Part shown: one piece after another, positions 1 to 64,000 of the stretch | How positions within the stretch are numbered: the first letter of the stretch is position 1 | How the letters are laid out: each line of letters begins with the position of its first letter | Assembly (NCBI RefSeq): GCF_000746255.1 | Contig: NZ_JQKW01000008.1 | Span: 62,001 to 126,000 of the forward strand | Source of the DNA: Thermodesulfobacterium hydrogeniphilum | Lineage (GTDB): Bacteria > Desulfobacterota > Thermodesulfobacteria > Thermodesulfobacteriales > Thermodesulfobacteriaceae | Length of the DNA: 64,000 nucleotides | Direction of reading: 5' to 3' | Translations under genes and position numbers: made by a program | Notes under the pieces: model-generated | Told to the model about the DNA's origin: nothing | Databases searched by the model: none | The model's input: only the letters and a program-made list of their open reading frames with translations

Positions 1-344
1 GTGGCAACATAGTAGAGGTTTTACATGGAGGCAAGGGAGAGCTTGTTTGCTGCAATCAGCCAATGCATCTTTATCAAGAAAATACTACAGATGCAGCCAA
101 GGAAAAACATGTTCCTGTAATAGAAAAAGTAGAAGGTGGATATAAAGTAAAGGTAGGGAGTGTTCCTCATCCTATGGAAGAAAAACATTATATTGAATGG
201 ATTGAGCTTATTGCTGATGGAAAAGTTTATAGAAAATTTCTAAATCCCGGTGATATACCTGAGGCAATTTTTGAAATTAAAGCAAAAAAAGTTGCAGCCA
301 GAGAATATTGCAATTTACATGGTTTATGGAAGGCAGAGGGTTAA
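1..344 (+). CDS. dfx: Desulfoferrodoxin / superoxide reductase (5' truncated by window edge)
   Basis: This non-haem iron enzyme reduces superoxide to hydrogen peroxide in the cytoplasm of anaerobes. The reading frame is open from base 3 and encodes [21 protein letters not shown] before the ATG at 63, so that ATG is internal. The missing upstream part should hold the first Cys pair of the rubredoxin-like centre I; the CC pair here is its second half. The C-terminal half is the neelaredoxin domain with centre II ligands, including the ending EYCNLHGLW, which carries the Cys and His ligands. Only 26 bp separate it from the downstream peroxiredoxin, which would remove the peroxide it makes. The N-terminus lies outside the window. 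Confidence 0.93.
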
Positions 345-370
345 AAATTATATAAAGGAGGAGGGAAATT

Positions 371-985
371 ATGGCGATAAAAGTAGGATCACCAGCACCA
401 GATTTTAAGGCAATGGCATTTGTAAATGGAAAGTTTAAAGAGATAAAACTTTCAGATTACAAAGGCAAATGGGTAATTTTATGCTTTTATCCAGCTGATT
501 TTACATTTGTTTGACCTACAGAGATTACCGCAGTTGCGGTAAAGTATGACGAAATTAAAAAACTTGATGCAGAAGTATTGGCTATAAGCACAGATACTCA
601 GTTTGTTCACAAAATCTGGCAAGAAGTTGAACTCAGCAAGATGGTAGAGGGTGGAGTGCCTTATCCTCTGGTTTCTGATCCAGGTGGAAAAATCGGAAGC
701 ATGTATGGAGTTTATGATGAATCTGCTGGAATTAATGTAAGAGGAAGATTTATTATTGATCCAGATGGTATTATTCAAGCAATGGAAATTTTATCTCCAC
801 CAGTTGGTAGAAATGTAAATGAGCTTATCAGACAATTACAAGCTTATCAGCATGTGCGTAAGACTGGAGGTAAAGAAGTATGTCCTGCTGGTTGGAGGCC
901 AGGTAAAACTATTCTTAAACCAGGTCCTGATTTAGTGGGTAATGTCTGGAAAGTGTGGAAACCAAGCGAAGCTTTTGAAGAGTAA
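371..985 (+). CDS. Selenocysteine-containing 2-Cys peroxiredoxin (in-frame TGA at codon 48)
   Basis: A thiol/selenol peroxidase of the AhpC/Prx1 type, 204 residues if TGA 512-514 is read through. The frame opens at ATG 371 behind the RBS AAAGGAGGAGGG and shows ordinary Prx sequence ([16 protein letters not shown]). It meets TGA exactly where the peroxidatic Cys of the PxxxTxxC motif belongs (P41, T45, U48), then continues in the same frame as PTEITAVAV to the end. The resolving Cys is C171 in EVCPAGW. A hairpin at 525-542 sits where a bacterial SECIS should be. It forms an operon with the superoxide reductase upstream. Alternative: a nonsense mutation, less likely because nothing else in the gene is damaged. 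Confidence 0.88.
525..542 (+). promoter_or_regulatory. Putative SECIS hairpin for the UGA at 512-514
   Basis: TTACCGCA-GT-TGCGGTAA is a perfect 8-bp inverted repeat starting 10 nt after the UGA. With the A-U closing pair opened it gives a 7-bp stem and an AGUU loop, the loop G lying 19 nt after the UGA. Bacterial SECIS elements lie inside the coding region just downstream of UGA and carry a G in a small apical loop, so position and form fit. SelB binding is inferred. Confidence 0.7.
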
Positions 986-1000
986 ACTTTTAAAGACTAT

Positions 1001-1032
1001 GCGGGAGAAATCCCCGCTTTTATTTATTTTTT
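1001..1032 (+). terminator. Rho-independent terminator after the peroxiredoxin gene
   Basis: GCGGGA-GAAA-TCCCCGC forms a G+C-rich stem (one extra C on the 3' side), followed by a T-rich tract TTTTATTTATTTTTT. It starts 15 bp after the peroxiredoxin stop codon and ends the dfx-peroxiredoxin unit. Confidence 0.8.
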
Positions 1033-1109
1033 AAATGTCCTTTTTAAAAAATCTGAAATGTTTGATCTACAGAAATTAAATAATCTTTTTATAAATTCTT
1101 AATAGAGTA

Positions 1110-1138
1110 TTGCAAAATTCCGTTTTTGGGTATTATAT
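1110..1138 (+). promoter_or_regulatory. Candidate sigma-70 promoter for the DAHP synthase gene
   Basis: TTGCAA (1110-1115) and TTATAT (1133-1138) are 17 bp apart and lie about 50 bp before the coding start, within a promoter-sized gap after a terminator. The boxes are imperfect and the surroundings A+T-rich, so this is a moderate call. Confidence 0.4.
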
Positions 1139-1188
1139 TAACAATTAGTATTTAATATAAAAATTAGATATCCAAGGAGGGATCAAAA

Positions 1189-2301
1189 ATGATTATCATT
1201 ATGGAGCCTCATGTTACTCAAGAAAGTTCAGAATTCAAGTCTTTGTTAAAATATTTAGAACGATTTCCCCACTTGAAGATAAAAGTTATGGAAAGTAAAG
1301 GGGTTACGCGAAATGTTTTAGAAATTCATCTCATAGGAGAGGATTACATGGTGTCTCAAGAAGAAATAGAAAGTTTACCAGGCGTTGAAAAAGCTATAAA
1401 AGTAACCACTAAATATAGACTCATTGGAAGGCATGGAATATTAAGTGATTTTGGGTTTGAATATAAAGGTATCCAGTTTAATCAAGATACCTTTCATATT
1501 TTTCCTGGATTATGTGCTGTTGATACTTATGAAAATACAGAAGTTATTTTTAAAACATTAAAAGAAAACAATGTATATTGTGCTCGCATGGGAGCTTATA
1601 AACCCAGAACCTCTCCTTATGATTTCCAAGGGCATGGTAAAGAATGTTTGCCCTGGCTTTTTGATTTAGCAGGTAAATATGATATCAAAATAATTGTAAT
1701 GGAAGTCTTAGCACCTTATCATATAGATGAAATAAAAGAAGCTTTAGATCTTACTGGTCATCCCTGTGGAGTTATCCTCCAAATAGGAACCAGAAATGCT
1801 CAAAATTTTGAATTATTAAAAGCTGTTGGTAGGCAAAAAGAATTCCCAGTTCTTTATAAAAGGGGATACGGTTTAGCTTTAGAAGAAAGCCTTAATGCTG
1901 TAGAATATATAGCCTCAGAAGGAAATACTAATATAATATTTTGTTTAAGAGGTGTTAGAACCCATCTTGGAGATCCCCATAGAAATTTAGTAGATTTTGC
2001 ACATGTTCCTGTAGTAAAAAGACTCACCAGACTTCCTGTATGTATAGATCCTTCTCATCCTATTGGTTCAAGAGTAAAAGCACCTGATGGCATTAGAGAT
2101 ATTTATCATGTTACTGCTCAAGGGGTTATTGTAGGAGCTAATGCAGTTTTAGTGGAGTTTCATCCTTGTCCAGAAAAAGCCCTTTGTGATGGACCTCAGG
2201 CTATACCCTTAAATGAGCTTCCTTTATATCTGGAATATGTCCATAAGGTAAGAGAAACCTATTTAGAGCTAAAAAATTTGGTAAATGAGAAAAGCTCTTA
2301 A
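1189..2301 (+). CDS. aroF: 3-deoxy-7-phosphoheptulonate (DAHP) synthase, class I beta-like, divergent
   Basis: Condenses phosphoenolpyruvate with erythrose 4-phosphate, the first step of the shikimate pathway. Roughly residues 1-90 form an extra N-terminal domain; the TIM barrel follows. Recognisable motifs are KPRTSPYDFQGHG, LQIGTRNAQNFELL, IDPSHPIGSR and EFHPCPEKALCDGPQ. The four metal ligands expected for this family appear kept: Cys in GLCAVD, His in DPSH, Glu in VEFHP, Asp in DGPQ. The usual GPCSVE signature is altered to PGLCAVDT and the usual ERG to LRG, so this is a divergent branch. The RBS AAGGAGGG precedes ATG 1189. It stands alone, with its own candidate promoter and terminator. 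370 residues, slightly longer than the usual 340. Confidence 0.85.
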   Translation: MIIIMEPHVTQESSEFKSLLKYLERFPHLKIKVMESKGVTRNVLEIHLIGEDYMVSQEEIESLPGVEKAIKVTTKYRLIGRHGILSDFGFEYKGIQFNQDTFHIFPGLCAVDTYENTEVIFKTLKENNVYCARMGAYKPRTSPYDFQGHGKECLPWLFDLAGKYDIKIIVMEVLAPYHIDEIKEALDLTGHPCGVILQIGTRNAQNFELLKAVGRQKEFPVLYKRGYGLALEESLNAVEYIASEGNTNIIFCLRGVRTHLGDPHRNLVDFAHVPVVKRLTRLPVCIDPSHPIGSRVKAPDGIRDIYHVTAQGVIVGANAVLVEFHPCPEKALCDGPQAIPLNELPLYLEYVHKVRETYLELKNLVNEKSS

Positions 2302-2305
2302 TTTT

Positions 2306-2338
2306 AAAACACCCTTTGGCAAGAGCCAAAGGTGTTTT
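2306..2338 (+). terminator. Terminator between convergent aroF and DJ-1 genes
   Basis: AAAACACCCTTTGGC-AAGA-GCCAAAGGTGTTTT is a long stem with one bulged C, A-rich on the 5' side and T-rich on the 3' side, so it can work in both directions. It fills the whole 40-bp gap between the two convergent genes. Confidence 0.85.
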
Positions 2339-2341
2339 ATT

Positions 2342-2926
2342 TTAGTTTTTCAACAAGTTTAAAATAGCTTTAGCAAATTCTTCTGCAGCAAAGGGACCTG
2401 CTCCAGTAACTATTTTGCCATCTATTTCTACAGGCTTTCCAGTATAAATAGCTCCTTTCTCTTCCAAAGCTTTTCCTTCTGATTGCCATACTGTAGCCTT
2501 TTTCCCTTTTAAAACTCCAGCTTCAGCTAAAATCCTTGGAGCAAGACAGATAGCTCCAAGAACTTTCCCTTTAACTACAGCTTCTCTGGCAATTTTATGA
2601 GCAACAGGATTATGAAAATATTCCTGAGCTCCAATTCCTCCTACAAAAACTATAGCATCATAATCATCTACATTTACCTGATCAATTAGAATTTGAGGAG
2701 TAACCAATGCTCCAAGCATACCCTTAGCTGGTTTTAAAGATGAAGAAGCAATAACAACTTGATAGCCTTCTTTCTCAAAAAGTTTTTTAGGTATTAAAAG
2801 CTCTTCATCTCTAAAATTTTGAAAGGCAATAATCATAAGGATTTTCTTGCCCATTTTAGCCTCCCCTATGTTATTACTTAATAATATCATCATAATCAAA
2901 ATTAATAGACCTTTTAAATACTTCAT
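2342..2926 (-). CDS. DJ-1/PfpI family protein with N-terminal signal-like segment
   Basis: Member of the DJ-1/PfpI superfamily (chaperone, glyoxalase, deglycase or amidase-like activities; the exact role cannot be read). The fold is visible in FVGGIGAQEY and the nucleophile elbow AICLAPRIL with its Cys. Residues 1-22 (MKYLKGLLILIMMILLSNNI) are a hydrophobic leader, unusual for this family. Start 2926 has the RBS AGGAGG, but a second ATG at 2854 (residue 25, MGKKILMII) also has a strong RBS, GGGGAGG. From there the protein has the usual family length of about 170 residues. Both an exported and a cytoplasmic form are possible. It precedes no obvious partner; AOR lies upstream on the same strand. 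Confidence 0.85.
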   Translation of the reverse strand: MKYLKGLLILIMMILLSNNIGEAKMGKKILMIIAFQNFRDEELLIPKKLFEKEGYQVVIASSSLKPAKGMLGALVTPQILIDQVNVDDYDAIVFVGGIGAQEYFHNPVAHKIAREAVVKGKVLGAICLAPRILAEAGVLKGKKATVWQSEGKALEEKGAIYTGKPVEIDGKIVTGAGPFAAEEFAKAILNLLKN

Positions 2927-2948
2927 TATAACTTCCTCCTATCTAAAC

Positions 2949-4751
2949 TTAGATGATTTCTAAATTTTTAAGTTTTTCCTCTATGGGGAAACCTTTTTCA
3001 TCCCATCCTCTTATTTCATAATACTTAGGTAAAAGTTCAGGTAATTTATGAACATATCCTTTAGAAGCACCTTCTGAAATTGGCTCTGAAAGAAATCTTT
3101 TAGGAAGTATATCTTCCTTAGGATCAATTCCTGCTTTTAAATTGAATAACCTTTCTAAATTATAAATTCTTTCTCCTGCTTCAAGTAATTTTTCTTCTGT
3201 ATAACCAGTTCCACAAACAGCATTTATAAAATCTGTATAATCCTTTAAATTTAAAGCGAAAGAAGTAAAAAGACATATTCCTAAGGAATCTATTACTGCT
3301 GTAAGATCTTGAAAAAGTTTTGTCCATTCAGCTTTACCTTCTAAAGAAAATCTATCAAGTTTTTTAGGAATACCCAGTATTTCAACAGAAATTAAATATC
3401 CTCTTACATGACAACCACCTCTATTAGAAGTAGCGTATTCCAAACCCTGTCCTTGTGCACCTCTTGGATCATAAGCAGGAAGTTCTTGTTTTTTCACTGA
3501 CATAGAAAATTCCGGAACTCCATAAGCTTCACAAAGTCTGTAAGATCCTTCTGCTAATTTATCACCAAATCCTTCTCTTTTTCCCATTTTTATAGTCCAT
3601 CCTATAATAGCTTGTGGATCACCAAAATTTAAAGATAAACCATCCTTAGCTATTTCCTCATCTTTTATATAGCCTTTTTGATATAGCTCCATAGCAGATG
3701 CAATAGTAGCTCCAGCGGAAATAGTATCTATTCCATATTCGTTACACCAGTAATTGGCTTCAGCTATAGCATTTAAATCATAAACCTCACAATTTGCACC
3801 AAAAGCCCAAATTGTTTCATATTCAGGTCCCCCGATTTCTTTTTTCTCTTTTAAATTCACTATTCTTCCACATGCTATAGGACATCTGTAACAGGCATAT
3901 TTTTTAACAAAAATAGTATTTGCCATGGTTTCACCACTTATTTTATTAGCATATTTAGTATAAGCCTTTTGAAAATTGGCTGTAGGAAAAATTCCATTTT
4001 CATTTATTATATTTACAAGGATCGCTGTTCCATAAGTAGGGAGTCCTTGTCCTGTAACAGGATGTTCCCGCAGTTTTCTTAATTTTTCCATAACTACATT
4101 TTTAACTTTTTCCTTATCTGCCACTTTTACATTATTAGAACCTTTAACTACAATAGCTTTTACATTTTTAGATCCCATTACTGCACCAACTCCTGATCTA
4201 CCAGCTGCTCTTTCATAATCATTCATTACACATGCAATCTTTACCAGTTTTTCACCAGCAGGCCCGATACAAAGAACTTTTACTTTGTCTCCATGTTCTT
4301 TTTTAAGTATATCTGTTGTTTCAGAAACTAATTTACCCCATAAGTTAGAAGCATCCTTAATTTCAATTTGGTCATCTTCAATAATTATATAAACTGGGTT
4401 CTCTGCTCTCCCTTCTAAAATAATCATATCATAACCCGCTGTTTTTAATTCTGCTCCAAAGTATCCACCTGAATTAGAACATGCTATAGTTCCTGTTAAA
4501 GGAGACTTGGTAATTACCATATATCTTCCACTTGAAGGAACAGAGGTTCCTGTTAAAGGACCAGTAGCAACAATAAATTTATTTTCTGGACTTAATGGAT
4601 CTAACTTAGGATCTATTTCTTCAAAAAGATATTTACTTGCAAGTCCTCTACCACCAATATATTTCTTTGCCCAGTCTTTGTTTAAATCTTCTACCTTAAT
4701 GTTTCTATTGCTTAAATCTATTCTTAAAATTTTTCCAGTATATCCAAACAT
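2949..4751 (-). CDS. aor: Aldehyde ferredoxin oxidoreductase (tungsten/molybdenum)
   Basis: Oxidises aldehydes to carboxylic acids, passing electrons to ferredoxin, in anaerobic carbon metabolism. 600 residues, the family's usual size. The N-terminal pterin-binding domain shows [23 protein letters not shown] and TGPLTGT. Further on come [11 protein letters not shown] and [19 protein letters not shown]. The 4Fe-4S ligands are CYRCPIAC (about residue 290) plus a distant Cys in DSLGICLF. A longer frame could start at a TTG at 4766, but that codon overlaps the RBS GAGGAGG, which is correctly spaced for ATG 4751, so 4751 is used. The cofactor metal, presumed tungsten, cannot be told from sequence alone. 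Confidence 0.95.
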
Positions 4752-4877
4752 AATTTTCCTCCTCAATATGTTTTATATGTTTATTTTTATAATTAAAAAT
4801 TATTATAAAGTCAAGTTTTATCGTTGTAGTATTTACACAAACTTGTTACAGTCAAAAATTTATATAAAATTTTTTAT

Positions 4878-5729
4878 ATGAAATACATTCAGCCTTTTGA
4901 TCCCTGGAAATCTTCTCTTTGCACCTGCCCTCCAAAATATAGCCTGAATCCTTATACAGGATGTGGACATGGATGTCTTTATTGCTATGCTACAAGCTTT
5001 ATTAAAAATTTTTATAGCCCAAGACCCAAAAAAGATTTTTTAAAAATTGTAATAAAGGACTTAGTCAAACTTCCAAAAAATAGTCTTATTTCCTTATCTA
5101 ATTCCTCTGACCCTTATCAACCCTTGGAAAATTTATATGAACATACCAAAAAATTTTTGAATTTTCTTTTAGGAACCTCTTATAGAGTTTTAATTATTAC
5201 TAAGTCCGATCTTATTTTAAGAGATATAAAGCTTTTAACCAAGTTAAGATGTGCTGTTAGTATTACTATAACTTCAAAGACTTTAAGTAAAAAACTTGAG
5301 CCAGGAGCTCCAGGTTATAAAAACAGATTGAAAGCGGTAAAAATTCTTTCTGAAGCAGGAATACCTGTATCTGTTAGGCTTGATCCTATTATACCGGGAC
5401 TTAATGAAAAAGAAATTTTTGAAATCCTTGATGAAATTGTTCCTTATGTAAAACATATTACTGTTAGCACTTATAAAGCCAGACCCGATTCTTTAAAAAG
5501 ATTAATAAACGCCTTTCCAGAAAAAAAGAAACTTTTGGAAGAACTTTATTTAGAAAAGGGGAAAAGATTAAGCGGAGCTATTTATCTTCCAGATAAACTG
5601 AGATATAAGTTGATAAAACCTCTTTATGAAAAAGCTAAAAAGTATAATCTTTCTTTTGCTACCTGCAGAGAAGCCTTAGATAAATTTAAAAATCCTGGAA
5701 AATGCGACGGAAGCTTTTTGATAATTTGA
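4878..5729 (+). CDS. Radical SAM protein of the spore-photoproduct-lyase-like (SPL) type
   Basis: Radical SAM enzyme of unknown substrate, 283 residues. The N-terminal CGHGCLYCYA gives the C-x3-C-x2-C ligands of the SAM-bound 4Fe-4S cluster; NPYTGCGHGC and SNSSDPYQPLE are characteristic of the SplB/Rv2578c-like group. RLDPIIPGLNE in the middle and a C-terminal half with a further Cys pair (C in FATCREA and GKCDG) follow. Members occur in many non-sporulating thermophiles; DNA photoproduct repair is possible but not shown. No clear RBS precedes ATG 4878. It is divergent from AOR and convergent with the next gene, so it is probably monocistronic. Confidence 0.82.
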   Translation: MKYIQPFDPWKSSLCTCPPKYSLNPYTGCGHGCLYCYATSFIKNFYSPRPKKDFLKIVIKDLVKLPKNSLISLSNSSDPYQPLENLYEHTKKFLNFLLGTSYRVLIITKSDLILRDIKLLTKLRCAVSITITSKTLSKKLEPGAPGYKNRLKAVKILSEAGIPVSVRLDPIIPGLNEKEIFEILDEIVPYVKHITVSTYKARPDSLKRLINAFPEKKKLLEELYLEKGKRLSGAIYLPDKLRYKLIKPLYEKAKKYNLSFATCREALDKFKNPGKCDGSFLII

Positions 5730-5732
5730 TTT

Positions 5733-6413
5733 TTACTTCTTTCCTATATACAAATTTACAATTCCAAAAGTTAGAGGATAATTTTTGATTTCTTTGAAAC
5801 CACATTCAGAAAGCATAGTTTTTATTTTTTCAGGAGGAGGAAATTTTTTAATAGAATCTGCAAGATAAAGGTAAGCCTCTTTATCTTTTGTTAAAATTCC
5901 TCCTAAAAAAGGCATATAGTAATCCAGATAAATTTTGTAAATTTTTTGAAAGATAAGATTTTTGGGCCAAGAAAATTCAAGAATTACCAATTTTCCGTTG
6001 GATTTTAAAACCCTGAAAAATTCTTTTAGAGCTTTCTTTTTATTAGGTAAATTCCTTAAACCAAAGGCTATGCTTATTCCTCCAAAAGCATTATCTTTAA
6101 AAGGTAAAATTTCAGCATCTCCACAAATAGGATAAACAGGTCTATTATTCAATCTTTTTTTTCCATAAAATAACATAGAAAAACTAAAATCAAGTCCGTA
6201 AATTTTAACAGGTTTTTTCTTTAAAATTTCCAGAGTTAGAGTATAAGGACCACAACAAAGGTCAAGCAGTGGAGGCTCTGCTTCTTTTAAAATTTCTGCT
6301 ACTTTTTTTCTCCACAGTTTATCCTGCCCAAAACTGCCTATTAAATTAACAAGATCATACTTTTTTACAATGCGATCAAATTTTTCTTTAACAAATCTTT
6401 TATGCAAATCCAT
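5733..6413 (-). CDS. menG: Demethylmenaquinone methyltransferase
   Basis: SAM-dependent methyltransferase for the last step of menaquinone synthesis (UbiE/MenG family), acting at the membrane face. The N-terminus FDRIVKKYDLVN matches the family lead-in, LLDLCCGPYTLTLEIL is the SAM-binding loop, and GLRNLPNKKKALKEFFRVL and the C-terminal YLADSIKKFPPPEKI are typical UbiE signatures. 226 residues, normal length. It lies 8 bp downstream of mqnA in the menaquinone run, which supports the menaquinone rather than the ubiquinone role. Confidence 0.9.
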   Translation of the reverse strand: MDLHKRFVKEKFDRIVKKYDLVNLIGSFGQDKLWRKKVAEILKEAEPPLLDLCCGPYTLTLEILKKKPVKIYGLDFSFSMLFYGKKRLNNRPVYPICGDAEILPFKDNAFGGISIAFGLRNLPNKKKALKEFFRVLKSNGKLVILEFSWPKNLIFQKIYKIYLDYYMPFLGGILTKDKEAYLYLADSIKKFPPPEKIKTMLSECGFKEIKNYPLTFGIVNLYIGKK

Positions 6414-6421
6414 AAAACAAT

Positions 6422-7249
6422 TTATACCTCAAAAAATTTCAACTCAGGTATAGAAGGAATAATCTTTTTTTTATAAAGATATCCACAAAATGTTAAAAAT
6501 GCTTTCTGTTTTAAACCTGAAAAATCATATTCTAAATGGGTTAAATAATTGTAAACAAATTCTTTGGGGAACTTTAAATAACTTTTTTCTACAATCTTTT
6601 CTAAATTGGAAAAAGCACAAGCTCTGGCATAGTAAATATTTAAACAAAAATCTCTCAGAAGCCTTTTATATTTTTCAGCTATCTCTTCTCTAATTATAAA
6701 TAAAGCAAAAATAAAGGGAAGATGAGTGTATTTAAGCCATAATTCTGCAAGATCTGTAATAAACATCTCTTGATTATTCAATTGCAAAGTTAAGGCTTCA
6801 TCTCCTATAGCTAAATACCCTGCCAATTCTTTTTTTTCTTCCTTTTTTAAATTATTCCAATTGGTGGAAAGATAAATATAATCTGGTTTTATATTAATAA
6901 AATCTTCCATAAGGATTCTCAAAAGATTAAAAGAGCTTTCAGTTTCAGGAGTAATTCCTATTTTTTTGGCATTAAGTTTTTCAAGAGGCTCTTTATGACA
7001 GAGAATTACACTTTTTACCTCACCTACAGCACTTATAGAAATATCCGGAAGAAGAAGATATTTATTAAAATCTCTGGCATAAACTACACTTGAACTAAGA
7101 CTCCCATGGATTTCTCCTCTGGCTAAGCTAAGGTTTAATTTTTTGGGAATTTCAAGTAATATTTCAAAATTAACATTATTCTTGGGTAAATAAAATAGAA
7201 GTGGTAAAGTATTTAAATAAAATGGTATTCCTATTTTTAATCTAAACAT
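6422..7249 (-). CDS. mqnA: Chorismate dehydratase, futalosine menaquinone pathway
   Basis: MqnA removes water from chorismate to give 3-enolpyruvylbenzoate, the entry reaction of the futalosine route. The sequence has the periplasmic-binding-protein-like fold of this family: GIPFYLNTLPLLFYL at the start, LSLARGEIHGSLSSSVVYAR, SVILCHKEPLEKL, YLAIGDEAL and LAELWLKYTHLPFIFALF. 275 residues, as expected. Its start overlaps the upstream amidohydrolase gene by 8 bp, indicating translational coupling. MqnD shares the fold, but the conserved W-x3-T-x-LPF motif and position beside mqnC favour MqnA. Confidence 0.9.
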   Translation of the reverse strand: MFRLKIGIPFYLNTLPLLFYLPKNNVNFEILLEIPKKLNLSLARGEIHGSLSSSVVYARDFNKYLLLPDISISAVGEVKSVILCHKEPLEKLNAKKIGITPETESSFNLLRILMEDFINIKPDYIYLSTNWNNLKKEEKKELAGYLAIGDEALTLQLNNQEMFITDLAELWLKYTHLPFIFALFIIREEIAEKYKRLLRDFCLNIYYARACAFSNLEKIVEKSYLKFPKEFVYNYLTHLEYDFSGLKQKAFLTFCGYLYKKKIIPSIPELKFFEV

Positions 7250-8468
7250 AGACTCTAAATATTACCTCTTTTTCAGAATATACTAAATCCTCTAAAATTT
7301 TTTTTAAATTTTCAGAAAGTTTGTCTTTTATCTCTATTATTATAAGATTTGGTTTATAATCTGGCATAATTGCTCCCATATTACTAAATCCCAAAATATG
7401 TGCTCCATTATAAGTTGCCATTTTCAACAATTCTTCTATGGAAATATCTGTAAAAAAACTATGTAAAACTTTTATTTCATCCCATATAGATAAATGATCA
7501 TTGCTTGCAAAACTATCTGTTCCTATACATACTTCTATTCCTGCATTTAAAAATTTCTTTAATTTAGGAATTCCAACTCCTATAAAAATATTGCTTTTGG
7601 GACAAATACAAATTTTAACATTTTTTTCTTTTAAAATTTTAATATCTTCCTCATCTACATAAACTGCATGAATTAAAAGTGTATTCTCATCTAATACTCC
7701 CAAACTGTTAAGATATTTTACAGGACTTACCTTAGGTGGAATAAAACTATCATTCCAGATTCCTCTTTCCTTTAAAAGTTTTGACCATTGTCCTTTACCT
7801 GTTTGTAAAAATTCTACTTCCTCAGAAGACTCAGCACAATGAATACAAAAAAGTCTTTTTCTTTTTTTATTGTAAGATTTGATAGCCTGAATTAAAAGAG
7901 GAGCTACAGTATGTGGTGCATGAGCTGAATAGGTGATTTTAAAATTTGAACATGGATATTTAATATATAACTCTTTTAAGTTATAAACTCCTTGAAAATT
8001 TAAAACTTCCTGGAAAAAATATCCATAAAAAGGTGATTGACAGAGGAGATCCAAGGTTATAGCAATATTTCCTACATCTCCTATAATTCCTATACCTTCT
8101 TTCCAAAAACCTTCTATAGTTAATTTAGCAGCTTCTTTCATTTCTATAGGAGTGAGTTGTTCTCTCATTTTTATAACATTTCTTACCCATAAAATAAAGC
8201 TTCCCGAAGGAGGAATTCTGTATTTAAGAGCTGAAAGTTCTAAATGAGTATGAGCATTTGTTAAAGCTGGCATTATAACAGCATCTTCAAAATCTATGAG
8301 TTTAGCATCAATTACTTCTTTTGAAAGTTCTTTATAAGTTCCAATTTTTGTTATTTTTTTATCTTTGATTTCTATAGCACCATCAAAAATAGGAGAGGAT
8401 AAAATAGGGAGAACCCACTTAGCTCTTAAAAGATAATGATGATAAGACTGAGCCTGTATATTTTCCAT
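7242..8468 (-). CDS. Amidohydrolase, probable aminodeoxyfutalosine deaminase
   Basis: Metal-dependent amidohydrolase of the chlorohydrolase/adenosine-deaminase-like group, 408 residues. The metal ligands are visible: NAHTHLELS (His-x-His), an AHAPHT segment, HCAESSEEVEF, a His in LLIHAVYV, and the catalytic Asp in GTDSFASND. In bacteria with the futalosine pathway, proteins of this kind convert 6-amino-6-deoxyfutalosine to 6-deoxyfutalosine by deamination. The gene lies between mqnC and mqnA with overlaps at both ends, which is the main reason for that assignment. It could otherwise be an S-adenosylhomocysteine or guanine deaminase-like enzyme. Confidence 0.8.
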   Translation of the reverse strand: MENIQAQSYHHYLLRAKWVLPILSSPIFDGAIEIKDKKITKIGTYKELSKEVIDAKLIDFEDAVIMPALTNAHTHLELSALKYRIPPSGSFILWVRNVIKMREQLTPIEMKEAAKLTIEGFWKEGIGIIGDVGNIAITLDLLCQSPFYGYFFQEVLNFQGVYNLKELYIKYPCSNFKITYSAHAPHTVAPLLIQAIKSYNKKRKRLFCIHCAESSEEVEFLQTGKGQWSKLLKERGIWNDSFIPPKVSPVKYLNSLGVLDENTLLIHAVYVDEEDIKILKEKNVKICICPKSNIFIGVGIPKLKKFLNAGIEVCIGTDSFASNDHLSIWDEIKVLHSFFTDISIEELLKMATYNGAHILGFSNMGAIMPDYKPNLIIIEIKDKLSENLKKILEDLVYSEKEVIFRVYV

Positions 8469-9526
8469 TATTCTATTATGGTATAATCCATTTTTCTTCT
8501 TTTTGGAATATATCCAGCTGATTTTATATAATGTCTTATTTGTTCTTCACTTAATCTATGAGAAACCCCGGTTGCTGCTACTACATTTTCTTCTATCATA
8601 GTGCTTCCAAAGTCATTTCCTCCAAATTCTAAAGCTATTTGAGCAATATGAGGACCTTGTGTTACCCAAGAAACTTGAATGTTTCTAATGTTATCAAGGA
8701 CTATTCTTGAAATTGCAAGAACTCTCAAATATTCTACAGATCCGACTTTGGTTAAATAGTGCAATTTTGTATTCTTAGGCTGAAAAGTCCATGGAATAAA
8801 AGCAGTAAAACCACCTGTTTTATCCTGCAGATTTCTTATTTTTAAAAGATGTTCCACAATTTCTTCCCTTGTTTCTATATGCCCAAACATCATAGTAGCT
8901 GTGGTTTTAAGTCCAAGCTTATGGGCTATTTCCATAACTTTAAGCCATTCTTCAGAAGTAGCTTTATTAGGAGATAAAAGACCTCTTACTCTGTCAGAAA
9001 GTATCTCAGCCCCTCCACCAGGTATGGAATCAAGACCTGATTTTATAAGTCTTCTTAAAACCTCTTCTATACTCAAACCTGATTTCTTACTAAAATGCAC
9101 AATTTCTGGAGGAGAAAAACCATGCACATGAATTTGGGGATAATGGGTTTTTATAAAACCAAGCATTCTTTCATAAAATTCCAAAGACAAATCAGGATGA
9201 AGTCCTCCTTGAAGAAGGATTTGATAACCTCCAAGAGCAAGAGTTTCCTCTATCTTTTTACCAAGCTCTTCAAAGCTCAACACATAGCCATCAGGAGATC
9301 CAGGAGGTTTATAAAAAGCGCAAAATTTACATCCTGAAATACAAATGTTTGTATAATTAATATTTCTATCTACCACATAGGTTACAATTCTTTCTGGATT
9401 AAGTTTGAATCTAACAATTCTTGCAAGATACCCAAGCTCAGCCAAATCAAAATCAAAAAGCTTTAAAGCCTCATCTTCATTAAGTCTTTCTCCCTCTAAA
9501 ATTTTACTTATTATCCTTTTTTTCAT
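8468..9526 (-). CDS. mqnC: Cyclic dehypoxanthine futalosine synthase (radical SAM)
   Basis: Radical SAM enzyme that cyclises dehypoxanthine futalosine in menaquinone synthesis. YVVDRNINYTNICISGCKFCAFY carries the C-x3-C-x2-C cluster ligands; downstream are QILLQGGLHPD, IPGGGAEIL, TATMMFGHIET and FIPWTFQPKNTKL, which distinguish MqnC from its relative MqnE. 352 residues, normal. It overlaps cobO upstream by 4 bp (ATGA) and touches the amidohydrolase start downstream. MqnE, MqnB and MqnD are not in the window, so the pathway is split across the genome. Confidence 0.94.
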   Translation of the reverse strand: MKKRIISKILEGERLNEDEALKLFDFDLAELGYLARIVRFKLNPERIVTYVVDRNINYTNICISGCKFCAFYKPPGSPDGYVLSFEELGKKIEETLALGGYQILLQGGLHPDLSLEFYERMLGFIKTHYPQIHVHGFSPPEIVHFSKKSGLSIEEVLRRLIKSGLDSIPGGGAEILSDRVRGLLSPNKATSEEWLKVMEIAHKLGLKTTATMMFGHIETREEIVEHLLKIRNLQDKTGGFTAFIPWTFQPKNTKLHYLTKVGSVEYLRVLAISRIVLDNIRNIQVSWVTQGPHIAQIALEFGGNDFGSTMIEENVVAATGVSHRLSEEQIRHYIKSAGYIPKRRKMDYTIIE

Positions 9527-10047
9527 TTTTCTATTCCTTTTCTTGCAAAAACTCCCTCATCTATATAATGTTTGATTTTTTTCATCTCTGTTACCAAATT
9601 TGCCATTTCAATAAGTTCTTGAGGGGCATTTCTTCCTGTAATAACTATTTCTACTTCCTTGGGTTTGTTTTTTAAAACCTCTAAAAATTCTTTTAAATCA
9701 ATTATTCCCCAGTTTAAAGCATAAATAATCTCATCCAAAACAATTATATTATAATCTTTGGAATTTACCAGATTTTTAACCTCGGACCATCCTTTTAAAA
9801 TCAAATCTTTAAATTCTGGTTTTATTTCTCCTATTATAAAACTTCTTCTTCCGAAATTTTTATAATAAATCTGAGGAGCAAAGCTTTTGAGAATTTTTAC
9901 CTCGCTTGAAGTACCAGGTTTAAAAAACTGGATAAATGCAACTTTAAAACCTGCTCCTATTGCTCTTATAGTCAAACCTACAGCAGCTGTGGTTTTTCCT
10001 TTACCATCTCCTGTATAAACCTGAATATAACCTTTAAATTCTTCCAT
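9523..10047 (-). CDS. cobO: Cob(I)alamin adenosyltransferase (CobO/BtuR type)
   Basis: Transfers the adenosyl group of ATP to corrinoids to make adenosylcobalamin-type cofactors. The P-loop TGDGKGKTTAAVGL lies near the N-terminus, followed by VAFIQFFKPG, IIVLDEIIYALNWGII and VITGRNAPQELIEMA, all characteristic of the BtuR family. The longest frame starts at a TTG at 10083; ATG 10047 (MEEFKGYIQVY) gives the family's usual length (about 174 residues) and is preferred, though neither start has a strong RBS. It heads the mqnC operon with a 4-bp overlap. Confidence 0.9.
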   Translation of the reverse strand: MEEFKGYIQVYTGDGKGKTTAAVGLTIRAIGAGFKVAFIQFFKPGTSSEVKILKSFAPQIYYKNFGRRSFIIGEIKPEFKDLILKGWSEVKNLVNSKDYNIIVLDEIIYALNWGIIDLKEFLEVLKNKPKEVEIVITGRNAPQELIEMANLVTEMKKIKHYIDEGVFARKGIEK

Positions 10048-10228
10048 TCTTTTTAATTTTAATCCATCTTTTAAACATAACAAATTTTTTTAGCCATTTG
10101 TTTCTAAATTTCTTTTTTAGAAATATAAAAATTTGATCTTGACAATTAATTTTAAATTTTATAAAAAAAATTATAAGAACATTAAAAAATCAATTTTATA
10201 AACATCCTATTATAATAGGAGGTAATTT

Positions 10229-10504
10229 ATGCTTGTAGCTATTAGTGATCTTCATTTTGTTGATGGGACAGCAGGAGAGCATAATGTTCCCTATGAAGTT
10301 TTTGAAGATATCTTTCTAGAAAATAAATATGTAAAATCAGCTTATAATGAAAACATCTGGAAAAATAATCCTAAAATTCAATATATAACCCCTACTTATG
10401 ATCATAGTCCTGATTTTGTAGAACTTAAACAGATGACTTATATAGTTTTTTATAACAAAGAGGAAAATACAGATAATAAAAAAAGCAAATACTTTGTGTT
10501 TTGA
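10229..10504 (+). pseudogene. Remnant of a calcineurin-like metallophosphoesterase
   Basis: A 91-codon frame that begins convincingly with the RBS AGGAGG and MLVAISDLHFVDGTAGEHN, the first metal-binding motif (D-x-H) of metallophosphoesterases. The remaining motifs expected over the next 200-400 residues (GD, GNHE, H, GHTH) are absent. From about residue 31 the sequence is unlike the family and it ends in a Lys/Asn-rich tail. I read it as a gene that kept its 5' end and lost its body by deletion. A functional small protein is not excluded but has no support. Confidence 0.6.
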
Positions 10505-10575
10505 TATGTGGACAGGAATAAAAAAGAAATATTATGAAGAAAAATAACACAGGAAAACTAACAGGAGGAGATAAA

Positions 10576-11268
10576 ATGCGTTTATTTATTTTAGCTATTA
10601 TTTTTGTACTTGTTTTTAATACTTCTCTTTTAGCAAAAAAAGAGAGTTCAAAAGAGACTAAAATCTGTTTTAGGGTTAAAAAAGAACTTTTTGCAGAGCC
10701 TGATTTTTTGCTTTTAAATATTTCTATTGAAGCAAAAGCTGATGAAGAAAAAGATGTGCTTAATGCTTTAGCTCTTGCTGACAAAAGGATTAAAAATACT
10801 CAAATTAAATACGAAGGTGGAAAATATAATATAAGAAAAAATTGTTTCTGGAAAAGGAATGAATGGATTTGTAAAGAATTTATTGGAAATGCTAATTATA
10901 ATTTTAAATTAAAATCCCCTGAAAAACAAAATATAATTTTAGAAACCTTAGAAACTGATCCTAAGCCTTATACTTATTTTATAAATTATTTGCGGTGGAC
11001 TATTTCTAAAAATAAAGAAAAGTATATAGAAGATAAATTATTTTCTGCTATTTTTGATGAAGTTTTAAGGAAAAAAGAATTAATTGAATCTAAACTTAAT
11101 ACCAAATGCTATATTAAAAAGATAGATTTCATAAAAAGATATTATCCAGTTAGAATGAATATGATAGCTGAAAAATTGAACAAATCAGTTGTTGAAGCTC
11201 CTATGCCTCAAAAAGAAAAACTTAACTTTTATAAAGCTGCTGAAATAGAAATAAGGTGTGAAGAATAA
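10576..11268 (+). CDS. Exported SIMPL-domain (DUF541) protein
   Basis: About 230 residues. The start at ATG 10576 is fixed by the RBS AGGAGGAG and gives a clean signal peptide (MRLFILAIIFVLVFNTSLLA); the longer frame from 10534 would bury it behind a charged extension. The mature part has the SIMPL layout: a beta-strand region with LLLNISIEAKADEEKDVLNA, ALADKRI, and a C-terminal EIEIRCEE strand. Family members sit in the periplasm or on the cell surface; their biochemical role is uncertain. It lies 3 bp before the exchanger gene, so they are probably co-transcribed. Confidence 0.75.
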   Translation: MRLFILAIIFVLVFNTSLLAKKESSKETKICFRVKKELFAEPDFLLLNISIEAKADEEKDVLNALALADKRIKNTQIKYEGGKYNIRKNCFWKRNEWICKEFIGNANYNFKLKSPEKQNIILETLETDPKPYTYFINYLRWTISKNKEKYIEDKLFSAIFDEVLRKKELIESKLNTKCYIKKIDFIKRYYPVRMNMIAEKLNKSVVEAPMPQKEKLNFYKAAEIEIRCEE

Positions 11269-11271
11269 TAA

Positions 11272-12270
11272 ATGCTTCTTTGGATAAGTTTTATTATATG
11301 TACTTTAATAATTTTTTACGGGGGGAACAATCTTTCTAAATATGGTGATATTATTGCAGAAAATACAGGGATTGGAAGAACCTGGGTAGGGCTGGTTATC
11401 GTTGCCTCTGTTACCTCCTTACCTGAATTAATAACAGGTATAAGTTCTGTAACTTTTGTTAAAGTTCCAGAGATTGCAGTAGGAGATGTTCTTGGAAGTT
11501 GTATTTTTAATCTTTTAATTTTGGGATTTGTTGGTTTTTTTTATAAAGGTGCTTCTATATCTTATCAAACTCACCATGGCAATATTCTTGGAGCTTGTTT
11601 TAACATTATATTATTAATATTAGTTTCCTTAGGTTTATTTTTGCAAAGTTATATTTTTCCTATAGGTTGGATAGGAGTTTATACTATTCTAATTATTTTT
11701 ACTTATTTTATGGCTATTCGTTTTGTTTATTTATATGAAAAAAGGGAATTACAAAAAATTATAACAGAAAGAGCAAAAGAACTGAAATATAAAGGTATAT
11801 CTTTAAAAAAAGCTATTTTTAAATATGTCTTTAATGCTATTTTAGTAATTATAGCAGCTTCTATTCTTCCTAAAATTGGCAAAGAATTAGCAGGTGTTAC
11901 AAATCTTGGGCAAATTTTCGTAGGTAATATTTTTATCGCATTTTCAACTTCACTTCCAGAATTGGTGGTTTCTATATCAGCTTTACGATTAAAAGCAGTT
12001 GATCTTGCAATAGGAAATTTATTAGGTAGCAATCTTTTTAATATAATAATTCTGGCAGTAGATGATTTGTTTTTTACAAAAGGACCTTTACTTTCTTTTG
12101 TAAGTAAAAATCATTTAATTCCAGCTTTGTTTTCTATTTTAATGATATCTATCATTATCATAGGAATACTTTATAGAACAGAAAAAAAGAAAATTTTATT
12201 AGCTTGGGATTCTTTACTTATTATTATAATTTATTTATTAAACCTTATGATTCTTTATAATCTTAGATAA
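11272..12270 (+). CDS. Ca2+/cation antiporter (CaCA, YrbG-like)
   Basis: Inner-membrane sodium/calcium-exchanger-type antiporter, 332 residues with about ten hydrophobic segments. Both alpha repeats are visible: ASVTSLPELITGISSV with GDVLGSCIFNLL in the first half, and AFSTSLPELVVSISAL with GNLLGSNLFNIII in the second. These contain the acidic and polar ion-binding residues. A charged cytoplasmic loop (about residues 155-180) separates the halves. No clear RBS precedes ATG 11272; translation is likely coupled to the SIMPL gene 3 bp upstream. The transported cation cannot be told from sequence. Confidence 0.9.
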   Translation: MLLWISFIICTLIIFYGGNNLSKYGDIIAENTGIGRTWVGLVIVASVTSLPELITGISSVTFVKVPEIAVGDVLGSCIFNLLILGFVGFFYKGASISYQTHHGNILGACFNIILLILVSLGLFLQSYIFPIGWIGVYTILIIFTYFMAIRFVYLYEKRELQKIITERAKELKYKGISLKKAIFKYVFNAILVIIAASILPKIGKELAGVTNLGQIFVGNIFIAFSTSLPELVVSISALRLKAVDLAIGNLLGSNLFNIIILAVDDLFFTKGPLLSFVSKNHLIPALFSILMISIIIIGILYRTEKKKILLAWDSLLIIIIYLLNLMILYNLR

Positions 12271-12278
12271 ATTTATTT

Positions 12279-13142
12279 TTAACTTATCTTTTCCCATATA
12301 TTTTCTACAATCTCTGCAATTTCTCCGCCTTTGTTGTAAGTTTTTACATATTCTATAAAAGGCATTTCCTGTTTAACAGATTTTAAAACATCTTCTGAAA
12401 AAGGAATTTTTCCAATTACTTCTACGTCTTTTTCTTTGAGTTTGTTTTCTATCTCTAAACTCATCTCTTTGTTTAAATCGAATTTATTAATAATTACTTT
12501 TACTTCGGTTTTAAAGTGTTTAGCAAGATCTAAAACCCTTTCAAGATCATGTAAACCAGACAAAGTAGGCTCGGTTACAGCTACTACCAGATCAACCCCT
12601 GTCATACTTGCCATAACAGGACATCCTACTCCAGGAGGTCCATCAATTATTATGTAATCTTTGTTTTGTTTTTCTCCCATATCTTTGGCTATTTCCCTTA
12701 ATTTAGCTACCAATTTCCCGGAATTTTCCTGAGCAATCCCAAGTCTTGCATGTACCATAGGTCCATATTTTGTTTCAGAAATAAAGTATTTTCCAGAAAT
12801 TCTATCCTCTAAAATAATAGCCTCTTCAGGACAAAAATAGTAACAAATTGTGCATCCCTCACAAAAAAGAGGGTTTATTACAAAATCATCTGTTATAGCT
12901 TCAAATTTACAAATACTTTTACAAGTTCCACATTCTGAACATTTATCTTTATTTATTTTTGCAATTTTACCTCCTATAAAATCATAGCTTTCCTTAATTT
13001 TTGGATGTAATAATAAATGTAAATTAGCAGCATCAACATCTGCATCAACTATAATTTTATTCTTAGCAAGAACAGATAAGCATCCTGAAAGCATGGTTTT
13101 ACCTGTTCCACCTTTTCCACTAATAATCAAAATTTGTTTCAT
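12279..13142 (-). CDS. MinD/ParA-superfamily ATPase with inserted ferredoxin domain (copy 2)
   Basis: P-loop ATPase of the MinD/Mrp type carrying a two-cluster ferredoxin insertion. The deviant Walker A ISGKGGTGKTMLSG is at the N-terminus; CSECGTCKSIC and CEGCTICYYFCPEEA are the two 4Fe-4S motifs (about residues 63-105); DYIIIDGPPGVGCPV is the Walker B/switch region. 287 residues. It overlaps its paralogue at 13139 by 4 bp. Paired proteins of this kind are encoded with NifX-like and Mrp proteins in the Desulfovibrio orange-protein (ORP) locus, matching this neighbourhood. A role in metal-sulfur cluster handling is inferred. Confidence 0.9.
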   Translation of the reverse strand: MKQILIISGKGGTGKTMLSGCLSVLAKNKIIVDADVDAANLHLLLHPKIKESYDFIGGKIAKINKDKCSECGTCKSICKFEAITDDFVINPLFCEGCTICYYFCPEEAIILEDRISGKYFISETKYGPMVHARLGIAQENSGKLVAKLREIAKDMGEKQNKDYIIIDGPPGVGCPVMASMTGVDLVVAVTEPTLSGLHDLERVLDLAKHFKTEVKVIINKFDLNKEMSLEIENKLKEKDVEVIGKIPFSEDVLKSVKQEMPFIEYVKTYNKGGEIAEIVENIWEKIS

Positions 13143-13969
13143 TTTACAAGCTCCTTAATGGTTTCAAAAAGTTTTTGAAACTTTTGTTTATATTCAGGTA
13201 AACCTTCTACTAAAGGGATCCCTTTAGAATAAAGTTCTGCAATTTTTTTATCAAAAGGTATTCTCATTAAAATAGGTATATTATTTTTTTCACAGAAGCT
13301 TTCTATTATGTCATCCTTTTCAGACTTGTTTATAATTACTCCAGAAGGAATATTCATAATTTTGGCAACTTCATAAGCTATTTCAAGGTCATGAAGTCCG
13401 AAAGGAGTTGGTTCTGTAACTAAGATACAGAAATTTACATCTTTTAATGAAGCAACTACAGGACATGAAGTTCCTGGAGGAGCATCAATAATAGCATCCA
13501 TGGAAAGATCTATAAAAGATTTAGCTTCCTCAATTACAGCAGGAGCCATAACTTCAGAAATATTAAGTTTTCCTTCTATAAATCTTAAATTTTCCTTTTT
13601 TCCAATATTAACAATCCCTACCTCTCTTTTCCCTTCTTTCATAGCTTTTTCAGGACACAAGAGAACACAGCCTCCACATCCATGACATAAATGAGGAAAA
13701 ATTATCACAGAATTTGTCAAAACTGAAATAGCATTATAAGCACATATTTCACTGCACTTTCCACAATAGTTACACTTTTCTTCATCAATTTCAGGAAACA
13801 TAACTTTCACAGAATAAGTTTCCTTTATTTCAGGTTTTAAAAATAAATGATCATTTGGTTCTTCTACATCACAATCTATTAATTGAACTCTCTCTAAGCT
13901 TAAAGCTAAATTTACAGCTATTGTAGTCTTACCTGTTCCACCTTTTCCGCTGGCTACTACTATAATCAA
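13139..13969 (-). CDS. MinD/ParA-superfamily ATPase with inserted ferredoxin domain (copy 1)
   Basis: Paralogue and probable partner of the gene 3' of it. Deviant Walker A ASGKGGTGKTTIAVNL, CNYCGKCSEIC and CHGCGGCVLLCPEKA as ferredoxin motifs, and DAIIDAPPGTSCPV in the Walker B region. 276 residues, normal. The two proteins differ enough to be an old pair, not a recent duplication, and probably form a heterodimer. It sits near the 3' end of the long minus-strand cluster, 12 bp after the metallo-beta-lactamase-fold gene at 13982. Confidence 0.9.
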   Translation of the reverse strand: MIIVVASGKGGTGKTTIAVNLALSLERVQLIDCDVEEPNDHLFLKPEIKETYSVKVMFPEIDEEKCNYCGKCSEICAYNAISVLTNSVIIFPHLCHGCGGCVLLCPEKAMKEGKREVGIVNIGKKENLRFIEGKLNISEVMAPAVIEEAKSFIDLSMDAIIDAPPGTSCPVVASLKDVNFCILVTEPTPFGLHDLEIAYEVAKIMNIPSGVIINKSEKDDIIESFCEKNNIPILMRIPFDKKIAELYSKGIPLVEGLPEYKQKFQKLFETIKELVK

Positions 13970-13981
13970 TTTTAAGCCTCC

Positions 13982-14812
13982 TTAAACGCTTATAATTTCT
14001 CCTGTAGTAGCAAACCTAAATTTAGAACCAAAAATCTCTCTAAACTTAGAAGCAACACTCAAGCCTGTGCAATGATTAGCAGCAATAAGAGATACCTCCA
14101 TCTGAGCTAAACGAATTAAGGTTTCTTCAAGTTGCTTGGAAGATGCAGGACCAAGATGGGTTCCTCCTATCACAGCAAATATTTTTTCTTCTCCTGTTAC
14201 CTCTTTAGCATGTTCTATTATATTAATCACTCCAGAATGAGCACATCCAAGAATAACAACTAAACCCTTAGGTGTTTTTATAAAAAGGCTCATATCATCT
14301 AAAATAGGATCGGGGAGCTTTTTATCACCTTCTTTTATATACATACTTTCATCTATTTTTTCAAAAGTGGTCTTTCTTGGAATCTCGCCACTCAACCATA
14401 TTCCCGGGAATATTTCAGTAGGCTTTTTTATCCATTTAAAATTAGCTCCTAAGCCTTCAAGTTCCTCTTTACGGAAAGGAATACCAATATAACGATCCAC
14501 AGGAGATGAAACACAATGAAGACTAAAAATGTCAGGATGAGCATAAACAGGAATAGGTTTATTTATAAATTCCAAAACAGCCTTTAAACCGCCTGTATGA
14601 TCATAATGACCATGGCTTAAAACTATAGCTTCTGCCTCTTTTAGATTTACACCTAAACGTAAAGCATTTTCTACAACTTTCCCTGTTTGTCCTGTATCAA
14701 AAAGTATTTTATGCCCCTCATGTTCAATCCAAACACTTAAACCATGTTCTCCAGCAAGTCCTTGTGGTATTAAAACTCCTACTGAATTTTCTATTAAAAC
14801 AGTAATTTTCAT
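13982..14812 (-). CDS. Metallo-beta-lactamase-fold hydrolase (COG1237-like), copy 2
   Basis: 276 residues. The metal-binding motif is VLSHGHYDHTGGLK, with later ligands in GCAHSGVINI and AANHCTG. This matches the group often annotated as dihydropterin ribofuranosylaminobenzene 5'-phosphate synthase, a name with little functional meaning outside methanogens. The N-terminus ITVLIENSVGVLIPQGLAGEHG is typical. It overlaps nothing and follows its shorter paralogue by 1 bp. Such proteins recur beside MinD-ferredoxin and NifX-like genes in anaerobes; the substrate is unknown. Confidence 0.85.
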   Translation of the reverse strand: MKITVLIENSVGVLIPQGLAGEHGLSVWIEHEGHKILFDTGQTGKVVENALRLGVNLKEAEAIVLSHGHYDHTGGLKAVLEFINKPIPVYAHPDIFSLHCVSSPVDRYIGIPFRKEELEGLGANFKWIKKPTEIFPGIWLSGEIPRKTTFEKIDESMYIKEGDKKLPDPILDDMSLFIKTPKGLVVILGCAHSGVINIIEHAKEVTGEEKIFAVIGGTHLGPASSKQLEETLIRLAQMEVSLIAANHCTGLSVASKFREIFGSKFRFATTGEIISV

Positions 14813-14813
14813 T

Positions 14814-15527
14814 TCAACCCTCCAAAATTATTTCCTTTCCCACTCCAGCATTTATAAAATTTTCTTTAAATGCTTCTCTAAACATCTCTCTTGCCTTATC
14901 TCCAGTGCAATGAGAGGCAGCAATATATCTTAATTTACAAGATTTAAAAAATTCAATAATATCTTTTATTTCCGATTTATTCTTGCTCAGCAAATGCAAC
15001 CCACCTAATATCATAAAAGGTTTATCTTGAGCGATTTCAATAGCTCTTTGTAAAATATTAATTATTCCTGGATGAGCACAACCTGTAATTAGAATAAATC
15101 CCTTTTCCGTTCTTAAAATAAGAGAAATTTCTTTTATATAACTCCCAAGCTCTTCTGTAGATAAAATTCCTGAATAAATTTCTAAAGGTTTATCTTTAAT
15201 TAATTGAACTTTCATTTTTTGAGGAAAAGAAGCACTTAAATGTTCATAAGAAAAATTTCCCATATAAAGCTCAAGATTTTCAAGTAAAGGAAACAATCCC
15301 TTTAAACCTCCAGTATGATCACCATGATAATGAGAAATAACTATTTTATTAATAATTTTAGGATCAATTTTAGCTTTATTAAAATTATATAAAAGTATAT
15401 GAGAATCTCCACCGGTATCAAAAAGAATGTTTTGATGAGGTATTTGAATAAGACAGGAAAAACCCCAGCCAGTTATAAAATCTTCTTCAGCTGGATAATT
15501 ATCATAAAGGATTTTTATTTTTATCAT
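14814..15527 (-). CDS. Metallo-beta-lactamase-fold hydrolase (COG1237-like), copy 1
   Basis: 237 residues. Metal site VISHYHGDHTGGLKG, plus GCAHPGIINIL and AASHCTG. It belongs to the same group as the following gene but is shorter and diverged, so the pair is an old duplication within the cluster. Its start overlaps the mrp stop by 4 bp, which ties both hydrolases to the Mrp/NifX-like operon. Substrate unknown. Confidence 0.84.
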   Translation of the reverse strand: MIKIKILYDNYPAEEDFITGWGFSCLIQIPHQNILFDTGGDSHILLYNFNKAKIDPKIINKIVISHYHGDHTGGLKGLFPLLENLELYMGNFSYEHLSASFPQKMKVQLIKDKPLEIYSGILSTEELGSYIKEISLILRTEKGFILITGCAHPGIINILQRAIEIAQDKPFMILGGLHLLSKNKSEIKDIIEFFKSCKLRYIAASHCTGDKAREMFREAFKENFINAGVGKEIILEG

Positions 15528-16336
15528 TTCAAAATTTCTTCTATTTGCTCAATTATTTTAAAAAAAGCTTTAGCTGGCTCACTTTCAGGATAATATTCTA
15601 CACAAGGCTTTCCTTCATCCCCTGCTTCTACAAGCTTGGGATCAATAGGAATTCTCCCTAAGAATCTAATATTTAATTCTTTAGCTAAAGTTTCAGCCCC
15701 TCCACTTTTAAATATGTTTATAACTTCTCCACATTTTGGGCAAACAAATCCGCTCATATTTTCAATTATTCCAAGAATAGGAGTTTGGGTAGCTTCGCAA
15801 AATTTTATAGATCTTTTCACATCAGCTAAGGCTACATCTTGAGGAGTAGCTACAATAATGGCTCCATCAACTTTACCTAAAAGATGCCTTATAGAAAGCA
15901 CTTCATCACCAGTTCCTGGAGGAGAATCTACAATAAGATAATCTAAAGCTCCCCAGATAATATCACTTAAAAATTGTTGAATAGCTCTATGTTTTAAAGG
16001 TCCACGCCAAATTATAGCATCATTATCCTTAGCAAAAAAACCTATAGACATTACCTTTAAAGTTGGAGAATAAACTACTGGATAAGCTCCTTCTGGAGTG
16101 ACTGGTGGCTGCGTTCCCTTTAAACCAAGCATATTAGGAATATTGGGTCCATGAAGATCTACATCCAAAAGACCTACCATATTATCTCTTAGAGATAAAC
16201 CAACCGCTATATTGGTAGAAACTGTACTTTTCCCTACTCCACCTTTCCCTGAAAGAACCAAAATTCTTCTTTTAATAGCTGAAAGTTTTTCTTGTAGCTC
16301 CTGAAGTTCTTTATCCTGTTCTTTTTTACCTGGCAT
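15524..16336 (-). CDS. mrp: Mrp/ApbC/NBP35-family Fe-S carrier ATPase
   Basis: Cytosolic P-loop ATPase that binds and transfers Fe-S clusters. Deviant Walker A LSGKGGVGKSTVSTNIA, then DVDLHGPNIPNMLGL, DYLIVDSPPGTGDE in the Walker B region, and the cluster-binding C-x2-C motif FVCPKCGEVINIF near residue 200. 270 residues. RBS GGAGG lies ahead of ATG 16336. An Mrp protein is encoded with the NifX-like orange protein in Desulfovibrio, so it probably works with the small NifX-like proteins immediately upstream. Confidence 0.93.
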   Translation of the reverse strand: MPGKKEQDKELQELQEKLSAIKRRILVLSGKGGVGKSTVSTNIAVGLSLRDNMVGLLDVDLHGPNIPNMLGLKGTQPPVTPEGAYPVVYSPTLKVMSIGFFAKDNDAIIWRGPLKHRAIQQFLSDIIWGALDYLIVDSPPGTGDEVLSIRHLLGKVDGAIIVATPQDVALADVKRSIKFCEATQTPILGIIENMSGFVCPKCGEVINIFKSGGAETLAKELNIRFLGRIPIDPKLVEAGDEGKPCVEYYPESEPAKAFFKIIEQIEEILK

Positions 16337-16349
16337 TTGCTTATCCTCC

Positions 16350-16652
16350 TCATAATTTGCTTATAATATCTTTTACTTTTCCAGAAACTTCAACTATTTC
16401 TACTCCAGCATTTTTTAAAACTTCTTCTGCATTAGGACCGATTCTTCCTGTAAAAACTTTTTTAGCTCCCTTTTGAACTACAAACTGAGCAGCCTGAATT
16501 CCTGCTCCACCCATAGCAGCTTTCCATTGATTTTCTACTGCCTCATGTTGTTTAGTATCTGTATCATAAAAAATAAAATAACTACACCTTCCAAATCTTG
16601 GATCAACTTCTGAATCAAGACTACTTCCTTGAGCTGTAATACAAACTATCAT
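16350..16652 (-). CDS. NifX/NifB-type Mo-Fe cofactor-binding-like protein (orange-protein family), copy 2
   Basis: A 100-residue protein of the dinitrogenase iron-molybdenum cofactor biosynthesis fold. VDPRFGRCSYFIFYD is the typical opening, then GGAGIQAAQFVVQKGAKKVFTGRIGPNAEEVLKNAGVEI. The Desulfovibrio orange protein, which binds a mixed Mo-Cu sulfide cluster, is of this type and is also encoded near Mrp and MinD-ferredoxin genes. RBS AAAGGAGGAAAG is 2-3 nt upstream of its optimum. 13 bp before mrp. No nitrogenase gene is in the window, so nitrogen fixation is not implied. Confidence 0.88.
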   Translation of the reverse strand: MIVCITAQGSSLDSEVDPRFGRCSYFIFYDTDTKQHEAVENQWKAAMGGAGIQAAQFVVQKGAKKVFTGRIGPNAEEVLKNAGVEIVEVSGKVKDIISKL

Positions 16653-16692
16653 AACTTTCCTCCTTTAGTAAAAAAATTTTTACAACTTCAAA

Positions 16693-17055
16693 TTAATGGC
16701 ATTCATGACCATGAGAATGGTCACAAAGACTCTCTCCACCTTTTAAAGTTCCTTCTAAGAAAGCTTTTAAAACCTCTTCCACTCTGCCTGTAACTCCTAA
16801 AATTGGTTGTATACCTGCTGATTGAAGCATCATGACAGCTTTGGGTCCCATTCCTCCTGCTATAATATAATCAACCCCTATGCTTTGTAAAAACCTTGGA
16901 ACTAATCCAGGTTGATGTCCTGCATAACCTGGATTTTCAACCATTTCCCTTCTGACAATGTTACCTTCTTTATCAATATCCACAACTAAAAAAGCCTGAC
17001 ATCTGCCAAAATGAGCAGAAACAAAATCATCATCCACAGCTATAGCTACACGCAT
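16693..17055 (-). CDS. NifX/NifB-type cofactor-binding-like protein with His-rich tail, copy 1
   Basis: A 120-residue relative of the gene 3' of it: MRVAIAVDDDFVSAHFGRC, MVENPGYAGHQPGLVPRFL and IIAGGMGPKAVMMLQSAGI. Its C-terminus ends in CDHSHGHECH, a Cys/His cluster that looks like a metal-binding tail and is missing in the other copy. The two copies probably differ in metal or partner. RBS AAGGGGG ahead of ATG 17055. Confidence 0.88.
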   Translation of the reverse strand: MRVAIAVDDDFVSAHFGRCQAFLVVDIDKEGNIVRREMVENPGYAGHQPGLVPRFLQSIGVDYIIAGGMGPKAVMMLQSAGIQPILGVTGRVEEVLKAFLEGTLKGGESLCDHSHGHECH

Positions 17056-17082
17056 ACAAAACCCCCTTAGTGAGATTAATTT

Positions 17083-17463
17083 TTAAACTGAATTTAAATT
17101 TTCACTAATAAATTTTTCAACAATTTCCACTTCTTGAGGAGTAAAATCTATACTACCTGCAACTTTTTTAATTCCTAATTTTGTTAAATCATAATGATAA
17201 TTTATTTCTATTCCAGCCTTTTCTAAAATTTTTTTGGCACAATTTTTAGGACATCCGTCTATAGCTATAACACTTTTAGCCTGAGAAACTTTTTTAAAAG
17301 CATTCTGTATTCCTGCAGCAATTCCTGCTAAACAGACCATGTATCCCAAATTAGATTTTACTAATTTTACACCTATAGCATTAGCCAATTGTCCTGTATT
17401 AGAGCCACCAGCACAGGTAAAAATAGCTATTTTACCTGTATCTGTTTTCTGATTATTATCCAT
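17083..17463 (-). CDS. DGC-domain putative zinc-binding protein
   Basis: A 126-residue protein with IFTCAGGSNTGQLAN at the start and IDGCPKNCAKKILEKAG in the middle, matching the DGC domain (named for its Asp-Gly-Cys motif), thought to bind zinc through four Cys. A longer frame starting at 17616 is only the out-of-frame reading of the upstream Gly-rich gene. The RBS AAAGGAGG lies just ahead of ATG 17463, which starts MDNNQKTDTGKI. Its first codons overlap the stop of the upstream gene (ATGGATAA), implying coupling. Function unknown. Confidence 0.82.
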   Translation of the reverse strand: MDNNQKTDTGKIAIFTCAGGSNTGQLANAIGVKLVKSNLGYMVCLAGIAAGIQNAFKKVSQAKSVIAIDGCPKNCAKKILEKAGIEINYHYDLTKLGIKKVAGSIDFTPQEVEIVEKFISENLNSV

Positions 17464-17644
17464 TTCTTCCACCTCCTTTTCCCTGACCCCTTCCTTGACC
17501 TTTTCCTCTTCCGCATCCCCCACCTTGACCTTTTCCCCGGCCTCCGCAACCACCTTTTTCCTGACCTCTTCCACCTCCTCTTCCTCTTCCACAACCACCA
17601 CCTTGGCCTCTATCACCTCTTGGACAACAATTATTTTTAAACAT
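17456..17644 (-). CDS. Small Gly/Arg/Cys-rich protein
   Basis: A 62-residue protein, MFKNNCCPRGDRGQ followed by repeated GxG, GRG and CGRG units (for example GCGRGRGGGRGQ). RBS AAAAGGAG lies ahead of ATG 17644. About half the residues are Gly and there are several Cys, so it is probably unstructured and may bind metal. It resembles the small Gly-rich proteins that accompany NifX-like and DUF5320 genes in anaerobes. It is real rather than a shadow because it has an RBS and its stop is coupled to the DGC gene start; the opposite-strand and other-frame ORFs here are artefacts of the low-complexity bases. Confidence 0.65.
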   Translation of the reverse strand: MFKNNCCPRGDRGQGGGCGRGRGGGRGQEKGGCGGRGKGQGGGCGRGKGQGRGQGKGGGRNG

Positions 17645-17689
17645 TTTTTTCTCCTTTTTAAGTTTTAAAACACTATTTTACTCTTTCTT

Positions 17690-17911
17690 TTACCAATTCC
17701 AACCCCAGCCTCTTCTCCAAGCCATACCTCTACCACCAAACCAGCCTCTACCCCAACCTCTTCCAAATCCTCTTCCTCTGCCCCAGCCTCTTCCAAATCC
17801 CCAACCAGGACCTTTGGTAAATCCAGGACTGTCAAAACCACTACAGTAACCTAATCCCCTACCTGTTCTTGGACCTAAACCTAATGGACCTGTTCTATCT
17901 CCCCAAGGCAT
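17690..17911 (-). CDS. DUF5320-like W/G/R-rich small protein, copy 3 (tail lost)
   Basis: 73 residues. The N-terminus MPWGDRTGPLGLGPRTGRG and the following GYCSGFDSPGF resemble the DUF5320 family opening (M-P-x-G-D-x-T-G-P). The rest is Trp/Gly/Arg repeats. The first 55 or so codons and the upstream bases are nearly identical to the neighbouring copy, but the C-terminal coiled coil is missing. RBS AGGAGG ahead of ATG 17911. Function of the family is unknown; one conserved Cys (C23) could bind metal. Confidence 0.75.
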   Translation of the reverse strand: MPWGDRTGPLGLGPRTGRGLGYCSGFDSPGFTKGPGWGFGRGWGRGRGFGRGWGRGWFGGRGMAWRRGWGWNW

Positions 17912-17934
17912 AACTTACACCTCCTTTTTAATTT
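17751..17934 (-). repeat. Tandem duplication unit A (pairs with 18096-18279)
   Basis: This 184-bp stretch, holding the 5' half of the gene at 17690 and its RBS, matches 18096-18279 with about four mismatches by eye. The match ends sharply at both edges. It shows that the two DUF5320-like genes arose by a recent tandem duplication. Confidence 0.9.
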
Positions 17935-18256
17935 ACTTTTCTTCTTCCAACTTTTTCATTCTTTTTTCTATTTCAGCAAGCCTTCTTTTTAAGAATTCAG
18001 CTTCTTCTTGTAAAAGTTTTTTTTCATCATCAGGAGGAAGGATTTCTTCTGGGAAATAATTCATAGCCCAGAACCATCTCCAACCTCTTCCTCTGCCCCA
18101 ACCTCTTCCAAATCCTCTTCCTCTGACCCAGCCTCTTCCAAATCCCCAACCAGGACCTTTGGCAAATCCAGGACTGTCAAATCCGCTACAGTAACCTAAT
18201 CCCCTACCTGTTCTTGGACCTAAACCTAATGGACCTGTTCTATCTCCCCAAGGCAT
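17933..18256 (-). CDS. DUF5320-like protein with C-terminal coiled coil, copy 2
   Basis: 107 residues: the same MPWGDRTGPLGLG opening and Trp/Gly/Arg-rich middle as the copy 3' of it, then a short linker (FPEEILPPDDE) and a heptad-like coiled coil, LLQEEAEFLKRRLAEIEKRM. The coiled coil is the usual C-terminus of DUF5320 proteins and suggests oligomers. Same RBS (AGGAGG) as its duplicate because the duplication includes the ribosome-binding region. Function unknown. Confidence 0.78.
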   Translation of the reverse strand: MPWGDRTGPLGLGPRTGRGLGYCSGFDSPGFAKGPGWGFGRGWVRGRGFGRGWGRGRGWRWFWAMNYFPEEILPPDDEKKLLQEEAEFLKRRLAEIEKRMKKLEEEK

Positions 18257-18279
18257 AACTTACACCTCCTTTTTAATTT
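18096..18279 (-). repeat. Tandem duplication unit B (pairs with 17751-17934)
   Basis: Second 184-bp unit, holding the 5' half of the gene at 17933 and its RBS. The two units are 345 bp apart start to start, close to one gene length, as expected for unequal exchange between tandem genes. Confidence 0.9.
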
Positions 18280-18521
18280 TTTTTATTTTCTTGCTCTAAC
18301 TGAGCTAATCTCTTTTCAATCAATTCAAGCTGAGTTTTTAATACTTCTGCTTCATTTTTAAGCAATGCTTTTTCAATTTCAGCATAGGGTTCTTCTAAAT
18401 AAGCCAATCTCCGCCAGTATCTCCAACCCCAACCTCTTCCCGGCCATCCAAACCACCAACACCATCTCCATCTCCAACCTCTTCCTCTACCCCAGCCAAG
18501 CCCTGGTACAAACCAAGGCAT
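18273..18521 (-). CDS. DUF5320-like W-rich protein with coiled coil, copy 1
   Basis: 82 residues. MPWFVPGLGWGRGRGWRWRW replaces the GDRTGP opening, but the Trp/Gly/Arg-rich first half and the coiled-coil second half (EAEVLKTQLELIEKRLAQLE) match its neighbours. It is the first gene after the Fur-box promoter, with RBS AAAGGAGG. Very high Trp content, with a Cys in WCWWFGW. Function unknown; the group seems restricted to anaerobes and accompanies NifX-like genes. Confidence 0.72.
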   Translation of the reverse strand: MPWFVPGLGWGRGRGWRWRWCWWFGWPGRGWGWRYWRRLAYLEEPYAEIEKALLKNEAEVLKTQLELIEKRLAQLEQENKKN

Positions 18522-18550
18522 AAATTACCACCTCCTTTAGTTTTTATTAT

Positions 18551-18565
18551 TGATAATAATTCTCA
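18551..18565. promoter_or_regulatory. Fur-box-like operator
   Basis: TGATAATAATTCTCA differs by one base from the 7-1-7 Fur/PerR palindrome TGATAATNATTATCA. It lies just downstream of a predicted promoter and 30 bp before the first DUF5320-like gene, where bound repressor would block transcription. The adjacent upstream gene encodes a Fur-family protein. Confidence 0.65.
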
Positions 18566-18579
18566 TTTTCATTATTTTA

Positions 18580-18607
18580 ATGATATATCTTAATTTTAAA
18601 AAGTCAA
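18580..18607 (-). promoter_or_regulatory. Predicted promoter of the DUF5320/NifX/Mrp cluster
   Basis: On the minus strand TTGACT (18607-18602) and TATCAT (18585-18580) are separated by 16 bp. Both boxes are close to consensus. The Fur-like site follows directly, which supports the assignment. All genes from 18521 down to 12279 could be read from here. Confidence 0.6.
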
Positions 18608-18680
18608 GTATTTAATTTTTGAATTGTTGAAAAAACTTTTTATTATTTGATTAAAAATTTAAAAAATTTTACGAAATAAA

Positions 18681-19115
18681 CTATTTTTCAAGTTTCTGAC
18701 AATTTTCACAAAGTCCATAAAATTGTAAATCTGAACTTTCAATTTTAAAATTGAATTTTTTTTGGATAGAGTTTTTAAAATCTTTTAAAGGATCCTCTTC
18801 AAGAGTCACTTCATAATCTATGATTTTACCACAATTTTTGCAAATAAGGTGATAGTGCTCTGCATTATCATTATGTATAAATTCATATCTTGCTTTACCG
18901 TCTTTAAAATCATACCTTTTTATAAGGCCAATTTCTGTAAGCAAATCCAAAGTTCTATAAACTGTAGCAAGCCCTACACCAGGTAATACCTTTTTAAGTT
19001 CCCAAAAAATCTCTTCTGCACTTAAATGCCCTTTTGTGCGGCTTAAAAGCTTTATTAAAGCCTCTCTGGCTTGAGTTCTTCTGAATCTCCAACAGCGTCC
19101 TTTACCAAAAGGCAC
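18681..19115 (-). CDS. Fur-family transcriptional regulator
   Basis: A 144-residue metal- or peroxide-responsive repressor. The winged helix shows GHLSAEEIFWELKKVLPGVGLATVYRTLDLL, with the ATVYRTLDLL recognition helix of the family. The sensor half has HYHLICKNCGKIIDYE and LCENCQ, giving two C-x2-C pairs for structural zinc. Whether it senses iron, zinc or peroxide cannot be decided: the N-terminus carries no clear PerR signature. It lies directly upstream of the Fur-box promoter of the NifX/Mrp cluster on the same strand and is the obvious candidate regulator. Confidence 0.9.
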   Translation of the reverse strand: MPFGKGRCWRFRRTQAREALIKLLSRTKGHLSAEEIFWELKKVLPGVGLATVYRTLDLLTEIGLIKRYDFKDGKARYEFIHNDNAEHYHLICKNCGKIIDYEVTLEEDPLKDFKNSIQKKFNFKIESSDLQFYGLCENCQKLEK

Positions 19116-19249
19116 TTTTTTATACCTTTATTGAAAATTTTTCCTTTTATTTTTTAAAAATAATTTAACTTCTCAAATAAGTCAACTTTTTATTTCTATT
19201 TTAAATATTTTTAATTTTTGAAAAATTTTTTAATTGGATTTATATATTA

Positions 19250-19884
19250 TCACTTTTCAAAAATTTTCTCAAAACCTTCTTCATAGCCTGCACAATCAAT
19301 ACAAACCTTTTTATTACCTAAAACTCTTAGATAAGGAATTGAAACCCATTCTCCACAAATTTCACAGGGTTGAGCTCCTAAAACCTCTTCTGGAGGTTCA
19401 AAAGTTGAATCTTCAAGTTCACCAATGATAAATATTTCTTCTTCAGGTGCTTCTAAAACGATTTTTACTGCTTCCCAGGCTTCTTCTTCAGGAATTTGGT
19501 CAGGTGGAATCCCTTGGGCTCTTTTTTTCATAAAAGAAGTTTGTGCAATTTTTTCTCTTATCTCAGGATTAAATTTATAAGCAATTCTTATTTGTTTTCC
19601 CTTTTTGGATCAACTAAAGTAAAAGCCAATTTACCTCTTGGTTTCCATATAAGACCTGCTTTACCCACAGTACAACCTGTAGCATACTGTAATCCATCTA
19701 AAAAACACACAGCTCCGTGAAAATATCCAGTTTCAACAATAGCATAGAGTCCTCTTGAACCAATTCTTTGAGCCCCAAGTCCCCTTAAAGCTATAAGACC
19801 TGCTCTAAAACCCAAGGTAGATGCCCAACATTTGTGACCATGAAAATTAAACATCTTTTCCAAAAGCTCTTTTTTGATTTCCAT
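19250..19884 (-). pseudogene. FmdE-like protein gene split by a -1 frameshift
   Basis: Two adjacent frames together encode one FmdE-family protein (formylmethanofuran dehydrogenase subunit E-like, about 210 residues). The first part (19884 to the stop at 19588) has FNFHGHKCWASTLGFRAGL and ATGCTVGKAGLIWKPRGKLAFTLVD. The second, in the -1 frame, continues with GKQIRIAYKFNPEIREK and ends with a zinc ribbon, CEICGEWVS and KKVCIDC. The frames join in the A5-G3 run at 19599-19606 (minus strand), where one base appears to be lost. Homologues act on molybdopterin-linked or unknown substrates. It may be a true mutation, a sequence error, or slippage at A-AAA-AGG. RBS GGAGG precedes ATG 19884. Confidence 0.8.
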
Positions 19885-19918
19885 AACTAACCTCCTTCTT
19901 TAGATTAATTACCATATT

Positions 19919-19946
19919 AATGTATAGCTAAATAGCTAAATGTCAA
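19919..19946 (-). promoter_or_regulatory. Promoter with operator-like repeat upstream of the fmdE-like gene
   Basis: On the minus strand a perfect -35 TTGACA (19946-19941) is followed after 16 bp by TACATT (19924-19919). The spacer is filled by TAGCTA-TT-TAGCTA, a short symmetric repeat that looks like a repressor site of the ArsR/MarR kind. The binding protein is unknown. Confidence 0.5.
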
Positions 19947-20064
19947 GAAATACATCTTCAAAGTTTTTAAAAGTGTTATATGGCTTAGCAGGTTGAAAAA
20001 ACCAATAAAACTTAGTTGGAAAAGTCTGGTATATCTGGAAAGCAAAATTTAAAACAATTAAAAT

Positions 20065-20919
20065 TTAAGTAATATTTTGTTTTTTAAAAACATAATTATT
20101 AACATCTATACCAATATGAGAAGCAATTACCGGACATTTTACTTTTAAAAGAAAAAACAAATTGTCCTTTTTTATATCAGAAAGACTTTCGTAGTTTCCT
20201 TGTCCTTTGCTTATAATAATATCAGCTTGGTTGAAAATTTCCGAAAATTCTTTGCTACACTCTTTAAAATCAATTCCAGGCAAGGTGCAACCCGTAGAAA
20301 TTATCTCAGCACATTCATGTAACCCTGATTCATAAGCCTCTTCCAAGGTAGCATCATTTATAATTGGAATACCTCTTACAGCATAAAAAATTTTATATTT
20401 TTTAAATTCTTCAATCAAAATTTTATCAAAAACTGTTTCACCTGCATTATCTCCCAAAATTAAAATAATTTTAGCATTTTTGAGTTTTTCTTTAAAATTT
20501 TCCAAATCACATAAAGCGAATTCTTTTTTTAATTCCTTTTCCAAATTTTTTTCCAAATTTATTTTAGAATAAACTCCATAGTCTAAAACATTTCCTATAG
20601 CTGCAATTTTTAAACCCCAGTATAATTTATCTCCCTGTTGATTTAAAAATTCTTTTAAAGGTTTATAAAATTTTTTAGCTATTTCTATACTCTGCTTTTT
20701 TATCTCTTTGTAAGGATCTGGATCTCTTGTGTATATTTTTACAAGACCATGAATTTCTCTTGCGAGTTCAGGAGGAGTTCTATAATTTTTGAAATCTCTG
20801 AGAATCTTTATAGCTTCTTCTATAATCTTTTCTTGAATTTCTGTTTTTTTGGTTACCATACGACTTGCTTCTAAAACTTGTCTTAAAAAACAGGGCAGAC
20901 AATCAAGTTGTAATTTCAT
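20065..20919 (-). CDS. DUF89/ARMT1-like metal-dependent phosphatase
   Basis: 284 residues. Opens with LDCLPCFLRQVLEASRM, the C-x2-C motif of the prokaryotic DUF89 branch. ILILGDNAGETVFDKIL and IIISKGQGNYESL are the core active-site motifs with the metal-binding Asp and Asn. Characterised relatives are damage-control phosphatases acting on reactive sugar or cofactor phosphates; the substrate here is unknown. RBS TGGAGG ahead of ATG 20919. It is divergent from the YkgJ-family gene across an 83-bp gap. Confidence 0.85.
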   Translation of the reverse strand: MKLQLDCLPCFLRQVLEASRMVTKKTEIQEKIIEEAIKILRDFKNYRTPPELAREIHGLVKIYTRDPDPYKEIKKQSIEIAKKFYKPLKEFLNQQGDKLYWGLKIAAIGNVLDYGVYSKINLEKNLEKELKKEFALCDLENFKEKLKNAKIILILGDNAGETVFDKILIEEFKKYKIFYAVRGIPIINDATLEEAYESGLHECAEIISTGCTLPGIDFKECSKEFSEIFNQADIIISKGQGNYESLSDIKKDNLFFLLKVKCPVIASHIGIDVNNYVFKKQNIT

Positions 20920-21002
20920 TCTTTAACCTCCAAAAATATAATTTGATATTAAGATATTTTTGGATTATAATAAACAAATTAAAAAAATAAAAGGGGTGAC
21001 AA

Positions 21003-21815
21003 ATGGAAGCACTTACTAATTTAAGAGGTTTAGATAAAATAATTGTTCCTATCAGACTTTCTTCCAAATCCAAAATCAAGTTTCAATGCTATCCAGGAGT
21101 TCCTTGTTTTAAACTTTGTTGTTCTAATCTATTTTTACCTCTTACTCCTTATGATATTATAAGAATCAGAGATAAACTTGGATTATCTACTGATGAATTT
21201 CTTCTTTTATACACAGAACCTTTCATCTTACCTAAATCCGGGCTTCCAATTGTTAGATTAAAAATGTCAGATAATGAAGATAAAACCTGTCCATTTTTAG
21301 GGGATGGTGGATGCGAAATCTATGAAGTAAGACCTTTAGCTTGCAGATATTATCCTTTAGGTTTTGGTCTTTTTAGAAATAGAGATAAAAGAACAAATGA
21401 AGAAATATATTATCTTGTAAAAGAAGGTTTTTGTCAGGGATTAGAATCAGGACCAGAAATTACTGTAGAAGAATACAGAAAATCTCAAGGAATTCCTGAG
21501 CTGGAAAAACCTATTAAAGAATGGGCAGAAATAATTATGAAAAAAGAATCCTTGGGGCCAATTGAAGTCCCGGAAAAAAGTTTACAATTGTTTTTTATGG
21601 TTAGCTCTAATCCTGATAGATTTAGAAGCTTTGTTTTTGAAAGTAAATTTTTAGACATTTTTGAAGTTCCAGAAAAAACCTTAGAGGAAATTAAAAAAGA
21701 TGATTTAAAGCTTCTTCAATTTGGTTTTAAGTGGTTAAAAACTGTGCTTTTTGGAGAAAATCTGATAAAACGCAGAAAGGTTGTTTCCTCAGTGAAAAAA
21801 ATTAAGCCTTTTTAA
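21003..21815 (+). CDS. YkgJ-family cysteine-cluster (Fe/Zn chelating) protein
   Basis: 270 residues. The family's Cys cluster is visible as CYPGVPCFKLCCSNLFLPLTPYD in the first 50 residues, then CPFLGDGGCEIYEVRPLACRYYP. These Cys are thought to bind iron or zinc. The C-terminal 130 residues are less conserved. RBS AAAAGGGG ahead of ATG 21003. Its stop overlaps the LysR gene stop on the other strand through TTAA. Biological role unknown. Confidence 0.85.
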   Translation: MEALTNLRGLDKIIVPIRLSSKSKIKFQCYPGVPCFKLCCSNLFLPLTPYDIIRIRDKLGLSTDEFLLLYTEPFILPKSGLPIVRLKMSDNEDKTCPFLGDGGCEIYEVRPLACRYYPLGFGLFRNRDKRTNEEIYYLVKEGFCQGLESGPEITVEEYRKSQGIPELEKPIKEWAEIIMKKESLGPIEVPEKSLQLFFMVSSNPDRFRSFVFESKFLDIFEVPEKTLEEIKKDDLKLLQFGFKWLKTVLFGENLIKRRKVVSSVKKIKPF

Positions 21816-22705
21816 GTTAAATTAAAATAATTCTTTATAAAATTTAAAAAAATCTGACTCGCTGGAGTAAAATTTTTATATTTAGGATAAACTAAATAAA
21901 AGTTTCTTGTTATAGTTAACTTTTTAATTTTTATTACCTTTAATAATTTTAAAGATTTTTCTATTTCTATGGCAAGAAAAGATACAAACCCACAGCCTAA
22001 ACCCGCTTTAACAGCTTCTTTAACTGCTTCGGTGGAACCCATTTCTCCAGTAATATTTAGCTTCAAAATATCAATCCCTGCTTTTTGAAGAGTTTCTACT
22101 GCATTTTTCCAACTTCCTGAACCTTCTTCTCTTTTAATTAAGGGGATTTTATAAAGCTCTGAAAGCTCCACTTCATCTTTAGAAAACTGAGGTGGAGCAA
22201 TTAAAACAATTTCATCTTGATAACAAGGTGTATAAACTATTTCTCTGGTTTTGAAAGTAGCTCCAATCATTCCTAATTCTAACTCGCCTATCATTACTTT
22301 TTCAGCTATTTCCTGAGAATCTCCCACTTTTAAAAATACAGAGATGTAGGGATATTTTTCTTTGAAATTTTTTATCACCCTGGGTAGAATATATTGTCCT
22401 GGAATAGTGCTTCCCCCTATTTCAACCAGACCACCTTTTTCATCTTTGAAAGGTTGAAGCTCTTTTTGCATTCTTTTTAAGATATTGAGAATTTCTTTTC
22501 CATATTCATAAACTATTTTACCTGCTTTACTTGGAATCACTTTTCTGGTATGTCTATCAAATAGAGTAACTCCTAAAGCTTCTTCTAGGTCTTTTATATG
22601 AAGTGTAATGGTAGGTTGAGCCAGATATAATAATTTAGAAGCTTTAGAAAAACTGCCTGTTTCATAAACTTTAAGAAATACTTCCAGTTTTTTAAGGTCT
22701 AACAT
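21812..22705 (-). CDS. LysR-family regulator, probable selenium-metabolism-associated type
   Basis: 297 residues: N-terminal winged helix (KLEVFLKVYETGSFSKASKLL, AQPTITLHIKDLEEALG) and a periplasmic-binding-like effector domain opening with IGGSTIPGQYILPRVI and containing GELELGMIGATF. The STIPGxYILPR signature and overall layout recall the LysR group that NCBI annotates as associated with selenium metabolism in sulfate reducers. That recall is from memory and unverified. It would fit the selenoprotein at 371-985. The only neighbour upstream is an hdrA relic. Effector unknown. Confidence 0.8.
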   Translation of the reverse strand: MLDLKKLEVFLKVYETGSFSKASKLLYLAQPTITLHIKDLEEALGVTLFDRHTRKVIPSKAGKIVYEYGKEILNILKRMQKELQPFKDEKGGLVEIGGSTIPGQYILPRVIKNFKEKYPYISVFLKVGDSQEIAEKVMIGELELGMIGATFKTREIVYTPCYQDEIVLIAPPQFSKDEVELSELYKIPLIKREEGSGSWKNAVETLQKAGIDILKLNITGEMGSTEAVKEAVKAGLGCGFVSFLAIEIEKSLKLLKVIKIKKLTITRNFYLVYPKYKNFTPASQIFLNFIKNYFNLT

Positions 22706-22809
22706 TTTGAAATACTTTTAGATAAAATTCTAAAATAGATGATTTTAATTAATTTATTTAAAATTGCAATTATTTTTATTAGAAATTTTTATGAATTTTT
22801 TTCTAACTT

Positions 22810-23316
22810 CTATTTATTTTTTTCTAAAATTTTTTGAATTTCAGAAGGACCTGCCTTGGTTTTAACTATTAATAAATTTATATCTTTGGGACCATCTTTA
22901 AGAAGTTCTTTAATTTCAAATTCATAAAGTTTATTCTTTATAACAGGCAAAAAGTTGAGAATTTCTCCTACTGTAGGGCCTGAAACACAGATAATTCTTT
23001 CCATTTCAATACTGGTAAGAACATCTGAATATTTCCCATAGCCAAATTTCTCCAAAGCTTCCCTGGGAATCTCTCCAAAACCAGGAGCTAAAATAATAGC
23101 TCCTACTTCAAGTTCCCTAATTTCTGGGTTACGGATAAAAGTTAAATTGGCATTATATCTATCTACTGCCAAAGAGGAACAGTATCTGGTACAGTCTCCA
23201 CAGGCTTTGCATTTATTTGAATCCACATATCTTGGATTAACTTTGACTTTCACTTTAAAATTTCCGGGTTCACCTTCTACAGCTTCTACCTCTGATAAAG
23301 TTAAAATTTCAATATT
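22810..23316 (-). pseudogene. Relic of heterodisulfide reductase subunit A (hdrA)
   Basis: The open frame from 23253 is preceded in the same frame by NIEILTLSEVEAVEGEPGNF, so homology to HdrA begins abruptly near 23316, after an in-frame stop. Then follow KVKVNPRYVDSNKCKACGDC, EVGAIILAPGF and a stretch like YGKYSDVLTSIEMER that match the middle of HdrA. The FAD-binding N-terminus, the second Cys cluster and the C-terminal ferredoxin part are missing, and the last 45 residues do not continue HdrA as expected. At least two internal deletions are implied. Full HdrA is about 650 residues or more. Non-functional remnant. Confidence 0.75.
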
Positions 23317-23479
23317 TTAATAATTATTATTTAGAATGTGCAAGAGATTATTATAAAATTTTTATTTTAATTTTTAAATAAAAACAATTTTTAAATTTTA
23401 AAAAAGTAATAAATTAAATCTTTTAGAATTTTTAGTTTTATTTTTGAAAAATATAATTAAAATATAAAAAGGAAAAAAT

Positions 23480-24583
23480 ATGTATCCTAAAATAAAACGT
23501 AAGAAAACCAGAGTTGTTTGGGTTGGGAATGTTGGAATAGGAGGGGATAATCCTGTTCGTGTCCAAAGTATGACAAATACTGATACAAGAGATGTCAAAG
23601 CTACTTTGGATCAAATCCACAGGCTTTATGAAGCTGGCTGTGAAGTAATTAGAGTTGCTATTCCAGATGAAAAAGCTGTTAAAGCTTTAAAAGATATTGT
23701 TAAAGAAAGTCCTATACCAGTTATAGCAGATCTTCATTTTTATACTTCTCTGGGAGAAAAAGCTGTAAAAGCTGGTATAGCAGGAATAAGGATAAATCCT
23801 GGCACTTTTAAAAATAAAAAAAATTTGGATCGTTTAATAGAAATATGTAAGGAAAGAAAAGTTTGTATAAGAATAGGTATAAATGCTGGTTCTTTAGAAT
23901 CTGCAGTTTTAAAAAAATATAAAATACCTTGCCCAAAAGCTATGGTAGAGAGCGCTCTAAATTGGTTAAATTATATTATAGAAAAACATGATTATCAAAA
24001 TTTAAAAATATCTCTAAAGTCTTCCAATTGGTGGGAAACAGCTAAGTCTTATGAAATGTTTTCAAAAAAATCAGACTTTCCTCTTCATTTAGGGGTAACA
24101 GAGGCAGGGGGATTAATACCTGGCACTATTAAAAATACCATGGCTATAACCTATCTCTTATTAAAAGGTATAGGAGATACTATAAGAGTTTCTTTAACTG
24201 CGGATCCTGTAGAAGAAATTTATGTAGCTTTTGAAATTTTAAAAAATCTGGGGTTAAGAAGCTTGCATCCTGATATAATTGCCTGTCCAACCTGTGGAAG
24301 ATGTGAAATAGATTTAATGAAGCTTTATAAAGAAGTGGAAAATTGGGCCAAAAATATAAAAGCAGATTTAAAACTTGCTGTAATGGGATGTATAGTAAAT
24401 GGACCAGGCGAAGCTAAAATGGCAGATCTTGGTATTGCAGGAGGAAAAGGAGTAGGGATTATTTTTAAAAAAGGAAAAATTATTCGCAAGGTTTCTGAGA
24501 AAGACCTTTTACCAACTTTTTTTGAAGAAATAGAAAAATTTTTAAAAGAACATCCAGAAAGACTCCATTTAACAACCTCATAA
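23480..24583 (+). CDS. ispG: 4-hydroxy-3-methylbut-2-enyl diphosphate synthase
   Basis: Fe-S enzyme of the MEP isoprenoid pathway (GcpE). VRVQSMTNTDTRDV opens the TIM barrel; IADLHFYTSLGEKAVKAG and IRINPGTF follow; the 4Fe-4S ligands are in IIACPTCGRCEID and AVMGCIVNGPGEA. 367 residues, the usual bacterial length. RBS AAAAGGA close to ATG 23480. IspF, another MEP enzyme, lies at 47625. The pathway supplies the menaquinone side chain made by genes at 5733-9526. Confidence 0.96.
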   Translation: MYPKIKRKKTRVVWVGNVGIGGDNPVRVQSMTNTDTRDVKATLDQIHRLYEAGCEVIRVAIPDEKAVKALKDIVKESPIPVIADLHFYTSLGEKAVKAGIAGIRINPGTFKNKKNLDRLIEICKERKVCIRIGINAGSLESAVLKKYKIPCPKAMVESALNWLNYIIEKHDYQNLKISLKSSNWWETAKSYEMFSKKSDFPLHLGVTEAGGLIPGTIKNTMAITYLLLKGIGDTIRVSLTADPVEEIYVAFEILKNLGLRSLHPDIIACPTCGRCEIDLMKLYKEVENWAKNIKADLKLAVMGCIVNGPGEAKMADLGIAGGKGVGIIFKKGKIIRKVSEKDLLPTFFEEIEKFLKEHPERLHLTTS

Positions 24584-24646
24584 AGAAAAAATCAAAAATG
24601 TGTTTTTTGAATTGAAAAAAATTAAAAAAGGTCTATTATTAAAAAT

Positions 24647-25105
24647 ATGAGTATTAATAAAGTTATTCTTATTGGAAGATTAGGGGCAGATCCTGAAATA
24701 AGATATACCTTAGATGGGAAACCTGTTGCCAGTTTTAGAATAGCTACTAATGAGGTTATTGTTAAAAATGGGGAAAAAGAAATTCTTACTGAATGGCATA
24801 GGATAGTTGCTTTTGGAAGACTTGCTGAAATTTGTGGAGAATATCTGACCAAAGGGTCACAAGTTTATATAGAAGGTAAATTAAGAACCAGAAAATTTGA
24901 GGATAGACAGGGAATACAAAGATATATTACAGAAATTATAGTACAAAATATACAAATTTTAGGTAAAAAACCTCAAACCTCTCAAACTACAGAATCTTTA
25001 ACCTCACAAGTAGAAAGTTCTCCTAAATTAGTCAAAAAGGATGAACCTTTACCTTTAGAAGAAACTGAAGAACCACTTATAGATGAAGAAGATATTCCCT
25101 TTTAA
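24647..25105 (+). CDS. ssb: Single-stranded DNA-binding protein
   Basis: 152 residues. The OB fold opens with [19 protein letters not shown] and contains [20 protein letters not shown] and [18 protein letters not shown] flexible acidic tail ends in EEDIPF, the tip that recruits DNA repair and replication partners. It acts in replication and recombination. No RBS is evident in the A-rich leader. It is convergent with hemA, the stops only 3 bp apart. Confidence 0.95.
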
Positions 25106-25108
25106 ATT

Positions 25109-26491
25109 TTATTGAATAATCATCTTCTTAGAATTTTCTTTCTTATTTTCTTTTTTAGACAGTATTTTTTTCTTTTCTACCGATTCTTCAATTTCTGTAG
25201 TATCTTCTTCTGTTTCATCCAAGTTATAGATCTGTCTTATAAGACTAACAGCATATCTACCTTCTTCATGATAGCTTTTTTTGATAAAATTAATAGGAAA
25301 ATAAAGCATTTTTTGAACTAAAGATTTAGTTAAAATTTCAATAGCTTCTTTTTCTTCTTCAGAAAGATTTTTAAGTTTTTTAAGAGTTTTAGAAAGCTCT
25401 TTTTGTCTTAAACGTTCAGCTTTTTCACTTAAAGCTCTAACTGTAGGATGATAATCAAGTTCTTTTAACCATTTCTGAAATTTTAAAACCTCTTCTTCTA
25501 TAATAATTTTAGCTCTAAAAGCTTCTTTTTGCCTTTCTTTAAGATTTTCTTCTACTACTTCTTTTAAATCATCTATATCGTAAAGAAATACATTTTCCAA
25601 TTTATTAACTTCTGGTTCTACATCCCTTGGAACAGCTATATCAATAATAAATAAAGGCTTAAATCTTCTTGCCTTAAGAATAGAAGCTACCATATCTTTA
25701 GTAATTACAAAAGAAGGTGCTCCTGTAGAGGAAATAACTATATCAGCTTTAATGAGAACATTAGGGAGTTCCTCTAAAGAATAGGCTTCACCTTTAAATT
25801 TTTCTGCAAGTTCTACAGCTTTTGATAAGGTTCTATTAGCAATAAGAACTTTATTAGCACCACCTGAAATAAAATGCATAAAAGCAAGTTCTGCCATTTC
25901 TCCGGCACCAACTAAAAGCACTGTTTTGTTTTTTAAAGAACCGAGAATTTTTTTTGCAAGTTCATAAGCTGCATAACTTATAGAAACAGCTCCTCCTCCA
26001 ATCCCTGTCTCTGTGCGAACTCTTTTAGCAACAAAAAAGCATCTATGTAAAAGTCTATTTAATACTAAACCAGAAGTTCTATATTTTAAAGCATCTTTAT
26101 AAGCATCTTTTACTTGCCCTAATATTTGAGGTTCACCTATTACCAAAGAATCAAGACCACAGGCTACTTCAAAAAGATGTTTTACAGCTTCCTCATTTTC
26201 CAAAAAATAAAGATGTGGTTTTAACTCTTTCCATTTAAAAGAACTTTCTTTTTCTAAAAATGAAGAAAAATCTCTTAAAAATTCTTCTTTTTTAAATCTT
26301 TCTAAAATAAAACAAAATTCAACTCTATTACAAGTTGACAGAAAAAAGGCTTCCTTAAAAGACGGTATTTGAGATTTTAGTTTTTCCAAGGGATGAGAAA
26401 GAGAGGTTTTAAAAGATAATTTCTCCCTAATTTCAACTGGAGCAGTTTTATGATTTAAACCTATTAAAATTATAATATATTCAGGAAACAT
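25109..26491 (-). CDS. hemA: Glutamyl-tRNA reductase
   Basis: Reduces Glu-tRNA(Glu) to glutamate-1-semialdehyde, first step of C5 haem/corrin synthesis. LIGLNHKTAPVEIREKLSF and FFLSTCNRVEFCF (catalytic Cys) are in the N-terminal domain; GLDSLVIGEPQILGQVKDAY and VLLVGAGEMAELAFMHF (NADPH site) follow. 460 residues, with an extra charged tail of about 40 residues rich in Glu and Lys after RQIYNLDE. It overlaps the upstream ccsA-like gene by 11 bp, a common hemA neighbour. Tetrapyrroles are needed for cytochromes and for the corrinoid made through cobO. Confidence 0.95.
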   Translation of the reverse strand: MFPEYIIILIGLNHKTAPVEIREKLSFKTSLSHPLEKLKSQIPSFKEAFFLSTCNRVEFCFILERFKKEEFLRDFSSFLEKESSFKWKELKPHLYFLENEEAVKHLFEVACGLDSLVIGEPQILGQVKDAYKDALKYRTSGLVLNRLLHRCFFVAKRVRTETGIGGGAVSISYAAYELAKKILGSLKNKTVLLVGAGEMAELAFMHFISGGANKVLIANRTLSKAVELAEKFKGEAYSLEELPNVLIKADIVISSTGAPSFVITKDMVASILKARRFKPLFIIDIAVPRDVEPEVNKLENVFLYDIDDLKEVVEENLKERQKEAFRAKIIIEEEVLKFQKWLKELDYHPTVRALSEKAERLRQKELSKTLKKLKNLSEEEKEAIEILTKSLVQKMLYFPINFIKKSYHEEGRYAVSLIRQIYNLDETEEDTTEIEESVEKKKILSKKENKKENSKKMIIQ

Positions 26492-27305
26492 AGGTATGAA
26501 ATCCTTTAGTAAATAAATTTATCACAAAAAAGCTGATTAACCAGACTCCAAAACCTAAGATAATCATAAAAGCTGATTTTTTACCTCTCCAACCTATTAA
26601 AATCCTTTGATGAATTAAAATGGCATAAATTAACCATAAAATAAATGAATTAACTTCCTTAGGAGACCATCTCCAATATTCAGCATAAACAAGATTGCTC
26701 CATATAGCTCCAGTAATAATAGCTATACTGAGAAATAAAAATCCTAAATATACACACTTTTCACTGACTCTATCTAAATATTCTAAAGGTGGCAATTTTC
26801 TATAAAAAATCCCTAAATGTTTGCGCTTAATTTCTCTTTCTTGTAAAAGATACATTATAGAGGTTACCATAGCAAAAATTAAAAAACCATGAGAAAATAA
26901 TCCAGAAATAGCATGTATAGGAAACCAAAAATTTCTAAAATAAGGTGTAAAAGGCGAAGTAAAAGTAGGAGAAATTATATAAGAAATAAATAAAAAAAAT
27001 AAAATAAAAGGTGAAATGAAAAATCCAACAGTATAAATCTTAAGCCGACTAAAAGAAAAAATAAAATAAATTAATATGAGACACCAAGCTAAAAAATTAG
27101 GTAAATCTTTAAAATACAATGTATTGGTTGAATATATTTCCAAAATTCTAAAAATCCAAAAAATAGAATGAAAGACAAAACCAGATCCTAAAATAAATTG
27201 AGCATACTTTAGAACATCTTTTCTTAAAGTTTTAAAATAAAATCCAAAACCTATAAAAGCCACAAAATAAGCAATAAAGGTTAAAATGAAAAATAGATCG
27301 GTCAT
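26481..27305 (-). CDS. ccsA: Cytochrome c biogenesis protein (CcsA/HemX-like)
   Basis: 274 residues with about eight transmembrane segments. The tryptophan-rich haem-handling motif is WSNLVYAEYWRWSPKEVNS, and a conserved His is in IHAISGLFSHGF. Proteins of this family export or attach haem in System II cytochrome c maturation, or act as HemX beside hemA. The 11-bp overlap with hemA favours a role in haem allocation; the partner ccsB/resB is not in the window. Confidence 0.85.
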   Translation of the reverse strand: MTDLFFILTFIAYFVAFIGFGFYFKTLRKDVLKYAQFILGSGFVFHSIFWIFRILEIYSTNTLYFKDLPNFLAWCLILIYFIFSFSRLKIYTVGFFISPFILFFLFISYIISPTFTSPFTPYFRNFWFPIHAISGLFSHGFLIFAMVTSIMYLLQEREIKRKHLGIFYRKLPPLEYLDRVSEKCVYLGFLFLSIAIITGAIWSNLVYAEYWRWSPKEVNSFILWLIYAILIHQRILIGWRGKKSAFMIILGFGVWLISFFVINLFTKGFHTYVS

Positions 27306-27339
27306 TTATAATTTGTTTAAAAAATTTTTTCAATTAATT

Positions 27340-27747
27340 TTATTTCTTTTTAGCTATGTAAATAGAACAAGGAGCAAAATTAGCCACTTTCGCAGCTGTG
27401 CTACCAAGAGTATATCTTATTATGTCTGGTCTGACTCCTCTTGCTCCCATTATTAATAAATCGGCTTCTTCTTTTTCTACAAAATTCAATATAGCTTCAG
27501 CTATAGAAAATTCAGTTATTATAACTTCTTTAATTTTAAAAGAATCCTGTATATCTATTTTTATCTCATCTAATAAGGCTTTAGCTTTTTCTTTAGCTTT
27601 TTCTTCCTCATCCTTAGACATATCCTCTCTTTTTCTAATAACATGAAGAAGAATTAATTCATCTATAGCATCCTTTAAAAAGTTTTGAATCATTTTTAAA
27701 CCTTCTTTAACATCTTGAGATCCATCATAGGCAATTACTACTTTCAT
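27340..27747 (-). CDS. Universal stress protein (UspA family)
   Basis: 135 residues. MKVVIAYDGSQDVKEGL is the N-terminal strand, and IMGARGVRPDIIRYTLGSTAAKVA is the C-terminal G-x2-G-x9-G(S/T) type nucleotide-binding motif, which suggests an ATP-binding form. RBS GAGGAGG ahead of ATG 27747. Single gene with short gaps on both sides. Physiological trigger unknown. Confidence 0.9.
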   Translation of the reverse strand: MKVVIAYDGSQDVKEGLKMIQNFLKDAIDELILLHVIRKREDMSKDEEEKAKEKAKALLDEIKIDIQDSFKIKEVIITEFSIAEAILNFVEKEEADLLIMGARGVRPDIIRYTLGSTAAKVANFAPCSIYIAKKK

Positions 27748-27803
27748 AAAAACCTCCTCTTTTAAAAGATTAAAAATACTTAATATTATATTTTAACACA
27801 ATT

Positions 27804-29171
27804 TTAAACTTTTTGTAAGTTCTGAAAGAATTCTATATTCTCTTTTCCCCAAAGCTTTATAAATTTTTTGCCAAGAATTCTTATAGTGGTATTCCAAAAA
27901 TTTCCTTTAAATAAATATTTTAAGGCTTCTTTATAACTATAAAAATCTTTAAATAATGTATTATGAAGCTCTTGTAATTCTAAAGGACTTAAATTTTTAG
28001 GATAAAATACTACATGATGACCATCATATAATTCCCAATCTGTAGTAAAAATTCTACCATTATTTAAAAAATCTTCAAATAATTTAGTACCAGGAATAGG
28101 TGTAAGTATTAAAAATTGAACAGAATCAAGGTTTATCTCTTTTGCAAACCTTAAAGTAGCTAAAATACTTTCCTTAGTATCTGTATCAGCTCCTATAACA
28201 AACATACCATGAATTTTTATCCCAAAATTATGAAGAGTTTTTATTCCTTCTTCTATCTCTTTCTTGGTTATGCCCTTTTTATAAAATTTTAAAGTTTCAG
28301 GATTTATAGATTCAATCCCTACATAAACCAAAATACACTTACTCTTTTTCATAAGATACAGAAGTTCTTTATCCTTATAAATATCAATTCTTACTTGAGT
28401 TGACCACTCACCTTTAAAATTATGTCTTATCATATCTTCTAAAAGCTCTTTAGTCCGATTCTTATCAGCTACAAAATTGTCATCATAAAAAAAGACATGT
28501 TGTCCCTTTTTTATATTTTTTAACTCTTCTAAAATAAGATCTTTATTTCTAAACCTATATTTTCTTCCGAACAAGGCAATAACAGAACAGAAAATACATC
28601 CAAAAGGGCATCCACGAGAGGTAGATATAGGATAAATTTTAATTTTATCAGAATTAAAATTCTTGACCAGAGAAAAATCAGGAATAGGAAGGGTATCCAA
28701 ATCTATCCAATCTTTATCCATGGGATTATGATAAATCTTTCCGTTTAATTTATAAGAAAGGTTGGGAACAGAAGAAAAATTAGGCTTTGTGCTTTCTAAT
28801 TGTTCTATTAATTTTACTATAGCTTTTTCCCCTTCTCCTCGTATTACAAAATCAGCAAAATTTAAAGCCTCTTCAGGAAGAAAAGAAACATGTGGTCCCC
28901 CCATAATTACAATTTTTTTGTATTTTTCTTTAACCTGTTGAGCTATTTTATAAGCCCTTTTGGCTGTAGGGGTAATAGTTGAAATCATTACTACATCCGC
29001 ATTTTTCAAAGCATTTTCATCTATCTTCCCCTGCTCTTCTAAAAAGATTTCTACATCATGTCCTTTATTTTTGAGAATAGTTCCTAAAAGTGGCATAGCT
29101 AAACGAGAAAGTTTAAAAGCCGAAAATACATGGGTTCTAAAATTTTTAGGTTCTATACCAACTATTTTCAT
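27804..29171 (-). CDS. B12-binding-domain radical SAM protein
   Basis: 455 residues. Residues 1-150 form a cobalamin-binding-type Rossmann domain (MLPLLGTILKNKG-like, VVMISTITPTAKRAY, IVMGGPHVSFLPEEAL). The radical SAM core has TSRGCPFGCIFCSVI with the C-x3-C-x2-C ligands, then HVFFYDDNFVADK and GMFVIGADTDTKE. The DxHxxG corrinoid motif is not evident, so base-off B12 binding is uncertain. Relatives include methyltransferases and lipid or hopanoid-modifying enzymes; substrate unknown. The final 80 residues are a SPASM-free helical tail. Confidence 0.85.
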   Translation of the reverse strand: MKIVGIEPKNFRTHVFSAFKLSRLAMPLLGTILKNKGHDVEIFLEEQGKIDENALKNADVVMISTITPTAKRAYKIAQQVKEKYKKIVIMGGPHVSFLPEEALNFADFVIRGEGEKAIVKLIEQLESTKPNFSSVPNLSYKLNGKIYHNPMDKDWIDLDTLPIPDFSLVKNFNSDKIKIYPISTSRGCPFGCIFCSVIALFGRKYRFRNKDLILEELKNIKKGQHVFFYDDNFVADKNRTKELLEDMIRHNFKGEWSTQVRIDIYKDKELLYLMKKSKCILVYVGIESINPETLKFYKKGITKKEIEEGIKTLHNFGIKIHGMFVIGADTDTKESILATLRFAKEINLDSVQFLILTPIPGTKLFEDFLNNGRIFTTDWELYDGHHVVFYPKNLSPLELQELHNTLFKDFYSYKEALKYLFKGNFWNTTIRILGKKFIKLWGKENIEFFQNLQKV

Positions 29172-29284
29172 AAAAATACCTTAAATTGAAATTTTTATAT
29201 ATAAATTCTATTATAGAAAAAAAATTAAAAAAGTAAAGCTTATAAATTTTTGCAATATATAATTTTTAATGATAAAATTAAATT

Positions 29285-29743
29285 ATGATTAAAAATAAAG
29301 AGAATATAAAAATGGACTCTAAGGAAAAAGTTAAAAAAATTGCTGAATTTATGAAAAGAAATGATAAAGTTGCTATATGGTTAAATGTAAATTTAATAAA
29401 TATAGCTCCTGGTTATGCTTTAATTGAAATGAAAGTGAGAGAAGATATGCTTAATGCAGCTAATGTTTGTCAAGGAGGAGTTATTTTTTCCTTTGCAGAT
29501 TTTGCTTTTGCTTTGGCATCTAATTCTCATGGAAAAATAGCTTTAGCTATTTCATCAAATATATATTATCCTTCCAGTGCTAAATTAGGAGAATACCTAT
29601 TAGCAGAAGCAAAAGAAATTGCTTTAACCAGAAGAACAGGTGTATATGAAGTAAAGGTCTTTGAAAAAGAAACTAAAAGATTAGTAGCTTTATTTACAGG
29701 ACAAGTTTATAGAAAAGAAGAAGAACTTTTAACAAAAATTTAA
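29285..29743 (+). CDS. PaaI-like hotdog-fold thioesterase
   Basis: 152 residues from ATG 29285; an in-frame ATG at 29312 (MDSKEKVKKIAEFMKRND) is an equally plausible start as neither has a clear RBS. Hotdog motif: NAANVCQGGVIFSFADFAFALASNSHG. The usual catalytic Asp/Glu region is present as SFADFAFA. Likely hydrolyses acyl-CoA or aryl-CoA esters in the cytoplasm; substrate unknown. Its stop codon overlaps the stop of the opposite gene through a shared TTAA. Confidence 0.85.
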   Translation: MIKNKENIKMDSKEKVKKIAEFMKRNDKVAIWLNVNLINIAPGYALIEMKVREDMLNAANVCQGGVIFSFADFAFALASNSHGKIALAISSNIYYPSSAKLGEYLLAEAKEIALTRRTGVYEVKVFEKETKRLVALFTGQVYRKEEELLTKI

Positions 29744-30981
29744 TATACTATACAATTTTTGCCTTTTAGTTTAGCTTTATAAAGTTTTTTATCTGCATCA
29801 ATCAACATATCTTTTAAAGAATTTTTAGCTCCAGTTTCTACCCCTATAGATATTGTATAAGGTATTTCTATATTCTCCAATTTTATAGGATGCTCCTCTA
29901 TATATTTTCTAAAATTTTCTAAATGTTCTAAAAGTTTGGAGAAGCTGCTATAAGTTACTAATATAACAAATTCTTCTCCGCCTATACGGGCTAAAAGATC
30001 TTCTTCTCTTTGAAAAAAATTTTGTAATTTTTTTGCAAAATCTTTTAATACTATATCTCCAACATCATGACCATAAGTATCATTAATTTTTTTAAAATCA
30101 TCAATATCTATAATTATACACGCTATATTTAATTTCCTTCTTTTAGCCAAATTCCATAATTTTGGAGCCTCTTCAAAAAAGTATCTCCGATTATATAATT
30201 CTGTTAAAGGATCTTTATATGCATAAAATTCAAGTTCTTCAATAAGATCAAGCATTTCTATAGCATTTGTAACTCTTACCATAAATTCTTCTTTACTAAA
30301 AGGCTTCTGTAAAAAATCATTAGCTCCAGCTTTTAAAAGTATAGGTATCATTTTAGGTTTTATTACTCCTGAAACAATTATTATCCCTAATTCACTTTTT
30401 TTATATTTCTCTCTTAATTCATAAATAAATTCTAAAGTATTTTCTTCGGGAAGATAATAATCTAATATAATTAATTTTATGTCAGGATTAGAATTTAATA
30501 TTTCTTTTGCTTGAGAAATACTTGGTGCGTCAAATACTTTAAATAACATACTTTCTAAAATTCTTTTCATTATTAATCTATCAGTTAATGAATCTTCTAT
30601 TATAAGAACCTCTGTCTTCATATTTTTTAAAGATCTTTTTATTACATCAATAATAAGGTTGGTAATCTTAGGAGTACCTTTAACTAAATAATCTATTACT
30701 CCTTTATTTAAAATTTCTTCTCTTAATTTTTCATCATAGTTATCTGTAAAAACTATAGTAGGAATCTTACGGTTTAACAATAAATCTACACTTTCACCTT
30801 TCTTAGCATCAGGTAAACAATAATCACAGATAGCAAGAGTATAAGTTTTATAATTTAATTTTTCTTTCAACTCTTTTAAAGATATAGCAGTATCAACTTT
30901 TAAAGATAATTTTTGACTGATTAATTTGGAAAGTAACTTTAAAATAATCTTATCATCATCAACTATTAAAATTTCTATCAT
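29740..30981 (-). CDS. Diguanylate cyclase response regulator (REC-REC-GGDEF)
   Basis: 413 residues in a PleD-like order. REC1 (about 1-115) has LIVDDDKIILKLLS, phospho-acceptor region ICDYCLPDAKKGES and IVFTDNYDEK. REC2 (about 118-240) has VLIIEDSLTDRLIMKRIL, LIILDYYLPEEN and FLQKPFSKEEF. The GGDEF domain (about 250-413) has DPLTELYNRRYFFEE and RIGGEEFVILVT, an active-site form. It therefore probably makes cyclic di-GMP upon phosphorylation. No histidine kinase lies nearby, so its sensor is encoded elsewhere. Confidence 0.93.
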   Translation of the reverse strand: MIEILIVDDDKIILKLLSKLISQKLSLKVDTAISLKELKEKLNYKTYTLAICDYCLPDAKKGESVDLLLNRKIPTIVFTDNYDEKLREEILNKGVIDYLVKGTPKITNLIIDVIKRSLKNMKTEVLIIEDSLTDRLIMKRILESMLFKVFDAPSISQAKEILNSNPDIKLIILDYYLPEENTLEFIYELREKYKKSELGIIIVSGVIKPKMIPILLKAGANDFLQKPFSKEEFMVRVTNAIEMLDLIEELEFYAYKDPLTELYNRRYFFEEAPKLWNLAKRRKLNIACIIIDIDDFKKINDTYGHDVGDIVLKDFAKKLQNFFQREEDLLARIGGEEFVILVTYSSFSKLLEHLENFRKYIEEHPIKLENIEIPYTISIGVETGAKNSLKDMLIDADKKLYKAKLKGKNCIVY

Positions 30982-31002
30982 TTAAAAACCAGTTTAAATA
31001 AA

Positions 31003-33339
31003 TTACATTTTTTTAATTATAAATTTTTCCAAAGGATTATCAAGCGATAATAAATCTTTTAAAAATTTTAAAATAGAAAAATTTTCTTTAAAAACTTCTA
31101 TTCTATATTTTTTTTCTTTTGATAAAATCTTTAATTCATCACTAATAATAGGTTCTATTTTAATTTTTTCATCAAGAGGAATCATTTCAAATACAAGTTT
31201 TCTTTTTTTAAGTACAGGTTTTTGTAGCCTTTCATAGACTTCTATAATTCTTAAACCTTTATATATCTCAAGACCTTTGATTTTCTCTGCTAAACCTTTT
31301 TCATACATAGCAAATGCTATAAATTCTTTTTCAGAAAAGATTCCTATAGGTAAAGCATTATCTACTACCAACTTGGGATGCGGATGGAATCCTGATGTAT
31401 AAATAAGTGGTAGATTCATCTGATTAAATTTTAAAATAAAAAGCCTAATAATTTCTAACTGAGAAAGATAAATAGCCTTATCTTTTTTAGTATAGTATAT
31501 TTCATACCAAATCTCGTAAAATTTTGATTTTATCTTAGAAATATTTAACTCTAAAAATTTATTATCTTCTTTTATATCCTTAGCCAGGATGTTTTTTATT
31601 TTTTTATAACAAACACCACATTTATAACATTTTTCAAACCTACAATCTTTTGTAATTTCTGCTTTATAAGCCTTTTCTCTTTCTTTTAATAAAAATCCTC
31701 TGGAAACTCTTAAATCTATATGCTCCCAGGGCAATTTTTCATCAAGAGATCTTTCCTTTAAATAAGAAGTTAAATCTATACCTAATTTTTTTGAAGTTTC
31801 CTGCCAAATCTGAAAATTAAAATATTCTTTCCAGCTATCCAAACGAGCACCTTTATAATAAACTGCTTCTATTAAATGGCTTAATTTCCTATCTCCTCTT
31901 GCTATAACTCCCTCTAAAAAGCTTTGTTCAGGTTGATGATATTTAAAAGCTCTCTTTAACTCTTTTTTCAAAAATTTAATTTTTTCATAAGTTTCTTCTA
32001 TAGAGATCTGCCTTTCCCATTGAAAAGGTGTGTGAGGTTTAGGAATAAAAGTTGAGACCGAAACAGTAATTTCTAATTTAGGTAATAATTTTTTTAAATC
32101 TTTATAAAGCTTTATAATTCCTTTCAAGTCCTCTTCTGTTTCAGTAGGAAGACCTATCATAAAATAAAGTTTTATTTTTCTCCATCCCAAGTTATAAGCT
32201 ATTTTAGCTTCTTCAAAAAGTTTGTTTATATCTATATCTTTATTAATAACCTTCCTCAATCTTTCTGTTCCTGCTTCAGGAGCAAAAGTGAGTCCGGATT
32301 TTCTACCAAGTTTTATAAAATCTAAAATCTCTTCATCAATACTTCCCACTCTCAAAGAGGGTAAAGAAAAAGCATATTTTCTAAAAATAGTATTTTCATA
32401 AAAAATTTTTTTAAGGTTTTTTATTAAATCTTTTAAACAGGTATAATCACTGGTAGAAAGAGACATTAAAGAAACTTCTGTATAGCCGGTTTGTTTTATA
32501 TTTTTTGATATTTGATTTAAGATGTAATTTACACTTTTTTCTCTTACAGGACGATAATAAAAACTTGCTTCGCAAAATCTGCATCCTCTGGTACAACCTC
32601 TGGAAATTTCCAGAGGGATTCTATCGTGAGCCAAAGGAATAACCGGTGTTCCAAAATTCCACAAAATTTCTTTTTTATTTAAATTTTCTATTATACGTCT
32701 TTTTACTTTATTTTTAAAAACTGGGACATAAACTCCTTCTATTTTTACAAGTTCTTTCCAAAGATCTTCTCTTGAAGTCTTATCTTTTTTCCATAATTCT
32801 ATAATTTTTATTACTTCTAAAATAGCCTCTTCTCCATCACCTATAATAATGGCATCAAAAAAATCTGCTATTGGTTCTGGATTTCCACAGCTTGGTCCAC
32901 CTCCAAGAATAACTGGTTCTTTAAGGCTTCTTTCTTCAGCTTTAAAAGTGATTTTAGATAAATCTAAGATCTGCAAAATGCTGGTTGCTAAAAGTTCATA
33001 AGCATAAGAAATTCCTATAATATCAAATTCTTTTAAAGATTTTCTATAGTTAACACTTAAAAGGGGAATGTTAGAGGTTTTCAATTCTTTCTCAAAATCA
33101 GGAGCTACTGCAAAAACAAAATCAGCCAAATAATCAGGATTCTGATTAATTAAATAAGCCAAAATATTTATACCTAAATGAGACCTCCCTACTTCATAAA
33201 GGTCAGGATAAGCAAAACACACTTTTATTTTGGTTTCTTCCCAGTATTTCTTAGAAAAAGAAGGCTCTTCACCTATATATCTTGAAGGCTTTTTAACTTT
33301 AATTAAAATGGAATAAGGATAATCTAAATTTTTTAACAT
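31003..33339 (-). CDS. TIGR03960-type radical SAM protein fused to DUF2344
   Basis: 778 residues. N-terminal B12-binding-like region (KVCFAYPDLYEVGRSHLG, VILGGGPSCGNPEPIADF), a radical SAM core with EISRGCTRGCRFCEASFYYRP, and at the C-terminus a DUF2344 domain (KAIYLSQLEIIRL, SGFHPHPKLVV). A Cys-rich link, CRFEKCYKCGVC, lies between them and may hold a second Fe-S cluster. This fusion is widespread, often near rne/rng or obg genes, but its reaction is not established. It is divergent from the DUF429 gene across an 18-bp gap. Confidence 0.88.
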   Translation of the reverse strand: MLKNLDYPYSILIKVKKPSRYIGEEPSFSKKYWEETKIKVCFAYPDLYEVGRSHLGINILAYLINQNPDYLADFVFAVAPDFEKELKTSNIPLLSVNYRKSLKEFDIIGISYAYELLATSILQILDLSKITFKAEERSLKEPVILGGGPSCGNPEPIADFFDAIIIGDGEEAILEVIKIIELWKKDKTSREDLWKELVKIEGVYVPVFKNKVKRRIIENLNKKEILWNFGTPVIPLAHDRIPLEISRGCTRGCRFCEASFYYRPVREKSVNYILNQISKNIKQTGYTEVSLMSLSTSDYTCLKDLIKNLKKIFYENTIFRKYAFSLPSLRVGSIDEEILDFIKLGRKSGLTFAPEAGTERLRKVINKDIDINKLFEEAKIAYNLGWRKIKLYFMIGLPTETEEDLKGIIKLYKDLKKLLPKLEITVSVSTFIPKPHTPFQWERQISIEETYEKIKFLKKELKRAFKYHQPEQSFLEGVIARGDRKLSHLIEAVYYKGARLDSWKEYFNFQIWQETSKKLGIDLTSYLKERSLDEKLPWEHIDLRVSRGFLLKEREKAYKAEITKDCRFEKCYKCGVCYKKIKNILAKDIKEDNKFLELNISKIKSKFYEIWYEIYYTKKDKAIYLSQLEIIRLFILKFNQMNLPLIYTSGFHPHPKLVVDNALPIGIFSEKEFIAFAMYEKGLAEKIKGLEIYKGLRIIEVYERLQKPVLKKRKLVFEMIPLDEKIKIEPIISDELKILSKEKKYRIEVFKENFSILKFLKDLLSLDNPLEKFIIKKM

Positions 33340-33357
33340 ATTTTTAAAATTTACTAT

Positions 33358-34023
33358 ATGTTTTATTATTTGGGAATAGATATAGCAGGTTATAAAAATA
33401 CTTGGGCTGTGGTTTTAAGTTTAGAAAAGAAAGAAATATATTTAAAAACTATTTTATCCTTAAAAAATCCTCTTAAACCCAATAGTGTGAGTCTTAAAGA
33501 CATAGTAAATTTTTGCCAAAATAATAAGGTTTTAGCAGTAGCTATAGATGCCCCTTTGAGTTTTTCTATAGAAAGTGAAAAAGGAATAAGAAATTCAGAT
33601 AAAGTTCTTAGAGATTTATTGCCTTCTGAAGCCAAAACTTGGGTAGTTTCTTATAATGCTCTTATGGCTATACCTATAAGGGCTTATTTATTAGCTCAAA
33701 CTATAGCTCCCTATTGTGGAACTATAATTGAAACTCATCCAAGAGCAAGTTTTTATTTTTCTTTACCTAATAACAAAAAAACACTTGCATTTATTTATAA
33801 AAAAGTTAATCTTAATAAAGAAAAAAAATTTTTAATAAATTGGTTAGAAAGTAAATTTGATCTTTGTCTTTCTTTTGATTTTAAAGTGACAGAAGGAATT
33901 TTGGATGCTATTTTATGTGGTGTAACAGGATACTTTTATCATAGGTATCCTGAAAAACTTTTATTCCTTCCTGAAAAAAGTAATTTAAAAGGATTTGGTC
34001 CTTTTGTGGTTATTTACTTTTAA
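33358..34023 (+). CDS. DUF429 family protein
   Basis: 221 residues. YYLGIDIAGYKNTWAVVL looks like an RNase H/actin-type first strand, VLAVAIDAPLSFS follows, then TIIETHPRASFYFSLP and VTEGILDAILCGVTGYF near the end. The acidic residues in these motifs match DUF429, a predicted nuclease-like family (RNase H fold) with no assigned role. Starts 18 bp from the divergent radical SAM gene with no visible RBS. Confidence 0.78.
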   Translation: MFYYLGIDIAGYKNTWAVVLSLEKKEIYLKTILSLKNPLKPNSVSLKDIVNFCQNNKVLAVAIDAPLSFSIESEKGIRNSDKVLRDLLPSEAKTWVVSYNALMAIPIRAYLLAQTIAPYCGTIIETHPRASFYFSLPNNKKTLAFIYKKVNLNKEKKFLINWLESKFDLCLSFDFKVTEGILDAILCGVTGYFYHRYPEKLLFLPEKSNLKGFGPFVVIYF

Positions 34024-34077
34024 ATTTTTAAATTTAATTTAAAATTTTAAAAAATTTTTTAAAAGGGGTTGCTTAAT

Positions 34078-35112
34078 ATGATATCTAAACTTTTTAGCTG
34101 GTTTTCTAAGGACCTTGCTATAGATCTTGGAACAGCAAATACTTTAATATACTTAAAAGGTAAAGGAATAATTTTAACTGAACCTTCTGTAGTTGCAATT
34201 AAAGAAGATGGAAAGCTTAAAAAAGTTATTGCTGTAGGAGATGATGCCAAAAAGATGGTTGGGAAAACTCCTGGTTCAATAAAAGCTATAAGACCTTTAA
34301 AAGAAGGAGTTATAGCTGATTTTGAGGTTACTGAGGCTATGATAAGGTACTTTATTCAAAAAGTGCATAATCGTGGATATTTGGTAAAACCAAGAATTAT
34401 TATAAGTATTCCTTCTGGAACTACTCAAGTTGAAAGAAGAGCTGTAAAAGAAAGTGCAGAAAGTGCTGGAGCAAGAGAGGTTTATCTAATAGAAGAACCT
34501 ATGGCAGCAGCTATTGGAGCTGGACTTCCTGTAACAGAGCCCATTGCTAATATGATAGTAGATATAGGAGGAGGAACTACTGAAGTAGCAGTTATTTCCT
34601 TGGGAGGAATAGTGGTAAGTCATTCTATTAAAGTTGCTGGAGATAAATTAGATGAAGCTATTTTACAATACATTAAAAGAAAATACAATTTGCTTATTGG
34701 AGAATCTACAGCTGAACAGATAAAAATACAGATAGGAAATGTTTTGCCAGAAGAGCCTTATGAAACTATGGAAATAAAAGGAAGAGATTTAGTAACAGGT
34801 GTCCCTAAAACTATTACTATCACCTCCAAAGAAATTCAAGAAGCTATTAAAGAGCCTGTAGATCTTATCTTACAAGTTATTAAACAAGTTTTAGAAGATA
34901 CTCCTCCAGAATTAGCTGCAGATATGGTAGATAGAGGTATTACTTTAAGTGGAGGAGGTGCTCTTCTCAAAAATCTTGATAGACTTATTCAAAAAGAAAC
35001 AGGACTCAATGTTTGTATAGCAGAAGATCCTTTAACCTGTGTAGCACTGGGGGCTGGAAAAGCCTTAGATGAAATAGACAGATTAAAAGAAGTTATGATA
35101 GAAAATATTTAA
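34078..35112 (+). CDS. mreB: Rod shape-determining protein MreB
   Basis: Actin-like cytoskeletal protein that guides lateral wall synthesis. 344 residues from ATG 34078, which is correctly spaced behind the RBS AAAAGGGG; the in-frame TTG at 34069 touches that RBS and is rejected. Motifs: [20 protein letters not shown] (phosphate 1), [19 protein letters not shown] (phosphate 2), [14 protein letters not shown] (adenosine). mreC/mreD do not follow, unlike the usual operon. Suggests a rod-shaped cell. The stop overlaps the opposite gene through TTAA. Confidence 0.96.
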
Positions 35113-35336
35113 ATTTTTTTTAAAAATTCTTCAAGACATCTTTTTGAGCAAAAATAATAGGTTTTACCTTTTATATCAACCTTTATAGCTTTATCCTTTT
35201 TTATATAGGTTTTACAATTCTCATCAAATACAAGTTCAGTTACTAAGGATTTTTTATCATTTTCTTTAATTCTTTTTTTCCTGGAAAAATACCAAAAAAT
35301 AAAACCTAAAATAATAATCCATATTAAAAGTCTCAT
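35109..35336 (-). CDS. Small membrane-anchored protein with TRASH-like metal-binding motif
   Basis: 75 residues. One N-terminal transmembrane helix ([17 protein letters not shown]) followed by a basic stretch and a C-terminal motif C-x(20)-Y-F-C-S-K-R-C, as in [17 protein letters not shown]. The three Cys resemble TRASH/YHS-type metal-binding domains and the PP0621-like small proteins. A role in metal sensing or delivery is a guess. It is the last gene of the minus-strand run that starts at ino1. Confidence 0.65.
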
Positions 35337-35348
35337 AAACCTAAAATA

Positions 35349-35819
35349 CTATAAATTTTCTATTTTTAAACTCTCATAAATTTCTTTTATGCTTTTTTTA
35401 AAAACAGGATGAATCCAATCAGGAATTATTTCTAAAGCTGGAAACAACACAAAATCTCTTTGATGAGCAAGAGGATGAGGAATTTTCAAAATTTGACCTT
35501 CAATTATATAATTTTCATAAAAAATTATATCTATATCTATAATACGGTCTTCATAATTTTTTTTTCTTTTTTTTCTTCCCATTAAAGTTTCTATTTTTTT
35601 TATTTCAAAAATTAAAGCCCATGGAGAAAAAGAAGTCTTCCCAACTGCAATAAGATTAAAAAATAAATGTGGACTTTCAAAACCCCAAGCAGGATTTATA
35701 TAAATATTTGAAATTTTTTGAAAATTAATAGGAAGCTTTTCTAAAAATTTTAAAGCTTGTTTAAGATTTTCCTCTTTATTTCCTAAATTACTTCCTAAAC
35801 TTAAAACAATTGTTTTTAA
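35349..35819 (-). CDS. folK: HPPK (folate synthesis) without an ordinary start codon
   Basis: Pyrophosphorylates 6-hydroxymethyl-dihydropterin. The frame from 35582 (ATG) covers only the second half (DRIIDIDIIFYENYI, IPHPLAHQRDFVLFPALEI). Upstream in the same frame the true N-terminus is clear: KTIVLSLGSNLGNKEENLKQ, then NPAWGFESPHLFFNL. In total about 156 residues, normal for HPPK. Homologues start one residue before KTI, but here that codon is TTA (35819-35817); the only nearby rare start is ATT at 35810-35808. The gene overlaps the dapL stop. It may use a non-standard start, or a start mutation may have damaged it. Confidence 0.8.
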   Translation of the reverse strand, partial: LKTIVLSLGSNLGNKEENLKQALKFLEKLPINFQKISNIYINPAWGFESPHLFFNLIAVGKTSFSPWALIFEIKKIETLMGRKKRKKNYEDRIIDIDIIFYENYIIEGQILKIPHPLAHQRDFVLFPALEIIPDWIHPVFKKSIKEIYESLKIENL

Positions 35820-36973
35820 AGTTTCAGGGTAGCAAGTCTTTTTATTGCTTCCTTTAATCTCTCAACTCCCACAGTTAAAGCTATTCTAAAATAACCTTCT
35901 CCAGCATTTCCAAATCCAATTCCAGGAGTTATTACTATACCAACCTCTTGGAGGACCTTTTTACAAAATTCTTGAGAAGACATATTTTTAGGGGTTTTTA
36001 CCCAGAGATAAAAAGTAGCAGAAGGTTTTTTAAACTCATACCCGAGTTTTTGAAGTTCTTCTGCTAAAAAATCCCTTCTTTCTTTAAATACTTTTACTAA
36101 GGGTGGCACAAGTTTTTCCAAATTATTTAAGGCATAAGCCCCTGCTTCTTGAATAGCTGTAAATGCTCCGGAATCTATATTACTTTTAACCTTGGCAAGA
36201 GCAGAAATTAAAGAACTGTTCCCCACGGCAAAACCTATTCTCCATCCAGTCATACAAAAAGTTTTGGATAAACTATGAAACTCTATAGCTACATCCTTAG
36301 CCCCTTCTATCTCAAAAATACTTATAGGAGGTTCTTCATAATACATTTCTATATAAGCAGCATCATGAGCCACAATCAAGTTGTGTTTTTTAGCAAAGTT
36401 TACCAATTCTTTAAAATATTCTTTAGTAGCTGTTGCTCCTGTAGGATTATTAGGATAATTAAGCCAGATAATTTTAGCTCTTTTTAAAATATCTCCAGGG
36501 ATTTTGGTAAGGTCTGGAAGAAAATCATTTTCCCATGTAAGAGGCATGGGATAGGATTCTCCATCTGTAAAAATAGCTCCCAAACGATAAACAGGATAAG
36601 CAGGATCAGGGTATAAAACCACATCTCCAGGATTTATAAAAGCTATAGGGAAATGAGCAATTCCTTCTTTAGAACCAATCAAAGTTAAGATCTCTGTTTC
36701 AGGATCAAAACTGATTCCAAAACGCCTTTTCATATAATCAGCACAGGCTTTTCTAAAAAACAAACTTCCTGCATTAGAAGGATACTTATGATAAGCTGGA
36801 TTTTCTAAAGCTTTTTTAGCTACTTCTACAATTTCCTTGGGTGTAGGTAAATCAGGATCTCCTATACCAAGATCTATAACATCTACACCTTCTTTAATTT
36901 TTTCATTTTTTAATCTATCAAGTTCTACAAATAAATATGGAGGGATTTTTTGTAATCTTTTAGAAAGTTCCAT
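35816..36973 (-). CDS. dapL: LL-diaminopimelate aminotransferase
   Basis: PLP enzyme that converts tetrahydrodipicolinate directly to LL-diaminopimelate for lysine and peptidoglycan. 385 residues. DLGIGDPDLPTPKEIVE, YHKYPSNAGSLFFRKA, LIGSKEGIAHFPIAFINPGD, WLNYPNNPTGATA and EFHSLSKTFCMTGWRIGFA (PLP Lys in SLSKTF) are all typical of DapL. Other class I aminotransferases share the fold, but the YPSNAG and GSKEGIAHFP features favour DapL. RBS GGAGG lies ahead of ATG 36973. Follows ino1 by 8 bp. Confidence 0.9.
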   Translation of the reverse strand: MELSKRLQKIPPYLFVELDRLKNEKIKEGVDVIDLGIGDPDLPTPKEIVEVAKKALENPAYHKYPSNAGSLFFRKACADYMKRRFGISFDPETEILTLIGSKEGIAHFPIAFINPGDVVLYPDPAYPVYRLGAIFTDGESYPMPLTWENDFLPDLTKIPGDILKRAKIIWLNYPNNPTGATATKEYFKELVNFAKKHNLIVAHDAAYIEMYYEEPPISIFEIEGAKDVAIEFHSLSKTFCMTGWRIGFAVGNSSLISALAKVKSNIDSGAFTAIQEAGAYALNNLEKLVPPLVKVFKERRDFLAEELQKLGYEFKKPSATFYLWVKTPKNMSSQEFCKKVLQEVGIVITPGIGFGNAGEGYFRIALTVGVERLKEAIKRLATLKL

Positions 36974-36981
36974 ATATCCTC

Positions 36982-38088
36982 CTATCTATCCCTTTTTCCT
37001 TCTATAAATTCTTGAACCATTTGTTTTGCTATATAATCAGGAAATTGTTTAGGAGGATGTTTCATGGTATAAGCTGAAATAGAAATTAAAGGTCCTCCAA
37101 TTCCTCTATCCTTAGCAAGCTTAGCACATCTAATAGCATCTATAGCAGAACCTGCGGAATTAGGAGAATCCTCCACTTCTAATTTTACTTCTAAAGACAT
37201 AGGCACACCACCAAAATGTTCTCCTTCAAGCCTAATATAAGCAATTTTCTTATCTTTTAACCAAGGAACCCAGTCAGAAGGACCTATATGAATGTTTTCC
37301 CATCCTATATCATAAGGAAGGATACTTGTTACAGCCTCTGTTTTAGACACTTTTTTTGTTTTGAGACGATTTCTTTCAAGCATATTTAAAAAATCTGTAT
37401 TTCCTCCAAAATTGAGTTGATAACTTCTTCTAAGAGGGATACCTCTATCTACAAAAAGCTGAACCAAAGCTCTATGTAAAATGGTTGCTCCGAGCTGGGA
37501 TTTTATATCATCTCCCACAGCAGGGATACCTTCTTTTTCAAATCTTTCTCCCCACATAGGATCAGAAACTATAAAAGTTGGCATAGCATTTACAAAAGCA
37601 ACTCCTGCTTTTAAACAGGCTTCTGCATAAAATCTAGCTGCATTTTCTGATCCCACAGGAACATAGTTGATTAACACATCTGCCTGAGTATCTTTTAAAA
37701 CTGACACCACATCTTCAAGTTCATCTTCTTTTTCAGAAGAAGGAACAAAACTTTTTTCTTGAGGAAATTGATTCATATGATCAGCAACCCCATCAAGAAC
37801 TTTTCCTTTTCTAACTTTTACACCAAGATGAGGCACATCTTTATAAAAGATTGTAGTGCAATTAGGCGGTGCAAATATAGCCTCAGAAACATCTTTTCCC
37901 ACTTTTCTTTCATCTATATCCCAAGCAGCAACTATTTCTATATCATAAGGTTTATAACCTCCTATATCAGGAACCATAATTCCTTCTATATTATCCAGAT
38001 TTTTATTTTTATAATAAAAAATTCCCTGCACAAGAGAACAGGCACAATTACCCACTCCGACAATAGCTAACCGAACCTTTTTAGACAT
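36982..38088 (-). CDS. ino1: myo-Inositol-1-phosphate synthase
   Basis: Isomerises glucose 6-phosphate to inositol 1-phosphate with NAD. 368 residues, the short prokaryotic form. RLAIVGVGNCACSLVQGIFYY is the Rossmann loop; INYVPVGSENAARFYAEACL, VGDDIKSQLGATILHRALV and LNFGGNTDFLNM are active-site signatures. RBS AGGAGG ahead of ATG 38088. In thermophiles the product feeds di-myo-inositol phosphate (a heat-stress solute) or inositol lipids; which applies here cannot be seen. Confidence 0.94.
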   Translation of the reverse strand: MSKKVRLAIVGVGNCACSLVQGIFYYKNKNLDNIEGIMVPDIGGYKPYDIEIVAAWDIDERKVGKDVSEAIFAPPNCTTIFYKDVPHLGVKVRKGKVLDGVADHMNQFPQEKSFVPSSEKEDELEDVVSVLKDTQADVLINYVPVGSENAARFYAEACLKAGVAFVNAMPTFIVSDPMWGERFEKEGIPAVGDDIKSQLGATILHRALVQLFVDRGIPLRRSYQLNFGGNTDFLNMLERNRLKTKKVSKTEAVTSILPYDIGWENIHIGPSDWVPWLKDKKIAYIRLEGEHFGGVPMSLEVKLEVEDSPNSAGSAIDAIRCAKLAKDRGIGGPLISISAYTMKHPPKQFPDYIAKQMVQEFIEGKRDR

Positions 38089-38160
38089 TATTTGCCTCCT
38101 GCAATTTTTTACAAATTTTTAAAATAACACAAAACTAAATATTATCAATTAAATATTAAA

Positions 38161-40569
38161 TTATTTTTTGTTTATTTTTATCTTAGAAACACCTATTACC
38201 TGTTCTCCAGGTAATAAATTCATAAGTCTTATTCCTTTAGTAGATCTCCCCTGTTCAGGTATTTCTTTTCCTTCAATTCTAATTGATTTACCTGAACTTG
38301 CAAAAATTAAAACTTCTTCTTTATCAAAAAGATCCACCCCCCCTGCTAATCTCCCTGTTTTTCCATTAACACTATGGGCAATTATTCCTTTACCCCCTCT
38401 TCCCTGTAACCTGTAATCCTTAAAAGGTGTCTTCTTTCCAAATCCTTTTTCTGTAATTGTAAATAAATATCCCTTTTTATCTGTTTTTATTAAATCTAAA
38501 ACTTCATTATTTTCATCAAGTCTTATTCCTATAACTCCTTCAGATTGTCTTTTGGTTACATTTATATCCTTCTCAGATAGATGTAAAGCTATTCCGTTTT
38601 TTGTAAGTATTAATAAATTGTCTTCTCCACAAGTAATTACTCCTTTTTGCAGCCTGTCTCCTGATTTTAATTTTATAACTATCATTCCATTTTTACGAAC
38701 ATTTTTCAATTCTGACATTTCCAATTTTTTAATAATTCCCTTAGCAGTAATAAGAACCAAATATCCCTTTTTTTGTTCAGGAAGCATAAAAGAGATGTTC
38801 CCCTCTAAATTGGGAATTAAATTTTTAATATGTATGCCTTTAGCTGTTTTTGTAGAAAGAGAAAGTTTTTTTAAATCTAAAGGATAGACCTTTCCATCTT
38901 CAGTAAAGACCCAGAGCTGAGCTAAAGAGTCTGTTTGTAAAGTAACCTTAAGTTTTTCTTCTGAACTAAAAGCCAAGCTTCCCTTTCCTCCTCTTCTCTG
39001 TGTGGAAAATAAATCTAAACTAAGTTTTCTAATATAACCTTCTTCACTTATTAAAACCAAAACATCTTCTGAAGGTATATCTTCTTCAGAACTTAAAATA
39101 TCCTCTTCTTCTACACCAACAATCTCTGTTTTCCTTTCATCTCCATATTTTTCTTTTATTTCTTTAAGTTCTTCTTCTATAACAGTTATAAGAGTAGGCT
39201 CATGGTTAAGTATTTTTTCATAATAGGCTATAGCTCTTTTTAATTCCTCATATTCCAAAAGTATTTTTTCTCTTTCTAAAGCTGTAAGTCTTTGTAATCT
39301 CAGATTAAGAATCTCTTGTGCCTGAATTTCTGTAAAGTCAAATCTCTTTATAAGTTTTTCTTTAGCTTCTTTGGGAGTTTGAGATTTTTTAATAAGTTCA
39401 ATAATTTCATCTATATGAGATAAAGCTTTAAGAAAGCCTTCTAAAATATGGGCTTTTTCTTTTGCTTTTCTAAGATCATATTGAGTCCTTCTTATAACAA
39501 CTGTTCTTCTCCAATTAAGAAAATTTTGTAAAACATCTTTAAGAGTAAGAATTTCTGGTTTCCCATGAACCAAAGCAAGCATTATAACACCAAAGGAAGT
39601 TTGAAGAGGTGTCATATCATAAAGTTTTTTAGCAACAGTATGGATAGCATTACTCCAGTCTTTTTTTAGCTCAACAACTATTCTTATACCTTCTCTATCA
39701 GATTCATCTCTTACCTCAGAAATTCCGTCAATTTTTTTATCTTTTACTAACTGAGCTATTTTTTCTACAATTTTAGCTTTACTTACCTGATAAGGGATTT
39801 CAGTAAAAACTATTTTTACTTTATCTTTTTCTTTTTCCAGCTTATATTTAGCTTTTAATTTTATAATTCCTTTACCTGTAGTATAAGCTTGTTTTATACC
39901 TTCTTTTCCAACTATATAAGCCCCTGTTGGAAAATCAGGGCCTTTTATATATTCCATTAGATCTTCGTTATCAAGATTGGGATTTTTGAGCAAAGCTAAT
40001 AATCCATCTATAACTTCTGTTAAATTATGAGGAGGGATATTGGTAGCCATTCCTACAGCAATTCCAGAGGATCCATTGATTAAAAGATTGGGAATTTTGG
40101 AAGGTAAAACCACAGGTTCTTTTAGAGAATTATCATAGTTCGGAACAAATTCAACAGTTTCCTTTTCTATATCTGTAAGGAGCTCATGGGCAATACGTGC
40201 AAGTCTTACCTCAGTATATCTCATAGCTGCAGGTGCATCTCCATCTACAGAACCAAAATTTCCTTGCCCATCTATAAGAGGATATCTCATAGTAAAGTCT
40301 TGAGCCATTCTAACTATAGCTTCATAAACAGGCATATCTCCATGGGGATGATATTTACCAATAACTTCACCCACAACTCTGGCACTTTTTTTATAAGGTT
40401 TATTCCAATCATTCCCCATTTCATACATAGCATAAAGAATTCTTCTCTGAACAGGTTTTAATCCATCTCTAACATCAGGAAGAGCTCTACCTACAATAAC
40501 ACTCATAGCATAGTCTAAATAAGATACCTTAAGTTCTTCCTCTAAAGGAATTGTGATAATTTCTCCCAT
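38161..40569 (-). CDS. gyrA: DNA gyrase subunit A
   Basis: Catalytic DNA-cleaving subunit of gyrase, 802 residues. Winged-helix/tower region: [20 protein letters not shown], catalytic Tyr118 in [11 protein letters not shown]. Six C-terminal beta-pinwheel blades follow with the GyrA box [12 protein letters not shown] at the first blade, which marks a gyrase, not topoisomerase IV. In the quinolone-resistance region, the Ser83 equivalent of E. coli is Met79 ([10 protein letters not shown]). RBS AGGAGG ahead of ATG 40569. No gyrB nearby. Confidence 0.96.
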
Positions 40570-40580
40570 ATATTTTCCTC

Positions 40581-41300
40581 CTATTGTTTGCTTAACTTTT
40601 CAAGACCTTTTAAAATCGCCTCTCTTACTACTTGAGCCAATTTTTGTCTATCTCTTATATTAAAGTTTTTAGTTTCTATAGGTTTCCCTAAATATACTTT
40701 TACTTCCTTAGTTTTAGATATTCTAAACCAAAGAGCGCCTTTAGGTAAAATTTCTCTTGTTCCTGAAATAGCTACTGGCACAACTTTTACCTTGCTTCTT
40801 AAAGGTATCAAAAAACCACCTATTTTAAAAGGTAAAAGTTCTCCTGTAGGACTTCTGGTTCCCTCTGGAAATATAACCAAAGAAAAACCTTTTTTTAATC
40901 TTTCTACACAAGCTAAAACACTTTTTAAACCTTCCTTTGGGTCTTCTCTTTCTACAGGAACATAGCCTAAAGCCTTTATACCCCAACCAAAAAAGGGAAT
41001 CTGAAAAAGGCTTTTTTTAGCCAAAAATCTGATATTATAAGGTTCTAAAACTTTTTCTAAAACAGGGATATCAAGCTGACTCTGATGATTAGACATGAAA
41101 ACATATATTCCGTAAGGTAGCTCTGTATCTTTAAAAACTTTTATTTTTATACCCAGGACCTTTAATAAACCTTTACACCAAGCTTTTGCCCAAAAGTGTT
41201 GTCTTGTAAGAATTGCAAGTATTCCATAAAGAGGAACTGTTATAAGAATATAAATCCAGACCAGAAAATTACGAAAAATTTCCTCCGACTTTCTCAACAT
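40581..41300 (-). CDS. plsC: 1-acyl-sn-glycerol-3-phosphate acyltransferase
   Basis: Membrane-bound enzyme making phosphatidic acid. 239 residues with an N-terminal hydrophobic helix ([20 protein letters not shown]). Catalytic motif [12 protein letters not shown] (NHx4D) and substrate motif [18 protein letters not shown]; later [14 protein letters not shown]. Lies 11 bp before gyrA and 1 bp after trpG on the minus strand, so transcribed within a long mixed operon. Presence of acyl-ester lipid enzymes does not exclude ether lipids, which some members of this group also make. Confidence 0.93.
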
Positions 41301-41301
41301 T

Positions 41302-41955
41302 TTAATATTTACTTAAAAAATTTCTTAAAAGAATAATTCCTTCAGGAAGATTGTTCGAAGTAAAATCCCAATCCTTTGGAGGATTTTTAAATTTCATCCA
41401 CTTTTCAAGAGAAGTTCCTATGGACTCTGGATGAAATTGTACTCCCTCTACAGGAAATTCCTTATGCCTTATACCCATAATTTCCCCATCTTCAGCTTTA
41501 GCTGTAATAACAAAAGAATCAGGTAAAGTTTCTGGATCTATAGCTAAGGAATGGTATCTCATAGCTTGAAAAGGATTAGGAAGATTTGTAAAAACTCCTT
41601 TTCCATCATGAGAAACTAAAGAAATTTTACCATGCATAAGTCTTTTAGCTCTTATAATTCTGGCACCAAAAGCATAACCTATGCTTTGATGCCCTAAGCA
41701 AACTCCCAATATAGGTATTTTACCAGCAGCTTTTTGAATTAGCTCTACAGAAATACCTGCTTCCTTAGGAGTGCAGGGTCCAGGAGAAATAATAATATGG
41801 GTGGGATTTAAAGCTAAAGCCTCTTTTACTGAAATAGCATCATTTCTGAAAACTAAAATTTCTCCTTTCCAGAGTTTCTCAATCATAATTCCTATAAGCT
41901 GGACTAAATTATAGGTAAATGAATCATAGTTATCTATTATTAACACCTTTTTCAT
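41302..41955 (-). CDS. trpG: Anthranilate synthase component II (glutamine amidotransferase)
   Basis: Class I glutamine amidotransferase supplying ammonia to TrpE. 217 residues: [45 protein letters not shown] with nucleophile Cys, and the His-x-Glu of [13 protein letters not shown]. It may also serve as PabA for folate synthesis, as amphibolic TrpG/PabA do. Immediately follows trpE (3 bp). The other trp genes are not in the window. Confidence 0.92.
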
Positions 41956-41958
41956 AGC

Positions 41959-43458
41959 TTAGGAAAACTCCTTTAAAATTTCTAAAGCTTTAAAAATGGC
42001 TTTAGCTTTATTGATAGTTTCTTCATATTCTTTATCTGGATCAGAATCAGCCACAATCCCTGCTCCAGCCTGTATATAAAGTTTGTCTCCCTTTTGAAAA
42101 AGAGTTCTTATAGTAATACAAAAGTCCATATTTCCAGAAAATCCGAAATATCCTACTGCTCCTGCATAGGGTCCTCTAACCTTTTTTTCCAGTTCTGTAA
42201 TAATTTCCATAGCGCGTATTTTTGGTGCTCCTGAAACAGTTCCTGCAGGAAAGGTAGCTCCAAAAACATCAAACATATCAAGACTTTCTTTTATTTCTCC
42301 TCTAACTCCAGATACAAGATGCATCACATGAGAATACCTTTCCACTACCATCAATTCATAAACCTCCACACTTCCATATTTACAAACCCTTCCTATATCA
42401 TTTCTTCCAAGATCAACCAGCATAATATGCTCTGCTCTCTCTTTCTCATCATTTTTTAATTCTTCTTCTAAAGCCTTATCTTCTTTCTCAGTTTTCCCTC
42501 TTCTTCTTGTTCCTGCAATAGGTCTTGTTTCTACAACATTTCCTTCCATTCTAACCAAAATCTCCGGAGAAGAACCTATTAAAATCTCGTCATCTAATTT
42601 TAAATAAAAAAGATAAGGCGAAGGATTAACCTTCCTTAAAGCTCTGTAAATAAGAAAAGGAGGAAGATCAGTCTCAAAAAAAAATCTCTGAGATAATACC
42701 ACCTGAATAACATCTCCTTGCTGAATATAATCCTTGGCTTTTTTAACCATAGAAATGAATTCCTTTTTTTCTATTTCAGAAAGGATTTCCAAACTGGAGG
42801 GTAAAGAAGAAATATCATAATAATTAGTAATTTTTTTGCTTTGAATATTTTCTTTTACTTTTAAAAGTGTTTTTATAGCTTTATCATATAAAGTGTCTGC
42901 TTCTTTAGGATTTTTAAGCTGAGTATTATAAACCACTTTTAAAGTATGATTAAATCTGTCATAGATTAAAAGAACTTCTGGAAATACAAAATGTAAATCT
43001 GAAAAATTAAGAGTATCCTCTCCAGCTGGAATTTTTTCAAAAAACTTTATACACTCATAACCCACAAATCCTACTGCCCCTCCAAAAAAACGGGGGAGAT
43101 TTTTCATTTCAGGGGCTTTAAATTTATTTACGATATTTTTTAATTCTAAAAAGGCATTCTCTGAATTATAAGTCACTTTTGAAAAATTATTCTCTTTTTT
43201 TTCTAAAATTGTTATTTTTTTGTTTTTACTTTTAAAAATAAGGAAAGGTTTAATACCTATAAAGCTATAACGAGCCCATTTTTCTGCTCCTTCTACACTC
43301 TCAAGTAAAAAGGCATACTTATTATCTTCTGCAACTTTATAAAAAAGAGAGATAGGGGTCTCAAGATCGCAGGGAAGATCTATGTAAATTGGAATAACAT
43401 TATATTTCTGAGAAAGCTCCAGAAATTCTTCTTTGGAAGGCTTGACTAATTTACGCAT
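41959..43458 (-). CDS. trpE: Anthranilate synthase component I
   Basis: Converts chorismate to anthranilate. 499 residues. N-terminal feedback region with LLESVEGAEKWARYSFIG, where LLES is the tryptophan-binding signature, then GAVGFVGYE, GDVIQVVLSQRF, IAGTRRRGKTEKED, LVDLGRNDIGRV, MHLVSGVRGEI and FPAGTVSGAPKIRAMEII. The Trp-binding motif argues for TrpE, not PabB. It overlaps hisS by 8 bp (ATGCGTAA). No leader peptide or attenuator can be present between them because the genes overlap. Confidence 0.95.
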   Translation of the reverse strand: MRKLVKPSKEEFLELSQKYNVIPIYIDLPCDLETPISLFYKVAEDNKYAFLLESVEGAEKWARYSFIGIKPFLIFKSKNKKITILEKKENNFSKVTYNSENAFLELKNIVNKFKAPEMKNLPRFFGGAVGFVGYECIKFFEKIPAGEDTLNFSDLHFVFPEVLLIYDRFNHTLKVVYNTQLKNPKEADTLYDKAIKTLLKVKENIQSKKITNYYDISSLPSSLEILSEIEKKEFISMVKKAKDYIQQGDVIQVVLSQRFFFETDLPPFLIYRALRKVNPSPYLFYLKLDDEILIGSSPEILVRMEGNVVETRPIAGTRRRGKTEKEDKALEEELKNDEKERAEHIMLVDLGRNDIGRVCKYGSVEVYELMVVERYSHVMHLVSGVRGEIKESLDMFDVFGATFPAGTVSGAPKIRAMEIITELEKKVRGPYAGAVGYFGFSGNMDFCITIRTLFQKGDKLYIQAGAGIVADSDPDKEYEETINKAKAIFKALEILKEFS

Positions 43459-44773
43459 AATTTATCTTCTCATAAACTTTTTCAGAAAGCTCCTTTAGAT
43501 TTTCAAAATCTATATTTTCTTGCCTGCTTTCTTTTAAATTTTTAAAAATAACAGACTTATCTTTCAATTCTTTTTCTCCGAGAATAAGAGCATACCTTGC
43601 TGAAAGTTTATCAGCATTCTTAAGCTGAGCTTTTAAAGATTTATCTTCATAGGTTGTCTCACAACGAACCCCTTTTTCTCTAAGAATCCGTGCAAGCTTT
43701 ATACCTTCAAAAATTGCCTCTTTTCCAAGAAGAACTAAATATAAATCAGGCTTGAGCTTATTTAAAATATTATCCAAAGGCAGAACACCTCTCTTTTCTT
43801 CATCTCCAAAAATAGAAATAGCCCATCTTTCAAGACCTATAGCAAAGCCTATAGCAGGAAGATGAGGTCCTCCAAGTTCTTCTAAAAGATAATCATATCT
43901 CCCACCAGCTGCTACAGTATCCTGTGCCCCTAATCCTTTAGCTTTTATCTCAAAAATAGTTCTTACATAATAATCAAGCCCTCTCACTAACCTTGGATTC
44001 AAAACATATTTTATATTTAAAGCTCTTAAAATACTTTTAAGTTCTTCAAAATGTTCTTTACATTCTTCACAAAGATAATCAGTTATAACAGGACTTTGAC
44101 TTACAATCTCTTTACATGTTTCTATTTTACAATCAAGCACTCTCAAAGGATTTCTTTCAAGCCTATCTTTACAGATCTCACAAAGTTCATTTTTATGTTT
44201 TTTTAAATATTCTAACAAGGCTTCTCTATACAAAGGTCTACATTTAAAACACCCTAAGGAATTTAGCTCTAAGGTATAAATATCTTCCAAAGATTGACCA
44301 CTTTGTTTAAGAGGAGTATTTAAAATTTTTAAAGCTAAATCTATAAGTTCTACTTCTAAATAGGGATTTAGTTCTGTAAAAAGTTCTAAATCTATTTGAT
44401 AAAACTCACGAAGTCTGCCTTTCTGTGGTCTTTCATGACGAAACATAGGCCCTATGGTGAAATATTTAAGAGGCTTGGGTCTTACATGAAGTCCATGCTC
44501 TATAACCATTCTGCAAATTCCTGCTGTGGCTTCCGGGCGAAGAGTTAAAAAGTTTTTATTTCTATCCTGAAAAGTATAAGTCTCTTTTTGAACTATATCA
44601 GTAACTTCACCTATGGATCTTACAAAAAGCTCTGTTTTCTCTAAAATAGGAATTTTTATCTCTTTAAAATTATATTTTTTTAACCAATTCTTAGCTATAT
44701 TTATAAGATATTCATATTTTGCAAAATTTTCAGGAAGCCAATCTTTAAACCCTCTGACAGCTTGAAATTTCAT
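43451..44773 (-). CDS. hisS: Histidyl-tRNA synthetase
   Basis: Class II aminoacyl-tRNA synthetase, 440 residues. AVRGFKDWLPENFAKYEYL, motif 2 TLRPEATAGICRMVIEHG and MFRHERPQKGRLREFYQID, HisA signature LVRGLDYYVRTIFEI, motif 3 LPAIGFAIGLERW. Four-Cys region CFKC and CEIC/CEEC near residues 175-240 forms an extra zinc-binding-like insertion, common in deep-branching HisRS. Starts with a 4-bp ATGA overlap on the reductase stop. The paralogue HisZ is ruled out by the intact histidine motifs. Confidence 0.95.
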   Translation of the reverse strand: MKFQAVRGFKDWLPENFAKYEYLINIAKNWLKKYNFKEIKIPILEKTELFVRSIGEVTDIVQKETYTFQDRNKNFLTLRPEATAGICRMVIEHGLHVRPKPLKYFTIGPMFRHERPQKGRLREFYQIDLELFTELNPYLEVELIDLALKILNTPLKQSGQSLEDIYTLELNSLGCFKCRPLYREALLEYLKKHKNELCEICKDRLERNPLRVLDCKIETCKEIVSQSPVITDYLCEECKEHFEELKSILRALNIKYVLNPRLVRGLDYYVRTIFEIKAKGLGAQDTVAAGGRYDYLLEELGGPHLPAIGFAIGLERWAISIFGDEEKRGVLPLDNILNKLKPDLYLVLLGKEAIFEGIKLARILREKGVRCETTYEDKSLKAQLKNADKLSARYALILGEKELKDKSVIFKNLKESRQENIDFENLKELSEKVYEKINYA

Positions 44774-46470
44774 TTTATATCTTCTCCCCAGGCACTAACC
44801 AGCGAAACACCACCCATAGGGATATATACTCTTTCATAACCTTCATGATAAAAAATTCTTGAAACTTCATAAGATCTTGCTCCTAAGCTACAAACTATAA
44901 CTAAATCCTTATCCTTAGGAAAAGTTTTAATTTTGCTTCTTATTTCATTATAAGGAACATTTATCCAATTAGGATATTTATCTTTCATAGGTCTAAATTC
45001 TTCTGGAGTTCTCACATCAATGACCAGCAAATTGGGATCTTCATTTTTTAAGCGATTTAAAACTTCATCCCATTCTATGGGTTTGAACCTACCATAAATA
45101 AGATTTTCAGCTATATGAGCAGTAATATTAATAGGATCTAAAGCAGTATTGAAAGGCGGAGAATAGGCAAGTTCTAATTCTACCAAATCCTCTACAGATG
45201 GTTTATAAGGTAAAATACTTGCAATCGCATGTAATCTTGCTAAGGTTCCATCTGTAAAAGGTCCTATTGATTGAAATCCTAAAACTTTATTAGTTTTTTT
45301 ATCAAAAATTAGAGAATAATAAGAACCTCCATAGGAAAAAATATGAGCTCTTTCATGTTGCACATTTATGGCATACATAGCATCAAAACCTTCAGAACAG
45401 GCAACTCCATAACTAAGACCACATCCACCTATGGACATATCATAGCATTTTAAAATAAAAGATCCTACAGTTCCTTTAAATCTGGCATAACCTCCTGCTA
45501 TATTAGTAGCAATAATTCTTCCCTGTTTATTAGCTAAGGATCCTTGAGGCATAAGTATTTTTTTACCTGTTAAAATATGAATAACCTCTATACAATCTCC
45601 CCCAGCATAAATATCTGGATCAGAAGTTTGCAGTCTTTCATTTACTACTATACCTCCTGTAAAAGGAGAAACCAATAAACCTGCCTTTTTAGCAAGTTCA
45701 TTATTTGGTCTCACACCTGTAGCTAAAATAATCAAATCTGCTGGATAAAAATTATCCTCTGTTTTAACTCCTTTTACTTTTCTATTTTCTCCTACTATTT
45801 CTTTTATCCTGGCGTTAAGAATTAATTTTATTCCTTTTTTTCTTAAATTATTTTCTACAATACGGGATAAGAAAGGATCAATAAGTCTTGGCAAAACTTG
45901 AGGGAAATATTCTAAGACTGTAACAGAAACTCCCCAAGCTTCTGTAAAAGCTTCTAATATTTCTAAACCTATAAATCCAGCTCCAATTATAACAACATTT
46001 TCAACTTTTCCTTCTTCCAGTTTTTCTCTTATTTTTTTAGCATTATAGGCATTAGATAAAGTAAAAACTCCTTCTAAATCCACTCCTGGAAACAGAGGAA
46101 CCTTAGGAACAGCACCTGTAGCTAAAACTAATTTATCATAAGGAATTTCTTCAGTTTTATTATTTTCTAAATATTTAACTTTTACAACCTTTTTCTGTCT
46201 GTCAATCTCTTCAGCTAAGGTTTTAGTTAAAGTAATTACTCCTTTACAATTTTTAAAAAATTCAGCATCTCTAATAGCCCTAAAACTTGTTGTTCTTATT
46301 TCATCTATATTAAAAATGTCTCCTGTAAGATAATAAGGTAATAAACATGCACCATAGGAAATAAAGTCATCCTTATCTATCATAATAATTTCTGCATCAG
46401 GTCTTAATCTTTTCAATCTACAAGCAGCCCTTGTGCCACAAGCAACCGCACCAATTATGACAACCTTCAC
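44770..46470 (-). CDS. CoA-disulfide reductase-like FAD enzyme fused to rhodanese domain
   Basis: 566 residues. FAD/NAD(P)H pyridine-nucleotide-disulfide oxidoreductase: KVVIIGAVACGTRAACRL, active-site Cys in SYGACLLPYYLTG (residue about 42), NVVIIGAGFIGLEILEAF, and the FAD motif DIYAGGDCIEVIH. The C-terminal 95 residues are a rhodanese domain, VIDVRTPEEFRPM with catalytic Cys in IVCSLGARSYE. Fusions of this kind reduce CoA disulfide, CoA persulfide or polysulfide, which fits a sulfur-metabolising anaerobe. The start is GTG 46470, spaced 7 nt behind GGAGG. Heads the hisS-trpE-trpG-plsC-gyrA run. Confidence 0.92.
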   Translation of the reverse strand: MKVVIIGAVACGTRAACRLKRLRPDAEIIMIDKDDFISYGACLLPYYLTGDIFNIDEIRTTSFRAIRDAEFFKNCKGVITLTKTLAEEIDRQKKVVKVKYLENNKTEEIPYDKLVLATGAVPKVPLFPGVDLEGVFTLSNAYNAKKIREKLEEGKVENVVIIGAGFIGLEILEAFTEAWGVSVTVLEYFPQVLPRLIDPFLSRIVENNLRKKGIKLILNARIKEIVGENRKVKGVKTEDNFYPADLIILATGVRPNNELAKKAGLLVSPFTGGIVVNERLQTSDPDIYAGGDCIEVIHILTGKKILMPQGSLANKQGRIIATNIAGGYARFKGTVGSFILKCYDMSIGGCGLSYGVACSEGFDAMYAINVQHERAHIFSYGGSYYSLIFDKKTNKVLGFQSIGPFTDGTLARLHAIASILPYKPSVEDLVELELAYSPPFNTALDPINITAHIAENLIYGRFKPIEWDEVLNRLKNEDPNLLVIDVRTPEEFRPMKDKYPNWINVPYNEIRSKIKTFPKDKDLVIVCSLGARSYEVSRIFYHEGYERVYIPMGGVSLVSAWGEDIK

Positions 46471-46589
46471 GAGAAACCTCCATCTTTTTAAAATATACTT
46501 TGAATTTTACCATAAAAGTTTAAATTTAAAACTATAAAAATTGGTAACTTACTTGACTATAAAGTTATACTATTTTAAAATTTTATAAC

Positions 46590-47621
46590 ATGAAAGCCTG
46601 GGTAATTGAAAATATAACCGATCTTTCTAAAAATCCTGAACCTTTAAAATTGATAGAATTGCCTGATCCTATCCCTGAATCAGATGAAATAATTATAAAA
46701 GTTCATGCCTGTGGAATTTGTCATACAGAAATAGATGAAATAGAAGGTAGAGCTATTCCCTCATTTTTCCCTATTATACCTGGGCATCAAATTGCTGGAG
46801 AAGTGGTAGAAATTGGAAAAAGAGTTGAAAAATTTAAAATAGGAGACAAGGCTGGAGCAGGCTGGATTTATTCTGCCTGCGGAAAATGTGAATTGTGCAA
46901 AAAAGGATTAGAAAATCTTTGTTCAGAATTTAAAGCTACTGGTAAAGATGCCCATGGAGGATATGCTGAATATTTTAAAATAAAAGAAACCTTTGCTTTC
47001 CATCTTCCAGAAACATTTTCTTATGAAGAAACTGCGCCTCTTTTTTGTGCAGGAGCTATTGGATACAGATCTCTTATGCTTGCAGGTCCTGAAAATGGAC
47101 AAAATATAGGTTTAATTGGATTTGGTGCTTCTGCTCATTTGGTTTTAAAAATGATACGATATTTGTTTCCTGATATTAAAATTTTTGTATTCTCTCGGAC
47201 TCCTAAAGAAAGAGAATTTGCTCTTAATTTAGGAGCTTTTTGGGCTGGAGATATAGGAGAAGAACCTCCAGAAAAACTCCATTCTGCTATAGATACCACC
47301 CCTGTTTGGAGACCTCCTTTAACCACTCTAAAATTTTTATTACCAGCAGGAAGATTGATAATTAATGCTATAAGAAAAGAAGAAGTTGATAAAAATGAAT
47401 TATTAAATCTTGATTATCCAAAAGATCTCTGGTTAGAAAAAGAAATTAAATCAGTGGCTAATGTTACCAGAAAAGATATAGAAGAATTCCTTAAACTTGC
47501 TGAAAAAATTCCTATTAAACCCGAAATAGAAGTCTATCCCTTTAAAAAAGCAAATCAAGCTTTAAAAGATATTAAAAATCGTAAAATTAAAGGAGCAAAA
47601 GTTTTAAAAATAGCAAACTAA
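46590..47621 (+). CDS. Zinc-dependent alcohol dehydrogenase (MDR superfamily)
   Basis: 343 residues. Catalytic zinc ligands in HACGICHTEID and IPGHQIAGEVVEIG; the structural zinc lobe C-x2-C-x2-C-x7-C is present as CGKCELCKKGLENLC. The coenzyme domain has IGLIGFGASAHLVLKM, where the usual GxGxxG reads GFGASA. Substrate unknown; it could pair with AOR at 2949 in alcohol/aldehyde/acid conversion. Starts downstream of a divergent gap with no visible RBS and is followed 3 bp later by ispF. Confidence 0.88.
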   Translation: MKAWVIENITDLSKNPEPLKLIELPDPIPESDEIIIKVHACGICHTEIDEIEGRAIPSFFPIIPGHQIAGEVVEIGKRVEKFKIGDKAGAGWIYSACGKCELCKKGLENLCSEFKATGKDAHGGYAEYFKIKETFAFHLPETFSYEETAPLFCAGAIGYRSLMLAGPENGQNIGLIGFGASAHLVLKMIRYLFPDIKIFVFSRTPKEREFALNLGAFWAGDIGEEPPEKLHSAIDTTPVWRPPLTTLKFLLPAGRLIINAIRKEEVDKNELLNLDYPKDLWLEKEIKSVANVTRKDIEEFLKLAEKIPIKPEIEVYPFKKANQALKDIKNRKIKGAKVLKIAN

Positions 47622-47624
47622 ATT

Positions 47625-48098
47625 ATGAAAATTTCCTTAGGATTTGATTTACATCGTTTAGCTCATGGAAGAAAATTAAAAATTTGTGGTATAGAGATAC
47701 CTTTTGAAAAAGGACTTCTGGGTCATTCAGATGGAGATGTGGGATTACATGCCCTTATAGATGCTATTTTATCAGCAGCTGGTCTTCCTGATATAGGAAC
47801 TCTTTTTCCTGATAATGATCCTAAATACAAAGATATAGATAGTCTTATACTCTTAAAAAAAACTTTAGAATTAATTCAAGAAAAAAATTTAAAAGTTTCT
47901 CAAGTAGATTTCACCTTTATATGCGATGCCCCTAAATTATCACCTTATTATGAAAAAATGAAAAAGCTTTTATCAAAAGTTCTAAAACTTGACATTTCAG
48001 AAATAAGGATTAAAGCTCGCAGTACAGAAGGATTAGGGTGGGGCGGAGAAAAGGATGCAATTGCATGTTTTTGTTTAGTTGTTTTGGAAAAAAATTAA
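47625..48098 (+). CDS. ispF: 2-C-methyl-D-erythritol 2,4-cyclodiphosphate synthase
   Basis: MEP-pathway enzyme forming the cyclic diphosphate. 157 residues. GFDLHRLAHGRKLKICG carries metal ligands Asp and His; GLLGHSDGDVGLHALIDAIL and DIGTLFPDNDPKYKD follow; RSTEGLGWGGEKDAIACF is near the end. Starts 3 bp after the alcohol dehydrogenase gene, likely co-transcribed. Together with ispG at 23480 it confirms the MEP route. Confidence 0.96.
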   Translation: MKISLGFDLHRLAHGRKLKICGIEIPFEKGLLGHSDGDVGLHALIDAILSAAGLPDIGTLFPDNDPKYKDIDSLILLKKTLELIQEKNLKVSQVDFTFICDAPKLSPYYEKMKKLLSKVLKLDISEIRIKARSTEGLGWGGEKDAIACFCLVVLEKN

Positions 48099-48156
48099 AA
48101 ATTTAATTTTCTAAATTATCTTGTAATTTTTATACAATGTGTTATCTTCTTTAGAA

Positions 48157-48208
48157 GATAGAAGTTTGAGTTTTTAGAGTCCCATTCTCTAAATTCTCAA
48201 CTTCTATC
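48157..48208 (+). promoter_or_regulatory. Long imperfect hairpin in the leader of the FKBP gene
   Basis: A 23-nt arm (48157-48179) pairs with 48187-48208 around a 7-nt loop, TCCCATT, giving about 20 base pairs with one bulged T and a TT/TT internal loop. Just upstream, ATCTTCT-TT-AGAAGAT (48144-48159) is a second hairpin sharing three bases with it. No run of T follows, so it is not a standard terminator. It ends 27 nt before the FKBP start and may control its mRNA. Confidence 0.5.
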
Positions 48209-48235
48209 AAATTTTAAAATTAAAGGAGCTTTAAA

Positions 48236-48700
48236 ATGCGTAAGGTTCAAGTTGGTGATGTAGTTAGTATACATTGTGTAGGTAAACTTAAAAATGGTGA
48301 AGTTTTCGAAAACACTTTTGAAAAAGAACCCTTTGTTTTTCAAGTAGGTTCTCCTGAAATCATTCCTGGACTTTCTGAAGCAGTTATAGGAATGACAGAA
48401 GGAGAAGAAAAAGAAGTAGTTATTCCTCCAGAGAAAGGTTTTGGCCCAAGAGATGAAAACCTTGTAAGGTCCATTCCTAAGGATTCTCTTAGTTTAGATG
48501 TGGAACCTGAACCAGGTCTTATGTTAAATCTTATTGTAGATACACCTCAAGGAGAAATGACCTTTCCTGCTACTATAGTTGAAATAACCGATAACGAAAT
48601 AGTTCTTGATCTTAATCCTCCTTTAGCAGGGCAGGATCTTATTTTTCAAATCAAAGTAGAAAAAATCATTAATCCTAATGAAAAAGATATAATTCTCTAA
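48236..48700 (+). CDS. slyD: FKBP-type peptidyl-prolyl isomerase (SlyD-like)
   Basis: 154 residues. VGDVVSIHCVGKLKNGEVFE opens the FKBP fold, GSPEIIPGLSEAVIGM is the active-site strand, then an IF (insert-in-flap) chaperone domain around residues 70-125. The His-rich C-terminal tail of E. coli SlyD is missing. Cytoplasmic folding helper. RBS AAAGGAG ahead of ATG 48236, with a strong terminator behind, so it is a single-gene unit. Confidence 0.9.
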   Translation: MRKVQVGDVVSIHCVGKLKNGEVFENTFEKEPFVFQVGSPEIIPGLSEAVIGMTEGEEKEVVIPPEKGFGPRDENLVRSIPKDSLSLDVEPEPGLMLNLIVDTPQGEMTFPATIVEITDNEIVLDLNPPLAGQDLIFQIKVEKIINPNEKDIIL

Positions 48701-48722
48701 GTTTTAATTCTTTAAATTCTTT

Positions 48723-48749
48723 GGTGGGGAACCTTTTCCCACCTTTTTT
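48723..48749 (+). terminator. Rho-independent terminator after slyD
   Basis: GGTGGGGAA-CCTT-TTCCCACC is a strong stem (one bulged G), followed by TTTTTT. Begins 22 bp after the slyD stop. Confidence 0.88.
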
Positions 48750-48991
48750 AAATTCTTTATTTCTATTCACCCAAGAAAAATTTTTTAAATTATTTTTATA
48801 GTTTTATAGACTTAGTAAACTAATAGATATATATGTCCTTTTTAAAAAGTGATTGAAATTTTAATGCTTTTTCTTTAAACAATAGTCTAAACTAAGCTCA
48901 GCAAATAGCAATCTAAAATCGTATTTAAGGGTAGACAAATTTTTTTAATGGGTTAATTTTAAAATAGTTAAACTTTCATATGGAGGTCTAA

Positions 48992-50044
48992 ATGAGGATA
49001 AAAACTATTTTAATAATAATTTGCCTGTTTTTTTCTGGATTTTTAACTAATTTCCTTTATGCTCAAGAAAATTCTAATTCTACTAAAAGAGTCTTAATAT
49101 TACCTTTTAAAATTTATGCTCAGCAAGATTATTCTTATTTAAAAGAGGCTATACCTCAAATGTTAAGTAGCCGTTTATTTACTCCTTCAAAAGTTGAAAT
49201 AATAGATATAGATAAAATTAAAGATGAAATAAAAAAATACCCTGAAATAAACCAAGATGTAGCTAAAAACTTAGCTCAGAAATTTAAAGCAGATTATGTA
49301 ATCTGGGGAAGCATTACAATTTTGGGCAAAGCTGTAAGCATAGATGCTCAAATAATGGATTTTTCCGGCAACAAAAAACCTGTAAAGTTTTTTCAGGAAA
49401 TAAAAGATCTTTCTGAAATAATCCCTCAAATATCACGTTTTGCATGGAAAGCCAAAATGTATATTGAAGGTAAGGAAAAAGATTTTTATAAAGCTGAGCC
49501 CTTTTATGCTATGACTCCTTATGCTTCTGATAAAATACATCCTGAAAGAGAGTTTTATTATTATGCACCTTATTTATATCCTCCTGTTTCTTATAAATCA
49601 AAACCCAAAGTAACAAAAGCTAAACCTGCTTTTGGAGACACTTTAGAAGAAGGTTTAACCAAAAATTTAGTAATAGATCTTTCCAAAGGGACTATTGGAT
49701 GGGCTGAAGATGAAGAAAAAAACAAAAAAACTTCTCAAGAAAATTCTACAATGTTAAAACCTTCTTATCCTCTTATATATCCTCCACAACCTTATTATTC
49801 TTATTCACCTCCACCCTACTATTATTATCAGCAGGAAGAGAAAAAAGGTTTTTTTTCTAAACTGTGGCCTTTTGGTAAAAAGAAAAAACAATACCAAACA
49901 CAAATTGTCCAATTTAACTCTAAGGAACAAATAATTCAACAAAAAACACAACCTAAATCACAAACAATAACCTCAAATAAACTAACTATTAATAAAACTA
50001 ATAAAACCAGGGTAACTAAAAGTAATCCTTGGAGCTGGGAATAG
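48992..50044 (+). CDS. Exported TolB-N/CsgG-like protein with Tyr/Pro-rich tail
   Basis: 350 residues. Signal peptide (ICLFFSGFLTNFLYAQ). Residues about 30-155 are a TolB-amino-terminal-like domain: RVLILPFKIYAQQDYSYLKE, AIPQMLSSRLF, AQKFKADYVIWGSITILG. Related proteins of delta-type bacteria, as I recall, end in a VCBS/FG-GAP propeller; here the second half is low complexity instead (PPQPYYSYSPPPYYYY, then Lys/Gln/Thr-rich). Probably periplasmic or surface-bound, function unknown. RBS TGGAGG ahead of ATG 48992. The 240-bp gap upstream holds no gene or clear promoter that I can see. Confidence 0.72.
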   Translation: MRIKTILIIICLFFSGFLTNFLYAQENSNSTKRVLILPFKIYAQQDYSYLKEAIPQMLSSRLFTPSKVEIIDIDKIKDEIKKYPEINQDVAKNLAQKFKADYVIWGSITILGKAVSIDAQIMDFSGNKKPVKFFQEIKDLSEIIPQISRFAWKAKMYIEGKEKDFYKAEPFYAMTPYASDKIHPEREFYYYAPYLYPPVSYKSKPKVTKAKPAFGDTLEEGLTKNLVIDLSKGTIGWAEDEEKNKKTSQENSTMLKPSYPLIYPPQPYYSYSPPPYYYYQQEEKKGFFSKLWPFGKKKKQYQTQIVQFNSKEQIIQQKTQPKSQTITSNKLTINKTNKTRVTKSNPWSWE

Positions 50045-50048
50045 ATTT

Positions 50049-50402
50049 CTAACAGGTCAAATGAAATGCCCCTGCAATAGATTTATTTTGAGAATAAAGA
50101 TCATTGAACCTCTTAACAGCATCAGCAGTTTTATAGACTTCCAATTTTATATTTAACTCTTTAGCTTTTTTCTCCACTGAAGGATCAATTTTCATAACTC
50201 CATAAGCTCCTGTTCCTACGATTAAAAATTCTACAGGAACTTCCCATATATCTTCCAAATCTTCAACTTGTAAATAATGTCCTTCTTTTCTCCACCAGTT
50301 AGAAACAATCTTTTCGTCTTTAGAAGTTTTTATGATGATCAAGTCTTTATTAAATGTTTTATTTTTAAAAACTAAACTGCCAAAACTATAATGAGATATC
50401 AT
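50049..50402 (-). CDS. Mth938/NDUFAF3-domain protein
   Basis: 117 residues. HYSFGSLVFKNKTFNKDLII, SNWWRKEGHYLQVEDLEDI, EFLIVGTGAYGVMKIDP and YKTADAVKRFNDLYSQ match the Mth938-like family, related to the eukaryotic complex I assembly factor NDUFAF3. Bacterial role unknown. Probably transcribed with prfA and rpmE upstream (22-bp gap). Confidence 0.85.
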   Translation of the reverse strand: MISHYSFGSLVFKNKTFNKDLIIIKTSKDEKIVSNWWRKEGHYLQVEDLEDIWEVPVEFLIVGTGAYGVMKIDPSVEKKAKELNIKLEVYKTADAVKRFNDLYSQNKSIAGAFHLTC

Positions 50403-50424
50403 AAAAATTTACCTTTTAAAAAAT

Positions 50425-51531
50425 TTAAGCAGCTAAGCTCATTTTTTCTTCTTCCTGTTTAAGGGCTTCTGTTCTATAATGAGTGATTAAAGCATCTATA
50501 AATTCATCAAGATCTCCATCTAATATCTCAGTAAGATTATAAACTGTTAGACCTATTCTATGGTCTGTAACTCTATTTTGAGGAAAATTATATGTTCTAA
50601 TTTTTTCACATCTTTCTCCTGTACCCACCTGAGATTTTCTTTCTTTTTGAATTTTTTCATTTTGTTCTTTTTGAGCAAGTTCATAAAGTTTAGCTCTAAG
50701 AATTTTTAAAGCTGTAGCTTTATTTTGATGTTGACTCCTTTCGTTTTGGCAACTAACTACTATTCCAGTAGGAATATGAGTAATTCTTACTGCACTTTCA
50801 GTTCTATTAACATGCTGACCACCATGACCACTTGCTCTCATAGTTTCTATTCTTAAATCTTCAGGACGGATTTCAATTTCAACTTCATCTACCTCTGGTA
50901 AAACAGCCACTGTAGCGGTAGAGGTATGTATTCTACCTCCACTTTCAGTAATTGGCACTCTTTGAACTCTATGAACACCACTTTCGTATTTTAATCTACT
51001 ATAAGCACCTTTTCCTTCTATTTTAGCAACTACCTCTTTAAAACCCCCTAAACCTGTTTCATTAGCATCAAGGATTTCAAATTTCCAACCTTGTCTTTCT
51101 GCATACCTCTGATACATTCTTAAGAGATCCGCAGCAAAAAGAGCAGCTTCTTCTCCTCCTGCTCCGGCTCTAATTTCTAAAATAACATTCTTTTCATCAT
51201 TAGGATCTTTGGGTAATAAAAGTATAGGCAGCTTTTCTTCCAAATCTTCCAAACGTACCACCAGTTCTTTTAATTCCTCTTTTGCTAATTCTATTAATTC
51301 TTCATCTGATTCTTCTTCAATGATTTGTTTACTTTCTTTAATTTGCTGAAGAACTTTTTTATATTCTCTAAAAACTTCTACAATTTCTGAAAGTTCTGAG
51401 TGTTCTTTGGCTAATTTGGCATAAATAGAGGGATCGGATATAATTTCAGGATTAGAAAGTTTTGCAGAAATTTCTTCAAATTTTTTTTCTATAGCTTCTA
51501 ATTTATTTAAATAAAATTTGGATAAACTCAT
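50425..51531 (-). CDS. prfA: Peptide chain release factor 1
   Basis: Terminates translation at UAA and UAG. 368 residues. The GGQ loop is in [20 protein letters not shown]; the codon-recognition region reads [16 protein letters not shown], where PxT (here P-I-T) marks RF1, not RF2 (SPF). This matters here because UGA, the codon reassigned at 512, is not an RF1 stop. 3 bp after rpmE, a common order. Confidence 0.96.
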
Positions 51532-51534
51532 AAA

Positions 51535-51771
51535 TTACTTTTTCTTATTTTTTAAATTTAATTTTTCATAAAATTCAGCATATTTTTTCATAAATTTTTC
51601 AATTCTACCTTCAGTATCTACAAATTTCATTTCTCCTGTAAAAAAGGGATGACATTTAGAACAAATTTCTACTTTTATTTCTGGTTTAGTAGAACCTACA
51701 GTAAATTCATTACCACAGGCACATCTAACCACAGCATTAGGATAATACTCAGGATGTATACCTTTTTTCAT
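51535..51771 (-). CDS. rpmE: 50S ribosomal protein L31 (zinc-binding type)
   Basis: 78 residues. [22 protein letters not shown] and [30 protein letters not shown] are typical. The paired C-x-C and C-x2-C indicate the zinc-containing C+ form. RBS GGAGAGG ahead of ATG 51771. Confidence 0.97.
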
Positions 51772-51841
51772 TTCACACCTCTCCTTAATTTTGGATTTTA
51801 TTTTTTGAAATATAATCCAGAAATAAAAAAACTCAAGAGAG

Positions 51842-51915
51842 CGCCCCCGGAGGGACTCGAACCCCCAACCTACGGCTTAGAAGGCCGCTGCTCTATCCTA
51901 TTGAGCTACAGGGGC
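51842..51915 (-). tRNA. tRNA-Arg (anticodon UCU)
   Basis: On the minus strand a full cloverleaf folds: acceptor GCCCCTG/CGGGGGC, D arm with AGCTCAATAGGATAGAGC, anticodon arm CGGCCTTCTAAGCCG with TCT anticodon, and T loop GGTTCGAGTCC. Discriminator G; CCA is not encoded. 74 nt. Small ORFs across it are shadows. Confidence 0.97.
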
Positions 51916-51989
51916 ATTTTGTTGATTATAAATTTTAATCAATTTTTTTATTTTGACAAGTACTTTTTTGGGTTTATAATAAATCCACT

Positions 51990-52766
51990 ATGGAGCTAAA
52001 AATTTTTTCTCTTTTTGACAATTTAGAAGTAGAAAAAATTAAAAATTTGTTTAAAACTGAATATCCCTGGGAGCCTTTAAAAATACTTAAAAACTATCTC
52101 TTAGAGTTAATTCCAGATTTGCCAAAAAAAATACCTTTAAGAGAACCCCTTTCTAAAAGTTTGTTTTTAACTTTAGAAGGGGAAATCTTGCTTTTAAATG
52201 AAATAGAAATTATAGAAAATGAGTTTTATTTTAAAGGAGAAAAAATTGAAGGTGCTATTTTATATGCAGGAGCAATTTTAATGAATTCAAAGATATTTTT
52301 TGAAAAAAATGTAATAGTAGAGCCATTTGCTATGGTTTCAGGGCCAGCTTATTTTTCCGAAGGAACTCAAATAAGGCAAGGAGCTTATATTAGAGGAAGT
52401 GTATATACCGGTAAAAATGCTGTTATAGGACATACTACAGAAGTAAAAAATAGTATTTTCTTTACTTCTGCTAAAGCTGCTCATTTTGCTTATGTAGGAG
52501 ATAGTATCCTCGGCAAGGATGTCAATCTTGGAGCAGGAACAAAACTTGCTAATCTTAAGTTTACCAAAAAAGAAATATTTTTTGAAATAAATGGGGAAAG
52601 GATATCTACAGGCTTAAAAAAATTAGGAGCTATTTTAGGAGATAATTGTCAAACAGGTTGTAATTCTGTCTTGCAACCTGGGACAATTTTAGGTAAAGGT
52701 TCTTTTGTATTACCAGGAAAAGTAGCAGGCCCTGGTATTTTACATCCCAAAACTATAATAAAATAA
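51990..52766 (+). CDS. Left-handed beta-helix (LbH) sugar-nucleotide acyltransferase-like protein
   Basis: 258 residues. The N-terminal 90 residues are unassigned; from there come hexapeptide-type repeats (NVIVEPFAMVSGPAYFSEG, QIRQGAYIRGSVYTGKNAVIG, GDSILGKDVNLGAGTKLAN) ending in ILGDNCQTGCNSVLQPGTIL. This pattern resembles the C-terminal half of GlmU and related nucleotidyltransferase-linked proteins, without the uridylyltransferase domain. Could acetylate a sugar phosphate; the reaction is not clear. Begins 75 bp after the divergent tRNA. Confidence 0.75.
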   Translation: MELKIFSLFDNLEVEKIKNLFKTEYPWEPLKILKNYLLELIPDLPKKIPLREPLSKSLFLTLEGEILLLNEIEIIENEFYFKGEKIEGAILYAGAILMNSKIFFEKNVIVEPFAMVSGPAYFSEGTQIRQGAYIRGSVYTGKNAVIGHTTEVKNSIFFTSAKAAHFAYVGDSILGKDVNLGAGTKLANLKFTKKEIFFEINGERISTGLKKLGAILGDNCQTGCNSVLQPGTILGKGSFVLPGKVAGPGILHPKTIIK

Positions 52767-52777
52767 AAGGAGTTTTT

Positions 52778-53668
52778 ATGAAAAAATTTTCTATTTTATT
52801 TTTTTTAATTTTTAATTTAGCATTGTTTAATTATTTATGGGCGCAAGATCAAAATATTTTGGCAAAAGTTGGACCTTATAAGCTTTATATGAGCGATTTA
52901 GAAGATCTTATTAAACAAAATCCTCAGGTCAGTAAAGCTTTAAAACAAAAACCAGAATTAAAACAAAAATTAATAAAAGCTTTAGTTGAAAGATGGCTAC
53001 AAATTTCTCTGTTAGCTTTAGCAGCAAAAGATGAACACCTGGATAAAAATCCAGATGTTCAAAAAAAATTAATAGAATTAGAAAAAAATTTCTTAGCTCA
53101 AAAATATTTAGAAAAAGAATTAAAAGAAATAAAGATTACAGATAAAAATCTCAGGGAGTATTATAAGAAAAATAAAAATAGATATGTTGAGCCAGAAGGA
53201 TTAAAAATAAAGCATATTTTGATTTATGTACCTAAGAATGCAGATAAAGCTACTCAAGAAAAAGCTTATAAAAAAGCTTTAAAAATAAGAGATCAACTTT
53301 TAAAGGGTGTTAAATTTGAAACTTTGGCTAAAATTTATTCTGATGATACAGCTTCAAAAGATAAAGGAGGAGATTTGGGTATTATAAGAAAAGGAGAAAC
53401 TATACCTGAATTTGAAAAAGAAATATTTAAATTAAAACCCGGAACTATCAGTCAACCTATAAAATCTATCTACGGATATCATATTGTAAAGGTTGAAAAA
53501 AAAATACCTGCTAAAACTTTATCCTTTGAAGAAGTTAAAAATATAGTAAAGCAGGATTATATTCAGGAACAAGAAAATAAAATAATAAAAAAATTATTTG
53601 TTAAATTAGTTCAAAAATATAACCCTAAAATTTATTTAAAGAAAGATGTTAAAAATGGAGAGAAATAA
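52778..53668 (+). CDS. Exported parvulin-type peptidyl-prolyl isomerase (SurA/PrsA-like)
   Basis: 296 residues. Signal peptide (FSILFFLIFNLALFNYLWA), a SurA-like N-terminal helical region (about 25-130), and a parvulin domain: LKIKHILIYVPKNADKATQE, FETLAKIYSDDTASKDKGGDLG, FKLKPGTISQPIKSIYGYHI. Helps outer-membrane and periplasmic proteins fold. RBS AAGGAG ahead of ATG 52778. First of three envelope quality-control genes in this run. Confidence 0.9.
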   Translation: MKKFSILFFLIFNLALFNYLWAQDQNILAKVGPYKLYMSDLEDLIKQNPQVSKALKQKPELKQKLIKALVERWLQISLLALAAKDEHLDKNPDVQKKLIELEKNFLAQKYLEKELKEIKITDKNLREYYKKNKNRYVEPEGLKIKHILIYVPKNADKATQEKAYKKALKIRDQLLKGVKFETLAKIYSDDTASKDKGGDLGIIRKGETIPEFEKEIFKLKPGTISQPIKSIYGYHIVKVEKKIPAKTLSFEEVKNIVKQDYIQEQENKIIKKLFVKLVQKYNPKIYLKKDVKNGEK

Positions 53669-54275
53669 TTTAGAAATTTTTAAAATTGAACTTCAAAAAT
53701 TAGATATAACTGAAGAAAATAAATGGAAAACATATCTCCATTTTCCTTCTCATGTTCTTTTTCTGGATATTGAAACTGAAGGCTTATCCAAAAATAAGAA
53801 TGATATTACTTTAATAGGCACTTATAGAAATGGAATTTATTTGCCTTTTATAAAAGATATAAATTTAGAAAAATCCTTAAAAATTTTAAATGAAACGCCT
53901 ATTTGGATAACCTTTGGAGGGGAAAATTTTGATATACCTTTTATAAAAAAGAAATTCCCTTTTTTAGAAACCCCTATAATTCATTTAGATTTATTCTTAT
54001 TAACAAAAAAAATTGGCTTAAAAGGTGGTTTAAAGAAAATAGAAAAATTTTTAGGTATTTCAAGAGAAACAGATGGTTTAAATGGATATGATGCTGTAAA
54101 ATTATGGCAAAAATGGGTAGAATATAAAGATAAAAAAGCTCTAAGAAAATTAATAATTTATAACAAAGAGGATGTGGTAAATTTAAAGAAAATTATGAAT
54201 TATGTAATAAAAAAATTGACTAAAAAAGAAAAGGAGGGAAATTTTTATGAAAAAGAGATCCAATTCTCTTTATAA
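53646..54275 (+). CDS. YprB-like RNase H-fold 3'-5' exonuclease
   Basis: 209 residues. The DEDD-type exonuclease motifs are visible: Exo I LFLDIETEGLSK, Exo II WITFGGENFDIPFIKKKF, a His/Asp pair in IIHLDLFLL, and Exo III YNKEDVVNLKKIMNYV. Overlaps the isomerase gene by 23 bp and the next gene by 29 bp, so translation is coupled. Start 53646 has AAAGAAAG ahead; 53655 (MERNN) is a possible alternative. Substrate unknown, probably DNA or RNA trimming. Confidence 0.82.
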   Translation: MLKMERNNLEIFKIELQKLDITEENKWKTYLHFPSHVLFLDIETEGLSKNKNDITLIGTYRNGIYLPFIKDINLEKSLKILNETPIWITFGGENFDIPFIKKKFPFLETPIIHLDLFLLTKKIGLKGGLKKIEKFLGISRETDGLNGYDAVKLWQKWVEYKDKKALRKLIIYNKEDVVNLKKIMNYVIKKLTKKEKEGNFYEKEIQFSL

Positions 54276-55734
54276 AACTTTGATAATAGTCTTATTATGT
54301 TTTACTCTGGGGGTCATTTTTAAAATTTATTTGGATAAAGGTTATTTTTCTAATAAGCCTTTAATAGCTGAGGACGGAGTTAAATTTTCTAAGGAAAATT
54401 TGGAATTAGCTCAGAAGGTTTCAGAGGCTTTTTCTTATGTAGCTCAAAAAGCTGCTCCGGCAGTAGTTTATATAGAAACAGAAAAGGTAATATCCATGCC
54501 TCGCGAATTGTTTCCTTTTGATTTTTTTGGAGATGAATTTTTTAAAAGGTTTTTTTCTCCACCTCGTTATAGAGAAAGAGGAGCAGGTTCTGGTTTTATC
54601 ATCTCTAAAAATGGATACATAGTTACTAATAATCACGTTATACAGGGAGCTCAGAAAATTACAGTAAAACTTACTGATGGTAGAACATTTAGAGCTAAAG
54701 TTGTAGGAACAGATCCTTTTTCAGATATAGCTCTTCTTAAAATAAACGCCCATAATCTTCCTACACTTACTCTTGGTAATTCTGATTTAATAAAACCAGG
54801 CGAATTAGTTATCGCTATAGGCAATCCCTTTGGTCTGACTCATACTGTTACTGCTGGAATTATAAGTGCTAAAGGTAGAAGTGGTATAGGTATTACTAAT
54901 ATAGAAGACTTTATTCAAACGGATGCTGCCATTAATCCTGGGAATTCTGGAGGACCTCTTTTAAATCTTCAAGGTAAAGTTATTGGTATGAATACTGCTA
55001 TTTTTACAAGATCTGGTGGTTATATGGGTATAGGGTTTGCTATTCCCAGCAATATAATTAAATATGTAGTGACTCAATTAAAAACCAAAGGTAAAGTAGA
55101 AAGAGGATACTTAGGAGTAGTGATTCAAAATCTCACTCCTGCTTTAGCTAAGGAGCTTGGCTTAAATATTTCTGAAGGAGCTTTAGTTACAGAAGTTATA
55201 CATCATTCTCCAGCTGAAAAAGCTGGATTAAAAGAGAAAGATGTAATCATATCTTATAATGGTAAACCTGTTAAAAATGCTGCGGATCTTAAAAATTATG
55301 TACTTTTAACTAAACCCAGTACAGAAGTTACCTTAACTGTTATAAGAAATGGGGGAAAGATCCAGTTAAAAGTTAGAATAGAATCTCCAAAAAAAGAATT
55401 CTTCACTTCTAAACCTGAATTTAAAAAATTGCAAAAACTTTTAGAAGATTTTGGATTGGTAGTAGAAGAAATAACTCCAGAAATAGCTAATAAATTGGGA
55501 CTTAGAAGTACCCAAGGAGTTATTATTAAAGAGATACTTCCTGAAACTCCTGCAGATTATGCTGGTCTATCTCCAGGACTTGTAATAGATGAAGTAAATG
55601 GCAAAAAAATTAAAAATTTAAGAGATTTTTATGAAGCTTTAAAACCTTCTTTAAAGTCTAAGAAAGTTTTGTTGGGAATCCGAACTCCCAAAGGCAGATA
55701 TTATGTTACTCTTGGTGTAGATTCTGAAGAATAA
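54247..55734 (+). CDS. degP: Periplasmic serine protease, Do/DegP/HtrA family
   Basis: 495 residues. N-terminal membrane anchor/signal (TLIIVLLCFTLGVIFKIYL). Trypsin-like domain with catalytic His in GYIVTNNHVIQG, Asp in DPFSDIALLKI and Ser in NPGNSGGPLLNLQG. Two PDZ domains follow (about residues 290-375 and 400-490). Degrades or refolds damaged envelope proteins. RBS AAAGGAGGG ahead of ATG 54247. Located among two SurA-like isomerases, forming an envelope quality-control operon. Confidence 0.95.
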   Translation: MKKRSNSLYKTLIIVLLCFTLGVIFKIYLDKGYFSNKPLIAEDGVKFSKENLELAQKVSEAFSYVAQKAAPAVVYIETEKVISMPRELFPFDFFGDEFFKRFFSPPRYRERGAGSGFIISKNGYIVTNNHVIQGAQKITVKLTDGRTFRAKVVGTDPFSDIALLKINAHNLPTLTLGNSDLIKPGELVIAIGNPFGLTHTVTAGIISAKGRSGIGITNIEDFIQTDAAINPGNSGGPLLNLQGKVIGMNTAIFTRSGGYMGIGFAIPSNIIKYVVTQLKTKGKVERGYLGVVIQNLTPALAKELGLNISEGALVTEVIHHSPAEKAGLKEKDVIISYNGKPVKNAADLKNYVLLTKPSTEVTLTVIRNGGKIQLKVRIESPKKEFFTSKPEFKKLQKLLEDFGLVVEEITPEIANKLGLRSTQGVIIKEILPETPADYAGLSPGLVIDEVNGKKIKNLRDFYEALKPSLKSKKVLLGIRTPKGRYYVTLGVDSEE

Positions 55735-55738
55735 GATC

Positions 55739-56662
55739 ATGTTTAAGAAATTGATTTTTGTAGTAGTTCTTTTTATATTATTTTGGATTGATCTTCTCCC
55801 TGCTACAAAGGTTGTTAATAAAATTGTAGCTGTAGTAGGTGATAAATTTTTAACTCTTTATGAATTAAACAAGCTGTGTAAACCCTATTTTGAAAAATTT
55901 TTAAAATCTGATATGCCTCCTGAAGAAAAGGAACTATTAAAAAAAGAAATACAAAAAAAGGTTTTAAAAGACTGGGTAGAGGATACTCTTATAGGATTAG
56001 AAGCTAAAAAATATAATTTAACTGTAACAGATGAGGAAGTTGAAAAATATTTAGAAGCTGAAAAAAAATCCTTAGGAGAAGAAAAATTTAAAGAAATTTT
56101 AAAACAGCAAGGATTAACCTTACAAGATTATAAACAAAAATTAAAAGATAAATTATTAAAAATAAAATTGGTTCAGTTACAGGTAAAAGAAAAGGTTGTA
56201 ATTACAGATGAAGAGCTTAAAAAAGCTTATAAAGAAGCTATTAAAAATTATGATGATAAAGATTATAAATATTGGATATCTATTTTAATTGTTAAAAATA
56301 AAGATCTTACTAATAAAATTTATCAGGAAATAAACCAAGGTGTGTCCTTAGAAGAAATTGTTAAAACTTATCCTAATCAGTTAAAATTTATTAAAAATGA
56401 AGCATTTAAAGAGGAAGAACTGGCTCCGGAAATTTTAGAAACTTTAAAAAATTTAAAACCTGGAGATATAACTAAACCTATAAATATTAACAATAATTTT
56501 TATATAATTAAACTAATTAAAAAGGGTTATAACAAACCTCCTTCTTTTGAAAAACTAAAGCCCAAACTTTATAAAAAACTTTTTGAGAAAAAAGCTCAAG
56601 CTTATATAGAAAAATGGATTAAAGATCTTCAGGAAAAAAGGTATATCAAAATCTTTCTTTAG
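55739..56662 (+). CDS. SurA-like periplasmic chaperone with weak parvulin domain
   Basis: 307 residues. Signal peptide (FVVVLFILFWIDLLPA), then NKIVAVVGDKFLTLYELNKL and LVQLQVKEKVVITDEELKKAY, a SurA N-terminal type core. The parvulin-like part (about 175-260: DKDYKYWISILIVKN, NLKPGDITKPININNNFYII) lacks several usual active-site residues, so it may act as a chaperone only. Starts 4 bp after degP. Confidence 0.85.
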   Translation: MFKKLIFVVVLFILFWIDLLPATKVVNKIVAVVGDKFLTLYELNKLCKPYFEKFLKSDMPPEEKELLKKEIQKKVLKDWVEDTLIGLEAKKYNLTVTDEEVEKYLEAEKKSLGEEKFKEILKQQGLTLQDYKQKLKDKLLKIKLVQLQVKEKVVITDEELKKAYKEAIKNYDDKDYKYWISILIVKNKDLTNKIYQEINQGVSLEEIVKTYPNQLKFIKNEAFKEEELAPEILETLKNLKPGDITKPININNNFYIIKLIKKGYNKPPSFEKLKPKLYKKLFEKKAQAYIEKWIKDLQEKRYIKIFL

Positions 56663-56668
56663 CTATAA

Positions 56669-57424
56669 ATGTTTTTTTCTACAGAAGCTATCATTATCTC
56701 TAAAAAAGATTTAGGAGAAATAGATTTATTATTAGAACTCTTTACTCCAAAAGGGAAATTTTGGACTATTGCAAAAGGCGCACGAAAAAGTCGTAAAAGA
56801 TTTGTTAATTTGCTTGAGGAATTTAATATTATAAAGGCTCATTTAAGAAAAACTTCAAAAGGAAAACTTCCTATTCTGGAAAAAGCTGATTTTATTTTTT
56901 TACCTGAAAATATAAGAATTGATTATAAAAAATATATTTTTTTATCTTATATAGGGGAAATACTATCAAAAATAAGTTCTATAGGTGGAGAAAAAACTTT
57001 TAATTTTGTAAAGAGTTTTATAAATTTGGTAGAAACAAACAACAATTTTATATGGTTAAAACCTTATTTTGAATTAAACTTTTTAAAATTTTTAGGATGG
57101 TGTCCTGAATTGTTTAGATGTGTAAAGTGTGGATATGAACCTAAAAAGATTTTTTATTTTTCTATTCCAGAAGGAGGTTTATTATGCTATAAATGCAAAG
57201 ATGATAGATGTGAAATTTTAGAAGCTAACATCCTTGAGATTTTAAGAATTTTAATTAAAATGCCATTAAATAAATTAAATTTTTTAGAATTAGAAAAAGG
57301 AATGGATTTAAACAGAAAAAATAAGACTAAAATTTTAAAAATTGCAGAAGATTTTTTAAAATTCTTTTTGCTTTTTGATATAAATTCTTTAAAATTTTTA
57401 AAAGAAGTTTTAGAAGGAGTTTAA
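56669..57424 (+). CDS. recO: DNA repair protein RecO
   Basis: 251 residues. OB-fold N-terminus STEAIIISKKDLGEIDLLLE and GKFWTIAKGARKSRKRF; a C4 zinc finger, CVKCGYEP and CYKCKDDRCE, around residues 150-175; helical C-terminus. Loads RecA through RecF/RecR in gap repair. Starts 6 bp after the chaperone gene. Confidence 0.9.
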   Translation: MFFSTEAIIISKKDLGEIDLLLELFTPKGKFWTIAKGARKSRKRFVNLLEEFNIIKAHLRKTSKGKLPILEKADFIFLPENIRIDYKKYIFLSYIGEILSKISSIGGEKTFNFVKSFINLVETNNNFIWLKPYFELNFLKFLGWCPELFRCVKCGYEPKKIFYFSIPEGGLLCYKCKDDRCEILEANILEILRILIKMPLNKLNFLELEKGMDLNRKNKTKILKIAEDFLKFFLLFDINSLKFLKEVLEGV

Positions 57425-57427
57425 TTT

Positions 57428-58108
57428 ATGGAGAAATTTTTTAACGGTAGACTTTTTGAAGAAAAACAATATGTTTTAGAAGGCTTAGCTGCAAAGGAGT
57501 CTTGGAGATTATTTAAAATTTTAGCAGAATTTGTAGAAGGTTTTGAAGTTTTACCAAGAGTTTATCCTGGAGTAACAATTTTCGGTTCAGCCAGAACACC
57601 TCCTGAACATCCAGATTATAAAAAAGCTGAAGAACTTGCTAAACTTCTTGTAAAAGCGGGTTTTTCAGTTATTACAGGTGGTGGTCCTGGTATCATGGAA
57701 GCTGCTAATAAAGGTGCTGCAGAGGCTGGGGGATATTCAGTAGGTCTTAATATAAAATTACCTTTAGAGCAGGCTCCTAATCCATATGCTAATATAAAGC
57801 TGGAATTTAGATATTTTTTTGTTAGAAAGGTTATGATGGCAAAGTATTCTGTGTCTTTTGTTTTCTTCCCAGGAGGATTTGGAACTCTGGATGAAATGTT
57901 TGAAGTTTTAACCTTAGTTCAAACTAAAAAAATTAAACCTGTGCCAATAGTATTAATAGATAGAGAGTATTGGAATACACTTTATAGATGGATGGAAGAT
58001 TATTTAATCCCCAACAATAAAATCTCTTCTAAGGATGTAGAATTGTTTAAAATTGTTGATACTCCTGAAGAAGCTTTAGACCATATTAAGGAATATTTAT
58101 GGCTTTAA
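57428..58108 (+). CDS. LOG family nucleoside-monophosphate phosphoribohydrolase-like protein
   Basis: 226 residues. Motifs VTIFGSARTPPEHPDYKKAE, ITGGGPGIMEAANKGA and PGGFGTLDEMFEVLTLVQT (PGGxGTxxE) are those of the LOG/lysine-decarboxylase-like family. Characterised relatives split nucleoside 5'-monophosphates; a true decarboxylase function is not supported. Overlaps pyrB by 10 bp, in a pyrimidine gene context that fits nucleotide salvage. Confidence 0.9.
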   Translation: MEKFFNGRLFEEKQYVLEGLAAKESWRLFKILAEFVEGFEVLPRVYPGVTIFGSARTPPEHPDYKKAEELAKLLVKAGFSVITGGGPGIMEAANKGAAEAGGYSVGLNIKLPLEQAPNPYANIKLEFRYFFVRKVMMAKYSVSFVFFPGGFGTLDEMFEVLTLVQTKKIKPVPIVLIDREYWNTLYRWMEDYLIPNNKISSKDVELFKIVDTPEEALDHIKEYLWL

Positions 58109-59061
58109 AACAAAATCACCTTTTAGATATAGCTTCTTTATCAAAAGAAGAAATAAAAGAGTATTTAAACTTGGGTTTGAATTTAAAAGAAATTTTATAT
58201 AGACCTATTCCTAAGGTGCCTACTTTAAGAGGTAAATTGATTATTCATCTTTTTTATGAACCATCTACAAGAACAAGATTTTCTTTTGATAGAGCAGCCA
58301 AAGTTTTATCAGCTGATACCTTAGCATTTACTGCTAAGGGGTCAAGTATAGAAAAAGGAGAAACCCTTTTAGATACAGTTAAAAATTTAGAGGCTATAGG
58401 AGCAGATTTATTTATAATAAGACATCCCTTAGCTGGTGCTCCACATTTCATAGCTAAACATAGCAAAGTTCCTATTGTAAATGCTGGAGATGGAACACAT
58501 GAACATCCTTCTCAGGCTTTGTTAGATCTTCTTACAATAAAAGAAAAACTTGGAACTTTATCAGATTTAAAAGTGACTATAATTGGGGATATAAAACATA
58601 GCAGAGTGGCTCATTCTGATATACTGGCTTTCCAAAAAATGGGATCATCTGTTTATGTTACAGGTCCAGCCCCACTTTTACCGGATCCAAAAGAGGAATC
58701 CTATTTCAGACTTTCAGAAAAAACTTTCAAAATTTGTTATAATTTAAGAAAAACTATAAAAGATGCTGATGTAATAATAGCTCTAAGGATTCAAAAAGAA
58801 AGACACGGAAAAGCTCTTATTCCAAGTTTTCAAGAATATTATGAATTTTTTGGATTAAAACCCCAGTATTTGGATATTATAAAACCCGGAGCTATACTTA
58901 TGCATCCTGGCCCAATTAATTGGGGAATTGAGCTTTCTCCTGAACTTGAAAAATATCCTTTTCAAGTAATTTTAGATCAGGTAGAAAATGGTGTAGCTAT
59001 TAGAATGGCTATTTTATTAAAATTACTTACAGGTGAAAAAACTTATGAAGTTACTTATTAA
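58099..59061 (+). CDS. pyrB: Aspartate carbamoyltransferase catalytic subunit
   Basis: Second step of de novo pyrimidine synthesis. 320 residues. Carbamoyl-phosphate loop FYEPSTRTRFSFDRA, then NAGDGTHEHPSQALLDLLTI, IGDIKHSRVAHSD and HPGPINWGIEL. No pyrI follows; pyrC overlaps by 17 bp. The order pyrB-pyrC matches the unregulated or dihydroorotase-associated forms. Confidence 0.96.
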   Translation: MALKQNHLLDIASLSKEEIKEYLNLGLNLKEILYRPIPKVPTLRGKLIIHLFYEPSTRTRFSFDRAAKVLSADTLAFTAKGSSIEKGETLLDTVKNLEAIGADLFIIRHPLAGAPHFIAKHSKVPIVNAGDGTHEHPSQALLDLLTIKEKLGTLSDLKVTIIGDIKHSRVAHSDILAFQKMGSSVYVTGPAPLLPDPKEESYFRLSEKTFKICYNLRKTIKDADVIIALRIQKERHGKALIPSFQEYYEFFGLKPQYLDIIKPGAILMHPGPINWGIELSPELEKYPFQVILDQVENGVAIRMAILLKLLTGEKTYEVTY

Positions 59062-60319
59062 AAATGGTAGAATTATTGATCCAACTCAAAATATAGATTT
59101 AAAAGGTGATCTTCTAATAGAAAATGGAAAAATTGTAGGGTTTGATAAAAATATTGAAATTAATGATGCCATTAAAATTATTGAAGCAAAGGGATTATGG
59201 GTTTTACCAGGATTGGTAGATATTCATGTACATTTAAGAGATCCTGGAGAGGAATGGAAAGAAGATATAGAATCAGGAACCAAAGCAGCTTTGTATGGTG
59301 GGGTTTTAAGACTGGCTTGTATGCCTAACACAAATCCCCCTAATGATTCTCCTGAAGTAACTTCTTATATTGTTAAAAAAAGTAAGGAAAAAGGTTATGT
59401 AAAAGTCTATCCTATAGCATGTATTACTAAAGGCCAAAAGGGCGAAGAGATTACAGAATTTGGAAGATTAAAAGAAGCAGGTGCTGTGGGGGTTTCTGAT
59501 GATGGAAAATGGGTCCAAAATTCTGAAATAATGAAACGAGCTTTATTTTATGCTAAACATTTTGATCTGGCGGTTATTTCTCATTGTGAAGATCAAAATT
59601 TATCTCAAGGAGGTCAAATTAATGAGGGAATATATTCAGCTAAATTAGGATTAAAAGGAAAACCTCCTTCTGCTGAGGTAATAGCTGTAATTAGAGATTT
59701 AATTCTGGCTAAGGAAGCTCAAAAATCTGTTCACTTAGCTCATCTTTCAACCAAGGAAGTAATTCCCTTTCTTAAATGGGCTAAAGACGAAGGAATTCCT
59801 TTTACAGCAGAAACTTGCCCTCATTATTTTACTTTAACCGAAAAAGAAGTGGATAATTATAATACTCTTGCTAAGGTAAATCCTCCTTTAAGGACTGAAG
59901 AAGATGTTCAGGCTATAAAAGAGGCTCTAAAAGAAGGATTAATAGATATTATTTCTACAGATCATGCTCCTCATAGTTCTCTTGAAAAAGAAATAGAATT
60001 TGAACTTGCTTCTCCAGGTATGATAGGGTTACAATTATTATTACCTTTAAGTTTAAATTTGGTTAGAGATGGTTACCTAACTCCTTTACAATTAGCAAAA
60101 TATTTAATAACAAATCCTTCTAAAGTAATAAGAATAGAACCACCTTGCTTTAAAAAAGAGGCTCCAGCTGAAATTATTATTATAGATCCTGAAGAAGAAT
60201 ACATCTTAACAGAAGATTTTATTAAATCTAAAAGCAAAAATACCCCTTTTTTAAATAAAAAACTCAAAGGTAGAGTAAAAAAGGTTATTTTAAATGATAA
60301 TATTATAACCTTAGATTGA
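59045..60319 (+). CDS. pyrC: Dihydroorotase (or dihydroorotase-like PyrC subunit)
   Basis: 424 residues from ATG 59045, which lies 9 nt behind AGGTG; the longer GTG start at 59033 overlaps that RBS. Metal site LVDIHVHLRDPGEEWKED (His-x-His), then ACMPNTNPPNDSPEV, VISHCEDQNLS, HLAHLSTKEVI, and IISTDHAPHSSLEKE with the catalytic Asp. All metal ligands appear kept, so it is probably active and not a pseudo-dihydroorotase. 17-bp overlap with pyrB. Confidence 0.94.
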   Translation: MKLLIKNGRIIDPTQNIDLKGDLLIENGKIVGFDKNIEINDAIKIIEAKGLWVLPGLVDIHVHLRDPGEEWKEDIESGTKAALYGGVLRLACMPNTNPPNDSPEVTSYIVKKSKEKGYVKVYPIACITKGQKGEEITEFGRLKEAGAVGVSDDGKWVQNSEIMKRALFYAKHFDLAVISHCEDQNLSQGGQINEGIYSAKLGLKGKPPSAEVIAVIRDLILAKEAQKSVHLAHLSTKEVIPFLKWAKDEGIPFTAETCPHYFTLTEKEVDNYNTLAKVNPPLRTEEDVQAIKEALKEGLIDIISTDHAPHSSLEKEIEFELASPGMIGLQLLLPLSLNLVRDGYLTPLQLAKYLITNPSKVIRIEPPCFKKEAPAEIIIIDPEEEYILTEDFIKSKSKNTPFLNKKLKGRVKKVILNDNIITLD

Positions 60320-60320
60320 G

Positions 60321-60338
60321 TGTGTAATTTTCTACACA
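60321..60338. promoter_or_regulatory. Inverted repeat after pyrC, in the lpxC upstream region
   Basis: TGTGTA-ATTTTC-TACACA is a perfect 6-bp inverted repeat with a 6-bp spacer, starting 2 bp after pyrC. It resembles a CRP/FNR-type operator in size. A weak terminator is the other reading. The 150-bp gap has no obvious promoter beyond A+T-rich sequence. Confidence 0.35.
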
Positions 60339-60469
60339 GTTGTAAACTTTATTTAACACTTGTATATTTTTAAAAATTCCTTAAAATTTGGCTAATCTTT
60401 AAGATCAAAACTGGCATACAATTTGTTTAAAATTTTTTTAGAGAAATTCTGTCTAAGGGAAAAGGGTAT

Positions 60470-61369
60470 ATGGAATATCAGAGAACTGTAGCTGATAAAA
60501 TAGTTTTAGAAGATAAGGGTATTTTTAGTGGGAAAAATATAAAGGTTGAAATAGAGCCTGTAGAAGAAAATACAGGCATAATTTTTATAAGAGAGGATTT
60601 ACCCTCCAAACCTGTTATACCTTTAAAAATAGAAAATGTTATAGGGCTTGATGGAGCTACTGCAGTTACAGATGGAGAACATTTTATTTATTTGGTAGAA
60701 CATCTTTTATCAGCTTTACACGGATTTCAAATAGATAATGCCATCATTCGCGTCCATGGAGAAGAAATTCCTCTTATAGATGGATCTTCTTATCCTTGGG
60801 CTAAAAAAATAAAAGAAAAAGGATATAGATTTTTATTTGCTCCCCGGAAAAAATTGAAAATAAAAAAAACTTTCCATTATCAAAATGGTATAGGCAGTAT
60901 AACTTTTAAACCTTCTGATACTTTAAAAATAAATGCATCTATAAAATTTGATCATCCTTTAATAGGTTTACAAAGTTTTATTATAGAGGTCAATCCCAGA
61001 ACCTATTTTAATGAAATTTGTTTTGCCAGAACTTTTGGTTTTAAGGATATTCTTTTTGAAAGAAAAAAGAAAGGTATTTTAAAAGGAGGAGATCTATCCA
61101 ATGCTATTGTCTTAGATAAAGAAGGAATTTTAAATCCTGAAGGATTAAGAAGACCTGATGAATTTGTAAGGCATAAAATTTTAGATATAATAGGAGATCT
61201 TTATGCTCTGGGATATCCTTTAATTGCTGAAATAGAAGCTGATTGTTCTCATCATAAACTTCACATTGAAGCTTTAAAAAGTATTTATAAAGCTGGTTTA
61301 TTAGAAGAAACTGAAGATAGAGCTTTAACTTTTTTCATAATCCCTAAAAGGTTTCGGAAAATAGATTAA
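60470..61369 (+). CDS. lpxC: UDP-3-O-acyl-N-acetylglucosamine deacetylase
   Basis: Zinc enzyme for the committed step of lipid A synthesis, showing an outer membrane. 299 residues. RTVADKIVLEDKGIFSGKNI, TVEHLLSALHG-type zinc motif (LVEHLLSALHGFQIDN), GEEIPLIDGSSYPW, and the second zinc site RHKILDIIGDLYALG with a later DCSHHKLH. RBS AGGGAAAAGGG ahead of ATG 60470. Convergent with the transpeptidase gene, 3 bp apart. Confidence 0.95.
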   Translation: MEYQRTVADKIVLEDKGIFSGKNIKVEIEPVEENTGIIFIREDLPSKPVIPLKIENVIGLDGATAVTDGEHFIYLVEHLLSALHGFQIDNAIIRVHGEEIPLIDGSSYPWAKKIKEKGYRFLFAPRKKLKIKKTFHYQNGIGSITFKPSDTLKINASIKFDHPLIGLQSFIIEVNPRTYFNEICFARTFGFKDILFERKKKGILKGGDLSNAIVLDKEGILNPEGLRRPDEFVRHKILDIIGDLYALGYPLIAEIEADCSHHKLHIEALKSIYKAGLLEETEDRALTFFIIPKRFRKID

Positions 61370-61372
61370 TCT

Positions 61373-62293
61373 TCACTTAATTTTGCCTATCTTATAAATC
61401 AAACCATCTGGATTTTTCAAAATTTTTTCCAGTTTTAAAAGGTTAATTTGATAATTTTGATGTTTTATCAATTTGTCCAATTTTTTAATAATATAGAAAA
61501 TCGGATGTTTAATTCTTTTTTCTATATCTTCATAAGCTTGAATGTATATATTTTTATTTTCCACAGCAAGTTTATAAGGTTCATAAACAATCTGCACAGT
61601 AGTTCCTACAGTAACATTATTATAGAGAAATTTTATATGCTGAGGATAAAGACGTATGCAGCCGTGTGTACTTCGTCTTCCTATGCTATAAATTTTATTG
61701 GTGCCATGAATGGCATACAGTCCTCTTGATAAATAAAGTGCATATTTACCCATAGGATTGTTTGGTCCAGGAGGAACTACATCAGGCAAAGTAGGATCTT
61801 CTGCTTTTATAGAAGGTGGAGGATACCAAAAAGGATCTTTTTTCTTTTTAATAATCTTATAAATACCTGGATCTGGTAATCTCCCTACATCTCCTACCCC
61901 TATAGGAAAAACGAATAACTTTGGAAATCTAAAATAATAAAGCTTCATTTCGGGAAGATTAATTATTATATAAGATTTGGAATGAAAATATTTAGAAAAT
62001 TCCTGAGGAATAAGGATTTGATAGGGAATAATGATCTTCTTTTTAGGCTTGGGTACCCAAGGATCTATTTTTGGATTAGCAAGAGTTAAATGATAATATC
62101 CTACTTCAAAAGTTACCGCTAAATCAACCAAAGTATCATTTTTTTGAATAATATAGGTTTTATTTTTTAAATAAATAAATCTATGAGGGAATATATAAAT
62201 AAAAGAAAAAGCAAAAGCTTTTACTTGGCAAGTAAATAAAGTGATATAAAATAAAGCAATTAAAACTTTGAAGAGGATTTTATGAAATTTCAT
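61373..62293 (-). CDS. L,D-transpeptidase (YkuD) with N-terminal LysM-like domain
   Basis: 306 residues. Signal peptide from MKFHKILFKVLIALFY to about residue 30, a LysM-like segment (YIIQKNDTLVDLAVTFEVGYY), then the YkuD catalytic domain with YAIHGTNKIYSIGRRSTHGC and CIRLYPQH: the His and Cys nucleophile of H-G-C-I-R. Cross-links peptidoglycan or anchors proteins in the envelope. The start ATG 62293 is preferred; a TTG at 62305 would add four residues. The ATG lies in a palindrome shared with the divergent gene start. Confidence 0.88.
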   Translation of the reverse strand: MKFHKILFKVLIALFYITLFTCQVKAFAFSFIYIFPHRFIYLKNKTYIIQKNDTLVDLAVTFEVGYYHLTLANPKIDPWVPKPKKKIIIPYQILIPQEFSKYFHSKSYIIINLPEMKLYYFRFPKLFVFPIGVGDVGRLPDPGIYKIIKKKKDPFWYPPPSIKAEDPTLPDVVPPGPNNPMGKYALYLSRGLYAIHGTNKIYSIGRRSTHGCIRLYPQHIKFLYNNVTVGTTVQIVYEPYKLAVENKNIYIQAYEDIEKRIKHPIFYIIKKLDKLIKHQNYQINLLKLEKILKNPDGLIYKIGKIK

Positions 62294-64000
62294 AATATCT
62301 TGCAAAAAATTGGTAATACTCCAATAATTAAACTAAGAAAACTAAAAGTCAAGTCTTCTATAGAAATTTTTGGCAAATTAGAAAGTTTAAATCCCGGAGG
62401 TTCTATTAAAGATAGACCTGCTTTTTTTATGATTGAGGATGCTGAAAAAAAAGGGCTTTTAACTCCTGAAAAGATAGTCATAGAGGCTTCCAGTGGTAAT
62501 ACAGGTATAGGCTTATCTTTAGTTTGTGCAGTAAAAGGCTATAAATGTATGATTGCTATGTCTGAAGCTGCTTCTATTGAAAGAAGAAAAATTATGCAGG
62601 CTTATGGTGCAGAAATTTTATTAACCCCTGCTGAAAAAGGAACAGATGGTGCTATAGAGGCTGTATATGAATTAATAAGAAAATATCCAGATAAATACTA
62701 TTGTCCTGATCAATTTAATAATCCTGCTAATTGGATGAGCCATTATCAAACTACTGCACCTGAAATCTGGAGAGATACAGAAGGAAAAGTTACCTATGTT
62801 GTTTGTGGACTTGGAACCACTGGAACCGCGATGGGTATAGCAAAATATGCTAAGGATAATAATCTACCTTTTAAAGTTATAGGAGTTGAGCCTAATCCTG
62901 GGCATAAAATTCAAGGCTTAAAAAATATGAAGGAATCCTATCCTCCGAGTATCTATAATAAAAAACTTCTTTACAAAATTATAAATATAGATGATGAAGA
63001 GGCCTTTTACTGGACAAGATGGCTGGCAAAAGAAGAAGGTATTTTTGTAGGAATTAGTTCTGGCGCTGCTCTGGCAGGAGCTTTAAAAATTGCTAAAGAA
63101 ATTGACAAAGGACTTATAGTAGTAATTTTTCCAGATGGAGGTGAAAGATATCTATCTACACCTTTATGGAGTTTTGATTTGGATAAAATAGATTCTACAG
63201 AAAAAGCTGATCTTATTCTTACTAATACTTTCTCAGGAAAAAGAGAAATCTTCAGACCTTTAAAAGATAAAGAGGTTAAAATTTATACCTGTGGACCCAC
63301 TTTAAACGCTAAACCCCATATAGGACTCTATAGAAGACTTCTTACTGTAGATCTCCTAAAAAATTATTTAAAACTAAAAAATTATCAGGTAAAACATGTA
63401 ATTAACCTTACTGATTTTGATGATAAAACTATAAAAGCTGTTTTAAAAAAAGAGATTGATTTAAAAGATTATACCTCTGATATAGAAAAAGGATTTTATC
63501 AAGATTTAGAATGGCTTAAAATTGATAAAGCTGATTTCTATCCCAAGGTGAGTGAACATTTAGAGGATATGAAAGAAGTTGCTTTGAAAATCTTAGAGAG
63601 AGATATGGCTTATATAAAATATTCAAGTCTTTATTTTGATATTTCAAGACTTCCAGATTATGGACAGCTCTCTAAAATAGATTTAAGGTATCTTAAACCC
63701 GGTGCTACCATAGATGTAGAAGAATATGATAAAGAAGAACCCTTTGATTTTGCTTTATTAAAAAGAGTTCAAATTTTAGAATTAAAAAAAGGCTATTTTA
63801 TAAATACTCCTTTTGGAAAAGTTAGACCGACCTGGCATATTCATTGTGCAACTTTAATTTTGAAATACTTAGGAAATGAAATAGATATTTTTACCAGCAG
63901 TAATGATCTTATCTTTCCTCATCATGAAAATACCAGAGCAGTAGTAAAAGCTTTAACAGGAAAGGAGGTTGCTAAATATTGGATACATACTGGCTTGGTT
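62282..64000 (+). CDS. Cysteine synthase fused to a degenerate cysteinyl-tRNA-synthetase domain (3' end outside window)
   Basis: One continuous reading frame of 573 codons to the window end. I translated every codon and found no stop. Residues 1-310 are cysteine synthase: GNTPIIKL, PLP Lys43 in NPGGSIKDRP, SSGNTGIGLS, GLGTTGTAMG, SGAALAG, FPDGGERYL. From about residue 315 follows a CysRS-type domain: KIYTCGPT with C337, PHIGLYRR (H346-L349), VINLTDFDDKTIK, TWHIHCATL with C522, and LIFPHHENT with H547. By E. coli CysRS numbering, C28, C209 and H234 are kept, but Glu238 reads Thr551, and HIGH reads HIGL. RBS AAGAGG ahead of ATG 62282. The KMSKS region lies outside. Confidence 0.88.
   Translation, partial: MKFHNILQKIGNTPIIKLRKLKVKSSIEIFGKLESLNPGGSIKDRPAFFMIEDAEKKGLLTPEKIVIEASSGNTGIGLSLVCAVKGYKCMIAMSEAASIERRKIMQAYGAEILLTPAEKGTDGAIEAVYELIRKYPDKYYCPDQFNNPANWMSHYQTTAPEIWRDTEGKVTYVVCGLGTTGTAMGIAKYAKDNNLPFKVIGVEPNPGHKIQGLKNMKESYPPSIYNKKLLYKIINIDDEEAFYWTRWLAKEEGIFVGISSGAALAGALKIAKEIDKGLIVVIFPDGGERYLSTPLWSFDLDKIDSTEKADLILTNTFSGKREIFRPLKDKEVKIYTCGPTLNAKPHIGLYRRLLTVDLLKNYLKLKNYQVKHVINLTDFDDKTIKAVLKKEIDLKDYTSDIEKGFYQDLEWLKIDKADFYPKVSEHLEDMKEVALKILERDMAYIKYSSLYFDISRLPDYGQLSKIDLRYLKPGATIDVEEYDKEEPFDFALLKRVQILELKKGYFINTPFGKVRPTWHIHCATLILKYLGNEIDIFTSSNDLIFPHHENTRAVVKALTGKEVAKYWIHTGLV

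Follow-up and report, generated by a model that had tools for sequence, protein, structure and literature searches.

A cysteine synthase fused to a CysRS-derived domain in Thermodesulfobacterium hydrogeniphilum and many other Thermodesulfobacteriota

Introduction

Mycobacterium tuberculosis CysM is an O-phosphoserine sulfhydrylase, and a cysteine persulfide synthase activity has been described for cysteinyl-tRNA synthetase (CysRS). The HIGH and KMSKS motifs of synthetases are essential for ATP binding and activation, and an HXGH variant is functional in some IleRS (PMC10485003). E. coli CysRS reads G34 through contacts from R427 and D436, stacking by W432, and a water-mediated link to R423 (PMC12684709).

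Several synthetase paralogs have other roles. HisZ, a HisRS paralog without adenylation, mediates allosteric feedback control of the HisG ATP phosphoribosyltransferase, and CysRS* of Desulfobacterales, which has no anticodon domain, charges SelC* and is used for cysteine insertion at UGA (PMC9437257). MshC carries KMSKS and binds its zinc through C43, C231, H256, and the thiol of the substrate, the Glu that serves as fourth ligand in CysRS being absent (PMC9736012). We found no earlier description in the open-licence literature of the fusion analyzed here, in which a cysteine synthase and a CysRS-like domain share one polypeptide.

Architecture of the fusion ORF

The fusion ORF lies on the plus strand at the end of the window (the whole 64,000-nucleotide stretch of T. 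hydrogeniphilum DNA under analysis). It is open over 62282..64000 and continues on the contig to a stop ending at window coordinate 64612 (G000:C7:126612), encoding 776 aa. Its two domains are as follows.

62282..63172, plus strand: PLP fold-type II cysteine synthase (CysM-type) domain, residues 1-297; Pfam PF00291 and NCBIfam TIGR01136 above cut-off
63212..64000, plus strand, on to 64609 with the stop to 64612 on G000:C7: CysRS-like domain, residues 311 onward (311-776); Pfam PF01406 and NCBIfam TIGR00435

Pfam placed PALP over residues 7-285 and tRNA-synt_1e from residue 324 of the ORF within the window. On the full protein, NCBIfam matched cysKM over residues 7-296 and cysS over 312-771, both above their curated cut-offs (TIGR01136, 364 bits vs 344; TIGR00435, 344.9 bits vs 340). 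Automatic annotation may therefore give this protein (L005:6282-8609) either name, a warning that one sequence can exceed both the cysteine synthase and the cysteine-tRNA ligase cut-offs. The nearest solved relatives of the PLP half are CysM/OASS. An AlphaFold model of the fusion, built from five sequences, had a mean pLDDT of 48, and its domain geometry was not usable.

The initial annotation had read an unbroken frame through both halves by hand and had named K43, SGNTG, GTTGT, C337, C522, H547, T551, HIGL, and FTSSND; the frame was borne out and every residue was correct on re-reading. A stop or assembly join between the halves, or any other assembly or frame artifact, is ruled out by the open frame and by the conservation of the same architecture across the order and the phylum.

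A 12-base palindrome, ATGAAATTTCAT, at 62282-62293 contains the fusion's start codon together with an in-frame ATG belonging to a divergent minus-strand gene. This gene is L,D-transpeptidase-like and listed at 61373..62305, and the starts of the two genes appear to overlap.

Distribution, origin, and genome context

The source genome is 1.69 Mb and 100% complete by tool estimate. Among named relatives, the closest are Thermodesulfobacterium MAGs, whose fusions are 77-78% identical to this one. A search for the same fusion in relatives, which the initial annotation had proposed, found it in almost every relative sampled within the order and in 157 of 394 genomes (99 of 244 genera) of a sample confined to Thermodesulfobacteriota. 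It was nearly always a single ORF; the exceptions were partial copies at the ends of contigs or in fragmented assemblies, plus one single-contig genome (G054:C1:2736760-2739047) in which the fusion occupies two overlapping frames, split near residue 595. In another genome (G160, L080:6237-10445), the fusion frame is open for 1403 residues, with about 600 extra N-terminal residues. The sole high-coverage match among plasmid records was to two separate genes.

A maximum-likelihood tree built from 38 fused and 44 canonical CysRS sequences has a single branch, with support of 100/99, between the two groups. The tree is unrooted and is thus compatible with a single, old origin of the fused clade without proving it. 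Comparison of the CysRS half with its counterparts in eight relatives gave dN/dS values (NG86) from 0.07 to 0.23, and dS was saturated for a ninth pair. These values are consistent with purifying selection on the CysRS half, and they are rough since dS was near or above saturation.

Neighbors of the fusion in the source genome, named from their ORFs, are pyrimidine, LpxC, L,D-transpeptidase-like, repair, and transport genes. Gene clusters around the fusion that are common to several families of the phylum were few and housekeeping-like, and no partner or acceptor-biosynthesis gene was conserved beside it across these families. An operon partner that would reveal an acceptor was therefore discarded as an explanation. 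So was a special tRNA adjoining the fusion, since no tRNA-Cys was present near it at the 41 loci scanned.

The PLP half

Four features of the PLP half were compared with standalone enzymes and across 83 fusions.

62408..62410, plus strand: Lys43, PLP Schiff-base lysine; aligns with E. coli CysM K41 and CysK K42; 83/83
62492..62506, plus strand: SGNTG substrate-carboxylate loop, residues 71-75; invariant, 83/83
62813..62827, plus strand: GTTGT phosphate-binding loop, residues 178-182; G178, T179, G181, and T182 invariant, 83/83
62921..62926, plus strand: Lys214-Asn215 in the CysM-type insert; invariant, 83/83; aligns with E. coli CysM R210-R211

The Schiff-base lysine, the SGNTG loop, and the G-T-x-G-T loop expected of a cysteine synthase are thus all present, and Q144, S259, P284, and D285 are likewise invariant across the 83 fusions. 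The PLP half is most likely a working CysM-type sulfhydrylase, and gene content may hint at its acceptor (O-acetylserine or O-phosphoserine). Lys214-Asn215 is absent from nearly all of the CysK-type standalone enzymes compared, which lack the insert, and we infer that this pair is a candidate contact to the leaving group of the acceptor. In M. tuberculosis CysM, an Arg in what would be the corresponding loop contacts O-phosphoserine, which offers a tentative lead.

Separate CysRS, CysE, and acceptor supply

Gene content of the source genome was established by targeted searches. A separate full-length cysS, which the initial annotation had suggested looking for, is present (G000:C8:155310-156755) and encodes a canonical CysRS with HLGH, HGGGLD, and KMSKS. 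The fusion is thus not the only CysRS of the genome. At least two cysS matches were found in all 62 fusion genomes examined. In G079 and G173 (L163 and L154), the canonical CysRS appears in two overlapping frames, from a frameshift or sequencing error. Two cysS matches each were also found in G066, G133, G159, G173, G183, G188, and G194, which have no fusion at the threshold used; some of these may hold other CysRS paralogs, and others split genes.

CysE is absent from the source genome, where weak matches were to other hexapeptide-repeat acyltransferases, LpxD- or LpxA-like by ORF reading. Across the phylum, CysE was present in 73 of 132 fusion genomes vs 178 of 227 others (odds ratio 0.34, p = 8e-6, a test that ignores relatedness). 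Of the 69 fusion genomes without CysE, 65 have no TIGR01136 enzyme other than the fusion. A further, free-standing cysteine synthase match was found in 77 of 78 fusion genomes that have CysE, and this free-standing enzyme adjoins CysE in the cases read (G017, G030, and G049). Since CysE pairs with the free-standing enzyme, the fusion appears to be independent of CysE and probably works without it. In the source genome, the gene for phosphoglycerate dehydrogenase (serA, TIGR01327 above cut-off) adjoins one for a class V aminotransferase that falls below every SerC cut-off, so a supply of O-phosphoserine is something that we infer.

PLP chemistry and tRNA-reading residues (see below) on one chain, together with the lack of CysE in many fusion genomes, could suggest tRNA-dependent cysteine synthesis, in which seryl- or phosphoseryl-tRNA-Cys would be presented to the PLP half in a manner resembling SepRS/SepCysS. 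This is highly improbable: the canonical CysRS makes such a route unnecessary, and all catalytic residues of the PLP half are those of an ordinary sulfhydrylase acting on free amino acids.

Catalytic motifs of the CysRS-like half

The following features of the CysRS-like half were located within the window.

63290..63292, plus strand: Cys337, zinc ligand (E. coli C28); Cys in 72/83 fusions
63317..63328, plus strand: HIGL, decayed HIGH, residues 346-349; fourth-position His in 4/83 fusions, and His in 40 and Asn in 4 of 44 canonical CysRS
63332..63337, plus strand: Arg351-Arg352; Arg352 is a family-specific invariant
63845..63847, plus strand: Cys522, zinc ligand (E. coli C209); Cys in 74/83 fusions
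63890..63907, plus strand: FTSSND, decayed HGGGSD, residues 537-542; E. coli G226 kept in 9/83 fusions and 44/44 canonical CysRS
63920..63934, plus strand: His547 (zinc ligand, E. coli H234) to Thr551 (fourth-ligand position, E238); His in 83/83

Extension past 64000, proposed by the initial annotation as a check, revealed an anticodon-binding domain and, where KMSKS would be expected, KLSSE. None of the 83 fusions has the second KMSKS lysine, which all 44 canonical CysRS have. Many fusions show gaps or acidic residues in this loop, and its nearest form to KMSKS is KMSRS, in 14/83. None of the catalytic hallmarks of CysRS (KMSKS with its second lysine, HIGH, and four zinc ligands) is complete in the T. 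hydrogeniphilum protein. Sites invariant in canonical CysRS were kept at a mean of 56% in the three motifs (HIGH, HGGGSD, and KMSKS) and 89% in the anticodon domain (Mann-Whitney p = 0.002). Arg352 (R43 in E. coli numbering) is present in 83/83 fusions and mostly replaced by Ser or Ala in canonical CysRS.

Because an HXGH variant is functional in some IleRS, sequence alone does not prove the fusion inactive, and the 14 members with KMSRS may have weak residual activation. An active ligase, either a second CysRS or an MshC-like enzyme, with cysteine activation retained and a tRNA or some other amine as the acceptor, would fit these KMSRS members, the score of the full protein above the cysS cut-off, and the HIGN carried by some canonical CysRS. 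We nevertheless consider it improbable, given the loss of the second KMSKS lysine in all 83 fusions, the gapped or acidic loops, the further cysS match in every fusion genome tested, and the lack of a conserved acceptor-biosynthesis neighbor. MshC-like activation and ligation, as raised by the initial annotation, is disfavored in particular because MshC keeps the KMSKS that the fusions have lost; the fusion also scores only 140.8 bits against the MshC profile TIGR03447 (cut-off 485.1). Falling short of both CysRS and MshC on these grounds, this half is most safely described as a domain derived from CysRS whose function is unproven.

The zinc/cysteine pocket

Equivalents of C28, C209, and H234 are all present in 72 of the 83 fusions, with at least one of the three missing in 11. 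The Thr residues that hold the amino group of cysteine are mostly kept as well (T31 in 73/83, T68 in 70/83). The position of E238 is Glu in 47 fusions, Thr in 21, and Val in 9. The initial annotation had counted three of four zinc ligands correctly, but its argument from the loss of the fourth is weak: MshC likewise lacks this Glu, and 47 of the 83 fusions have it. The T. hydrogeniphilum protein shares with MshC a three-ligand site without E238 (C337, C522, H547, and T551). As MshC binds zinc through three protein ligands and the substrate thiol, T551 is no argument against cysteine binding, and by this analogy the change from Glu would not by itself abolish it.

The retained pocket would suit a pure cysteine sensor, in which cysteine at the zinc site feedback-inhibits the synthase and tRNA is irrelevant. 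All three ligands are kept in 72 of 83 fusions, MshC needs no more than three protein ligands and the thiol of its substrate (PMC9736012), and CysE, the usual point of feedback, is rarer in fusion genomes. Yet in the 11 members missing a zinc ligand the fusion is still whole and none of the four anticodon readers is lost; if tRNA played no part, one would expect the anticodon domain to degenerate. The match to the MshC profile extends no further than residue 679 of the fusion, which agrees with the absence of an anticodon domain from MshC. We regard sensing of cysteine alone as quite unlikely.

Anticodon domain and tRNA

The anticodon-binding domain of the fusion retains the residues that read G34 in CysRS. 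R423 and D436 are present in 83/83 fusions, R427 is Arg in 69 and Lys in 14, and position 432 is always Trp, Phe, or Tyr. The 11 members with a broken zinc site all keep Arg, Arg, an aromatic residue, and Asp at these positions. Retention of the G34 readers beside a lost catalytic loop is the main evidence that selection keeps tRNA-Cys binding, although R423 and D436 may be conserved in part for structural reasons. Among the uses that the initial annotation had proposed for this half, sensing and tRNA binding are favored by the presence of anticodon readers in every member.

One tRNA-Cys(GCA) gene was found in the source genome among the RF00005 hits read by ARAGORN. A tRNA-Sec gene is also present (G000:C12:92584-92673).

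The same pattern could reflect a docking or channelling scaffold, in which the pseudo-CysRS holds tRNA-Cys or the canonical CysRS and cysteine is delivered near the charging enzyme without allostery. Anticodon readers are kept while catalytic motifs decay, and with one tRNA-Cys (GCA) among the tRNAs read, both proteins would meet the same tRNA. A pure scaffold would not need the zinc/cysteine pocket, T31, and T68 that most lineages keep, and we rate this explanation as rather unlikely.

Discussion

The idea, put forward in the initial annotation, that a CysRS-like domain was joined to a cysteine synthase and repurposed is supported by the separate canonical CysRS and the family-wide loss of catalytic motifs. 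Our preferred reading, for which the sequences offer about an even chance, is that a working CysM-type sulfhydrylase carries a regulatory or docking module, a pseudo-CysRS whose ligands are tRNA-Cys and often cysteine. The pseudo-CysRS half would no longer make cysteinyl-adenylate; its anticodon domain would still dock tRNA-Cys, with the zinc/cysteine pocket left in most lineages. The sulfur acceptor would most likely be O-phosphoserine, not O-acetylserine made by CysE.

Binding of tRNA-Cys, plus cysteine where the pocket remains, to the CysRS-like half would then adjust the synthase. A build-up of uncharged tRNA-Cys might raise synthesis, or plentiful cysteine or Cys-tRNA might inhibit it. 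Such control would replace the feedback that normally comes from CysE, as HisZ does for HisG. A more specific proposal, possible but tentative, is that the pseudo-CysRS senses tRNA-Cys by its anticodon and that the charging state switches cysteine synthesis, providing translation-demand feedback in CysE-free organisms. If so, the link between amino-acid synthesis and tRNA would lie in the enzyme itself, not in gene expression. The fusion would be a widespread pseudo-synthetase attached to the sole cysteine synthase of many sulfate reducers, which points to a CysE-independent cysteine route with its own control element.

Comparison with known systems

Canonical CysRS (cysS, E. coli b0526; 1li5/1u0b) is homologous to the fusion over its full length (residues 311-767), and the CysRS half is about 34% identical to the CysRS of T. 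hydrogeniphilum itself. It differs in its altered KMSKS, HIGH, and HGGGSD, in the family-specific P30, R43, R186, and T168, and in forming a separate clade. With CysM-type synthases (E. coli CysM and M. tuberculosis CysM), the fusion shares all PLP-site residues and the CysM-type insert, whereas it adds a C-terminal pseudo-synthetase and many of its host genomes lack CysE; E. coli CysM has Arg where the fusion has Lys214.

CysRS* of Desulfobacterales is likewise a non-canonical CysRS paralog from the same broad bacterial group, but the fusion keeps its anticodon domain, and no genes such as those linked to CysRS* were seen with it. MshC, the cysteine:GlcN-Ins ligase, resembles the fusion in being CysRS-derived and in a zinc site where the protein supplies three ligands and E238 is missing (PMC9736012). 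MshC keeps KMSKS, ligates, and has no anticodon domain; the fusion is the reverse with respect to the KMSKS lysine and the anticodon domain.

HisZ would be the closest precedent by mechanism. It is a non-adenylating synthetase paralog that controls the biosynthetic enzyme of its own amino acid, as the pseudo-CysRS would do for cysteine. HisZ is of class II and a separate subunit, whereas the fused domain is of class I, is covalently attached to the synthase, and has kept its anticodon readers.
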